From Symbiotaphrina buchneri (lineage: Eukaryota; Ascomycota; Symbiotaphrinales; Symbiotaphrinaceae), in assembly GCA_001599915.1 (NCBI GenBank), contig BCIG01000001.1:310001-374000 (forward strand): a stretch of 64,000 nucleotides of DNA, read 5' to 3'. Below the pieces are notes generated by a model, which ran no database searches, was not told the origin of the DNA, and saw nothing but the letters and a program-made list of their open reading frames with translations. Positions 1 through 64,000 of this stretch are shown one piece after another; positions within the stretch are counted from its first letter, which is position 1, and each line of letters opens with the position of its first letter. Both the position numbers and the translations under genes were made by a program.

Positions 1-852
1 GCAGGCGGTTGTTGTGGCTGGTTATAGTCATACGGAGACTGGGGCTGTCGCCGCTCAGGCGGCGAGTAGAGTCGGGAACCTGCCGGAGGTGGGGAATAGG
101 TTTGAGAGTGATAGTCAGAAGGTCGGACATAATTCCCAAGGTCACCGCCAGGAAGTTCGGCCGCGTACTGACGAGGACTGGTAGGTGTTCTTCTCGGTGA
201 TGGGTCTGTGTAGATCTCGTGATAACCCTCCGGAGTGCGGTCGCCATTGTGGACCAGAGGCTGCCGCTGTACAGCTGCTAGGTCTAAGTGACCCAGCTCA
301 ACATCGTCCTCATGCACAGGTGGCTGTTCCTCGGTCCCGACCTTGCGCGTGGCCGCATTGTCCCAGGACGGCATTGCTGGTAGTGCATCAGCACTGAGTG
401 GCGTGCTTTCCTTGACACCTGAGCGTGAAACATCAAATGTTGCAAACTGAGGAGGAGGTGCTCCGTAGCTCGGCGGTGGTTGAGATTGGTAGCCCTTGTA
501 GGGCTCGGAACGGAAAGGAGGAGGTTCGTCAAGTGGTTGGTGCCTTGATCGAGAGCGGCGGCCGCCGGGGCAGCAAGCATTGAAGCAGGAACAACATGCA
601 CAGCAGCAGTCAAGGCCACAGCATAGGCACCTCGAAATACAGAAGATGATGGAAAGCACGATTAGGGAGCCGACAATTATAGCCGCAATGACAGGCCATC
701 TAAAGAGGTATCAGTATTGTCTTGGGCAGCGATGAGTACGCAACGAACTTGCAGTAGGCCTTTGACATGCAGTTGTCCCAGCTCGAGAACGTGGTTTTGA
801 CTCCATCGACGTCCGAGGATATATCTCGAGTGTACATCGACCTGACCGACAT
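1..852 (-). CDS. Fibroin-3-like Cys-rich membrane protein, partial (3' end beyond window)
   Basis: Two exons are visible: 749-852 and 1-699, joined by a 49-bp intron (700-748, GTTCGT...TTTAG). The stop lies beyond the left edge. The protein starts with a short soluble part containing TFSSWDNCMSKAYCKW. One hydrophobic segment (WPVIAAIIVGSLIVLSI) follows, then a dense run of Cys (CLCCGLDCCCACCSC), then a long Pro/Gln/Tyr/Ser-rich tail likely to be disordered. This architecture matches the fungal proteins annotated as fibroin-3 related. Their biochemical role is unknown; a membrane protein with a cytosolic low-complexity tail is inferred. The intron falls just before the membrane segment (K-W codons). 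The start at 852 is the first Met in frame; the Met at 837 is an alternative. The frame is open throughout the visible tail. Confidence 0.8.
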
Positions 853-1960
853 ATTCGTTCCACTAGCCCCTGAGCGGGCGTCTGAAGGGCGTAACGATGT
901 TGCGACCTTGCAAGTATATGGTGACAGCGAGCAACTGATAAACGGTTCGCACGACAACAATAATGCCGGGAGATAACGCAGTGGGCTTTCCCTTGATTCT
1001 GAATCCTGTATGATGGAGGAGGCGAAGGTCTGCTCGGTGGACTCGATCGGTGGATGGTGGAGGTTGAAACCCCTTTCCCAGCCCTGTCTAGGAATGTGGA
1101 CGCACTTTGGCCAATCCAGCAATCCGAAAGCTATTGATTCCGTTCACGATTCACACTGCCTGCGACGTTGACAGGGTATGTGAGGATTAGCAGAATAAAA
1201 GAGCGGATGGGTGAAGAGGAAGAGGGTGGCGCAGGATGGTGAGGCGACCGATGCTTGATTGATCTCTCCGGCGTGACGATGAGAGCAGGTGGGCGCCCGG
1301 ACCTGTTGATTTGCACAGCCCCTGATATTATTGACAGGACACGAGTACATCCGGAGTACCTGATGATGATAGCCCGAGCCTTACTTTACCCGGGTAGAGC
1401 CTGGTACCTTATCTCTCTACCCCACAGAACCGGGCACCAACTAGAAACCGCTTGTGTGTACCTAAGGTACTTCATGAGCCACCTTGAGGTACCGATATAT
1501 GTACCAGAAACTCCCTCTATGACGGTCCAAATATAGCAACGGATTGCCAGCGGGTCTAACGTCGACCACCAAGACTCCGGATGGTGAAATACCGTAGGTA
1601 AGGTATCTTCATGAAAAATTCACCAACAAGTTAGTGGTTAACGGCTGCTCATGCCAAGCTCCCTTCCTTTATACAAGAAACGATAGTAAACACTGGTTAC
1701 CAGTCTAACGAAAATTTACCTCTTAACATAATACACCTGATTCTTGTTGAAATATGGCAATCACACCGTCTGAGATCTTGTTGGTGGTGTTGAGACACTG
1801 TGCACAGTGAGTGCCCTGAGTGGCTCTGTTATCCCACAGAGTTACCCGGCTCAGGGTAAACTGATGGAAGCAACAGAGCCGCTGCACCACCAAGGGGACC
1901 ACCACAGCAAGACGGCTGGGAAGTCGGGACAGAAGCTTTTCCACTTAGATACTGTATAAT
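853..1960. other. Upstream intergenic DNA, no supported gene
   Basis: This stretch holds the promoter side of the minus-strand membrane-protein gene and then a normal-GC segment. Short palindromic pieces of the AAGGTA/TACCTT type occur at about 1380-1520 and 1595. A segment at about 1720-1945 keeps balanced base composition right up to the AT-rich boundary and could be a remnant of something older; I do not recognise it. Open frames here lack family resemblance or splice support. Confidence 0.6.
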
Positions 1961-3010
1961 CTTGAATGATCCAGAATTGCACTAGTGCTTGTTTATAACT
2001 AGCTGTTGCTTGTCTCTGAGGTTATTCTATCCTCTTCAAATAATAAGCTTCAGTGACTACAAATTAAATAAATCAGTCCAAGGGTAAGCTTTAGATTTGT
2101 ATATATAAATTAGTATTTCAATAGTATGATATCTGAGTTTGATATGTTTTTAACTGTTTTTCTGTTATATTACATTATAACAAGATAGGGTTGATTGTTT
2201 AATCAGTCTGATGATATTATAACTCTGATTAACCTATTAACATATTGCAAATACCAGTTGTAATCTAAGATTTTAATTAGTTATATGGTTTATTTAAGTT
2301 CTGATATTAATAATACCTTATTAATTATATTAGACTTAATTCTAACTAATATAATTTTAAATTTCTGTAAAATTATATAATAGTTAAAAATATAATGTTT
2401 TAAAACTATTTTTTAATAATTATATTAACCTATTTATTTGTATTGATTTGGAATAATTTGTATTAAAATGTGTTAATATATTTAAATTATTAGTTTTATT
2501 AATTTATATTTTTAAAAGGTTTAAAATAAGGATAATAGGTTAAAATGAAATAAAGTTCCAAGATTATTAAAGGTTAGTTTTGTTATATACCAGGAAAAGA
2601 ATATAAATATAAATTATATAATAGATATATTTAAACTAAAATTAATATTTAGGGTTAAACATTAAATAAAACAAGGTATTAATCTGTAGAACATATATTT
2701 ATATATTAGAACATCAGTGATAGTTTAGAATAATAGTTTAAGTTAGTATAAACCTTTTATCTTATAGTTTTACCCTGTTTATAATAAATCTTTAACTTTT
2801 TTTATAGTTAATAACTAGATATTATATAACATGTTTATAACTAGTATAATATTTACTAGTTGATATAGTTTACTAACTTGGTACTAAGTATAGGTTAATA
2901 TAGAGATCTAATACCAGATTATTAACTGGTTTAATATAATATCACTTTTCTCTAGATACCAGGTTGGTAAAAAATCAAATAAACTGAATTATAACTAAGG
3001 AAAACATTTC
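1960..3010. other. AT-rich, gene-free DNA (RIP-like)
   Basis: The base composition changes sharply near 1960 to mostly A and T, with runs of TTAA, TATA and TTAAT and almost no CpG. No open frame of note exists. This is the look of DNA altered by repeat-induced point mutation in Pezizomycotina. I could not recognise the ancestral sequence of this part. Confidence 0.7.
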
Positions 3011-3600
3011 TCTGGTAATATTTGATAAGATCTGATAAGATAAGTACTTAACAAACATCTTTAAACAAAACCTTAATTTTTTCTTAATAAATAATCAACC
3101 TTTTAAAACAATAAAACATTGTTATATAACAAACTTTATTATTAAATAATACCCTTTTTAAGAATTTGAAATTCAATTAGAAATATTTAAGACATAATTA
3201 TTTTCTAACTATAACCTTAACCTATAGTAACTACTAACTAGAAACTCAAGGATAATAACAAGTTAAAAGTGTTAAAAGACTTAAAGTAATAACTTAGTTA
3301 GAATTCAAGAAGATATAAAACACAATTATATTTTAACTGATCAGTTTCTTTCTACCTAATTTACCTTGTATTTATAAACATTAACAATTGGTACAACATA
3401 TTATACAAGTTAATACATACTAATATATATTAATATATATTAATACAAAGTAATACAAACTAATACATATTACCTTGTAAACTAAACCTAATTAAATATA
3501 ATATGTTATTATAAATAACCAAACAGAACTTGAGTTTTAGCTTAAAAGTTCTATATCTCTTTTAAAAACAGTAATTTTAACTAGAAGAACTTATGATATT
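3010..3600 (-). repeat. Heavily mutated copy of the local repeat
   Basis: This stretch lines up by eye with 5160-5700 in the same direction. Both share the order: TAAATAATCAAC, a GTTATATA block, AATACCCTTTT, GAATTCAAGAA, TTACCTTGTATTTATAA, and a row of AATACA-type units. Where 5160-5700 has C or G, this copy often has T or A (for example GAATTCAAGAAAATACGAAA against GAATTCAAGAAGATATAAAA). That bias is the direct sign of RIP in this window. Confidence 0.7.
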
Positions 3601-3927
3601 ATCTGATTACTTGGTAAAAAACAGGCTTGTCATTGGCAGGCTTGTTGTTGGTATGGTATATACCACCAAATACAAATATACTACACTGGTGTTAAATGTG
3701 GTCTGGTATCAAATTTTGGTACCAGTGGTACTTAGTCATGATACCATATTCTACCGGTGCTATATGTGGTATAATACCAAATCACCAGCTCAAAAAGATA
3801 AGATAAGATATTTTTTTCCTTTTGAATTACCATTTTTGAAAGGGGTATAGAACTAGAGCTTGGTAAGTTCCATAACTATATTTATAGTAACCAGCTTTAC
3901 CTAATTAGGTTTAATATACAAGGTAGC

Positions 3928-4390
3928 TTGTATTAGTGTGTATTAGTGTGTATTAGTGTGTATTAGTGTGTATTAGTGTGTATTAGTGTGTATTAGTGTG
4001 TATTAGTGTGTATTAGTNNNNNNNNNNNNNNNNNNNNNNNNNNNNNNNNNNNNNNNNNNNNNNNNNNNNNNNNNNNNNNNNNNNNNNNNNNNNNNNNNNN
4101 NNNNNNNNNNNNNNNNNNNNNNNNNNNNNNNNNNNNNNNNNNNNNNNNNNNNNNNNNNNNNNNNNNNNNNNNNNNNNNNNNNNNNNNNNNNNNNNNNNNN
4201 NNNNNNNNNNNNNNNNNNNNNNNNNNNNNNNNNNNNNTGTATTAGTGTGTATTAGTGTGTATTAGTGTGTATTAGTGTGTATTAGTGTGTATTAGTGTGT
4301 ATTAGTGTGCATTAGTGTGCATTAGTGTGTATTAGTGTGTATTTGTGTGCATAAGTGTGCATTAGTTTGTATTAGTGTGTTTCACTATTT
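3928..4390 (+). repeat. 10-bp minisatellite (TGTATTAGTG)n, interrupted by assembly gap
   Basis: At least eight exact head-to-tail units precede the gap and about fourteen follow it, decaying at the right end (variants with TGCATTAG and TTTGTATTAG). A diverged inverted version of the same array lies at about 5478-5575 and an AT-degraded one at about 3411-3475, so the array is an internal part of the repeat family. Confidence 0.9.
4018..4237. other. Assembly gap (220 N)
   Basis: A run of 220 N sits inside the 10-bp tandem array, so the true copy number is unknown. Any open frame across it is meaningless. Confidence 0.99.
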
Positions 4391-4749
4391 GTTAGTGTTT
4401 ATAAATACGAGGTAAGCTAGGCCCAAAGAGGCAGGTTGGTTGGAATACGATTGTATTTCGTATGATCTCATATTCTAAACAACCTGTAAGAAGTTCAGAC
4501 CTTGAGCTCTTTCAGCACCTGCAACATGTTGTTATTATGCTATTATATAGTTCCTGGCAGGCTTGTTGTTGGTATAGTATAGTATGGTATTTTGACATTT
4601 TAAACTTGCTTGTCAAGAAACTTGACTACATGTGGTAGTTCAGACCCATAGTACCAAATACCACTAGTTACGAATATGAATACTACCACCAAGTATTTAT
4701 TGTATATCATTTATACTGTTTACTAAGTACTTAGTAAGCAACTTTATGT

Positions 4750-5160
4750 TAAAATAGTAAGCGATAACAAGCGTTACTATCCTGGAAAGCTCTAGAAACC
4801 ACAGTAGGGCATAAATGTAGAGCATGGCAAAAAGCCAGAAATCCATGAAAACTCATGGAAGCCCATAGAAGTTTCTAGAAGTCTATAGAAATTCCTGGAA
4901 GTTTCTAGAACATTCAATATGCTTTGTAATCAGCAGATGACCAAGTATTTGTAAGCATTACAAAGCATTGGTAATCAACAGATTACAAAGCATATTGAAT
5001 GTTCTAGAAACTTCCAGCTGTAAAAATTATCTCCTATTTACATCTATAGAAGAGGCGTAAAACCCCCAGGTAGATAGTAAGCAATTCAATCAGCATTCAC
5101 ACCTGCTTCTACATTCACACCGCTCTAAGCTGTAATCCTTCCGCTATTATACCTTTTCAC
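4750..5160 (+). repeat. Inverted repeat arm B, left (partner 6250-6712)
   Basis: The arm begins near TAAGCGATAACAAGCG and ends near TATACCTTTTCACAC. Internally it has short imperfect repeats of GAAGTTTCTAGAA type and ATTACAAAGCAT/ATGCTTTGTAAT pairs that could fold into hairpins. The arm has more G and C than the flanks. Confidence 0.7.
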
Positions 5161-6249
5161 ACTTTAAGCGAAACCAAATTTTATCTTGGTAAATAATCAA
5201 CATTTTAATATAATAAAAACATGGTTATATAGCAAATTCTTTGTTGAATAATACCCTTTTCAAAATTTCAAAATCCGATTAGGAATGGTTGAGATATCAT
5301 GATTTTCTAACTCCTAGATTCTACAGTGGCCAGGAACTGCAGGATAACAGCCAGTTGGAAGTGTAAAAAAGACTTGGGACAGCAGCTCGGTTAGAATTCA
5401 AGAAAATACGAAATACAATCGTATTCCAACTGACCTGCCTATTTGGGTTTAGCTTACCTTGTATTTATAAGCACTAACAAATAGTAAAACACACTAATAC
5501 AAACTAATGCACACTAATGCATACTAATGCATACTAATGCACATTAATACATACTAATACACACTAATACAAGTTACCATATACATTAAACCTGATTAGG
5601 TATAGCTGGTTACTATAAATATAGTCATGGAACTTACCAAGCTCTAGTTCTATACCCCTTCCAAAAATGGTAATTCAGAAGGAAAAAAATATCTTATCTT
5701 ATCTTTTTGATCTGGTGATTTGGTATTATACCACATTTAACACCGGTAGAAAATGGTATCATGACTAAGTACCACTGGTACCAAAATTTGATACCAGACC
5801 ACGTTTAACACCGGTGTGGTATATTCGTATTCGGTAGTATATACCATACCAACAAGAAGCCTGTTAATGTAGGACTTAGAAAAAGGGAAAATGTTGATAT
5901 CTCAACCATTCCTAATCGGATTTTAAATTTTCAAAAAAGGGTATTACTCAGCAAATAATTTGTTATATAACCATGTTTTTTTATATTATAATGTTGATTA
6001 TTCACCAAGATAAAATTAGGTTTCACTTAAAGTTGTTTATTAAACATTTACTAAATGTTTACTAAACAGTATAAATAATGTACAATGAATACTTGGTGGT
6101 AGTATTCATATTCATAACTAGTGGTATCTGGTCCTAGGGGTCTGAACTACCATATGTAGTCAAGTTTCTTGGTGGGCAAGCTTAAAAGGTCAAAATACCA
6201 TACTACACCATACCAACGGCGAGCCTGTGGTAGAATATGGTATCATGAC

Positions 6250-6712
6250 TAAGTACTGTGAAAAGGTATAATAGCGGAAGGATACAGCTTGGAGTAGTGT
6301 GAATCCAGAAGCAGGTGTGAATACTGAAGCAGGTATGAATACTGAAGCAGGTGTAAATGCTGATTGAATTGCTTGCTATCTACCTGGGGTTTTACACCCC
6401 TTTTATAGATGTGAATAGGAGACAATTTTTACAGCTGGAATATTCTAGCATGCTTGGTAATCTGTTGATTACCAATGCTTTGTAATCTGTTGATTACCAA
6501 TGCTTTGTAATACTTACAAATGCTTGGTCATCTGTTGATTACAAAGCATATCAAATGTTCTAGAAACTTCCAGGAATTTCCATAGGCTTCTAGAAACTTC
6601 TATAGGCTTCCATGGGTTTCCATGGACTTCTGGCTTTTTGCCATGCTCCACATTCACGCTCTACTGTGGTTTCTGGAGCTTTTCCAGGATAGTAACGCTT
6701 ATTATCGCTTAC
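6250..6712 (-). repeat. Inverted repeat arm B, right (partner 4750-5160)
   Basis: This is the reverse complement of the left arm with extra internal repetition. It has three units of GAAGCAGGT(G/A)TGAATACT type near 6308-6360 and repeated GTAATCTGTTGATTACCAAT units near 6460-6545. The expanded short repeats explain why it is longer than its partner. Confidence 0.7.
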
Positions 6713-6821
6713 TTATTTTAACAAGTATCACTGGTACCAAAATTTGATACCGGACCATATTTAACACCGGTATCATATAGTTATATTTGATGGTATATAC
6801 CATATCAACAGCAAGCCTGTG

Positions 6822-7143
6822 ATTGATATTAAAAGGATTAAAACTCAAACCAACTTATACTAACAAGTTACAATAAGCCTAAAACTTTAAATCTAAATAA
6901 ACAGATTAGTTGTAATATAACTGATATTTTCCTATATCCTAATTAACCCTCTATAAATTTAGATTTTAAACTCCTTTATTTATAATAATATTATTATAAC
7001 TTGTTATTCTATAGTATATCAGTTATAGTATTGTTTAAAACTGAAAATAGAAATATCTTAACTAATTTTAATTGGATTTGAAATTTCTAGATAATATTTC
7101 TCATTAAAATATTCAACAAAAGAATCAAGATTTATTATATAAT
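6822..7143. other. AT-rich flank, host of the Gypsy insertion
   Basis: The AT-rich style returns here. The last 120 bases resemble a degraded copy of the 5880-6000 repeat (ATATCTTAACTAATTTTAAT against ATATCTCAACCATTCCTAAT). The retrotransposon therefore appears to have landed in an already decayed repeat copy. Confidence 0.5.
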
Positions 7144-7550
7144 TGTGAGCCGCGCTCATTGGTGAACCAGCCAGTGGTACGTTGGGAAGCGCCCGGCGGA
7201 TAGCCGTCGGAGACTCGGGTATACGGCATCCTTATCTGCCTTGGCAGGTTCGTCTCAGCATGCTAGTGATCCTGGGGGTGTGCACTAGTTATATCTGAGG
7301 GTGTGGTCGTCGGACACCTGTCGGACAGCCAGCGGTCTGTCTGCGTATACCGGGTCTACGGCATTCCCACCCAGTGCAGGGACTCGAAGGAGTCCCGGTA
7401 TATAGTGCTGGCCAGATCTCATGTTTGGATAGCCAGCGATTAGTTTTGGAATCTACCGGACTGATAGCTACCCCCTCGCCGCCGCCTCGCCGTGTGTCCT
7501 CCACCAGATATTGTAGCAGCCTAAGAAGCCAGTCGCATATAGCCCTCACA
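7144..7550 (+). repeat. 5' LTR of Gypsy element
   Basis: The LTR is 407 bp, beginning TGTGAG and ending CTCACA (a 6-bp inverted end of the usual TG...CA kind). It appears identical by eye to the 3' copy along its full length. The preceding five bases are ATAAT. Confidence 0.97.
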
Positions 7551-10500
7551 ATTCTAATCGCTCTACCGTTCACGGGTGACTGTCCGCTTAGGCTACTACA
7601 GTTGTCTATTTCAGACTGAATTGCTGATACTATCAATTGTCAATATGGTTACCACTAGACGAAGCCAATCTCACTCTGGGGACGCTGAGGGACCCCTATC
7701 GCTTCCCGGGGGCACCGCTAGTGCTCCTACGCTTGAGCATACAGGCGACCGTGCCGGTTCCCCGGTGATTACCCCGGGCTCCCAGGTTGCGACCGTGGAC
7801 CCTGGTGACGCTGACCCCATTCACGAACAACTCCGGGAAGCACAACGAGAACATGCACGGCTGGTGGCCAGCATCAAGCTAGCGCACCTCCGACGTGAAA
7901 ACGACCAGTTGCAGCAAGGCCTCGACCTAGGGGCGGGCTCATCTGGTACGGCCCCTCGTGTGGTGCCTAACCCTGAGACCCCTGAGTGGGTAGCCGACCC
8001 AGCATCCTTGTTCCGTGCGGAAGCGGCTAGACGCGGTCGTGAGCCCAGCGAATACTGGGGAAGGGGCCTTTCGGAATATCATGATTTTGTCCTGGGCTGC
8101 AAGAATCAATTCCGTCTCAAGCCTAGTGTGTATCCTACCGATAGGGCAAAAGTCGATTATGCTGTCTCCTGGTTGCGAGGCAACCCAGCGGCCACCTGGG
8201 TACGTTACGAACGTGACCATGGCGAGGGTACCGCAACTTTCGCAGATTTTGAAGCTACCCTTAAGGCCTTGGTGCAGGACCCTATCAATTTGACAATGAC
8301 GTCGCACATGCGATATATGAACGCTCAGCAGGGGCCCACACAGTCTATCGCCAGCTTCGTCGCGTACCTGGAGAGCTGTGAGGAGGAGATGGTAGAGCGC
8401 TATACCGAGTCCCAACGTATGCAGCATCTCTTGGCCAAGATCCGCCCGGCTACACGTCGGCGTGTCACCAGTTCTCCTACTATACCAGAGACTTTCAACG
8501 GCTTGGTGGCTCAGGTCCAGAGAATCGAGGATAACGAATCCTTCGCGGAACGACCCCGATACTATGATCAGTACGCTCGAGCCACGCACGAGCATAATCA
8601 GGGCAACGTGCAGCCCTACAGCGGTCGTGGTCGATCATTTCGAAACAACAGGGGAGGCGCAAGAGGAGCGCCCGCGTCATTCAACGCGACCCCAGCGAAT
8701 TCGATCCCAGTTGGCACCACTCGACTTCAGCGGGCCAACTACCCCCAGCAAAACCGCCCTCCGGTCACCCCCGGGACACCCGTAGCTGCGTCTACGGACA
8801 CGTGTTACAAGTGTGGGGAGACCGGCCATTGGGCTAACCAGTGTCCCCAAGGACGAGGACAACGTCAACAGAACAGCTTTCGTGGACGTGGCTATACGCC
8901 TCGTCTCCGTCAGTTGGTCGTTAAGAGGAATGATGGACATCGAAATTTTGTTATCGATCTCCATCTGGAAACCCCCAATGGCACCAAGGTCGAACCAGCG
9001 TTGGTCGATACCGGGGCTGAAATCAGCTTCATCTCCCAGTCCTTTGCGAAGGAATGTGGTTGGAACCCGCACGCAGATCACAGTGATGCCGCCGTCTTGG
9101 CGAATGGTCATAGCATCCGTATCTATGGTATGACGCCCATAGAATTCAAGGCTACCGACGATAGTAGCCAGGCGAAGACCCATGTGCAGGATTTCGCATC
9201 CACGGACCTGGCCCATGGAAACATTATCCTGGGTATGCCGTGGTTACGAGCCTGTAGCCCCCTGATCAACTGGGGCCAGGGAACCTGGTACTACCCAACA
9301 TCCCCTGGATACAATGTTCAGGAGGAATCCCCACTCCGTTTTACCGATCAAATCAATGACCAGTCCCGTGTCTTCGCCCTGTACCTTAGCCAGGTAGTCA
9401 CCGGCGAAAAGACGTTAGATGGCAATCCGTTCCCGGAGGAATATAGAGAGTTTGCAGATGTATTCTCTGAGGATGCAGCCAGAGAGTTGCCAGCGCATAG
9501 CCGTCACGATCACGCCATTGTTCTAGAGGGAGGAGAACCCCCCTATGGGCCCATCTATAATCTGTCAGAAAGCGAGCTCAAGGTTCTAAGGGACTACCTC
9601 ACCGACGCCCTCCAGAAGGGATGGATCCAGCGATCCACCAGCCCAGCGGGCGCTCCTATCCTGTTCGTCCCGAAGAAAGATGGGAAATTACGACTATGCG
9701 TGGACTACCGAGGTCTTAACCGTGTGACCCGGAAAAACCGTTATCCCTTACCCCTTATTAGCGAGACGTTGGACCGACTAGTCGGAGCGAACTACTATTC
9801 AAAGCTGGACCTGCGCGATGCCTATCACCGGATTCGTATCCGGCCGGGCGACGAGTGGAAGACGGCGTTCCGCACACGATACGGCCATTTCGAATATACT
9901 GTCATGCCTTTTGGTCTAGCTAACGCACCAGCCACCTTCCAGGCCCATATCAACGAGATATTCGCGGATATGCTAGATATCTGCTGCGTGATCTATTTGG
10001 ACGACATCCTTATTTATTCCTCCAACTTAGAGGACCATCGCAAGCATGTCACCGAGGTCTTGCGGAGATTGCGCCAGGCCAAGCTATACGCCAAATTATC
10101 GAAGTGCCAATTCCACACCACGACTGTGGAGTTCCTAGGATTTGTTGTCACCCCTGATGGCATAAAGATGGAGGATAGCCGGGTCAGCTCCATAGCTGAC
10201 TGGCCTGAGCCTGCTTCCGTTCGAGACATACAGGTATTTATAGGCTTTGCTAACTTCTATAGGAGATTCATCAAGGGATTTTCGCAAAAGGCGGCTGCCT
10301 TAACTGAATATTTCAAAGGACCAAAAGAAAGAGATCCAACGCAACCTTTCCAACTAAGCGAAGGCGCCAAGCAGGCGTTTCGCCAGTTAAAAGAAGCGTT
10401 CATGCAACGGCCTATATTGGCCCATTTTGATCCTAGCCGACCAATTCGTCTAGAGACAGATGCGTCTGGATACGCTATCGCAGGTATTTTGAGCCAGCTT

Positions 10501-13015
10501 GTCGCTGACCCAGCGGAGCCTGGGGGTCAAGCTCACTGGAGGCCTATTGCCTATTGGTCAAGGAAAATGAGCCCACCAGAACGAAATTATGAGGTTCATG
10601 ATGCTGAACTACTAGCAATTGTCGCGTGTTTCAAGCAATGGAGACACTACCTTGAGGGAAGTCGTCTCCCTATAGAAGTTATTACTGATCACAATAACTT
10701 GAAGTACTTCATGACTACCAAGGCGTTAACCAGGCGCCAAGCCAGATGGGCTGAAAGACTGGCAGCATATGATTTCAATATTGTTTATCGCAAGGGTACA
10801 AACAACCCTGCAGACGGGCCGTCGCGCCGTGCTGATTATCTGCCTACCCCTCAGGAAGAGGAAGGGGAGATCATGTTGCCTACATTGCAACGCAAGCTAC
10901 AAGCTAGGGCGGCGACAGCCCAAACCCTGGAAAATGGGGGTCGGGGAACCGACCAGAGTGATGATTCAGGGGAACCGAACCGCGGGAACCCCCCTGACGC
11001 TCTTGAGAGTGCAGCCTGGAGATTATTCTCGGTGCACTGGTGTAGGGCAGACACTAGCGCCGTCGCAGCGCCGTCGTGGCATGACCCCCATGGTGTCGCT
11101 ACACAGGGAGACAGGCCAACCCCTGAACGCACGGGTGTTCTAGACCACCTTGTGCCCCGTCTGCTCGTAATCGAGTTGGCGGGTCCCGAAGATGCGTACG
11201 ATCGGCCTCGGACATCGTTCCTACAGCTTTTACGCGATCTTCAGCAGAGGGACGCCTTTGCAAAGGAGATCCGCAAGACTCTAGACAGCGACCCGACAGC
11301 CCGTACAAGTGGGCCAATACCACCAGATTGGCGCCAGGACGACACTGGACTTCTCCGGATTGGGGAAGCCGTGTACGTGCCCACCGACCCTGCTGTACGG
11401 AAGAGATCCTACAGAGGTGTCATGATGACGTTGCAGCAGGCCACTTTGGCGCTGAACGAACACTGGCGCTCCTCCGTCGGAAGTACTGGTGGCCGACAGT
11501 TGTGGAGGACGTCAAAGAATACGTTGATTGTTGTGACATATGCCAGCGCACAAAAGCGCGGAAGCATCGTCGCTACGGTGAGATGCAGGCTATGCCTATG
11601 CCGGACCGCCCCTGGAAAATCCTTACGATGGATTTCATAGTGGGACTGCCACCTAGCTGTGGGCGGGACCAGGCAATCGCCCAAGACAGTATCTTGGTCG
11701 TTGTTGATAAGTATACAAGGATGGTTAAATATATTCCATGCAAGAAAACAATTACTGCTGAAGCTCTCGCAGATCTATTTATCAAGCACGTGCTAAAAGA
11801 CTTCGGCTGCCCGTCGGATATCATATCCGATAGGGGATCAGTGTTTACGAGCAAGTTTTGGTCGACGATGTGCTTCTATTTAAAGGTAAAGCGACGGTTA
11901 TCGACGGCGTTCCACCCGCAGACCGACGGTCAGACGGAACGACAAAACCAGGTCATTGAACATTACCTACGGGTATATACGAATTACCACCAAGATGACT
12001 GGGTAGACTTACTTCCAATGGCCGAGTTTGCGTATAATAGCAGTGTCCACGCAGTCACAAAGCAGTCGCCCTTCTTTCTAATGTACGGCTATCAGCCAGA
12101 ACTGTACCTAGACGTCGAGGACGTCATCTATGGAAGAGAGGCGCCGGCGGCCACCGAACGTATCTTCAACATGAAGACGTCGAGGACCCGGGCCCTACAA
12201 CTATAGGAAAAGGCACGGGCCTACCAAGAGAAGTATTATAACCAAAATCACAAACCACAGAGCTTTGCAGTGGACGATAAGGTGTTATTGGACACACGAA
12301 ATATTAAGACGATCAGGCCGAGCAAGAAATTGGATCACCGTTTCGCCGGACCCTTCCGTATTATCGAAACCGTAGGATCACAGGCGTATCGCCTAGAGTT
12401 ACCGGCAAAATACAAAACAATCCACCCTGTCTTCCATGTATCCCTATTAGAACCGTATCGAACGTCGGATCGCTACTCCACCGAGAAACCAATCCCAGAC
12501 ATAATAGAAGGGGAAGAAGAATGGCAGGTAGAAGAAGTGTTGGGACATAGGACCAGGACGGGGAAAATCCAATACTTAATACGCTGGCAAGGCTTTCCGC
12601 CGTCGGAAGACTCGTGGGAACCCGTCGAACACCTAGCGAATGCGGAAGAGGCCATAGAGGCATACCGGGGAAAATCATCAGCAAATGCCAACAAACGTAA
12701 GGCACAGAACGGGGCTGCCTCTGGGCCCAGGCGGGGACATCGCCGTCGACGAAGCACGAAATAAAACCGAACTACAACTGGGGAACCATATCGAGTACCT
12801 AGGGGGGCGCCGACCGACCACTTGCGCAGCGCCATAGAGGCCAACCATACGACAAATGAGTTATTTATGCGGGTTACAAACAAACGTTGGGGAGCGGTCA
12901 AAGGAGCAGGAAAAAGAACCTCCATTCTCAAGCAAAAGAAGCCACTATCGACTAAGAACCTGACTATCTAAGGTCTCCCGCTGTACGCCGCCGGCACACC
13001 TACGTGTCGCCGGTC

Positions 13016-13962
13016 TTACGCTACTACAGGGCGAGGACCCTCAACTCCATCAGTCAAACCATCGCCGTTATCATTATCTCCATCTTCAAGATCCTCCTCC
13101 TGGCCATCCTCTTCAGACTCAGATGCCTCCGGCTCACCATCGTCATCACCCCCGCAGGTCTCATCATCTTCCTCGTCGGAGCTGACGGGAGCATCGTCAT
13201 CAGACAGCATACCCGTATCGAAATTGTTCTACCGCTGGTTAGTAGCTGCAGAAACGAAGCATACATCTAGGAAGACATACCTTCTCCAGCCAAGCAGCAA
13301 CAAAAACCTTTGTCGTGAGAGCCAAGCTGATCATCGACTGCTGATATCGCTGCTCTAGCGGTACGTTGGCTTGACGTAAAGCCGCGTCTGTCTTGACAGC
13401 AAAGGCCTTTGCAGACTTCTCAAGAGCACGAGCAGCCTTCTTCGCCCTAGAACGAGTTTGTTTGCCTATCTTCTTCGTAGTGTCGGCGACTTCAAGATAA
13501 CTATCGCGACTCTCCAAGAGGCGGTCGAAGTAATTCGAAACCTTCAACGGGATCTGCGACTCGTCAGCGGGAGTCCAGCAAGCTGTAAGGGATACGAACC
13601 TCGAGACACTTCTTGTTCATTTTGAAGCAGCGAGTACACGCTGCACTTCCAGACTTCGGGTTCCAGCAGCAGCGGTTTTCCGGGTCCTTACCCAGCCACT
13701 TCGCGCAACGGACGCATATCTTCTCCGAGAGCTCTTTCTTCGTGAGCAGAGAGGAAGCCGGCTCCTTTCGTGCGGGCGTCAGGCGGTTACGCGGAGCAGA
13801 CATAGCGATCTCAGAGTACAAGACACGTAATTGCGGTGGCAGATCTAACAAGAAGAAAGGTGATCGAGTAGCATGCAGAAAGAAGGCTTGAAGGTTGTTC
13901 GTGGAAGAAGAAGAAGGAGGAGTAGCAGAAGTTGGGCGAGCCATGTTGGCAAAGCCGGCCAT
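13016..13962 (-). CDS. Antisense Cys-rich, acidic-tailed protein carried inside the Gypsy element
   Basis: On the strand opposite to gag-pol, between the chromodomain and the 3' LTR, a three-exon gene can be read. It has two short introns: about 46 bp near 13.58 kb (GTTCGT...CGCAG) and about 52 bp near 13.25 kb (GTATGT...GGTAG, with a TACTAAC branch site). All joins are in phase and give about 282 residues. A Ser/Thr/Pro-rich start leads to a Cys cluster near residues 88-124 with spacing CX2C-X11-CC-X9-CX2C-X6-C, a probable zinc-binding fold. A basic, Ala/Lys-rich helical region follows (about 122-212), then a strongly acidic Asp/Glu tail. I do not recognise a named family, although uncharacterised fungal proteins with similar Cys spacing exist. 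A DNA- or chromatin-binding role is inference. Met at 13944 is another possible start. Confidence 0.6.
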
Positions 13963-14368
13963 AAGGGCAACAATAGGAGGTGAATGGAAGACGTTCTCTT
14001 TGTTGCCCAAGGGTCTTGATAGACGTCGGGCCTCACAGCGGTTACCTAGGGTATCGTTGGCGATGACCTTGGTAGGTGAAAAAGAACAAAGGGAACCATA
14101 CCCAAGGCTACTTATAGCCGCAAAAAGGTTGCTGTCACACCAGCTGGATGTGGAAGACAAGCAAGGATGCCGTCGGGCTTGAGGTGAGCGAGGATAAGGT
14201 GAAGTAGGAAGCAAGTGAGGTGAGAAGTGAGGTGAGGTGAAGCTGTACAATGTGTGCATCACCAAGGCTTGGCCAGGTGATCGCAAGCGTCCCGCTCTCA
14301 CATGACTCCTGCTGCCACATCAACTTACTGCTGGCCTTGGGGACCAAGGCCATGGAAGGGGGAGTAAT

Positions 14369-14775
14369 TGTGAGCCGCGCTCATTGGTGAACCAGCCAGT
14401 GGTACGTTGGGAAGCGCCCGGCGGATAGCCGTCGGAGACTCGGGTATACGGCATCCTTATCTGCCTTGGCAGGTTCGTCTCAGCATGCTAGTGATCCTGG
14501 GGGTGTGCACTAGTTATATCTGAGGGTGTGGTCGTCGGACACCTGTCGGACAGCCAGCGGTCTGTCTGCGTATACCGGGTCTACGGCATTCCCACCCAGT
14601 GCAGGGACTCGAAGGAGTCCCGGTATATAGTGCTGGCCAGATCTCATGTTTGGATAGCCAGCGATTAGTTTTGGAATCTACCGGACTGATAGCTACCCCC
14701 TCGCCGCCGCCTCGCCGTGTGTCCTCCACCAGATATTGTAGCAGCCTAAGAAGCCAGTCGCATATAGCCCTCACA
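14369..14775 (+). repeat. 3' LTR of Gypsy element
   Basis: The LTR is 407 bp with the same ends as the 5' copy and is followed by ATAAT, the target duplication. It is preceded by a purine-rich tract (GGAAGGGGGAG) suited to priming plus-strand synthesis. Confidence 0.97.
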
Positions 14776-15068
14776 ATAATGGTTATTCTTATCATATTCA
14801 TTCAATCAGGAACAAAGAACTATTTACCAAACTAACTACTAACTAGATATTATTGGTATTAAATGTCAACAACAACCTGTAGGTAGCGCTGGGTTGGTAA
14901 ACCATGCAAAGTGGGAAAAACCATAACACTGGCAACAGTGGCAAGCTTAGTTTGGATTTTGAACATATTGTCAGCAATGCCAGCCATCAACGAAGTCTGC
15001 ATTGGCTATGTACTAGAGCCTATTGCTGCTTTAATATTTGATTTCATCCACAATCCCACATAGGACTT

Positions 15069-18000
15069 CTAACGCTTCTTTGATCCTTTCCCACCTCGCG
15101 GCTTCCCCTTGGCTTGACCACTTCTTGCAGTCCCTCCTGATGCTCCACCTGACATCATGACCCTAACCTTGCCTACTGGGATGGTATTGATTACTTCAGT
15201 GTCTTTCCACGCTTTGATCAGTTCCATCTCCCGAGGCCATATCTTCTCCTTATCTTCGCTTTTTTCGTCAACATTTTTCCTTTCCGAACCGGCACTAATC
15301 CATCTCGCCAAAATTTCTTTGACAGCCTTGCCTTTTTTCTGGCTCCCAGGCTGCAATTTCACCTTGTACTTATACTTGCACATGGCGCTCCACGGGGCAC
15401 AAATTGGAATGGCCTCCAATATCTCATCGCCTGGCAATGGTGCGCCGACGAGGCTGTCCAGTAGTGTCATCGAATGCTGCTCTTCCTCGTCTAATATCTC
15501 GATGTTTTCTTCCCGCATCAACCGACGAACCTCTTCATGTTCCTTAGCAGCCATTGCGGCCTTGTCATGTTGTGCTTTTCGTCGTTGTCTCTGAAAATCC
15601 TTTTCTTCTTCCCTTGCCTTCTTCGCCTTTGCCTCCTCTTCGGCTTTCTCCTTCGCGGCTTGAGAACCGAGCAACTTCATGGCAATCGCTCTATCTTCCG
15701 CATCTTGATCTGCATACTTGCCGGCCAGCCTTTTCTTCTTGCCACTTTTGCCGCGCACCTGTGGTGTTGCCGATCCATTTCTGCTCGATTCATTTTGATG
15801 TTTTGGCCGAGACCCTTCTTCACCCGGTGTTCCAGGCTCAGATGCGACACTGATGCCTTTCCGCAGCAGTCTCCGCTCCCTTGCCGATAGGTGGCGAATA
15901 CTACTGTCGGGCTGCGAGCCCTTCTCCCCACTCTCCCTTTCCAGTCCATCAGGATCCTGCCCCTGCCCTTCTTCCCAGTTATGGTCCTCGTCTCCTCGCT
16001 CTTCTGAAGGGCTTTCACTCTCCTGACCCACCACACTCTCTGTTTCGGCATGGGGATCGGTCTGCAGAGGATTGGGACGCGAGGTTCCTACCCCTTGACC
16101 TTCGTCTGAATCTCCTTCTAACTCTCCCTCTGACTTGGCATCCTCGGCGGTCTCACTTGAAATTTCCGAATGGTTTGTTTCATCTTGCACGTCACCATCA
16201 TGTAGCGAGAGAACTTCCATCCGCTCCTGCTCATCGACCGTCTTGTCTGCTCTCTCCGCCGAAGGTTCCTCCACTCGAAGTCTGTGTTTGACATGTCGAG
16301 CTTTACTCTCTTCAGTAATCTGAAACATGACCCCGAAACCCAGTAATAGCTGAGAAGGGGGCAGAAAATTCTTCTTTCCACGGATCATGAATGAACCGGT
16401 TGATAAGTATTCACCAGTGGGTTCAGTTTTGGACACCTGATCAGAGGTTACCCACCAAGCGGACATGACGGCTTTTGAATCCCAAGCGCTCGATGTGGCC
16501 ACAGAATAATTCCCTGCCTGCGATAAAGTAGAAGGGGGAATAGGAGCGTCTGGTGTAGAAGGAACATTCTTAATGATGACCGATGCAGCTCCTTGAATGT
16601 CTGCATGGACGTAAATGTCGCCCTTTTTCAGATACCTTCTATAGAGTATTTCATTCTGTTGAGCGTCTTTGCCCCTATAACATGGTGAGTGCTGTGTGGG
16701 TACAGTCAAAGGTACTAACTTACCCTAAAACAAGGTAACCGTCAGAAGAAATGAAGTACAGAAACTTTTCGAAGCATAATTGCTTTCGAACGGGTCGTAA
16801 TACTGCCTTCTCTGACTTCAGGCCTTTTTGTAGGTCATTCTGGATCTTTCTTTCCTGGGCCTTCAGAGCCTTCGATGACGACTGTACAGTTCTTTCCTCT
16901 TTAGAAGCTGCGGTCTTCTTCTGCTCGTAATATTGCCTAGCATTAGCCCACGGAGATAGACCTAGATCTATATCGATGGCTAGTCGTCTGTCAGCTACCG
17001 TTGCTGAAGGGTTAGAGGGTGCTTCATCATCTGAGGGCTCTTCATCTGTCTCATCGCCCTCAAGAAGGCCATGACTCTCATCTTCGAAATCTTCTTCGCC
17101 TAGTAGTAAGGTCACGGTGTTTTCTTGAAGCTTTAATGGTAACTTGATGATTTCAGCAACAGGGTTATGCCTCCTCTGTTCTGACTCGATAAGCTTTCCA
17201 ATGTCAACCCAGTCCATTCCCGGCCCAATCAGACCATTGACAGCTGCTATTGCCTCTTCGACCCATTGTAAGTTGGCTTCAATGGCCCCGGCTTTTCGGA
17301 CATTTAATTGTTGTACAGCTTGTAAACCTCCGAGCCGACGCTCATGATCTGCTCGAGCTGCTTCTAGCTTCCGCTTCGCATTCTCCTCCCTATCTTGCAA
17401 CTTAGACTGAAGCTTCTGCCCTTCAATAGACGAGTAGAACTCGTCCACTGTTTTATTGAAGCTCTCGAATTCCAGAATTGTCGATGTAGGATCATCTTCG
17501 AACTGTCTCGCCTTGAAAGGGTGAAAATCTTCATATAGTAGCTCTCCAGATGACGGCGGCCCATTCCTTCCAGCGGAACCTTCTGGATCTGGGTTTGGAC
17601 CAAGTTTTGGCCTAGCAGGTTTTGCGATTATGTAGCCCTTCGAGACAGCTGAACCAGTTATGCCTTGTACCACGACTTCCGCTTCTTTCAAGACATCCAT
17701 CAATCCATGGAATAGCTCTTCTTTGCCAAGCACTTCCTCTGGTTTCAATGTCGGGTCATAACCTCTCACCTTGAAAGCATGCTCAAGCAACACTGGAGGG
17801 TATTCCGTCAACGTATTGCTGATAGACCTTTTTAAGTCATCATTTGAGGTCTTCTTGGACTTCTTCCCGTGGCTGAGTGATTGGGTCGCTTGCCGCTTGT
17901 CAATCGCATTTTGAAGTGCGTTTCTGACGCGCTCCTCGCTCAAAGGAGGTACACCATTGTAATTCTGACGGTGATCGAGCTTGTAGGTAAAGCCCGGCCG

Positions 18001-18548
18001 AAGATGTTCCTCTTCTGGGCCTTCAAAAACGCTCCTGAACAGACTCAACACCTTCAAATTGGCGTCGGTAAGCACGATATTGCCTGCGGCAAAGAACTCC
18101 AGGAACAATCGATATTGTCCATCACTGAATGTCAGCTCTATGACCCGATCGGTCCCCACTTGTGAAACGGCTGTCACCCGTCTTGTCCGCAGAAATTTCC
18201 GTAGCCGTGCAACAAAAGCCGATGGAGCTGTGGCTGTGGTCCTTGCGAAGTCAGTCAGATGGCATCTGAAACCTGTATCCACTACCAGTTGTCGCCGATT
18301 GTCCGGTCTCGCGAATTTCAAGAGGAATATGCGCTAGTTTTAAATCATCATCAACAAGACCGCCTAATGCGGGACATGGTCGGGATGCTCACTGAGGAGA
18401 GGTCATAGACATTAGCCAGGCGTAGGCTCGTCAGACTGCTTGAAAGCTCATGCGCGATGACCTGTGGGGCATTCGTAAATTGCGGTCATGGCAACAAAGG
18501 TATTCTCAAGCGTACCTTTACATCAAGTGAAGAGAATCTCTGCTTCAT
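15069..18548 (-). CDS. RQC2: Ribosome quality control complex subunit 2 (NEMF/Tae2 family)
   Basis: Four exons: 18516-18548, 18393-18461, 16724-18333 and 15069-16674 (introns of 54, 59 and 49 bp), giving 1105 residues, the usual size. The family binds 60S subunits carrying stalled nascent chains, helps Ltn1 ubiquitinate them and directs CAT-tailing in the cytosol. The N-terminal NFACT-N domain begins MKQRFSSLDVKV, with Asp9 and the Asp-Arg pair at residues 96-97 (QVGTDRVIEL); the matching residues in yeast are needed for CAT-tailing. A coiled-coil middle follows, then the NFACT-R domain (GKDAQQNEILYRRYLKKGDI, HADIQGAASVIIKN), a long acidic and basic low-complexity linker, and an NFACT-C domain (ICAPWSAMCKYKYKVKLQPG). 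The stop lies 294 bp from the 3' LTR of the Gypsy element. The first exon is only 33 nt but matches the family start. Confidence 0.95.
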
Positions 18549-19273
18549 GATGATCAGCGGAGACTTGAATAGCCTGCTGTGTGGATTCAGACGTCGTTTT
18601 GGAGATTGCGGGGCAAACTTTCGCAGCTCGTGCAAGCGCATGCGCCTGTCAGCTACGAAATATAATGAAATAGCATCTGACGTAGAGGCTCGCCTTAACT
18701 ACCTCGAGCCTTAACTACCTTACCTAAGTGGGTAGGTAGGTAGTTAACTATTATTTAATAGAAAGGTCCCTAAGCTTACCATGTTCTACCTTTTCAAGGC
18801 AACTACTTTTAACTGTACCTTACCGTTGTTATCTCTACCTTGATCAAAGGCCTTACCGACCCTGACGGATCGTCGAACAACTCCTTTCGTTTACGTCTGT
18901 TGATGCCGTGATCAAATCAAGTTCGCATGACATTTTTGATGACATTCCGATGCTAAAACATTTGGTTTCGTAGAGGGCACGAATACCGGACCCCTTTCTA
19001 TAAGGTAAGGTAGAGAAACTGAACCCACTACGCGGAATCAGGATGCCACCTATCAACCCCCCTTAGACAGCCTCGTTGATACGGAAGTGATATCATGCAC
19101 CCCATTTCCCTCTCGAAACTGGTGTCACACCAAAATAACAAACTACCCAGGGGGAATGACCACCTAGAGCGATCGTACGACGTAGGACTACCTGTCCCGC
19201 AACTGACTCCGTTAATTGCAGAACGTGCTCTGATCATGCAAGACCAGGCACGAGGTAAATCAATTCCAAACAC
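18549..19273. other. Intergenic, TACCTT/AAGGTA-rich
   Basis: This holds the RQC2 promoter and the 3' flank of the coatomer zeta gene. Around 18700-18850 the short unit TACCT and its complement recur many times (for example ACCTTACCTAAG and GGTAGGTAGGTAG). No gene is supported. Confidence 0.6.
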
Positions 19274-19928
19274 TCATAGCCCTTGCCGTAACCGCTCGCT
19301 CAACTTCATTTTCCCGAATTCCCACGCATTGAGCAGCCCCTGTTCCGACAGATCTATCCCTTTCACGCTTGTGATATCTTGGACTGGGGGTCGGCTGACC
19401 CTAGAAGCAACCACGACAGGATCAGTCTCCAATATAATCCCATCGTCCACAATCTCATCCACGGCGAGAGACACAAGGTCGTAGTTCTCAATTATGGTTC
19501 GTTTATCGATCGAGTTCCTGGAGTACACTCAACCATTGCCCTGAACAGAAGCCGGATACATACTTGAGGAGAAGACTCAAAGAGTCTCTTAATGCCAGCA
19601 CCACATTGTACAACAAAATCTCGTTTTCGTCGGCGCCGCCCACCACGTAGAGCATTACATCGCTCTCCAACTTGAAGACGATGACACGGTTGTCGTAGAG
19701 TATGATATCTGTCGTCTGCTTGGCGGTTTTCTCCAGTAGACCTTTCTCGAATGCCTTTTGTTCCTTGACAGTAGGATACGGGCTGACTCCTGGCCCGCTG
19801 GTGGAATGTGCTGCGACACCGGCAGTCGGGTGCGGTGCGGAATAGTATTTGGCGAGTATGCGTGAGGAGTCATCAGTGCTCAAGATGAGTACGGCGTTCA
19901 CAGAGAAGAGCGACATGTTGGTCGGCAT
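19274..19928 (-). CDS. RET3: Coatomer subunit zeta
   Basis: Two exons, 19564-19928 and 19274-19517, with a 46-bp intron (GTATGT...CTCCAG), give 202 residues, normal for the family. Zeta-COP is the small longin-like subunit of the COPI coat and drives retrograde Golgi-to-ER and intra-Golgi vesicle formation. The start MSLFSVNAVLILSTDDSSRI and later KRTIIENYDLVSLAVDEIVD are hallmark stretches. Start at 19928 (MPTNMSLFS) is preferred; Met at 19916 is possible. An Ala/Gly/Ser/Pro insert (APHPTAGVAAHSTSGPG) near residues 28-45 is typical of fungal orthologues. The gene is divergent from the CIA84-like gene across 326 bp. Confidence 0.93.
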
Positions 19929-20254
19929 GATGGGCAGGTGGTCGAGAAGCAGAGTACTGCTCCGTACCAAAGGGAAGTTGAAGCTCTGGACTCGTTGGCC
20001 TGACCTTGTCGCGAATGCTGAATGAACGCACGAGTTGTCCAAATGTGGTTGCATGCACTGGTGTCGCACTTCGCGAACTTGCGGGAAATTCCGTCGCGAC
20101 TCAAGTTGCACGAAATTGTTCGGCTTGGGAAATTGTCACGAACGCTGTTCACGCTGGACCTCCTAAGCGGATGGAGGTTAATGCTTGAAGGCACAAAACC
20201 AGCCCGATATATACGAAGGTAGATCGTGCTGCTCCATGATTAAGATCCCTTGGT
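19929..20254. promoter_or_regulatory. Shared divergent promoter (coatomer zeta / CIA84-like)
   Basis: Only 326 bp separate the two start codons, so promoters of both genes must lie here or overlap the transcribed ends. No clear TATA box is visible on either strand. Confidence 0.5.
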
Positions 20255-22638
20255 ATGGCCCAGAACGTCCTTCAGCGACAGCTGGCTGCGCAAATATGCC
20301 CTCGAGCACCTTTCCTGTTACCACCTCGCGCATGTGCAGCTGCCCGGACCGCTTCGAAATTCAGAATTGCCTCCAGAGCTTTCTCAACCGGGCTTGTATG
20401 TGCCAAAAGCTCCGGTACTTCTCGGCAGAAGGATCTCAAGATCGAAAAAAGCCGTTCCAGACATCGGAGTTCGAATGAGCAACGCGGACATACTCGCGTT
20501 CCAGGAGACGAGGAGGACGATCTTACACTTAATATTCGAGAGGTATGTGCCTCCTTGAGGAACTTTCGAGTTAAGCTAATCCGTACCAACAGATCGTCTG
20601 TTTTCGTGAGGCTCTGAGTTCTATGAATCTCGAACACATTATCGCTTTGTATCCTTCAGTCGTCCCGGGTCCACTTTTCAGCTCATCAGACAGCTTGGAG
20701 CTTGCTCGAACGCTCCATAATTATGCTCGTCACCAGCTCAAGCGCACGGGAAGTACCCAAAAGCCAAAATTCTTGGTGTTCGTCGAAAGGGTAATTACGG
20801 ATCTCAAAGACAGAAGACTGCCTCCTCATCCTCAGGCATCGCTTCACCTGCTCTCCTACTTCAAAGAGACAGGCCAATATGAAGCTGGCTTGGATTTCTG
20901 GAAGTGGCTTTGTAGAGAAAACGAAGACTATGCAGACGCCAGAACTTATGGTGCGGCAATTGAATTACTCGCATATTACGGCCAGCCGTTGGAAGATCTT
21001 GAGACTCTCTACTCGTATACCCTGCAAAGATTTCCGGGACAATTCAGCGAATATCATTTATCTCCTGATGCAATCCTTCAAGACCGCTCGCAGTCAATAA
21101 CTCACAAGGGAAGTAGTCTGACTCTACTTCAAGGGATAGTAACGGCAAGATTATTGCACGGGGACTGGAAGGGCGCCTATCTTGGCTTGGATACTGCATT
21201 ACGACTGTATCCCACCCAGGTACCGGCTGACTTCTTCAGTCGTTTCATATATGAACGTCCACTCTCTGAAGCGTACATTATCTTTCTATTAGCTTGTCGA
21301 ACAGGAACAAGTGTTTCTTATTGGCAGCTGTTGGCGATACTCGAGGGTCTGGCTGAATCCTTGATTCCAGGTGACATCAAGGGCAATATATGCTTAGTAA
21401 ATTGTATGTTGAATGCGATGGAAGCCTACATCGGCGCTGGTGGAGGCAACGACACCACACAGCTCAATTTTCTTGTCAAGAATGTTCTCCGCATCCTACC
21501 TGTTGGGATACCGGAATCTATAGACGAAGCGTTTCCTCTGTACGAGCAACTATACCAAATTACCACATCGGCGGCAGCTAACATAATCGCGGCCTTTTCG
21601 CGAATGGGGACATCTGCTCAGGCAGATACATTCAATAATATTATATCTACGGCGGGCAATTTGAGAAATCAGAAACTGGTTCACAGCGGCGTCAAGCTTC
21701 TCGGCGCCTCTGGCATGGGAAATAACGTCATGAGTCACCTGACAAAGATTGATGCGGCAGGCAAGACTGGTGACTTCGAGCTTGTGGTGGACAGCTGGAG
21801 GAGCCTGACAGATTTACTGTCCAAGACCGACCAGCCGATAGAACCAAAATATTGCAAGACGCTAGGCAGAGCTGCTCGAAGAATTGCTTCACCGCAATTG
21901 GTAGAGAATGAGCTGCAAAGGCTTCAAATCACGGAGGAGTCACCTCTGTACAAGATTGCTATGAAGGAGGCTACAACAAACCAGGCCGAAGCTGTCCAGG
22001 ACGCTGAGGACGGATTCTTTGGTGCTGGGAAGGCTGGCAAGACAGAGATGGCCGGATATATGACGGAGCTTCAGTCGTACCTCAAAGCCTTGACTCAGAA
22101 GATTCAGCACTTTACGGACATGAGCAGCTCTCCAAGATTGCGGGATTTCCACAGGGACCCCCTGCCAATGACGCCCCCAAGCCAACTATTACCTTCGACG
22201 GGTGTGGACCGACTAGTCTACGATGAGATGAGTACGGATGTGGATGGGCCAAGGGATTCGCCTGAAGGGCGCAAGATCGAACCGGCTGTCAGCCCTACCG
22301 GGTATCCATTTGATGAATTACGCTTTCAGAACTGGCGCACGATCAACTGGCTACTGGCCGAGGCGAAGTCATACCAAGAGACCCGGGAGGCTGCGGTGGA
22401 TGCTGCACTGGAGATGGGAGCAGCAGTGCCAGGGCCAAGACGAGATGGCAAGTTTGATGCATTACGCTACCAGAATTGCTTTCAATCTACGAGTATTGAA
22501 GGGCAGTCCAGTCCGTCGGTCGATGACGGGGACATGGCCAGTGCGCAGAGTGTGACACCGTCGTTGTCGAGTCTAGCGACGACTATCAAAAGACTCAGAG
22601 GCGTTGAGCTTGGGACAGGAGCATCTCCAGCTCCTTGA
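20255..22638 (+). CDS. Mitochondrial complex I intermediate-associated protein 84-like
   Basis: Two exons, 20255-20542 and 20593-22638 (50-bp intron, GTATGT...CAACAG), give 777 residues. The N terminus (MAQNVLQRQLAAQICPRAPF and following Arg/Ala/Ser-rich stretch) looks like a mitochondrial presequence. The body is helical and repeat-like, with stretches such as LLQGIVTARLLHGDWKGAYL and ALRLYPTQVPADFFSRFIYE that I associate with CIA84, a PPR-like factor needed to assemble the membrane arm of respiratory complex I in Neurospora. The size fits an 84-kDa protein. The last 180 residues are less conserved and low in complexity. The assignment rests on remembered family sequence, so another mitochondrial PPR-like protein remains possible. 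Confidence 0.65.
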
Positions 22639-23776
22639 ATGCATGATTTCATGACGGAAACGACCCAAGATCCTACTCTCGTGTGATAAGTTCTCTTTGT
22701 TTCGGTCAACCCATCGTAGTGTTGAGTACGTCATTGCCCCAATCAATGAAGATTGATCGAAACGGACGAGCAAGCTTGGGAAAAAGGGCCGCAGTGCTTC
22801 CTTCTTTGGCGGCTGTTCTGGCCATGATGGTGTTTTGATGTACGGAGTACGAAAGGTACCTTACTTTAGTGCCAGAAAAGTACCTCTGGGCGTTGACACT
22901 TAACCTCTAGTTCCCGGAGCTTTCTTTTTCCCGGCGATCGAGTACTGTACCTTACCTAAGGTACTTGCCAGGTGCCTGAGGTACGGTACCTAAGCCTCAA
23001 GGTAAGCCTCTTGGCACTCGTACTCCGTGACCTTACCTCATCTTCCCAAGTACCAGTTACCTACCTAGGTTGGCTACTGTATGAGAATACACTATGATTT
23101 TGTAATTGTACGCGTACACTTACAACTTTACAGTGTACCCTCTAAGGTAGCTACAAAGGTATGATGGCATGGGTGAGGTCGAGTCCAGGTGAGGTCCACT
23201 GGAGATAGCGTTCCACAGCAGAAGCCAGAACACCTCAGAAAAAAGGACCATCCCGCCGCTGGCCCCATCGTCGTCGCTATCGTTTGTTCACACTGTTCGA
23301 TTGCCTTGCATCACTCTGTCATAGACTTGAGATCTCTTTGTGCATTATAACATACCTAGGTAGGTATCTTAACTCAAGGTACGTATCAATCATTTCACTA
23401 TCTCCTGCAACCATCTTCAGATGAGTCCATGCTCTCTCAGCCTTTGAGCGGGGCAGTGTGTGTTGTTTGCGCCTTCGCCCAGCGTCACGACCACAGACAT
23501 GACCAACCCCCAGTTCCCTGTCTGTTGCAGGAAACTTTGCCATTGAAAGGGCGGGCCCTTGACTCCAATGGCTTGCCTTCCTTGTCCAAGCCCTCAAGTC
23601 GGACTTGGTGTCCAATTGCATGCAGCTCCATCGAGCTGTCCCAATAGAGCTTTGCTGACCAGGCCAGGTACACAAAAGTAGGACACTGTGAGAGCCGGCA
23701 ATAAGCTTGCAGTGTTCATTGCTACGCCGGAAGTAACTCTGTCATTCACTTGGGAGTAAAAGGCGAAGCGGACAAA
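22639..23776. other. Intergenic, dense TACCTT/AAGGTA and TACGGAGTA motifs
   Basis: Between about 22840 and 23170 the units TACCTTAC, CCTAAGGTAC and GGTACC recur on both strands, with TACGGAGTAC at 22841-22850 and GTACTCCGT near 23020. The rest is the presumed hexokinase promoter and 5' leader. No gene is supported. Confidence 0.6.
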
Positions 23777-25527
23777 ATGGTCGGCTTGGGACCAAGGAAG
23801 CCTCCTTCCCGGAAGGGTACGTTGTCGCCGCTACCAAACCGGCATGTCGTCCACCAGACTGACCCAGTCTTACCTGTCAGGCTCTATGGCCGATGTGCCT
23901 AAGGACCTTCTCGATCAGATCAAACGGCTGGAGGAACTCTTTACTGTTCCGCCGGAGAAGCTGAAACAGATCACCAAACATTTCGTCTCAGAGCTGGAGC
24001 GAGGTAGGTCAAATATTCTATGCTTCCGCCAGCAGGATACTGATGGAGCATGAATTAGGACTGAAAGTCGATAATGCTACGATTGTAAGCCTTCAATCCT
24101 GGCAGTAGGTTCCGTCTACATGATGCTTAGAGATCTCTAGCCCATGAACCCCACTTGGGTTATAGGTTTCCCAACTGGTTACGAGACGGGAACATATTTG
24201 GCTCTCGACATGGGCGGCACCAATCTTCGTGTCTGCGAAATTTACTTGCCAGAAGAAAAGGGAGAGTTTGACATCACACAGTCAAAATACAGAATGCCTG
24301 AAGAGTTGAAGACTGGCACGGCGGAGGAGCTCTGGGAGTACATTGCAGATTGTCTGCAACAATTCATCGAGTACCACCATGAAGGCGAAGACCTGCAAAA
24401 GTTACCCCTAGGATTTACCTTCTCGTACCCCGCCACACAAAACTACATTGATCACGGCGTGCTGCAGCGGTGGACCAAGGGCTTCGATATTGACGGTGTC
24501 GAGGGTCATGATGTTGTTCCCATGTTTGAAGCGGCTCTGGAGAAAAGGGTAGGCCTACCTGAATCGGCCAATTATTATTTCCAAGATGCTGATACTCATT
24601 AAGGGCCTCCCAATCAAATTGACTGCTCTGATCAATGATACCACTGGTACCTTGATCGCTTCACACTATACAGATGATCAGATGAGGATCGGGTGCATCT
24701 TCGGGACTGGCTGCAATGCGGCGTACATGGAGGACATGGGTTCTATTCCAAAACTCGCCCACATGAACCTTGACCCAAAGATGCAGATCGCAATCAATTG
24801 CGAATGGGGAGCATTTGACAATGAGCACAAAGTCCTGCCACTCACGCCATATGACTTGACGATTGATAAGGAGTCACCCCGTCCGGGGCAGCAAGCTTTT
24901 GAAAAGATGATCGCTGGTTTATACCTAGGGGAGATCTTTCGTCTGGTCCTCGTCGATCTGCACGAGAACCAGGATGTGAAGATATTCGAAGGACAGGACA
25001 TTAAGGCGCTGAAGAAGCCCTACACTATAGACGCATCATTCCTTTCCCTGATTGAGGAGTAAGTGGTGGATTTGAGAAGAAACGGCAGTGACTGACTCAA
25101 ACCCTACAGGGATCCGTTTGAGAACCTTTCCGAAACCCAGGATCTGATGCAAAATAAGCTTGGTCTCACGACGACCAAGCCCGAGTTGGAGTTGATCCGT
25201 CGCTTGGCCGAGCTCATCGGTACTCGCGCCGCCCGCCTTTCAGCTTGCGGAGTAGCTGCCATTTGCACCAAGAAGGGCTACGAATCCTGCCATGTTGGTG
25301 CTGATGGTTCGGTTTTCAACAAATATCCTCATTTCAAGGCTCGCGGTGCCCAGGCATTGAGGGAGATCCTAGACTGGCCCAGGGGCAAGAAGGACCCAAT
25401 CGACATTCGGCCTGCAGAAGACGGTAGTGGTGTCGGCGCCGCCCTCATTGCGGCCTTGACGATCAAGCGGATCAAGGAGGGTAATCTCGCAGGTGTGAAG
25501 AACACGGCGTCATTTGCAGACACATAG
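23777..25527 (+). CDS. Hexokinase
   Basis: Six exons: 23777-23816, 23881-24003, 24059-24084, 24141-24548, 24604-25058 and 25110-25527, giving 489 residues, the normal size. The enzyme phosphorylates hexoses with ATP at the first step of glycolysis in the cytosol and in fungi may also act in glucose sensing. Visible features are the phosphate-binding LALDMGGTNLRV (residues 83-94), the sugar-binding LGFTFSYPATQ (153-163), INDTTGT with catalytic Asp211 (the same number as in yeast), and FGTGCNAAYMED. The third exon is only 26 nt. The start MVGLGPRKPPSRKG matches fungal hexokinases; the open frame from 23844 is an artefact of intron 1. It is convergent with UTP18, 220 bp away. Confidence 0.96.
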
Positions 25528-25747
25528 CAAGGCGATACTGTGTGGAAGGACATCCGAGGTTCGTACTCAGTTGTAGATAATCGTATCTTTGAGGATGGAA
25601 GATAGAGCAAAGACTTGACCGCTGTACGACATGGTAGCCCCCATACTACGCAGGTTGAAGCTCCTTTCTGTGAAGCAGGTGCCACGCTTTATACGGTCAA
25701 TAATGACGAATAACGAACAGCTCTGGACGCAATGCGAAGCGGAGCCC

Positions 25748-27759
25748 CTATGCCCGGATTTCCCACAACCTGATCTTCCCCTGCTCGTTGGCCACAGCCA
25801 AAGTATCTGACGTTGCTGAAAAGGCCACTGCAGTGATTCTGCCAAGCGGAGTCTGACTTGTGGGCCAATTCCTGTAGACGGTACAGGAAGGCAAATGAAC
25901 TATCGCCCATTAACGCAGTACTTAGGATTAGAAAGGGAGAGACATACCTAATCGCAGGGCATCCCTCTTCCAGCGACTGCAAAGCACAAGCAGCTGTCCG
26001 TCGGGAGAGAATACAAGATTGCTGGTAGGCGTAGTTAACTGTTCGAACGTCCGGGCCGGCTTGGGTAGCTCCGGAACCTCCTCTTGAGTCCATGACCTTC
26101 GATCATAGATGTTCACAATACCACTGGAGCTGCCCAAAGCAACCCACCTGTCGCCACCCAATCCTTCATTACTTGATCTTCCTCCCAGTGCAACGACAGT
26201 GGTTCCGACTGCACCCTCATCGATCCACCGAGCGACTGTTCTCCTAAGCCGCAGGTTCCATTCACTCACTTCTCCATTTTTCCCAGCTATGCACATACCC
26301 TCGCCATCATTCCACCATGCGAAATCTGCCACCCCGCCGCGGCTTTCAATTCTTGCCTGGGAAACCCATTGCAGAGTTTCAGCATCTAGAACATTGATAA
26401 CGCCACCACCTTTTCGACTCGAGCCAACTAGCCCCACCCATCTTCCACAAGGTGATAATTTGAAGCGTTCCATACTCCTCTGTTCCTCCTGATGGCCATA
26501 CACACGACTAATCTTCTCGATTCTGCCGGTTTCCAGATCCCAGACATGAAAGTAGCGACGACGTGCAGATAAAAACACGCGGTTTCCAGTTATTGGCGAA
26601 AACGATGTCGTCGTCAATGGTGTACGTCGAATATGTAGAGAGGTAAGAAGGGGGTTTGGAGGGTGTGCTGAAGAAGATATGTGATGTAAATACAAGGTAG
26701 AAGCAGGTCCGGAAGAAAGGAGAATAGGATAAGCCGGGTGAAAAGAGAGAGAGGTGATGGAAGACTGCGAAGAGATCAGCACTTATTGGGGAGAACCTCA
26801 GGAGATCATTTACCGGCTGAACACCCGGCACATCCTTAGCCCGCTGTATATCCAGTACTTCCGGCCTCAACCTCGACCTCTGTTCAGGCAAAGACTCCGC
26901 ACGTTTCATGAAACTTTCAGTACTACGTAACAAGACTGCTAAAGGTTGCAATGCAGTCTGTTCGTCGTCCAAATCCATGTCATCGGCCGATGTATAATCT
27001 TCCTCGGAGGAACCAACAAACCCTGAGCTCAGACGGCGTCTCTTTCTCGGCTTCGCCGTTTCTGAAGGGAGAGCCCATTCAGGCACTGGATATAGACGTT
27101 CGAACCTGAAGAATTAGCATCTGCTGTTGGAAAAGGCCTGGATCGGGTATATTACTGCCGGCGCAAACGCTTGGTATATTCCTTCCCATTGACAATATCT
27201 TCTACTTCGGACACCCTCAGCTTTCTCAAGCGCGGGTTGGATGCCAAAGACACAGTCATTCGCTCGTCGTCACTATCCTCCCAGACTGGGAGAATCTCGC
27301 CATCTCCAGGGTCCTCGTCCGTGGCTCTATGTAAAGGCGTTAAAGCGTCTTGTGCGGTCGAAGTTGGACCAGAATCCAGAAAAAAAAGCTGGAGAAGTGG
27401 AGTCAGCATTTGCAGGCCTATAAGATAGTAAAGCCAAGACAGACATCAGCGTCTGAGATTCCTTCAAGGTCATTATCTCCATCTCCTCCATCCTCCAAGT
27501 CCTCTTCGCTCGCAGCAACACTTTCTTCATCGGTATGCCTTTCGGCTGCAGCCAATGCATGTGCTTTTAGATCTTCTCTAAATCCAGCTTCATCTCCAAA
27601 TACCAGGTTTTCGAGTTCAAGTTCAGTGGCATCCTTTCCCTTGGGGTCATCGCCGTCCACGTTGCCATCGGTCTGGTCAAGATCATCAGGAATTTGCGGC
27701 GAAGGTTGCTGGGAGACTGTCGTCCAGGTTCGTGACTTGGCTGACTTCGCCTTTGCCAT
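25748..27759 (-). CDS. UTP18: U3 snoRNP-associated WD40 protein Utp18
   Basis: Five exons: 27445-27759, 27156-27388, 26814-27105, 25948-26764 and 25748-25899, giving 602 residues, close to the family norm. Utp18 belongs to the UtpB module of the small-subunit processome and helps recruit the exosome helicase Mtr4 during 18S rRNA maturation in the nucleolus. An acidic N-terminal third (EEDLEDGGDGDNDLEGISDA) leads to EYTKRLRRQFERLYPVPEWA. A WD40 propeller then starts at SSITSLSFHPAYPILLSSGP and ends NEQGKIRLWEIRA. The first intron uses a weak donor (GTCTGT), chosen because it gives the expected ADLFFLDSG join. The other introns (48-50 bp) have ordinary signals. Confidence 0.93.
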
Positions 27760-28200
27760 TGTGCCTGGGTGAATATTTTGGAACTTCCGACTCCTCACAC
27801 ACTGTTTCGCATGGCCGCTTTGCTTTTCGACTTTTGACCTTCGACCTTACTTCGTACTTGCGAAACTAAATTTCAGACTGGAAGAATTACTGACCTCGGG
27901 AGCTTATCTTATCTTAGGGCCAGATCACGTGAAAGATGAAATTAGGTACGTACCGAGGGTACGCTCCGGCCAAGAAGGGGGGTATTGGAGTGTACTCCGT
28001 ACTGACTGACAACTACATTAAGCTATACTTCGTAAATAAATGGGGCATCCATAAGGTACTTCTTGTATTCGATGTTGTCTAGACCCTAACATGCCTCATA
28101 CGTCCAGCTCGACCTCGCATCTACGAGGAGGTGAGCACTGTACAGAAAACCCCAACAAATGATCAAAACGCTGCAATGCTGGATTATCGTCAAGCCTGTC
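27760..28200. other. Intergenic, UTP18 promoter side
   Basis: The stretch holds the UTP18 upstream region and the 3' flank of the next minus-strand gene. It contains the motif GTACTCCGTACT near 27992. No gene is supported. Confidence 0.6.
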
Positions 28201-29381
28201 TTATGCTCTTCTCGACTCCGCCAGACCCTGACTGGCGAAAATCTCAGGGATTGGGACCTCTGATTCCAAGCGATCATTTTCGTCCGCTTTGGCCCCGTTC
28301 GTCCCGCTCTCGCCATCTCTGTCTGGGTCGTATTCATCTAGCTTCGAGTTGTCCTCAGAGCTTTCCCTTGATCTGATTTTAGTCCTCCCCTTGCCAGCCG
28401 GCTCACCCACAGTAGTTGGCGTCGGTGGGAATGTGTCGCTCGATTCCTCGAAAGTGTTTCGAATTCTAGGTGATGATCTTTCCTCATCCTCAGAATCATC
28501 CGCCACGCTATGGATAGGCTCATGGTCGCCACCAGAGTTAGGATCTTTGATGAAGCTGTCGATAATATAATATTGCGCCGCATTCATCACCACCGGGAAG
28601 AAGAGCATCACAAAGAAGATCTGTAATTTCTCATTCCCCTCTGTCCACCTCAGTGCCCAATCACCGACCCGGCCAATCCAAGGGCAGATCGTGAAAATGA
28701 TCAGTACGCAAAACTTCATGCCCAAAAGACCCAGGAAGTATATAAGAGACTGCTTGCACCACCAGGTTGCCTTAGGCGGTCTTCCGTAGTTGCCAGACTT
28801 GATCGATTCAGGAGGTCGGCCAAGAGGAGTTTTCGCAAAGCCATAAGTTAGGAGGCGAAGGAGACCGACCAGAATAGGGATCCCTATCGTCGTCTGTAGA
28901 GAAATGGATAGCGTTAGATTAGAGCCAAACAGAACATCGAGCAAGCACTCACGTCTATGGCAAGATTAAGTAGGTAAAAAGAGCAGGGATTGGGTGGACG
29001 CTCATCATCATCGCCGAACGCAGGCGGGAGGTCGATAGGCAGGCCGCCGGAGGAGAGCATGGACATGATGAGGTTCGCACCATGCACCAACACTGAGCCG
29101 ACGACTTGCTTGGAGACGTCAAAAAACCAGACTTTTAGTGCCCTCTGCGGTCTTTCCCGCCACCTCTTGTAGACCAGTGACAACACCGCTAGAGCACCGA
29201 GTGCACCCTGTACAAGTAAGGAGAAGGGCCCCAGGAGCGCACATTCACCCGGATTGCCATGATCATTTGGGCTGTCATGGGAGTCTTTGAGCTCCTCGTA
29301 AGACAGAATATTAGGCGGCACATGTATCTCAGTCGCACTTGCGAAGGAAGCCGCAAGTATCAAACAGACCACTACCGCCAT
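28201..29381 (-). CDS. Vacuolar/ER membrane protein of the STIMATE (TMEM110) family
   Basis: Two exons, 28953-29381 and 28201-28893 (59-bp intron, GTGAGT...CTACAG), give 373 residues. The start at 29381 begins MAVVVCLILAASFASA, a likely signal or anchor segment. Several membrane spans follow: one before YKRWRERPQRALKVWFFDVS, one around NPCSFYLLNLAIDTTIGIPI, one at QSLIYFLGLLGMKFCVLIIF, and IFFVMLFFPVVMNAAQYYII. The motifs KVWFFDVSKQ and ICPWIGRVGDW are typical of this family. The last 110 residues are acidic and Ser-rich, likely cytosolic and disordered. Animal STIMATE tunes calcium entry at ER-plasma membrane contacts; the yeast relative is vacuolar. The fungal role is not known. Upstream Met codons at 29405 and 29471 are possible starts. 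Confidence 0.85.
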
Positions 29382-30357
29382 GTGCGAATGTGGAACAGCG
29401 AGCATGCAGCGTGAAGCATCGGGAAGAAGAGAGGATCGGCATCCCCCTGGCTTGGTCTGTGAAGCTGGCATGGACAGGTGCGTCCAGGACCTCCGGGTCC
29501 AAGAACCAAGTGCAGGAGTGAGGCGCGCTATATGCGACTTGATCACATGGAATGCAGCGTAGTCGGAAGATGCTACACGGAACAGCTTGACGAATTGTTG
29601 GCTTGCCAGTGGTCGATTGCCCCAGCTTATAGCAGACAGATACGTCGTTTCCAAGTGAGATGCTGCGCTGTCGGTGGCAACTGAATACACTCAACGCTCA
29701 GTCACGGGCACCAAGCGTCCGCGGCTAAGATCCAGCCGGTAAGCGATGGCATGTGTTGAAGTCCAGTTATCCCTTCAGAGTGGATCGCAGTGATTCTTGC
29801 CACCTGGACAGCACTGGCAAGGCTTCGCGATAAGTATGTGCACGTACGGCCGCAGAGTGTTGTCGTACGACGTACGGAGTACCGTACCTGATGAACTTAT
29901 CCAGGCGGTGGGCTCGAGGGGTCGGACGCCGCTAGCGCCGAAGGTTTGCCTTGGCCTGGGCATAGTACCTAGCGGAGCAAAGGCCGCCGTTAGTATTACT
30001 GGGGATAGACGGCAATAACACATAGACATCTTTGGGAATGACATTCAATTTAATCGATAGCCATGAGGAAGATTTGCTCCTGCCCCGCCGAAAATAAAGA
30101 TTAGGAGGACACCCAATAATGGACCCCGAGCCAGAACCCCATATCCCGAGTGGACAGCCTTATGCCCGTAAAAGTACCTTCGCCATCACCCCTTTAACAC
30201 CGGAAAAACACCCAGCGCTCCCCCAGAAGCGCTTCTTGCCCTTGGTTTCCATGCCATGTCTGGGCTCCTGACCCTCACGTTTCTCCAATAACCCAGGAGC
30301 CGCGGTGGCCACGCGGGAGCGATGAACTCCCCGAGTCGGCGCGGCTCCTTGCACTTG
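29382..30357. other. Intergenic, no supported gene
   Basis: This is the promoter side of the STIMATE-family gene and the 3' flank of the SF3B6 gene. It contains TACGGAGTACCGTA near 29873. Open frames on both strands have no recognisable features. Confidence 0.6.
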
Positions 30358-31020
30358 TCAATCTATACCATGCTGTTTCTTCAACTTCTCTAAATTCTCC
30401 TGGCGTTCTGCCAAGTCCTCTTTTGAACGAGCCATCTTCTCTGGCTGATGATATAGCACTGCCAGCAACATCAGCACAAGTACTTTATCTCTTCGAGTAC
30501 GCTATATCGAGACCCACCAACGAGATAACGATTCTGGAAGTTGAAGCCGTTTAGCTTGTCACAAGCCTGTTTTGCATCCATCACGTCCTCATACACTACG
30601 AAGGCGGTTCCTTTGGTATTATTGGCAATCCCTTGGCGAACTTGACTGTGAACAGTTAGTAACAAGCTATACCGATCGGACCGGTCATGTGCGACAATAG
30701 ACATTAACACATACCGAATAGGGCCGAATTTGCCAAAGAGGTCGAAGAGTTCCTCCGGCGTAACGTTGTAGCTGTCAGAGCATTTGTCAGTATATCTCAC
30801 GCGACCACTGCTGACATGCATTCAACCGCGTTTGGCCGCATAGGGACCATCGAGGACAGTGGAGAATGGACAACCAACCTCAGATTCTTTACAAACAGAG
30901 CTCTGCAGTTGTCTTGATATCAGTATAATGCAGACCACGACGTGCGCCGCCGGTCCCGGAGAGGCGATAGGAGGGGCCATACCTGTTGACTTCGGGAGCA
31001 AGCTTCCCACCCCGACTCAT
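30358..31020 (-). CDS. Splicing factor 3B subunit 6 (p14), branch-site RRM protein
   Basis: Five exons: 30983-31020, 30879-30902, 30715-30771, 30518-30645 and 30358-30458, giving 115 residues, standard for the family. The protein is part of the SF3b complex of U2 snRNP and contacts the branch-point adenosine region during spliceosome assembly in the nucleus. It starts [13 protein letters not shown], carries the RRM motif RNP2 (ALFVKNL; most relatives have Ile in place of the first Ala) and RNP1 ([10 protein letters not shown]), and ends with a basic helical tail ([14 protein letters not shown]). The second exon has just 24 nt. The introns run from 59 to 107 bp, so the gene is nearly half intron. 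Confidence 0.95.
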
Positions 31021-31935
31021 AGCTTGGCTGATGCAGGACGTAGAACGAGATGGATGGCGTTAAGGTATCGGAAGACCTTTCAAGCGTGATGGAGAGGATT
31101 GCTGGAGAGAGGGAGCTCCGTCGAGGATGGATTGAAGATGAAGATGGGCTTGGCTGTTCAAACAGTGGAGCCAAGGCCGCATTCGTTGAAATAAGCGAGC
31201 CATCGTCGAGTACCTGTATTAGACAACCTTACAAAGTGGGACGGAAGTTGATTCACGATAGTCAAGATGAGGATGCCTTCCCGGTCGGAGATAATTCAGA
31301 ATTAGATCGCATGATATCCCAGCACTGCCAGCTGAGAATCGCTGTCGGCAATTCTGATAACTGAGAGCTCTATGATATAGACATGGCCCCAGAGTGAGAC
31401 GCCAATTGCGCATGGAATTAGATCAGGCATTTCACGACGTCCGCCTGTGAGAGGATGCTCCATTAATTCAAACCTCCAGAGGCCCGCGAAGCTACCATTC
31501 GTGACTTCTACCTATCCTCATAGTTTACCATGACTGACTGACCACGGCGAGACCGAAAATCGGCTCCGGCATCTGTGAATGATACTTGCTGCGACTGTCA
31601 CACGGGAATAGTGAGAGGGAGCGCTGACTAATCCACCGAGCCCACCCACCCCTACCGTACCTTGCCAGACAAGCAAGCCGCAGGTGCCATCCTGAGATCG
31701 CCAACCCCCCCTCTTCGCGCCCCGACGAGCTCAGGACTGCTCCGCAACGCCATTATCAAGCGGGTTCCGTAGGGGCCTGCGCTTTTGCCCTCCGAGCAGG
31801 GCTGCAGCACTCGGTGCTTACAGTCAATTCATCTCCAGTTCGGGCCACTGCGACACCGCAGCGTCCATGGATCACACATGACACCTCCGAGACTCCGCAA
31901 CAACCCAACAGGACGCGCCAGCGGTGCCCACGACC
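31021..31935. other. Divergent intergenic region (SF3B6 / JHD1-like)
   Basis: About 0.9 kb separates the two start codons. The part nearest 31.9 kb is rich in C and probably forms the 5' leader of the demethylase gene. No further gene is supported. Confidence 0.6.
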
Positions 31936-34900
31936 ATGATGCCCGCAAACCACTCTTTCAAGTGGGATGACCACGGCCCTCCTCCCAGATACAGGACTCC
32001 TTCTCCGCCGCGTGCCGCCATTGAACCACTATCTCCTCGAAACATCAATGACGCGCCGACCTCTCAACAAGCCAAACGACGTCGTCGGAAAGCTACCAAT
32101 AAAGGACCTCGGAAACCCACTCACGGCAGAGACGAGGGACAATCTACGCATATAGAGAGGAAACAGACATCGACAGCTACAATTGACACCATTCAGGATG
32201 CCAGGCAACCGAGATCCAGGGGCCGCTCTTCTACAATGGATGATCTTGCTACACTTGCTCTGCAGTCAAGTCCAAGGTTCTCCTCAGGCTCATTCCAAGG
32301 TCCAACGCTGGGTTCTTTCTCACAGCCTCCGCCTTCGCAATTCACCGGTAACGCGCATGGTCGCCTGTCGGAGTCCCAACTCACGCCATACCTCCGGGAT
32401 AACAATCAGGAAAGGCCCTCGAAGCGTGCACGCTCATCAGAGGCACAGAGTACAGGCATGTATGCCGACGTGTCTTCACGCCCATCTACAAGTTACACCG
32501 GCAGGGAAACCGCCTCCAATGTGTCGTCGTTGCCTTCGACAGCAAACTATATCAACGGCTTCCCGCGCCCCTTCGATGCTACTAAGATGAGCGAGGATGC
32601 AGCACTACTGCTGAATCTCGCCCTCGCAAGACCTATCAAAGTGGCAACAGAGAGCATCATCAAGCAATTCGGGCAATACCATGGGTCACCTCCACCCGGG
32701 CAGTCCGAACAATTGCTTGGGCGTGGAGACCTGCACGAGAGCCAGCAAGCCGGGCTGCCATGGGAAGGGAGGGACCCATCTGCTGATGCTGTGCGGGCGC
32801 CCTACCAGCAGACGACTCTCAACCATTCGGACGGTCCAAACCTCTCTATCGAAGGTGTCACACAATCGCCCGGAAAAGATCTGGTCAGCACGGATGCAGG
32901 ATTCCCGGTTGATGCAGGCCCTGAGGCTACGGGGCCTGTCACGCGCTCTGGGGATGTACAACAGGAGTATCAGACTCAAAATGGTCCATTCAAGGAGTCC
33001 ATACCCCAGGACGCTGCCATCGGACAGCAGCCATTGGAGAACGACGCTCTTGGGAATAGCGAGATAGGAGGAATTGTAGAGGGCACGGACATCACATCTC
33101 ATGTCGATGAAAAGATTGCGGCAGATGGACTCACAGATCAGTCGATCGTGGAGAGTACATCCACAACAGCAGATAGAGGGCGACAAACTGCTCTTTCTGT
33201 GCAGGAGACAGAACTGATCAGCTCCCTGAGCAACGATCGCAGCAGTAGAGACGGAAACAGCGCTGCCACCAAACCTGAGGGAGCGATCAAAGAAAGCCCT
33301 AGTCGAAGACATCCGAACAGCTCTCGACGACCGCGCCCGCACCGAGGCTGGCCAAAGGGAAAGCCCAGGGCTCCACGCACAAGTGGGAAATCGGCCGCCA
33401 ACCTTGAAGAGAATACTACTCCCTCAAAAGTACAGGCGGAATTGCCGAGCCCCCGCGATCAAATCACCCCTCGGAATGGCGTGCTCGATGGTGATCAGAA
33501 GGATTGGCAGAAGGGAACAGATACTCAACGTACAGCCGCACCTAGTCTAGCATCTCAAGGAGAGAGTGCCAAGGAACAGAGTCAAGACCACGCTCAGGAA
33601 ACTCCTGAAGGGCAGGGAACCATGTCAACCCAAAATCTCCCGGAATCTGAACAGGTGCCATCAGTAACCTCTACTCACCAACACAGCCTAGCCGAATACC
33701 CCCCAAGAGCATCTAATGCCGATTTAGTCTTGCTGCCCGACGCTGCTTTGCCAAGCTTCACAAAATCGGGTGATGGGACACGCCGCCAGCGTTCAGAAGG
33801 CCCTCCGGGAGATTTCCTAGAACGTAACCCCGCAAGGCATGTACGCCACAGATCAGCCCCTATACATATTTCAGAGCAAGCCGAGGATTTCGCATACGGG
33901 CTTCTAGACCACACGGTTCGGGACCTCGAGGTACCGACTTTAGAGAGAACTTTGTCTGCGCCACCGGAGCAAGAAACCTTTGGCGAGAAGCCCGCGATCC
34001 TGCAGCCAGAGTCTACCGCAGTCACGGATACCAGAGAGTCAAATAAGAAGGATGAGGCTGAGAAGGCCGCGCAGTGTGCCCGCTGTAATTTTTCAAGGAA
34101 CTCACTTGATGGCCAAACGGATTCTGATGCTACTTCGTGGATCAATTGCGATGGTTGTAAGAGGTGGTTCCATTTTGCCTGTGCTGGGTTCAAAAATGAA
34201 AGGGAAGTCAGGAGCGTGGACAGGTTTAACTGCAAAGACTGCAGACCTCGCTGTGGGCCGACGACATGTAAGTTGACTGGCCATTGCCACGTCTAGGCTG
34301 TAATGCTAATCTTCCGTCAAAGTTGTTCGAAAATCTTCCAGAGCCCACACAGCTATTGACTATGCCGGCCTACATGAAGGCGTCGTGAAGACTTCGGACG
34401 AAAACCCAGAACACCATTACATAAAGCCTATCAAGGAGGGCACGATTAGATTCCTTCCCGAATGTTTCCCGCGGCTCGCGCCGGAAATGGTAACTCAAGA
34501 ATTTTTCGAGCGTGGAAATGGAATGAAAGAACCGGTTGTGATTCCTGCATCACTGAATCCGCGCCCACAATTTCCGGGTACATCAGACCACTCTTCTACT
34601 CTTGACTCCTTGGCCACAAGTGATTACGAGTACGAGGAGGTCGAGGACGCTGGTCAAGACCTGCTGGACATGGTCATACCTCAGGGCCTTACAGTAAGAC
34701 GCGTGGCAGAGTTGTATGGTCCAGAGGAGAAGGTTGAAGTCATTGATGTGAAGTCCCAGGAAGGCGAGGAAAAGAGATGGAACATGAGGAAATGGGCGGA
34801 TTATTATGAGAACAAAGGCGAAAAGGTTGTGAGGAACGTCATAAGCCTGGAGGTGTCTCAAAGCAAGCTTGGCAGGTTGTTGAAGCGACCCAAGATCGTC

Positions 34901-37900
34901 AGAGATCTCGATTTGCAAGATTCTGTTTGGCCTCAGGAGCTTCAAGCCAAGGGCGACTTCCCAAAGGTGCAATATTACTGCCTCATGTCTGTGGCGGACT
35001 GTTTCACAGACTTCCATATTGACTTCGGAGGGTCATCGGTGTTCTACCACATCGTAAGAGGCAAGAAGACTTTCTTTTTCATTCCTCCGAAAAACAAGCA
35101 CCTCAAGAAGTATGAGGAGTGGTGCATGTCTCCCGCTCAGAATTGGACTTTCTTGCCTGATCAGACGAAGGAGTGCTATCGAGTCGATCTCTCCGAGGGT
35201 GATACCATGCTTATACCATCAGGCTGGATCCACGCGGTCTGGACACCGGAAGATAGCTTGGTTATTGGTGGCAATTTTCTCACAAGGATGCATTATGGGA
35301 TGCAAATACGGATCGCAGAGGTCGAGAAAGCTACCAAAGTCGCCAGGAAATTTCGGTATCCATACTTTCAAAAAGTACTTTGGTACACTGCCATCAAGTA
35401 TATCGAAGATGACCCCCTTCCACCAAGTGTGGTACAAGAACTCTGCGGAGGTCGAAGCTTCTATCGGGAGATACCAGGCTATTATGAATTCGACGCATGG
35501 GGCCCCAATTCCAAGCCAGGTCGGGAAAATTACCAGAGCCGCTACTATTCTCAATTTGAACTGGAAGGTCTGCCAGAATTAGGTAGGTTTCTACTCAGGA
35601 CTGCCTTGATTGCATTGGGAAAGATTACGGAAGGCATAACCGTGGATACGAGGAATGCTGTTGCAAGGTCTATTCCTAAAGGTCACGGCGAGCCGCTAGA
35701 TATCGTGAAGAAATTCGCCTGTTGGTCAGCTTGGAAACGAGGTAACGAGGACATCCCCCACTGGGCATATCCCGATGCTCTCCCGGGTGCCGGGTTACCG
35801 CCCCAAGGAGAGAAGAAACTCAGCGCCGCGGCTCTGAAGAGATTGGAGCGCGAAGGCGCCAAGGGCGAGCGTCATTCAGCCCGCCAACAATCACAAGCTG
35901 AAGCTGCTGCGCTCCGCATCGGCGAGCTCAGTAACGCAACGACACCTACCTCAAACCGTAGGAGGCAACACTCTGTTACCATTCTTGATGATGACGGCCG
36001 GCCGCTGAGGACCATGAAAACTTCAGTTCTAGGTCCTAAGCGATCAGCTTGCGACTCTTGCCGCAGACGACGAATACGATGCAAACACAAGGAAGAGCTG
36101 GGAGTGTCTAGCCCGGAAGATCGTCAATCGCCAAAAGTCGTCATCCCAGTGAAGCCTCGTTTTGCGAGCAGCCCTCGCGAAATGACAGAGCAGCAGGATC
36201 AAGAAGTTGTGGAAGAGATGGGTCCTGCGCGAGACGACCAGACCATTGACCAGAACATGACCGGCCCAATCGTTGAGACTGAAACTCATGCAGTTGATAC
36301 GCCTGTGATGGATGGAGCGCATCTACCACCCCAGGCGCCCGCAACCCCGGCGGCATCCCCACTGTCAATGCTATGGACCCCGCAGGCAGCTGAGGATGGC
36401 TCTCCACTACAGAGAGACAGTGCGAGCAAACTTGGGAGAGTGAGGGCATGTGACATTTGTCGGAAAAGCAAGGTAAAGCAGTCACTGGCCCTTTTCCCTG
36501 ATCCCAATACCGTGCTAACACAGCGTAGCGACGCTGCGTGCATGACGAGTTTGGCAACATTGACCCCATCAAAGCCCAGAAGGGCTCCACGCAGAGGAGT
36601 TCTACGATTGCCAAACGGCAACATGAAGGTGACAGCGAGATGCGCCCCTCCAAGAAACCAAAAGAGGGGCTGCCCGAACCATCAGACATTCAACCTTCCC
36701 CACAGGATGACGTCGTGCCTGTCGGTTTACCATCACTTGCGAGACCTTGCGAAACTGATCCTGCTCCAGCTGGAACGGGACTCGGTCATGAAGTACCGGA
36801 TGCGGGTATTTTAGAAAGAAGTCCTGATGCAAATGGAGAAGCAATGGCATTGACGGATGCCAGTGACAAGGAATCTAGCAATAGGGCTGGAATGCAGCAG
36901 ATTGGTATGGATCTCGCAGTGACTTCAGCAATATCGAAAGAAAAGGACAACCAAGTGGCTCCAGAAACGAATCCGGAAGTGGCAGAAGTGGTCCAGAAGG
37001 GTGCTTCGGAGCAACAACAAGAGCTTATCGTTGAAGAGTTTGCAGACGCGCCTGGAGACGGCCCTCAGAGTGAACACCTGATTAGAAAGGAGGGCCTGCC
37101 AGAATTATCTGCTGCGCAATCTCTAGATCCTCACTTGACAGATTCGCATTTACACGATAGCGAAGACGCTCAAGCATCGACAGGTGTTTCTCCGGCCGAC
37201 ATTTCCATGCCCACTGCTCTCACAAAGTCAGCAGAGGACTCTGCAACCGATGGAATGTCGCACCAAGACATTGGTACTCCACCAACAGTTGAGGATGTCC
37301 TCTCGCTTCATCCCATACCAACAGACGAGACCGTCCCTTCACCTGATGAAGAGCAGGCGGACGAGGTTCAGTTAGTTGAGACATCCCGGTCAGACCTGGC
37401 GGCTTCAGATGCTGGAGCTGTCAAAGACGAAAGAGATATTAGTGGCGAAACAAGTGTGGCCATGGCACTTGATGTCCCGCCGCTGCCGCCAGATTCGCCT
37501 TTGACGCCTGAACCAGAAGGACTTACCGCAGGGCCAGAAATGCCGTCTCCTCGACTGCAGGGGGAGAGGCCTGAGCAGCAGGATTCGACGAATCTTCTCA
37601 GCAGCACAAAGCAGGAGATTTATGTACCAATGCCGCAGTTCGAAGAGGCGCAACAGCCCGACATGCACGACGGTACCACGGGATCTTCGGTAGAAGCAGA
37701 GATGGCAAACGATTCTCTGTCGCCTCCTGATTCACCATTGACCGAACTCTCGTCCGATTTCGAGGCATTTCCTGATACACACCTATCTCGACCCGATCTG
37801 ACCACCTCGGTGAAAAAGCGTCGGGCGCGTGGAGCACCCTCCAGACAGTCCGGGAGGCAGGTGAAACAAATACAGCGATTTTCGTCGCAAAGCTTTGAGC

Positions 37901-38247
37901 GCAACAGCAAAAGGGAATCTTCTGCAGACCCGGCCAGGAATCATTTGAGCAGGGGTTATGCATCACTTCCCATGGGTCGGCAATCTTCTGTCGAGGGTGT
38001 CCGAAGTGCCAGAGCAACGCCAGTGCAACGGCGATCGCGCGCCACATCTCTTGCGCAATCGATAGTGCGTACGCCAACCAAAAAAGCTACAAAATCGACC
38101 GGTCGTGGGGCCACACATACCTCTCCAAACGTGGCTGGAAACCGTCGCGACAGTACTGCAGACTTGTCTATGGAGGAAGAGGAAAGCTTAAGGGTCGCTC
38201 GAGAACTGGCGGGGACTGAATTTGGCTTGAGGAGGAGAAAGGTCTAG
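31936..38247 (+). CDS. PHD-JmjC histone demethylase (JHD1/KDM2-like)
   Basis: Three exons: 31936-34267, 34323-36472 and 36529-38247, giving 2066 residues, longer than many fungal JHD1 proteins because of disordered ends. The family removes methyl groups from histone lysine (H3K36 in characterised members) using Fe(II) and 2-oxoglutarate in the nucleus. A disordered first third (FKWDDHGPPPRYRTPSPP near the start) leads to a PHD finger at about 714-770 (CARC...CDGCKRWFHFAC...CKDC). The JmjC domain follows at about 950-1110, with iron ligands His1009 and Asp1011 in FHIDFGGSS and His1081 in IPSGWIHAVW. C-terminal to it are two half zinc-cluster motifs, ACDSCRRRRIRC and ACDICRKSKRRC, then an acidic Ser/Pro-rich tail. 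ATG at 31936 is in a good context (CGACCATGATG). Confidence 0.93.
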
Positions 38248-39313
38248 GGCGTTGATCAACGGCCGGCGGTCGTCGGAGATGGGACATGGGCGTTTTGCAT
38301 TGAGGGTTTCAGGAGTTTCAAGGCTTGTGGGTTCTAAATATGGCACGCCTTTGAATCCAGGCCATGCGCGGGAGTTTTTTCTTTGACGTAGAGAACGAGG
38401 ACTCCACATACGACACGATACCAATGTTAATCAGCTCATTTCAAATTGCTGAGGCCTGCAAATGAAAAAGGCGATGTGTTGAGCAAGCAGTAAAGTAAGA
38501 CCACGCGCGCTGGCATTAATTGACGCCGGACGGGATGGGAGGCGCTAACGGGGCAGATGAAAAAGATGGGTTGTGTCTCGTCATTGGGCAGGAGTCTTTT
38601 AGAGGTAAAATGTAAGGGAAGGGAAGGGAAGGGAAGGAAGGGAAGGGAAGGAAACGAAGGCACCTCATGCAGTAGAGTACCGGTAAGGTAGGTAAGGCAA
38701 GGTGCGGAGGTAGGTTCATAATAATAATGGTAGCTAGGTGAGGCAGGCCCGGTAGGTAGTAGGTAAGGTAGGTAGCCGGTTCCAGGATGCTCGCTCGCTC
38801 GTATCATATCATCTCGTATGCGCCGCCATGCGCCATGCGCCAATGCGCCAATATGCGCCATTCCGCCCAAACAGACAATAACAGGTTCTATTTATATGTA
38901 TGGATTGTACATGGTCAAAGCATCCAAGACCTGACTGATTTGTTTTGTTTTGTGCTCCGGTTGGACATCGAGTCTCGAGCCCACGGCTTCATACTTACCA
39001 GAGAGTGACGGTCAGTACATAGTGCCTTTATAGTCCCTTCTTTCCCGCTCCCCCTGTTGTCGCATTCCGCGTCGCTTCACATTACAACAGCGAAACCCAC
39101 AACCACCACCCCATCCGCAACCCTCCCCGCATCCACAACAACGCTCCTACTTCCAACGCCCGTCACCCCCAATCCCTCGAGCAGACCCATACCCATTGAC
39201 GGCATCTGTTCCCGCGCACAGTGCGCTCATCAAGTTTTTGCTCGCAGTTTTATATATAAGCGCCTTGTTCCTCCGAATATCATCATCGCCTCCCTTGTTT
39301 ATCAGTCGTCGCA
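38248..39313. other. Intergenic with purine tract and GGTA repeats
   Basis: A polypurine run made of GGGAA units lies at about 38613-38655. It is followed by GGTAAGGTAGGTA-type repeats at about 38680-38775 and a row of ATGCGCCA units at about 38818-38860. The right end is the promoter of the small basic-protein gene. Confidence 0.6.
39250..39260 (+). promoter_or_regulatory. Probable TATA box
   Basis: TTATATATAAG lies about 55-60 bp upstream of the ATG at 39314 and is followed by a pyrimidine-rich leader. It is the clearest TATA element seen before a gene in this window and suggests strong or regulated expression. Confidence 0.5.
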
Positions 39314-39692
39314 ATGGCTGTTACGCGCGGAGCAAATGGCATAACGCGTCCTGTCCCCAAGGACCCTGTGGTCCCGCCCACCACCACCACGAGAAAGAAG
39401 CGCGTCGGTGCTCCCAAGAAGAAGAAGACTACTACCACCAAGACCGGCGCTTCCTCCTCCAAGGTCACCAAGACCAAGGCCGCCCCGAAGACCAAAAAGC
39501 CACCAAGCCGACCGCAGGGGACAAGGTCAAGGGCGCCGCTCTGAAAGCTGAGGGGGCTGTTACTGGCAAGTCTGGCAAGAAGGTGAGCGCATCGGACTCG
39601 ACCCAGTCATATTCCGGCTCGATGCTTGTAGCCAGTCGAAGCTAACGTCGTTATCGCAGGCTGCAGGCACCAAGAAGATGAAAGGGGAGTAG
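39314..39692 (+). CDS. Small basic Lys/Ala/Thr-rich protein with apparent frameshift
   Basis: The start MAVTRGANGITRPVPKDPVV leads to a very basic stretch (RKKRVGAPKKKKTTTTKTG). Near 39500 the sensible sequence moves to another frame and continues KPTAGDKVKGAALKAEGAVT, then KSGKK. A 77-bp intron follows (39583-39659, GTGAGC...CGCAG) and the last exon encodes AAGTKKMKGE and a stop at 39692. The frame change sits at AAAAAGCCACC; one missing G there would explain it. It may be a true defect, a strain difference or an assembly error. The composition resembles linker-histone tails or small chromatin-associated fungal proteins, but I cannot name a family. The gene is convergent with RPA2. Confidence 0.6.
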
Positions 39693-40178
39693 ATGTTGCC
39701 AGCTTGATACATACACCTTGGAGGCAGCAGGATGATCCTGGAGTACCTTTGCGACGGTGCAGAGCTACTGGTTGCAGCAGCCATTGAAAGTTTCTGGTTT
39801 TGGTAGCCTCTTTTCATGCCTTTGCCCGAGCTGTTGGATTCGATATCGATGTTGGAGCGGACGGGTCCGTGTATATGATACCCTTCTTAAAAATCGAGTC
39901 TCACCTGAGACGGCGGTTGCACCGGATTATGACGCTCACAGTCCGTACGAGATGACACGGCTGTCAGGCTGCCCATGATAAGATTCTGCATTATTGCGTG
40001 ACCTGCGGGATAAAAGGCTACCTCAATGTACAACAACACACAGCCATCCATGCCGCTAGATGCAGTTGACATCTCAAGACGTCGAATTAAATGCAAGGAC
40101 TCCGCCCAACGCCGAGAATGCACATGAACATGGTAGGCGACGCAAAACTCGTATGGCCAGGGGCCGACAAAGGAGGTT
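39693..40178. other. Convergent 3' intergenic region
   Basis: This holds the 3' ends of the small basic-protein gene and of RPA2. No gene or repeat is seen. Confidence 0.6.
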
Positions 40179-43100
40179 TCATGGCCCGACGTTGAACCGC
40201 ATTTTGATTCCCATGGCAGCAAGTTCCACATCCAGGTATTTCAGAACTCCAGGCACGGCGACCAAGGTGGTATTCTCACCGCCTGTCCACTTGATACCGT
40301 GACCATCTTCCCATATAATGGCCTTGCTCTCCCAACCTTCCGCACGTTTTGCACAGCGCCTACATCTGACTGTTCCCATGTTCCCCCTTTTCCGCGGACC
40401 CCCTAAATCAGCCACAGTTGGACTAACACTCAAGAAGCTTCCACAACTCTTGCAGATCCATGCTTTGGTGTAGTCACTGCAGTTCATCAAGCGGTCCTGT
40501 AGAAGGTAGGCAGCACCATGCGCAAGTAGCGAATCACGCTCCATTTCGCCCACACGGATGCCACCACCGCGTTGACGACCCTTGACAGGTTGCCCGGTGA
40601 GTGGAGCGACGGGGCCGGTAGTCCTCACCTGGAACTTATCGTTCACCATGTGCCGCAGACGTTGGTAGTAGACAACACCGAGATATATATCTGCACCGAA
40701 CTCTTCGCCTGTAATCCCGGAATACATTGGCTCATTGCCATGGTAATTGTACCCGGCTTTCATGAGCTGATGACCGAAGTAGTCCACGGCAGTGTTCTCC
40801 TCGTCAAAACGGAATGGCGTCGAGTCTTGCGCAAGACCGTGTAGTGCTCCTGCTTTTCCGGCCAAGGACTCGACGAACATTCCAATGGTCATTCGAGAGG
40901 GGAAAGCGTGCGGATTGATGATGACATCTGGAACGATTCCGGATTCACTGAAAGGCATATCGACGGTTGGCCACTTCTGGCTACAGACACCCTTCTGGCC
41001 ATGACGAGATGAGAACTTGTCACCGATGACAGGAGACCGAGGGATCCGGAACTTTATACTGAGTGCTTGACAAGGCTGGTTGCCCATCTCCGAACCCAGG
41101 ACTCGAACCTCTTCAATATAGCCCACTTCTGCATCTTTGTATTTGAAGAATTCCGTCACACCATCGCTGTTCACATAGTTCCCCAGAGGATCCAGTGTCA
41201 CGGAGTGATGTGCAGCAATGATGTCACCCTCTTTCACTTGCCTGCCGATGAAAGGCAACCCATCCTCATCGAGTTTTTCTTTCCAATCTGCCTTGATGGT
41301 CGCGCCAGGAGCGAAGCCAAAGAGTCTGGTTATTGATTTTGACCCACGGCCTTTGCGCGATTCTTCTTCCAATTTCACAATTTTAGTCTTGTATATCGTT
41401 CCATGACCGAAGCCACGTTCATGCGCTGACTTGTTAATGATCATGGCATCGTCCATATCGTAACCAGTATATGATATGACCGCAACGACAGCATTCATGC
41501 CATTTGGGAAATTGTCTAATCCATATTCGTTGTGCAACGGCGGGCGGACGATAGGAGTTTGACCAGTTTGTAGACGATAAGCTTTGTTGTCCGTACGGTA
41601 TCGTAGAGACGTTCCAGGGGTACCCATAGCCTGCTTACCCATCTGACACTGATACATGTTGCGAGGAGACTGATTGAAGTCGGAGAATGGGGTCTGATTG
41701 GCCACAATGGACAAGATATTGGTAGGATCAAACTCAACATGCGTTGAATCGCCCGAAATGATTTCCGGTTCAGTACATGCTATTGACATGAACGGCTGTT
41801 CGAACGGACCGACAAAATCCACTCTATCAAGCGGGAGGTACTTAACAGGGCGGACCATGCGAGCGGTGGAAGACGACAGGTAAACTCCAGGATATTGTCC
41901 GCGATTCGTCTTCGGTATGTAGCCGATCTCCAACTCTAACGGGACGTTGTGTGACCGCTCGACCTTCCAGTAGCGGAGAGTATCCGCAAGAACACGTGCC
42001 TGGGACGGGGTGCAGTAACCTAGAATGAGCCCGTCGAGTTGCACGACCACACTTTCCTCTGTAGACGCCGAAGAGGTAGAGGTGACTCCCATCTGTTTGA
42101 CGAGAGCCGGGAGAGATGACACATCGGTGGCGTGCGTTATGATTTTGCATTTATGGGCCAAGTGGTTCAGAAGACCACAGGGGCTTCCATCTGGGGTATG
42201 CACGGGACATAGGAAGCCCCAACTTTCTGGAAGAAGCTTCCTCACGGTTGTCGTCTTCAGCTGTGCAAAAAAGCTACCCCGATGGACCATTCGAAAATGG
42301 CTTATGAAGCGGTAGAAGTTGATCTTCTCCGCCACCACGGTATAGCCTGATGTCTGTTGCAAGTCCAGTCCACTTGGACTGACCAGATTACCAGTCGAAA
42401 GGAAGTATTCCAAAGCACCCCCAATGTTCTCATTGGTTCTCGCGAGAATTTTCGGAATAAACGCCTTTTTGAATTCTGAATGGGCGAATTTGGCATTTCC
42501 ATTCCTTCGGGCCCATTCTTGGGCGGCAACACGGATATTGAGAAGGTACTCTTCGAGCCTCTCCTTCAGGATCATTCCGTACAGAAATCCACCAAGGAGG
42601 ATCTCCTGATTCGAGACCGCGTCCGGATTGTCCACCGCACATTCGCCCTCGACCAGGGCGTACAGCTTCCTCGTCATGAACAGTAACATTTTGAACTTCT
42701 CCGTGTCTTGTGCCTCTGTGACATTGTTGGCGCCCAGATGCGGTAGGACAACCTTGCGAAGAAACTCTGTCCCGACATCTTCGTTTGACATGTCTTCAGG
42801 AACCCCCATTACTATCCGGAATTTCTCTCCTAAAAAGGCTCGCGTCTTCTTTCGACCATTGAGGCTATACTGCTTATATGTCCGCAGCAGAAGCTCCACC
42901 CGGTCCGTCAGGAAAGTGTTCTCGATCCCTTTGGAGCCAGCTGCACCAACAACGCCCTCAAATATTTCCCTGTCGTTAGTTTCCACCAGCGCCTTCATTA
43001 TCATCATCACCGGTACGAGGTATTCGTTCTTCCGCCACGAAAAACGGAATGTGACATTGCCATCGTTGAGGTAGTGCAACACATTTGTTTGTGATGTTTG

Positions 43101-43853
43101 ATCTGGTCGGACAGACCGTATGGAAATACCATATTTTGTATAGGCCTGACCACGGTTGACAAAGGACGGTCGGATAATGGCCATTGGGTAGTTTCTGCGA
43201 GCGACGATGAGCATCCGGATGAGCTTCTCATTCCCATTGACAATGAAGTAGCCACCAAGCTCCTCCGACTCCTCTTTATGATATACCAACTCCGCGGGGG
43301 AACATCTCTCGAGATGGCATCTGTTGGTCTGGCATGTGGTTTAGCATACTGCTTCTTGACAGGGTAGATGCGATGGTCATACTCTCAACATGATTGGAAT
43401 CTGTCCTAAATCCCTGTGCTCCTTGACCCAGTCGCCGTTGTTTACCCTGTACTCCAGTGTAGCCCTTAACCTGCCTCTGTAAGTGGCATGCCTCTCTCGG
43501 CATTCGCTCGGATAAATCTCCCTATTCTTCGTGGAAAACTTGTTTGAGGCAGGAATCTCTGGCTTGCTCAGGAAGATTTGCGTAAGCCTCACGCTGAGAC
43601 TGTTGCGGGGTTCTGTGCTCGTCCGATCGCCATCCAGGAAAGTTTTGGTTCCAATATCCTTCAGGGCTTGGTGCAGAAGGCCATTGTCCTCCAGGAGGGC
43701 ATTGAACGACTCAATATGGGGCTTGATTGCCTCTTGAAGAGCCGGATAGGCAGTGTGGTCTTTGGGAGGATTTCTGAAAAGGTCCTGCCGCCGGAGAGTG
43801 TCGAACTCGTAGGACCATTTGGTATTAGTAGGAGGGGTTGCAGTGGGCGCCAT
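40179..43853 (-). CDS. RPA2: DNA-directed RNA polymerase I second-largest subunit (A135)
   Basis: Two exons, 43383-43853 and 40179-43328 (54-bp intron, GTATGA...TGCCAG), give 1206 residues, the family's normal size. With A190 it forms the catalytic core that transcribes rDNA in the nucleolus. Visible hallmarks are GGYFIVNGNEKLIRMLI, LLPESWGFLCPVHTPDGSPC, NALVAVISYTGYDMDDAMII-type sequence (here AVISYTGYDMDDAMIINKSA), GDKFSSRHGQKGV near the active centre, and MTIGMFVESLAGKAG. A C-terminal zinc ribbon is present (CKSCGSFL...CRRCAK), and VPGVLKYLDVELAAMGIKMR closes the subunit. The second exon is a single long open frame of 1050 codons. It is divergent from ARL8 over about 1.1 kb. Confidence 0.97.
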
Positions 43854-44940
43854 GACGGCGACAGAGTACCGGCCTCAGGCCAGGCGCTGGGAATGACAAG
43901 GAAGAGCGAAGAGGAAGTCGATGCTGACGAGACGAGAGCGAAAGTAAAGTCCAGATTATAAGGAGTGGACAGGCTGAGGTCGGGGGCAGGAGGGCAAGAT
44001 GCAAAGGGATCCTTCACGATGTCGCACCTTGCACCCTTCCTCGTACAAGCACCGATAATTCCTTTTGCACTGCAGGGCGTTCGTTACTGTTCTGCATCGC
44101 CGTCTCAAAAATTTCCCCCACACACGGGCGCTAGGGATTATCGTTATGCCGAGGACGAGAACAAACAAGCATTAACTTAGTCAGCTGATGTTGGGTGCAC
44201 GCACACTGTACTGTGTCCATGGGCACCTACGAAGGTAGTGGTACCTCGTACTCCAAACGCTGCACACCGCCCACCCACACAACCAGTAAGGCGAGCAAGA
44301 TACAAAGGCAAGCCAGGCAAGCCAGGCAAGAGACAGTTAGAAGCCGCCGCCCAAGCGCCTGTTGGGCTGTGCATCCGGCGCATTAATCGAAATATCGGGG
44401 CACATGCAGCAGCACGACGGGACATGCAGCACGGGAGACGGGAAAAGGCAGCAAAGCATCATTTCATCTCATCACCGACCGAAAAGTCGCGTTCACACAA
44501 AGCTGCACGCACCTGCATCCATGCGTACTCGGTGCAGGTATTCCACTCGTCGTCCTAGCTGTAGGTAGCTTGAATACCGTACCTCTTGTGGGCGGCTCAC
44601 CCAGTTGGAACTTCAAAGCGGAAGCAACAAACACACCAGGGTCAGCTAGAAACCGAAAAAAGGGCATCGCAAACCCCGTGATCCCATTCTCGTCTATTGT
44701 GCAGACGGCTACATTACCTTACCTTGCATTGCCTTACTGCTAGGTGTACACAGCGTTACACTTCCTTTGCTTGCTCGCATCCAGGCCAGTGAAAGATACC
44801 TTCCCTGTCTCCGCCTTTAGACGCTTTTACGCTCGCCAACCGGGGTCACCGACAACCGGTACGCACCAGGCAATCCACAACCTATCTGCCCGCACTGGAC
44901 GTACAGCTACACTGGGATTCGCTTGCACAACCGCTCAAAC
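43854..44940. other. Divergent intergenic region (RPA2 / ARL8)
   Basis: About 1.1 kb with a short GCCAGGCAA repeat near 44310-44330 and a TACCTTACCTTG motif near 44714. Open frames here have no support. Confidence 0.6.
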
Positions 44941-45991
44941 ATGGCTGGCTTCTTCAAGAAGATTTATGACTGGCTGTTGCGGATGTTCTGGTAAGTGCTC
45001 TCTCTCTCGTCGTCTAGGCCGTATCGGAACCAAAATACTGGTGGATGACACGACTGCATGATGACCGAGATTATGCGGAGGTCTGTTGCTGATCAACAAT
45101 CCTTGCAGGGCCACAGAGATGGACATAACCATGATCGGTCTGCAAAATGCCGGGAAGACATCGCTATTGAGAGTTCTGGCGGTGAGTAAATCCCAACAAC
45201 TGATCCCGATGGTCGCGGTATTCTCGAAGGCCATGCTGACCAGATGAGCGCACCAGGGTGGTGAGTTCACCATCGAGTAAGTCTCCTCCCGGTCCATCCT
45301 TTTCCGGGAGAAGACCTTGCATCCTACCAGGAGCAGGTTCCGGTAATGTATCCTTAAAGAAGAGTCCCCTGACTTGTCATCGCGCCGTAGTTCCATCCCC
45401 ACCGTTGGATTCAACATGAAACGCGTCCAAAAGGGACATGTCACTCTGAAATGGTATGTTCCCCGTCTCTTGGTCCCCGCGACTGTGGTCGGATAGCCGC
45501 CGTTGTAACTTGAAGAGATCACATTTCGGTGCTAGGATATGGGCTCGTTCTGTGATGAACCTGACTCAGCCTACTGACCTCCTGGTGGATAGTTGGGACC
45601 TAGGTGGACAACCACGTTTCCGATCGATGTGGGAGAGATACTGTCGAGGTGTCAACGCCATTGTGTAAGCGGTCGCAGGTCGATCTTCATGTCTCTCCTT
45701 TCTGATCATCATTCCAGCTATATCGTTGACTCGGCCGATCGAGAGGCGCTGCCAGTAGCCAACGAGGAGCTCCACGCGCTGTTGGAGAAGCCCACACTAG
45801 AGAATATCCCGCTGCTGGTTCTTGGTAACAAGAACGACCTGCCCGATCACATGTCAGTCGACGAGCTCATCGAGGCTCTGAACCTAAAGGCCATCTCCCA
45901 TCGGGAGGTTAGCTGCTACGGGATTAGTGTCAAGGAAGAGACAAATTTGGACGCCGTTCTCCAATGGCTGATTGCGAGGTCTAGTAAATGA
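44941..45991 (+). CDS. ARF-like small GTPase Arl8
   Basis: Six exons: 44941-44990, 45109-45181, 45257-45276, 45391-45453, 45593-45664 and 45718-45991, giving 183 residues, as expected. Arl8 binds lysosome or vacuole membranes and, in animals and filamentous fungi, links organelles to kinesin transport. The start [17 protein letters not shown] is the amphipathic membrane helix that replaces myristoylation. G motifs visible are GLQNAGKTS (P loop), PTVGFNM (switch I), [20 protein letters not shown] (switch II), and NKND. The third exon is only 20 nt, and the frame stays intact across all five introns. The absence of a Gly at position 2 fits Arl8 rather than Arf or Arl1. Confidence 0.95.
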
Positions 45992-47567
45992 TTGGTATCT
46001 CCTTTGAGGTATATCTTCCCCAGAGGATCTCGGCAGCAATGCCTCACGAGCCCGAGCAGTCTTGAAGACTATCACGAATTATGAGGTAATGGAACGACAA
46101 AGCATGACAGCGCAAAGCGGTTCAGCGACACCTGATACATTTCAAACGCTCAGAGCATCTCCTAGTGTATTTGACTTTCAGATCCAGTTGATAGCATTAT
46201 GATTGGCGGGGTTAGGTCTGACGATGCTTTGGGTACATAGTAACCCAAGGAGCAATCAATGGTCGCCGTTCGTCTTGGACACGGTTGGTGTGTTCTCAAG
46301 AGAGTGATAATAAGCTTGACTGTTTTCTCTGAGCGGCGGACGAGTGCATCAATGGTGTCAATGCAAATGTAGAACGTGGACCCGCTCAAAACCACAACCG
46401 GCAAGAAGGGCTCCTGTGCAGAGACACGAGGCAAGGCAACAAGCTGCGTTGGGTTGCGCGTGGTTCAGGGGAGAGCTGGGGATCGCGATTTGATGCAAAT
46501 GCAACTTAGGAGCCTAGTAGTATCAGGGCAAGCCATTGGAGCTCCGATAAGCAGGGTAGTGGAGGAAAAGGTATGAGTATCGCCTTCTGAAATGGACGAT
46601 GGCAGAGGAAGTGAGAAGGAGAATGAAGAGGAGGGCCATAATAATAATAATCACCACTGCGTTGCGCCTGGTAATTAAGGACGCTCGGGCCACTACTTGA
46701 TGCGTTGGCACTGCAGTTGATGGTCCGAGCGATTGTCCCGATTGATCCCCTGGATAAGCCAAGTAAGGTAAGTAAGAGTAGGTACCTAGGGTTCTGCTCA
46801 CCTTATCTCACGTTGCCCGTACTTCTTACACGGAGTACCTTACTCTAGCGATAATAATGTACCTAGACATGGTCTATGGGCAGACTACGGTACCTTACTG
46901 TCATAAGGTACTGTCTCGTGTCGAAATTAAGGTAGGTGATCAAGTTCCGCAATGGTGTAACGGGAGTGACCTCGCGCCACCGTACGAATACAGTACCTCG
47001 CTTGGTACCCAGAGGTACCTTAGCTGCCTTACGGTACCTTACCTTCTCCGTGGAAAGATGCTGCACAGCCACTCTTGGAGCCTTGGAACAGTGCAGCTTG
47101 GCTCAGCTGGGAGCAGTCTACAAAAGCAGGCGAGGCTGCTGCTGCTGCGTCACTCACTCTTCTGCCCATTAATTCTCAGATCATCAGGCCGGGCTTTTCA
47201 GAGCAACTTCGTTTCAGTCTTTTGGAATTCAGACTCAGTTCTCCACCAGACACAGTCAACTCGTCGAGTGCCGGGCTCTAGAGGTGCTTGTACTACCTTC
47301 ATTGTTATCCTGGTTTTTCGGTGGTTCCTTCTCTTCCAAGGTCCGGTAATCGCCCCCCATACAAATCCGGAGACCCCGCCGATCCTAGTTCGATTACGTC
47401 GGTACCAAGCCTCGGCCATCATAATTTTTCTTGGGCACCACGATCCTACTTCTTAAGGTCCTGCCTCCTTCACATCTACAAAGTACGGCACATCCGCGCA
47501 CAAGCATCTCCAGCCGCGCCACTCGACTCTACTCTTTAAATTTCATCCTCAGCGGAGATTCAACAGG
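45992..47567. other. Intergenic, TACCTT-rich
   Basis: The first part is the ARL8 3' flank. From about 46755 to 47045 the units GGTACC, TACCTTA and AAGGTA recur many times, with ACGGAGTACC near 46830. The rest is the presumed promoter and leader of the RCR-domain gene. No gene is supported. Confidence 0.6.
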
Positions 47568-48177
47568 ATGTCCTAGTATGTCCTCCGGCTCGTACCTCTT
47601 TCTGCGTGATGGATGCGACTGACACACCTATCTAGCTGTTATGACTCCTGGACCGGACGCTATTACACCTGTAATAGCAGTTGGAGGAATTGGGGAAGAT
47701 GGGTCTTGTTGGCCGTCATCATAGTCGTATTCCTCTTGGCCTTCTTCCTTTGCTCGTATGACTCTTCTCTCCGAGGATCCTTCCCCATGTTTGTAGCTAA
47801 TCATCGACCCAAGGTGCTTCACCGCGCGGCGTCGTCGTCGTGCAGGCCGGCAGCCATTCTATGGCACAGGCTGGGCCGCAGGTAAACCACCCGTTGGCCA
47901 CGGACCCGCAACCTACAATGGCGGATGGACGGGCAATCAGCAGCAACAACAACAGCAGCCTTACTACAGCAACCCTGAGCATGGTCAGGCAGCGCCGCCG
48001 TACTCGCCGCCTGCGAATCAAACCTACTACGGCGGCGAAAACCAGAGTTACTACAACCAGAACATCGAACTGCAGCAGCCTAGCACCTCATATCAGCCAC
48101 AGAGAGGTGGAGATGCTGTCTACGAGCCTCCAACTGGCCCTCCACCGGCCAAGCATGGAGATGGTGTCATTCGGTAA
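47568..48177 (+). CDS. RCR-domain membrane protein (chitin/Congo red resistance family)
   Basis: Three exons, 47568-47575, 47636-47755 and 47814-48177, give 163 residues. The first exon has just 8 nt (Met-Ser and two bases of Tyr). The protein reads CYDSWTGRYYTCNSSWRNWG, a single membrane span (WVLLAVIIVVFLLAFFL), then a Cys-Arg stretch (CSCFTARRRRRAGRQP). A Gln/Tyr/Pro-rich tail ends PPTGPPPAKHGDGVIR. Yeast relatives Rcr1 and Rcr2 act in vacuole or endosome trafficking of plasma-membrane proteins and alter chitin deposition. Tail PPxY-like motifs (PPYSPP, YEPPTGPPP) could contact WW-domain ubiquitin ligases, which is inference. The gene is convergent with SWD3. Confidence 0.88.
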
Positions 48178-48404
48178 TGACTTTTTGGGAAAGTCTCTTC
48201 GCCGCCAACACCTGTTTTCGTCTCACATGATGGGTGTCAACGACGTCTGGAGGCTGGTATCAGCCGCGGAATGGAGTTCAGCGTTCGAACTTGGCTACAT
48301 AAGGATTTGTTACAATGGAAAGTACTTTTTGCGAGTCCAGGACAGATCGATGTTTCATTTGTGTAAGAGTTGGTTCCAGTGAACTAGCCTTTTCTTCGTG
48401 ATTG

Positions 48405-49971
48405 TTACTCTATCCCTTCCATGGCATGCTCACCAGTGCCATCCACTTGCTCCCCGCGATCGGTTGCGTACTCTGCCGCCTTCCAGATCCTCACTGTATG
48501 ATCGAGCCCGCAACTGACCAGCTTTGGTTCTACTGGATGTGTGTCGACACCTAGTACGACGTCTTCGTGACCCTCAAGTCTCTGCAAGACTTTCTTTGAA
48601 ACCACATCCCATATGACCAAGGCGCCATCCTCACTCCCAGAGACAGCAAAGGCCTTCGTATTACCGGGTTCTCCGTACGTACCAAATGCGCCCCCAAGAC
48701 TGTACCGCTCGTTGCGATGACCTTGATATGTCTTCACACAGCGACCTTCGACGTAATCCCACAGACGAACGCACGAGTCAAGCGTCCACGCGAGGACATA
48801 CTTGCCGTTCGGCGAGAATCGCACGGAGGTCACGGCGGCATTGTCTTCGTGGACTAATGTTCGCAGACATTGCCCTGTTGACGTATCCCAGATCCGTCTG
48901 GCGAGGCTATTCTGAGCAATGACTTAAGAAAAGGAGAAAGGATCCCACGTACATCAATCCGTCACTCGCACAGCTGACGACCAAGGTTCCATCACGTACG
49001 AAGTCGACCCCGCCCACTGGGTCTGAATGAGCCGGCAAGGAACGCATCGCTCTTCCGCTACGCACATCCCAAAGAATGACTGCCTCATCGTAGGATCCGC
49101 TTACTAGCATGTTGCCTTTCGGCGAAAAGGCAATCGAATAGATGTAGTTATGATGGCCGAGGAGGGGCGTAGGGTGGGGTTTCCCCTGTATCAAGGACAG
49201 ACGTCAGCGCGTGGGTGGAGAAAGCGAGGGAACTTATTTCATACCGTCGAGATATCCCAGAAACGAATGGACTTGTCGTCCGAGCCGGAAGCCAGGATCT
49301 TCGAGTCCGGGCTCCATGCTATTGTGGAGATGCCAGCCAAATGTCCTTCGAGAGTTTGGCAATGCTTGCCAGTATGTGCGTCCCATATTTTGATTGTTGC
49401 GTCAGCGGCTGTAGAGCGCGTGGTCAGTCCGAAATCCATAATTGTCCCTATTTTCGAGAGAATGGAACTCACAACAGCTGGCAATCCATAGCCCATCTGG
49501 CGAGAACTTCACTTGCGCGACCGCTCTCTTGTGGCCTCTTAGAATAAGGGTAGGCTTGTAAAGCACCTCTGGGCCGGTCGCGGGCGGCAACATTGGGGTG
49601 AGCGCCTCTGGTGTCGGCGCCCTAGGTTCGAGTTGCTCATGGCCCTCTCTCCCATCTGCCAGATCAGATGGCCTCCTGCTATGGCCCCTGCGATCTCTGT
49701 AATAGGAGTGACCCGTGTGACCCAACTCATCCGGGCTATCATGGCCCTCATCATACTGCCGGAAGCTTCTTCGCCTTGCTCCATCCGAGCCGTGACGTGC
49801 ACCACGGACGCTCGAGTGTCTTCTCCTTGCCCGTTCTTCCTCATCCGAGCTCTGAGCCAGCTCGTCCCGCGAACTGTATTCAGGTGTTCGATCATAGGGA
49901 CTCAAGACCCGTTGGCGCTTGGGGGATCGCGATTCAGCGGGCGGGCTTCTTGGGGAGCTAATGCCTGACAT
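48405..49971 (-). CDS. SWD3: WD40 protein, COMPASS subunit Swd3 / WDR5-like
   Basis: Four exons: 49473-49971, 49245-49408, 48953-49185 and 48405-48897 (introns of 64, 59 and 55 bp), giving 462 residues. WDR5/Swd3 is a structural WD40 subunit of the Set1 complex, which methylates histone H3K4. An Arg/Ser/Asp-rich N-terminal extension of about 125 residues leads into a seven-bladed propeller: LRGHKRAVAQVKFSPDGLWI, ADATIKIWDAHTGK, SDDKSIRFWDIST, LLGHHNYIYSIAFSPKGNML, SYDEAVILWDVRSG, LDSCVRLWDYVEGRC and LDHTVRIWKAAEY. The propeller order and spacing fit WDR5, but other WD40 proteins share these repeats. The first two introns split the first and second blades. It is divergent from ISC1 over 363 bp. 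Confidence 0.85.
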
Positions 49972-50334
49972 GGTGACTCCCTCCTGTTGCCTGCTTTGGA
50001 ACGCTTCGTACTGTCAGTATATGAGGACGCGGTCGCGCGACAGAAATGCCCCAATTAACGATGTCGAAGAACGCTAGAGAGTATATGCGCCAATAATGGC
50101 TAATCAGATGACGCCCAGGCAAGGCGGTGAGACAAGGCAGCTTATCGTCATTATCAAAACATCGATCGTACCCGGAACCAGAAACTTGGGAACCTAGAGC
50201 ATCACAGCCAACTGCCGTCGGAGTCTACGGAGTACAAATTTTCAGATGGCTTCTTCTGTCGTATCTACTCTGCTTACAGCTCCATGAGAATCTGCGACCT
50301 GGCATAGCCTCCATACGATCGGAGGGCGTGCACA
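49972..50334. promoter_or_regulatory. Shared divergent promoter (SWD3 / ISC1)
   Basis: The 363-bp interval between start codons must serve both genes. It contains TCTACGGAGTACA near 50225. No TATA box is evident. Confidence 0.45.
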
Positions 50335-51904
50335 ATGAGGAACGAAAATATGAGTGACTTGTCCGTGGAGCGACCGTCTGCTCTCAACATTCTAACGCTC
50401 AACTGCTGGGGCCTCAAATACATTGCAAAGTACCGAAGGGAGCGGCTCAACGAGATAGGGCGGCAGATTGCATTGGCCACCCCGACGCCGGACATTGTTG
50501 GCCTTCAGGAATGCTGGACGCATGAGGACTACCGGAGCATTCGGGAGCAGACGAAGCATATTCTCCCCTATGGCAAATTTTACCACAGCGGCATCTTCGG
50601 CGGTGGGCTCGCCATACTGTCAAGATGGCCTCTGGAAGAAAGCACAATGGTTCAATACTCGCTCAATGGGCGCCCTTCGGCGTTCTGGCGTGGAGACTGG
50701 TTCGTGGGCAAGGGGGTTGCATGCGCGAAGATCCGCTATGGACCAGGGGCCAAAGACGTTGCAGAGGTGTTTTGTACGCATGTAAGTAGCTGAGCGACTG
50801 CCACGGCTATCTTTCTACTGACTCTCCTTTTAGCTCCATGCGCCATACGAACGGGAGCCGAACGATTCGTACATCTGCCACCGGACTGCGCAAGCATGGC
50901 AGATCAGCAAGCTCATGCGCGGTGCACATGAGCGTGGTCATCTTGTGATTGGGCTAGGCGACTTCAACATGATACCCCTGTCTCTAGCACATCGTCTCAT
51001 TACGACACATGGTCGGGCAAAGGACGCCTGGAGATCCCTCGTGCCAGATTCGTCTCTGGGAGCCGCCATTGACGAGGTTGAGCGGAAACGAGGGCTGCCG
51101 GTTCCGTCCGCGGAATACAATCTCACGGTCAATGGAGCCACATGCGACAGCGTGATGAACACATGGCGGTGGAACAAAGACGACCAGAAACGACTGGCAA
51201 AAGGACAGGATATCACGGTGGACCCAAAGACTTTGGACCCGAAAGCGAAGCGACTTGACTACATATTTGTCGGGAACGGAGATCCAGATGCAGGAGCGGC
51301 GCCTGGCAGCTGGACTGTTTCTCAAGCCAAAGTCGGCATGACCGGACGACATCCATCCCTGAAATGCTCATTGAGCGACCATTTCTCCGTCGAAGCCACT
51401 CTGACCTGGACGCCGCGTGAATTGACCGAGAACCAAGAGTCTCAAGACAACTCGGGTAATGGCTTGATGCTAGAGAAACCCGTCTCAGTGACCGAGTCGG
51501 AGACCGGCCACGGTATCTCTGCGCCACCAGAGCCATCATCGGGCCTGCTCCCATCCAGCACGTACGACGAGATCCTAGCGCTGATTCACAAGTACACCCT
51601 ACGGGAGCGAAAGCAGCGGCGCTGGCGACTATATCACTTCTTGGCCTCGTTTGGCGTCTCGATCGGCTGCCTGGTCGCGGTGTGGTGGTCGCCGCGCAAC
51701 TTCGTCGCCTTCATCCTGATGTTCCTCAGCACCCTTGGGCTCGGCACCGGCGTGCTCGACGGGCTCATTGGAGGCTTGTTCGTCGGCGCGGAGCTGCGGG
51801 CGCTGAAGGAGTTTGAGTGGGAGATGAAGAATGTGGCCAGAGCGGCGCGGGGTGAGCGCGACGATCAGAGCTATGATGCGGTCAGGGACTGGTATGATGA
51901 ATAG
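50335..51904 (+). CDS. ISC1: Inositol phosphosphingolipid phospholipase C (neutral sphingomyelinase family)
   Basis: Two exons, 50335-50781 and 50834-51904 (52-bp intron, GTAAGT...TTTTAG), give 505 residues. The enzyme splits inositol phosphosphingolipids to ceramide and acts at ER and mitochondrial membranes. Metal and catalytic motifs of the endonuclease/exonuclease/phosphatase fold are present: LTLNCWGLKY, GLQECWTHED, FCTHLHAPYE, GLGDFNMIP, RLDYIFV and LSDHFSV. A less conserved linker then leads to two C-terminal membrane spans (HFLASFGVSIGCLVAVWW and the FILMFLSTLGLG region) and a charged tail (LKEFEWEMKN), as in yeast Isc1. A Met codon at 50350 is another possible start. Confidence 0.93.
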
Positions 51905-52617
51905 GGATGATGCAGATATGAATCATTGCATGGAATTGGAGCGCGCTGTTTCGCATTCTCTGAAGCTAGCGTTTTGTGCGAGCAATGATGCTGTCCTTTG
52001 TGGAGTATAAGTGGGTCGCATACTATAGATAAGATATGGAGATAAGGAGCTGTCAAAGTGGGCTGTCTAAAAAAGAGGGGAATTACCATCTTTGCGATAG
52101 CCTGTGGATTAGGGATTAGGGATTGATTGCCTCCTACTCCTAAGATGGAGATTGGCCTCAGAAAGTATATCTGAATGTCTGAATAAGATTTGTATAATAG
52201 CACTTCCGCGAGGAAGAAATTCAAGAACTCTATTAAAAGTACAGACCACCAAGAGCATAACGCCTCTCGTCGAGCCATGGGTAGTCGTCCAATACGCCGT
52301 CCGCCCTAGAACGCTTCAAAGACTTGCAATCCCTGACCAGCAAGGAATCAAAGCTATTTTCCGGAGAACCCATTATCATGAACCATAACCATGCGTGTAC
52401 GTAGAAGCAGTCCAACTGTCGTGCAGTTGTCAAAAATAGAATGTAAGCGTCACCCTCCGCCGACCAGGGTAGAGAATCGTCATGTCGAGGACAACCGTGG
52501 CTGGGAGGTGACCAATATATGAGAGTCCAGGATCATTGTACATTTGTCCACTCTGGAAGCAATCTGCCGTTGACCGCAAACTTCCCAGGGTGCATCTGAG
52601 AGCATCGTCTGGCGGGC
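51905..52617. other. Convergent 3' intergenic region
   Basis: No gene is seen. A short tandem of GGATTAG units lies at 52106-52124; its 7-bp period is not the TTAGGG telomere unit and it is too short to mean much. Confidence 0.6.
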
Positions 52618-53187
52618 TCAATGGCCCGAATCCTCGAGACCATGGGCAATGGCATCAACGACCCCGTCCTTGTCATCACATACGCTGCTCTTGCGGCGCT
52701 TGTGATCCTTGAGCTCCTTCTCGGCCTCCATCAGGCGCGTCTGGACCCAGGTGCGGAAACCGATGTCGTGCTTGACGCTATCGCAATTGAGCAGCGTCGT
52801 CAGCGTGGATTTGATCTCGTTGTTGACCACGCACAGTCTCTCTTCGTCTTCGTCGAGCTCGGCGCTCGGCGTAGGTTGTGAAGAAGACGGTGACGGCGAG
52901 GATGAGGGAGAGAAGTCGTCCGAGTAGTTGGAAGAGAGCGAGGCCCGACGAGGTTCTGAGGTAGCGCTGGCCGCGCGGTGACGCGGCGGTGACTGTGACA
53001 AGGAGAGGCGGCGGGCCAGATCTTCGTGTTGGGAGTGGAGGAGGTATTTCTGGAGAGACAAGGCCTGCCGGAAGCTCAGTCAGTTTCAAGGGCCTTGACT
53101 TGCTCGAAATTGGACAGTAGACAATGGATTGGGACATACCCTTTCTGGGGACTTGTTCCGCGGATTCGCCAGGTAGAAGGAAGACAT
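52618..53187 (-). CDS. Small Ser-rich hypothetical protein
   Basis: Two exons, 53140-53187 and 52618-53064 (75-bp intron, GTATGT...CGGCAG), give 164 residues. The start MSSFYLANPRNKSPER joins ALSLQKYLLHSQHEDLARRL, a probable helix. A Ser/Pro-rich middle follows (SPSSSPSPSSSQPTPS). A second helical part ends the protein, ERLCVVNNEIKSTLTTLLNC to MEAEKELKDHKRRK. I do not recognise a family. The exon join is in phase, both splice sites are standard and the coding is uniform, so a real small gene is likely. No membrane segment or signal peptide is seen. Confidence 0.65.
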
Positions 53188-55398
53188 GGTGACCGGCGAG
53201 ATGTGAATGGACGGTGAAGGAAAGGAAGGAGGGAAGCAGAAGGAGATACCTCCTGCGCAGAAAGCAAGCTAAGGAGAGTGAGGACGGAGAGGTTGCAGTG
53301 GTCTGGGCTTGGCTTAACGGCGTGGCTCCTCAATACCACGCAAGGGGATACGTTGTGGCTGATGTGGAGATTGCGTGTGCATGGAGGATGAGGCGTTGCG
53401 GAGGGAAGGCACGGTGTTGGCCCGTTTATAGACAGTCCACCATATGGAGATGTCTGAATTGATTGTTCAATGGATAGACAGGTGTGTGGATGAATGAATG
53501 GACAAAGATATATTAAAGATCGTCTGGCGGGTAGGAAGGATATGAAGTATCTGTAAGGTAAGAATGACAGGGTATGGTAGCTGACCTCAACCCATCCGAC
53601 CCTATCACGTCTTCGTACCAATAGTCCCACGCCTATTATTTCCCCATTACTGTGGATGAGGTGGTGTCGTCGCATGGACCGCGTAGTCCTGAAACATCCT
53701 AGACCAGCGGTGATTTTTCCTGGATCCAAGGTTTGTGCGGGCGACAACAGCACCGTCAGCAGGTTAATCTTGCCAACTTTACCAATTACACGCTGAGGTG
53801 AGTTTACGCTTTCGGGCTTCGGGGGTTGGCACAAAGAAAGGGGGGTGGGCAATTGCGCATCGCATCATCGTTTCCGGTCCGTCAGTTAGTTCCCCAATAA
53901 TACGAAATGACAAGGAAAGGGGGTCCTTTGACTTTCAATTCTTGGTCGATCCTCGCGTCAGGCCTACGAATACCTTAGGCTTGAACGAGGTTACGTGCAA
54001 CGCTAGATCGGCGATTCCTTCCACACCTCCACACCTTGGAGACGCCTGTCGGAATTGTTTCTACGAGTACAGGTAAATCTCTTGCGTACCTGTATGTTAG
54101 CAAGGAAGGTAATCTTACTTTGCAGGACCCGACAAGGAAAGTAACCTCTTGGTATTCCGAGCTTACAGAGGCTAAAGTATCGCCCCGGTCTCAGAGTTTC
54201 CCGTCTCTCCCCAGTATGAGGTCAGGCAGGTACGCATTTTTGCTATCATTTGAACTCTCATACTGCGCGAACTACCTCTTCTCTCACGATGGTTAAATGA
54301 AGTGCTAGGTACAGACCCGTGGCCTTGGTGCATGTGCGTGCATGCAACACAAGGTACCTTAAGGTACAGACAGGTCATTCTTAAGGCAGTCGTACAAAGG
54401 AAATCGGCAAGGATTCCGAAATTGATGATGGCAATCGCATGTCATTCGCATGGCATTCGGAATTCCCATCCGCGCAGGTCTGCATCCACCTCGTCCGAGC
54501 GCAGCGTTTAAGTGCCCTGGTACTGAAACGTCGCACTCGTCGTCCAGCATGCACGCATGGATCATAAAAAAATTCAACATCAACGCATCCACAGTTCCTT
54601 CTTGCCACTTGCTCTACTGTGTTTGATTGCCCCAACGGAATATTTACTACTCCAGGCTAAATTGGCTGATTTCGTTGATTCCGGGCCGACATATGGACAG
54701 CATTGTAATTATGGTGTTGCCTGAAATAAATGTGCCATCCGTGCCGCGGCTACTGGAACACGGCAGCCGCACAAACCTCCTTTGCTTGAGTAGGTGTACA
54801 CCCGATACGCCAGCACGCACGTCCACGTATCAAATCGACCAAGCTTTTCATTCTTCTTGCACTCCAGATTTCAGGTCGTCGATCAGCAACGTCACTACCC
54901 GCTGTCACAGCATTTCTCTGTGTCCTTTTGGCGAATCTGCTATCGGATTGGAAATTGCAAGGCACATGCCTTCGTCGGCTAGCTACATTCTTCGCTCGCT
55001 GCTATCACCTCCTTCACTTCCATCAGGGGTACAGTGAATGAAGGAAAAGAGGACATGCCTCCTTCACTACCCACGTCATCTGCCAGAAGGACCCTCAAAT
55101 TCCTTGACATGTGCTATAGCGAAAGAACATCAAACGCCCTCCGTTCCGAAGTAATGCCTTGCCGCGCCCGAGCAGATCCAAGCAGAGAAGTAGGGGGATA
55201 CGTCAAAGAGACTATGCTATATGCACTGCAACGCCACGATCATGACCGCTCCAGATGCGCCCTGCTTCCCTCATGTGTCTCCCATGTAAATGCATCAAGA
55301 TGCAACGCAGAATCAAGTCAAAAGTACTTTCAGCCATAAGGTCGTTATCTTATTCATCTCATCGTTAGGTTGAACAAACACAAACAATGCGCCCACCA
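53188..55398. other. Long intergenic region, no supported gene
   Basis: The left 0.7 kb is upstream of the small Ser-rich gene and is probably its promoter and leader; long open frames there lie mostly on the same strand as that gene but lack family features. TACCTTAAGGTAC-type motifs occur near 54355. The rest, to the cullin stop, shows no coding signal I can defend, though a poorly conserved gene or non-coding RNA cannot be excluded. Confidence 0.5.
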
Positions 55399-58262
55399 TC
55401 ATGCCAGATACCTGTACGTGGCAGGACGGTCCCGGTCTTCAGATTCGACCCGTTCCAGGTACTCACGTTCGATCAGACTCTCGATGCGCTTTTTGAGCAT
55501 CGTGATTTCCGGCTTAAAACGTGATGAGAGCTGGGAGATGACTTCGGTGATGAGCTGCTGGTGCGATAGCTCTTTGCGTTGCCTGACATACCAACTCCGT
55601 TAGCCTATCCTTGCCTCGGTATCGGGGGTGGCACTTACTTCATGATCCGAACAATGGCAGCTTCGATATTGCCGTCTCGCGATTGATTGTTCTTCTTCTC
55701 CGTCTCCCTGCGCTCCGCTTCCGCCTCGACCTTGTTACCACCAGCCACCACGCCAACTTTGATCTTGAGGAATTTACTATGGAAAGAGTCGTTGAAATAG
55801 AACTTGTCGGTCCGCTTGACGTCCTTGCTCATCGGCTCCTTGCGCAGGACTCGCGTCTTGGGCGCCACGGCAAGAGACTGTAGGTTGCGGATCAGTTCAT
55901 TGGTCGGAATATTCGTCCGTGCTTGAATGTCCTCGAAGGTATAGTACTCGCCCGCAGCCAGTCTGTTGAACAAACACAGAATCACCATCGCATATGTGGA
56001 TACGTTCAGTTCATGTCGTCTCTCCCTACCCAGCGTCGCCTCCTTGCCTGGCACTTTGGGGAAAGTGGCTCTCACATCAGCAGTGCCCATTGTAGGCATC
56101 CAGGTGAGTTTGCGGCCACTATGTTTGCCGAGATAGAAGCTCTCAAAGCTCTGTTTGACCTTTTCAATCTCCTCTGGAAAGATGCATTGGGATAGCACGT
56201 CCCCTTCGCCAGCTGCTGCTCGCATGGAATCCGTGGGCCAGTATGTCGTGGTTAGCACATAGATGCCGAGATCCGGGCGTCCCAGATCCGCATCTCCAAG
56301 GCCGGCAATGTGGTTCGAGAAACCTTTCGTGAGCTCGGTCGAGACAGACATATCCCTAAACATACCCTCCAGCTTTTGAGTGAAATGATTTCCAATCTCG
56401 ATCTTCATACGCGAGACCATCTGCTTCTCAACATCCATGCTGACCGAGCGGCCCATGAGCAGGCGTCTAGACAGATGTTTTTTGTAATATCCTTCGAACA
56501 GGTCTTTCTCCGTAATATACCGTATCAGGACGATGGCTTTCTCCAGTACTTCGTCGACTTCATTGTCAGTCTTGCCTTTCAGCCCCTTCTTGAGATTATC
56601 ATCCAAGAATAACGATATGTACTCAGCACTTCGAGGCAAGGCATTGATGAAGTCCGTGAAGCTCCGCGTGATTGCCGTCTGGAGCCCCTGATCCGAATCC
56701 AAAGCTCGCTTCCAGACGTCATCGTATTTGTTTTTCAGTTGTAAGACATCATCAACCCACTTGATTGCAGCCAGTGTCTGTTGGTTGACTGCCTTCTCCG
56801 GAGCAGCTTTGCCTTCGCCCTTATCCTTCTCGTCCTCTCCTTCTTTTGCTACTCGCAGTGGCATAGATTCCGCAATTGTCATTGCCGCCTTGTTGATCTC
56901 GTGCCCCTGCTCCATGATACGCTTCTGTATAGCATCCTTGAGGACCTCTTTCTTCGAGTCTACACGAGAGACAAGATCGTAGACCAGCGCCAAATCGTCC
57001 GTACGATCATTGTCGAGCATGAATTTGACACCACTACCTTCAGTCTCAACCACCTCTCTGATATACGGTCTGATGAGCTCCTCCTCCAGGACCTCCTTGA
57101 TCTTAGGTGCCGTCAAGGGAGATAGCGTGGACCTGCAGCGTTCTTCCTCTTCCATGATCCGTTTCCTAGCATGTCTAATGAACGTCGCGGCATCTGCATT
57201 TCGTAATAATGATTCTCCTTCAGCCCGATAGAAGGCCCTGCTTGCTTTCAGGAATTCATCCTCGAATGATGTCAAGTAAAGCTTTGAGCTCTCATCTTCG
57301 TCTTCGGTTTCATACAAGCCCTCCAACATGTACACGCAAGACCGTATTAAGCTCTTGTCGATGATGTCACCCTCACGCTCCATTTGAATCTGCTCAAGTA
57401 TAACAGAATTGAGGATCTCGGAGGCGGTTGTGCCAGTACCCGCAATCGGAGTGCGAAGAACATGATCTCTGAACAATGTCATTGACGCCACGAATATTGA
57501 AGGACGTCTATTGTCCGCGCAATAAACACGGTCCTAAAGCACTGTCAGCTGGCGACTCACTCATTATGGCTTGGCAGCAACACCAAGGCTAGGTGGGACG
57601 TACCATGTACATGAGCACATCTGTTGTCATATTCATGCATAGATTGTGGTCTTCCCAAGCTTCCTTGATGCCTTTCAGAAACCTCTCTCCAGCCGCTCTC
57701 TTCTCTGTCGAGGTTGTAGCACCAATCCCACCTACTCTATTACCTAGAAGGCTTCCCGATACTAGCGCAGCAATACGACCCCGAACTTCTCCTTTCAACC
57801 AGTCCTCCTCGAACTTTTTGACATGTTCATAGAGTTCCTCGCCTTTTTTCTTTAGCACAAGTTTATAGGCGTTGCGGTAGAGTTCCTCAAAGGACAATTT
57901 GGACGCATTCTTTGTATGTATCTCTTGCAGCGAGGCGGCGAGAGTCGTCCAGGTTGCTGAGAAGTCCACGCTGTCTCCCGGTGTTGTCAAGCCCTTGGTG
58001 CCGGTCAGCGATTCTGGGTTCAGACTCTTACAGGACAAATTCGTGGAGATGTCATCAAAGGCTTAGGGTGTATCTCCATGGAGATATGGAGACACGCGCA
58101 AGCAGAAAATGAGCAGCCATCACAAAGGGTGCCTGCTCGTGGAGGTGACGGAGCCTCAAATGAGAGCTGCGAACTACCCCGCCATAAGACTCGGGATATC
58201 AGACGAAAGAAACTTACACGTCTCGGAGGCTTGATCTTCCCCTTACCACGACCGGAATACAT
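55399..58262 (-). CDS. Cullin-3
   Basis: Exons: 58218-58262, about 57604-57993, 55639-57533 and 55399-55582, giving about 837 residues. Cullin-3 is the scaffold of BTB-based RING ubiquitin ligases. It starts [15 protein letters not shown], then has cullin repeats ([20 protein letters not shown] near the start), the cullin-homology region ([20 protein letters not shown]) and a C-terminal winged-helix. The neddylation site is in [14 protein letters not shown], where the Lys codon is split by the 56-bp last intron. The acceptor of the first intron is uncertain: 57993 gives [15 protein letters not shown] in phase, while earlier AGs would add a few residues. The first intron (about 224 bp) is long for this genome and contains a 16-bp palindrome. 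Met at 58262 agrees with other fungal orthologues. Confidence 0.92.
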
Positions 58263-58815
58263 GCTCGCGACGACTCACACGTCAAGCAGCGCGACCTCAG
58301 TAGCAATGGGAGTTTGCGAGGCTGTTGTAGAGAGTTTGGGACTACCAAGGCTGACTGACGAGCTAGAAGGTACGTGCATGGGCCCCACTAGGGAGAGTAA
58401 GGCACTTCTTAGAGCAGAGAGATGTCAGAGGTTAGACAGGAACTTCAATGTGCGAATGTTCTGAGTGCGTGTCATCGCTTCTCGGCCAATGCTGAAGACT
58501 CTCGGAGAGAAACGCAGTTTTGGATGTTGTTGACTTGACTGCACAAGTGAGGTGGACGAGACAAGCCTTGCGAGCAACGAGGCGTTCCTCCGTACCTGTA
58601 CTGTAACCTGAGCTTGAGCTTCGGGGAACGGGATTTGCCGTCCGCATTTTACGGAGTATCGAAGCTATCATCGTCGCATGGAATAACTTCTGACTCTCGC
58701 CCTTTACTCCCGGTCTGAACATAAGAAGACGATACAGAGCAAGCTCACTTGGTCTCTTTCTTCTGCATTGCTCAAAATATCTAGCACGCCCTAACGCCCT
58801 TGTGAGGCCATCAAC
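58263..58815. other. Divergent intergenic region (CUL3 / ZIM17)
   Basis: A 553-bp interval between start codons holds both promoters. TTTACGGAGTATC lies near 58650. No gene is supported. Confidence 0.6.
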
Positions 58816-59419
58816 ATGCAGGCGACCCGGTCACTGCGGCGCGTATTGCCCGCTTTATCGATCACATTCCGAGGTAGGACGGCCGCCGTTGGTCCTCTTC
58901 ACCCAAACGCTGGCGCATTACCTTGGGCATCCGGTGGGCGGCTGGTTCGACTCCCTCCGGCAATACGTGACCCTCGCCATACGCCGAGTCGACTCTCATC
59001 TACGACTTCGGCGTCCGCTGAGTCCTCAGGGTCGTCATCAGGCGGTGCACAGGCACAGCCGGAAACACCAGCCTACGAGTTAACGTTCACCTGCAGACCA
59101 TGCAGTCATCGGTCAAGTCACAGAATATCGAAACAGGCCTACCACCACGGCACGGTGTTGATCACGTGCCCTGACTGCAAAAATCGACACGTAATAAGTG
59201 ATCACCTCAGGGTCGGTTCTCCATCCCCTCCGGCAGCTGCAGGGACTCCGGTCCACCGTTCCCTTATACGGATGCTGACGTTTCTCCGACTAGATATTTG
59301 GTGAGAAGGCGAGGACTTTTGAAGAAATCCTGAAGGAGAGGGGAGAGCTGCTGAAACAAGGTGCTCTGGATGGAGATATAGAATTTTGGGATGACGGTAC
59401 AACAAGAAGGAGGACTTGA
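58816..59419 (+). CDS. Mitochondrial Hsp70 escort protein Zim17/Hep1 (DNL-type zinc finger)
   Basis: Two exons, 58816-59211 and 59294-59419 (82-bp intron, GTCGGT...CGACTAG), give 173 residues. The protein keeps matrix Hsp70 (Ssc1) soluble during protein import and folding. The N terminus (MQATRSLRRVLPALSITFRG) is a typical matrix presequence, followed by a variable Ser/Ala-rich linker. The zinc finger spans about residues 88-132, with ELTFTCRPCSHRSSHRISKQ, YHHGTVLITCPDCKNRHVIS and DHLRIFGEK; the four Cys form two CX2C knuckles. The C-terminal helix (TFEEILKERGELLKQGALDG) is also conserved. The donor GTCGGT is weak, but the join restores the family sequence. Confidence 0.93.
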
Positions 59420-59869
59420 TATGGTGGTCTCAGGTCAGCAAGATGTCGTCCTTTTGCTTTCACTCGGAATACCCCTTAGCATTAAAGGAGCATACATGGC
59501 GTTCGTTGTATTCTTTCCCGCCAGGCGCTTGGATGAGTATGATGTCATTAAGGTAAACCTCGTAAAATCGAGCATGCCCCAGTTCTAAGTGCCCGGAAGT
59601 ACGAGTATTACAGCGGAGAATAAGGCTATAGAACCTCTTATCTATGTGATTGTTGCACGGGAATGGACAAGGGATTATTCTATGGCTTTGTTCCGTCTCA
59701 TGGGGAGCGATGCTTATGCTTGGGGCCCACTTGTCATTCTTAATCCCATTGGTCGAAAAAGACTACAATCCGTAACAAGCATTGATCCCACCAGAACTCT
59801 GCTTCGTAACGTGAGGCAGGCAATCCTCCAGTAATTCTCGAAACAAATGCGACTGCTTCAAGCGCAGAG
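59420..59869. other. Intergenic, ZIM17 3' flank and GDH2 promoter
   Basis: A 450-bp interval with no repeats or supported gene. Confidence 0.6.
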
Positions 59870-62800
59870 ATGGCAGACTCTCTGAAACTCTCAGAACCTT
59901 CATCGGACAGCCAACCGCCCAATGGCACCTCCAATGGCGGTCCTGCTCGCAACCTTCTGGTAGACCAGGTGGTCCGGACCCCCGGGCGACAACCATCGCC
60001 GCAGCCGACGCATTTGAGCGTGCCCGGTGCGCATTACCACCGAGTACTCCATGAAGAAGGCCCTGGATATGTCGCCCCGAAGTTCGAGGGCAAGGAGAAG
60101 CAGATGGAAGCTGGTTGGTTCATTCTTCGCTGAAGTCGTTTGCTGGACTGACGATTTGTCTTCGCAGTGATGGACAAACTTGAAGAAAATGGCTTCATTC
60201 CCCCCGACTTTGTCGAATCGGAGACCAATTGGTTCTACAATGAACTCGGCATCGATGACATGTACTTCCAGACCGAGACTGTGGACGCCGTGGTCAACCA
60301 TATTCTCTCCCTGTACGCAGCCAAAGTCGCTGCTTATGCTCGTGATGATAAGCGGCTGCAGATGCAGTTGGATAAGGAAGCGGTGGACCATGCTGTCTAC
60401 ATTGATACCAGCAAACCGGGCGTCAGCACCCCTGATGGGCCCCGCTACGAACAGCGCATCGATGAGAAGTACCTGGACCCCTCCAGCGCCAGTGATGGCT
60501 ACCGTGTCGAGACGTGCCGCTCTGCTGGTGAACTGCCTGGTGGTAATGATCAGACCCTTCGCTGCTACTTTGTATATAAGTGCGACTTTGTGAATCTCAA
60601 TCCAGATGCCCAAGAGACCAAGCTTGAGGTCATTGGTGATAAGAGATTTCTACAAAAGGCGACGAAAAACACCAAGGAGATCTACCAAGAGATAATCAAC
60701 CAAACGGTTATGCGGACTGGGCCGGTCATTGAGCTCTTCGACATTGAAGGCCGAAGGGATAAGAGATTGGTGGTAGCCTACAAACATGCGAGCGCTTTAG
60801 GAATGTTCAGTGCTCTGAGCGACCTCTACCATTACTACGGTCTGACGAGCTCGAGAAAATATGTGGGTAAGCTTAGAGTGCCGGCTGAATGCTAGAACGC
60901 ACGAACTGACACTATCAGAACAATTCTCCAATGGCATAACCGTCATGTCTATATATCTCCGGCCTCTCTCTGCCAGTGTATCTGCTGCGAGACACCCTCC
61001 AATTGAGGCTTCTATCCACCAGATCATGAAGGAAGTCTCTTTGCTGTATTGTATTCCTCGCAATAAATTCCAGCATCACTTCGCAAATGGCCGTCTCAGC
61101 CTGCAGGAAACCATCTACGCCCATTGCGTGTGGGTATTCGTTGGTCACTTTTTGAACCGGTTAGGTAAGTGAGAGCTAGGCCATATACCAGCCTAATGGC
61201 TGTCTCTGATCTCTGATTGCAATGTCTTTCAAAGACGTTGAGTGCTGATTTGTGCAGGTTCTGAGTACACGTCATTGACGTCCCTTTTGGACACCAATAA
61301 CAGTGTGCATGCTGAGATTCTTTCGAAGCTCAAACGCCGGCTTCGTACGGAGACTTTCACGTCAGACTATATCCTCGAGATTATCAATAATTACCCGGAT
61401 CTCGTTCGTGCGCTCTATCTCTCATTTGCAAATACACATTACGTTCAAACCCGTGGGGAGCAGGACGACTTCATCCCGACGCTGAGTTATCTTCGCCTAA
61501 AGATAGACCGTGTCTTGGACGACTCAGAGCTGAAAGATCTCATCTCCAAGACGGTTTCGAACGAACACGACTCCATGGTTATGACAGCGTTCCGTATATT
61601 CAACAAGAGCGTCCTCAAAACAAACTTCTACACTCCTACCAAAGTCGCACTGAGTTTTCGGCTTGACCCCAGCTTCTTACCGGAGGTTGAGTACCCCCAG
61701 CCTTTATACGGGATGTTCCTAGTCATCAGCTCCGAATTCCGTGGTTTCCATCTCCGCTTCCGGGATATCGCTCGTGGAGGCATTCGTATAGTCAAGTCAC
61801 GGAATCGGGAGGCTTATGCTATCAACGCCCGGTCACTATTCGACGAGAATTACAACTTGGCGAATACGCAGCAGCGGAAGAACAAGGATATTCCTGAAGG
61901 CGGCGCCAAAGGCGTCATACTTCTTGACGCAAAGCATCAAGACAAAGCCCGCGTCGCTTTTGAAAAATACATCGACAGCATCATGGATCTACTACTGCCG
62001 CCTGCCAGCCCTGGTATCAAGGATCCTATCGTGGATCTGTATGGAAAGGAGGAGATCCTCTTTATGGGCCCAGACGAGAACACGGCCGATCTTGTCGACT
62101 GGGCAACCGAGCATGCACGGGCTCGGAACGCTTCATGGTGGAAATCGTTCTTTACGGGAAAGAGTCCGAAACTCGGAGGTATCCCTCACGACGTTTATGG
62201 GATGACCACACTATCCGTCCGCGAGTACGTGAAAGGTATCTATCGGAAACTGAATCTCGACCCCTCTTCAGTCAAAAAGTTACAGACTGGCGGTCCTGAT
62301 GGTGATTTGGGATCCAACGAGATCCTCTTAGGAACTGAGAAGTACTGTGCGATAGGTGAGTCCATGTTTCCTTGTTTCTCACTATGCGAAGGGCTAACAA
62401 TAACTCTTAGTTGACGGTTCCGGAGTCCTTGTGGATCCGAACGGCCTCGATCGGGCTGAACTTGTCCGACTCGCCAAGAAACGAGTAATGATCTCAGAAT
62501 TCGACACGTCTAAGCTCAGTTCTGAGGGATATCGCATCCTTGTCGAAGAGAACGACGTCAAGTTACCTTCTGGAGAGACAGTTTATAATGGTACACAGTT
62601 TCGGAATACTTTTCATCTCAGGCCAGGGAAGTATGATATCTTCGTGCCATGTGGTGGCCGGCCCGAGTCGATCGATTTGAGCACAGTCAATAAGCTGATC
62701 GTCGACGGCAAGTGCACAATTCCTTACATCGTCGAGGGTGCCAATCTCTTTATTACTCAAGACGCGAAGCTTCGACTTGAGAAAGCAGGCTGTATCTTGT

Positions 62801-63441
62801 ACAAAGATGCATCAGCCAATAAGGGAGGCGTGACTTCATCGTCGCTAGAAGTTCTGGCATCGCTTTGCTTCGATGACAAGGGCTTCGTAGAACATATGTG
62901 CAACCGCGAAGATGGGACTGCTCCACCGTTCTATATCGCGTATGTGAAGGCCGTGCAGGAAATCATCAAACGAAACGCCGCTTTGGAATTCGAAGCCATC
63001 TGGCGCGAGCACCAAGAAACTGGACTTCCAAGGAGCATCTTGAGTGACAGACTGAGCAATGCCATTACCAAGTTGGACGAGGAGTTGCAGAATTCAGGTC
63101 TCTGGGACAACAAGGAGCTGCGCATGTCCGTGCTGGCGGATGCCCTGCCCAGCTTGTTGCAAGAGAAAATTGGCTTGGAAACAATCGTGCAGCGGGTGAG
63201 TTGCTTTGTGTCGTTCCGCGCTAGTGACAGGGCTGATAAGCTGTCTTAGGTTCCTGAGAGTTATTTGCGCGCCATCTTTGGCAGCTACTTGGCTAGCCGG
63301 TTTGTCTACCAGTACGGCAGCAATCCCGGTCAATTTGCATTCTTTGATTTGTAAGTGCCGATTGAAACAAGTGCTGATATTAAATGGCTAATCTGACTAT
63401 TCTGTAGTATGTCCAAGCGGATGAAGAGACTGGAAAAGTGA
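59870..63441 (+). CDS. GDH2: NAD-specific glutamate dehydrogenase
   Basis: Seven exons: 59870-60113, 60168-60866, 60919-61164, 61258-62355, 62411-63195, 63250-63350 and 63408-63441, giving 1068 residues, the size of the large fungal NAD-GDH. The enzyme oxidises glutamate to 2-oxoglutarate and ammonia, feeding carbon and nitrogen use. Conserved stretches include LHEEGPGYVAPKFEGKEKQM, the long N-terminal regulatory part (VNHILSLYAAKVAAYARDDK), and the catalytic domain. The last holds FRDIARGGIRIVKSR, KDIPEGGAKGVILLDAKHQD, TGGPDGDLGSNEIL at the NAD-binding fold, and IVEGANLFITQDAKLRLEKA. The 3' end is split into two small exons of 101 and 34 nt; the last encodes MSKRMKRLEK. All intron joins are in phase and use standard signals. 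Confidence 0.96.
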
Positions 63442-64000
63442 TGTTGAATTAGGAAAGGACCTGGCGTAGTAGGATCGGGTTGGAGTAATATCTAGGGTGG
63501 GCACAAAAAAGTCATTTTGGGCGGCAAGAATGGCCTATGTTCGCTACCTGAACCCTCCTTTATACTGAATAGCTACAGTATAAGTGGAATGACCTATATG
63601 GCAGATAATTTTTGAAGACAGTATTTCACGCGAAGCACATTCCGAAGAGTTTTGTGCATTGTTGATGAACTGCGGACAGCCTACAGAGAGAACTTAGAGT
63701 GATTATTGAGATGCACATCAGTGAACGATCGGTATCGTGAATCTGGTCACTGGCCCTAATCCTCCCATCTGGGAAGGACTCCACCATACCCAGAACTTCG
63801 CGTTTCCATCGAGAGGAGATACATGTACATTTGTCCTTCTTGAGCTCCACCGCGCTTGGGAAGCGTGAAATGAAGCAGTTTCGAAAACCCTGCCCCTGCC
63901 CCTGCCCCTTACAGCTCTCGTGGATTTTGAAAGGACACCACTTCAGCAGTTGAGGCACATAAGACCATAGACAGGGAGAAAATGCCGCGAGAAGCTACAT
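63442..64000. other. 3' flank of GDH2, no supported gene
   Basis: A short run of CCTGCC units lies near 63888-63907. The minus-strand open frame covering it looks like chance translation of this repeat and flanking non-coding DNA. Confidence 0.6.

Follow-up and report, generated by a model that had tools for sequence, protein, structure and literature searches.

A spliced gene lying antisense within a retrotransposon raises the question of whom it serves: the element that carries it or the host from which it might have been taken. This question is posed by a locus in a 64,000-nucleotide stretch of the Symbiotaphrina buchneri genome, referred to here as the window, where a three-exon gene for a cysteine-rich protein had been predicted on the minus strand of a Gypsy element, and where both capture from the host and long service to the element as an accessory gene had been put forward as explanations. 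The second explanation is favored: six copies of the gene were found, with shared intron positions and signs of coding constraint, and five of the six lie next to remains of Gypsy elements or LTRs. The probability that this is a conserved accessory protein gene of a chromodomain Ty3/Gypsy lineage is put at roughly 0.93.

The element in the window is an LTR element of 7.6 kb (7144-14775). Its 407-bp LTRs, at 7144-7550 (TGTGAG...CTCACA) and 14369-14775 on the plus strand, are identical and fall within an exact 413-bp repeat, and ATAAT, a 5-bp target duplication, is present on each side of the element. The gag-pol frame, running from stop to stop at 7558-11640 (plus strand), matches the Pfam families zf-CCHC, gag-asp_proteas, RVT_1 and RT_RNaseH, and the integrase part of pol continues in another plus-strand frame at 11127-12206, also given from stop to stop (Integrase_H2C2 and rve), with an in-frame stop at its end. 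The integrase end, at 12207-12764 (plus strand), contains an SH3-like domain (SH3_Tf2-1, 1.5e-23) and a chromodomain (Chromo, 2.2e-15). Pfam thereby recognizes a zinc knuckle, protease, reverse transcriptase, RNase H, integrase and chromodomain, and the order of reverse transcriptase and RNase H before integrase, the chromodomain at the integrase end, the LTRs and the target duplication identify a young chromodomain Ty3/Gypsy element. In this copy pol is no longer intact, since its frame changes near 11.4 kb and the in-frame stop precedes the chromodomain part. The DNA to the left of the element is AT-rich, with a GC content of 0.20-0.34 in the 2-7 kb region and about 0.5 in the rest of the first 24 kb. 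This AT-rich stretch contains an array of a 10-bp unit (TGTATTAGTG) together with a run of N at 3884-4426, and related repeats are also found at 3378-3482 and 5452-5586. Directly behind the element, two stop-to-stop frames on the minus strand (15069-18333) belong to an NFACT-type (Tae2/NEMF) gene.

The antisense gene was found where it had been predicted, on the minus strand between the chromodomain, which extends to 12764 on the plus strand, and the 3' LTR, which begins at 14369. Its three exons (13962-13600, 13553-13281 and 13228-13016) join in phase to encode 282 amino acids followed by a stop when read from 13962, and are separated by introns of 46 nt (13554-13599) and 52 nt (13229-13280), the second with a TACTAAC branch site. 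The gene is real, as this arrangement recurs at five other places in the genome. A scan of 23,383,419 bases in 82 contigs with exon-1 and exon-2 protein queries matched the same six places with each query, namely the window, C26, two places at C12 (C12A and C12B), C7 and C28, and a query made with one C12 relic gave 11 matches, all inside these six places. Because the searches score the best candidates only, the count should be read as at least six copies.

The C26 copy belongs to a full element that is 95% identical to that of the window and is flanked by a separate 5-bp duplication, CTTGC, recognized by eye. Between the two elements there are 386 substitutions and four indels, and since 369 of these substitutions are C-to-T or G-to-A in the direction from the window to C26, they record decay rather than selection. 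Changes were found at 230 of 1022 CpG sites (22.5%) and at 86 of 957 CpA sites (9.0%), and the substitution pattern is the mark of RIP-like decay. Together with the short introns, the TACTAAC branch site and the type of element, such decay points to a filamentous fungus. Neurospora RIP prefers CpA, unlike the decay of C26, which favors CpG. The antisense gene of C26 is open through all exons, with Tyr in place of Cys66.

The other copies, C12A, C12B, C7 and C28, are diverged and decayed relics of the gene. Their proteins are 44% (C12A), 43% (C12B) and 41% (C7, by exons 1 and 2 only) identical to that of the window, with C28 left out of this comparison on account of indels in exon 2, and the GC content of the aligned gene region ranges from 0.53 (window) and 0.48 (C26) through 0.41 (C12A) and 0.45 (C12B) to 0.14 (C7) and 0.17 (C28). 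Despite this divergence, a DNA alignment placed both introns at the same positions in all six copies. The intron 1 donor is GT in five copies and GC in C12A, and its acceptor AG is present in five copies and lost in C28; the intron 2 acceptor AG is present in all six, the donor GT is lost in C12A and C7, and the branch site reads TACTAAC in the window, C26, C12A and C7, CATTAAC in C12B and AATTAAC in C28. These shared positions fit the argument, made originally, that introns on the antisense strand survive retrotransposition: the gene would travel in the sense genomic RNA, in which its introns would stay unspliced. Expression may start from an antisense promoter of the gene's own near the 3' LTR, for which a TATA-like TATAAGT at 14110-14116 (minus strand, by eye), about 300 bp upstream of Met54, is a candidate; C12A has a stretch resembling this TATA-like site (GATATAATTAGCCTTGGTGATGG) at about the same distance.

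While the exon structure of the original prediction (13016-13962) stands, its translation start at 13962 was set aside, and the most likely start is Met54 at 13803, giving a protein of 229 amino acids, because the 53 residues before Met54 show little coding sign and because Met54, unlike the first ATG, has a counterpart in the relics. Of the other copies, only C26 retains the first ATG, which is missing from all four relics; the codon aligned with Met54 is ATG in C26 and C12B and ATA in C12A, C7 and C28. Over the 159 bases before Met54 (13962-13804), the codon pattern is flat in seven of ten copy pairs (p 0.40 to 0.89). The remaining three pairs reach p=0.01, with counts at codon positions 1/2/3 of 1/0/6 for window-C7, an excess at position 3, and of 17/3/14 for window-C28 and 16/3/14 for C7-C28, both with few changes at position 2. 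All three involve C7 or C28, and they leave some room, on this comparison of copies, for the longer form of 282 amino acids. The segment at 13804-13962 (minus strand) is more likely 5' untranslated sequence than an extra N-terminus, and exon 1, as defined by the copy alignment and codon pattern, would then run from 13803 to 13600 and encode the Cys-rich domain.

The cysteines of this domain occupy residues 30, 33, 45, 46, 56, 59 and 66 in Met54 numbering, and the window protein has the predicted pattern CX2C-X11-CC-X9-CX2C-X6-C. The second Cys of the CC pair is not conserved, as Cys46 is replaced by Ser in C12A and by Thr in C12B, and the conserved pattern is therefore C-X2-C-X11-C-X10-C-X2-C-X6-C. 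At codons 30, 33, 45, 56, 59 and 66, which specify the six core Cys, the four relics have 10 Cys codons, 13 TAY and one TGA; in 23 of 24 cells, therefore, Cys is either retained or a single G-to-A step of the RIP type away. By comparison, C-to-T or G-to-A steps explain 452 of 599 cells for the other residues of exons 1 and 2 (Fisher p=0.024 versus Cys). Constraint on the Cys positions, which had been named as a test of the prediction, is thus present, with modest statistical weight, because Pro (28/28) and Val (27/28) are kept equally well by the same count, in which Trp scores 12/12.

The basic middle and acidic tail that had been described for the protein were also borne out. The Cys cluster has a net charge of +7, the middle, encoded by exon 2 (13281-13553, minus strand), one of +8, and the last 70 residues, in the acidic tail encoded with the stop by exon 3 (13016-13228, minus strand), one of -28. 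Single-sequence models of low confidence predict one helix per CX2C motif and a pair of long ones in exon 2 (pLDDT 63 and 72, the latter for the basic middle; pTM 0.38). Searches for relatives gave little. In Pfam, the 282-residue form matched no family at E values up to 10, a search in which HMMER filters drop most matches above 0.1, and the first 167 residues of the 229-residue form matched TRIQK only (0.15); a PDB profile search gave four matches (E 3.8 to 9.1), every one at the acidic tail. With exons 1 and 2 as the query, none of 19 pattern matches in viral_contigs and none of 139 in genome_contigs was confirmed, nor was either of two matches of the gag-pol frame in viral_contigs, these being collections of viruses and prokaryotes that are silent on other fungi.

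Fungal zinc-cluster activators present a Cys cluster, a helical basic middle and an acidic tail in that order, and the PF00172 (Zn2Cys6) pattern is CX2CX6CX5-16CX2CX6-8C. The antisense protein resembles such Gal4-type factors in having a Cys cluster that ends in CX2CX6C, then predicted helices and then an acidic region, and differs from them in the first half of the cluster, CX2CX11C rather than CX2CX6C, in the lack of a Pfam match and in its very small size. Membership in PF00172 was rejected, as the spacing CX2CX11CX10CX2CX6C fails the pattern and a Pfam match is absent. A second point of comparison is HBZ of HTLV-1, the product of a spliced antisense gene on the 3' LTR side of an animal retrovirus and a nuclear regulator of the bZIP type. 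The window gene shares the splicing, the antisense orientation and the place beside the 3' LTR; the two lack any sequence relation, and the likeness is one of analogy only.

On this basis, the Cys cluster may bind zinc and touch DNA or chromatin, the helical middle encoded by exon 2 may form dimers, and the acidic tail may recruit transcription or chromatin factors, in which case the product would be a small protein that acts in the nucleus to regulate expression or chromatin state of the element itself, resembling a fungal zinc-cluster activator or HBZ in manner of action though not in family membership. Such a role is a tentative assignment, held at somewhat less than an even chance, and the explanation taken as a whole, in which an accessory gene of the element encodes a nuclear regulator, comes only a little short of even. 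Against the regulator reading stand the spacing that departs from Zn2Cys6, the absence of a Pfam family, the weakness of the models and a count of CGG pairs that was chosen afterwards. In the LTR, 18 direct-repeat CGG pairs were counted versus a mean of 6.7 in shuffled sequence, a number reached by three of 500 shuffles, in a test weakened by its being one of four counts in three regions chosen after the fact and by a GCC run that makes part of the excess. Everted pairs in the LTR numbered 7 versus 3.4 (36 of 500 shuffles), inverted pairs there showed no excess (4 versus 3.4), and neither did CGG pairs upstream of the antisense gene (1 versus 1.8). The CGG pairs of the LTR are a lead only.

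Other accessory tasks follow close behind the nuclear regulator, which is the most likely role, and are somewhat less probable than it. The product could be a zinc- and lysine-rich nucleic-acid chaperone, a factor for nuclear import of the pre-integration complex, or a helper that acts with the chromodomain in the choice of integration site. A basic Cys domain followed by a basic helical middle would suit these tasks, and the position of the element at the edge of AT-rich DNA is what targeting to decayed DNA could give. Furthermore, the product of one plant antisense ORF, gene23 of Grande, is nuclear in the account given in PMC7264820. However, gag already has a zinc knuckle and integrase already has a chromodomain, and a long acidic tail would be unusual in a chaperone.

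Whether the gene instead belongs to the host, captured by the element and either still serving the host or useless to the element, can be judged from what surrounds its copies. In the window, C26 and C7, pol and chromodomain lie on the expected strand directly before the antisense gene, C7 having reverse transcriptase, integrase and chromodomain in that place. In C12A a 34-residue chromodomain piece precedes the gene, and in C28 a pol reaching as far as the end of integrase lies on the expected strand, roughly 7.5 kb from the gene, with a run of 320 N and, in opposite orientation, parts of another element in between. LTR pieces were found on the gene's 5' side in C28 (59 nt) and C12A (49 nt). 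A Gypsy part beside the gene was looked for and not found only in C12B, which lies near a contig end. The two C12 copies, 64% alike over 590 nt, face each other head to head across a gap of about 1.7 kb near the contig end (L014, C12:745500-755137). The presence of introns, the lack of a known Pfam family and the C12B copy without recognizable Gypsy parts would suit capture from the host. Nevertheless, Gypsy or LTR remains accompany the other five of the six copies, protein identities of 41-44% with introns at the same places point to long residence in the element, and among the copies found none is clearly away from Gypsy remains, with C12B at a contig end. Capture of a host gene is thus improbable, and an accessory gene resident in the element is the reading carried forward.

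The distribution of the gene among related insertions was assessed by a search with the LTR, which gave seven matches representing five insertions: the two full elements and three solo LTRs, at G000:C11:473328-473733, C2:130304-130706 and C24:384422-384853, with identities of 100%, 99% and 94% to the window LTR and a 5-bp duplication each (by eye). Two of the three solo LTRs have diverged less than have the two LTRs of the full C26 copy (97 and 95%). The antisense gene is present in both full-length elements found of this LTR family, and in the four diverged relics. Among 13 reverse transcriptase matches listed in the genome, which do not include the pol of C7 and C28, only the two full elements are near an antisense gene, which suggests that the other elements of the genome lack it.

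That selection acted on the protein follows from the pattern of substitution. For the ten pairs of window, C12A, C12B, C7 and C28, transversions at each codon position (1/2/3) were tallied along the spliced frame that begins at 13803 and runs to the stop, because RIP-type decay makes transitions unsafe; C26, with 9 transversions over the whole element, was excluded. The counts were 30/27/77 for window-C12A, 31/32/71 for window-C12B, 33/27/63 for window-C28, 20/20/65 for C12A-C12B, 27/21/70 for C12A-C7, 30/30/68 for C12A-C28, 27/26/64 for C12B-C7, 27/28/77 for C12B-C28 and 24/21/54 for C7-C28, while window-C7 gave too few to judge (4/4/8, p=0.37, n=16). The excess at third positions in nine of ten pairs (p 1e-4 to 4e-9, values that express the strength of the pattern rather than ten independent tests, because the same copies enter several pairs and exon 2 of C28 contains indels) demonstrates selection on the protein. 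It has been proposed, as recounted in PMC7264820, that silencing is fed by antisense RNAs of LTR retrotransposons, and the antisense transcript might accordingly be what matters here, through double-stranded RNA or silencing control, with the reading frame incidental. This alternative is slightly more improbable still than capture from the host: an incidental frame is refuted by the surplus of transversions at third positions when the spliced frame is read, and the codons for Cys and Trp likewise show protein selection, although an RNA role in addition to that of the protein is unaffected by these observations. Chance reading frames with chance splice signals, or a misread sense-strand gene, are very improbable, as the gene plan recurs in diverged copies and as the wobble-sharing frame of the sense strand, though uninterrupted across exons 1 and 3 (67 and 70 codons), contains four stops within the 90 codons facing exon 2, where the excess is equally strong (14/13/36 and 6/5/23 in two pairs).

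The accessory gene of the window, at 13016-13803 on the minus strand with pol extending to 12764 on the plus strand and the 3' LTR beginning at 14369, has the position and strand that define an antisense additional ORF (aORF-3R) of LTR retrotransposons, a class to which its conservation and its presence in both full-length elements also conform, and such an arrangement is not new in kind. An antisense gene, brtn, was described in Boty-like elements of Botrytis cinerea by Zhao et al. 2011 (Virology 417:248), as told in PMC8365987, PMC7264820, PMC5987419 and PMC4227169, and the account in PMC7264820 places it between pol and the 3' LTR, antisense, in both Botrytis and Sclerotinia sclerotiorum. 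Like brtn, the window gene is an additional antisense gene at this site in an element whose Gypsy gag-pol ends in a chromodomain, and the domains given for Boty-like elements in PMC4227169 (zinc knuckle, protease, reverse transcriptase, integrase and chromodomain) are all present in the window element. The likeness concerns place, strand and element domains as these sources report them. Searches of an open-access library turned up no fungal case other than brtn, though others may have been published. In plants, antisense ORFs are known from the Gypsy elements Grande (gene23), RIRE2, Retand and PvRetro13, which, in the summary of PMC7264820, resemble the window gene in position, orientation, presence in most copies and lack of an assigned function; they reside in plant hosts and in other elements and are likened to it by position. 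The function of antisense extra ORFs of LTR elements, brtn included, is called unknown in the same source.

A conserved antisense accessory gene of this kind invites a broader view of the lineage. A fungal Ty3/Gypsy lineage may long have carried its own antisense-encoded transcription regulator, built of a Cys cluster, a dimer helix and an acidic tail and acting on the LTR, with brtn of Botrytis and its kin perhaps of the same stock, though this extension is unlikely as it stands. If true, the antisense LTR regulator would be a functional counterpart of the HBZ- or Tat-like regulators of retroviruses. A single genome offers introns at the same places, a signal of selection on codons, a defined Cys motif and an undecayed young copy along with decayed relics, and the function of the protein is therefore testable, as an activator of the LTR, an antagonist of silencing or a helper in integration.
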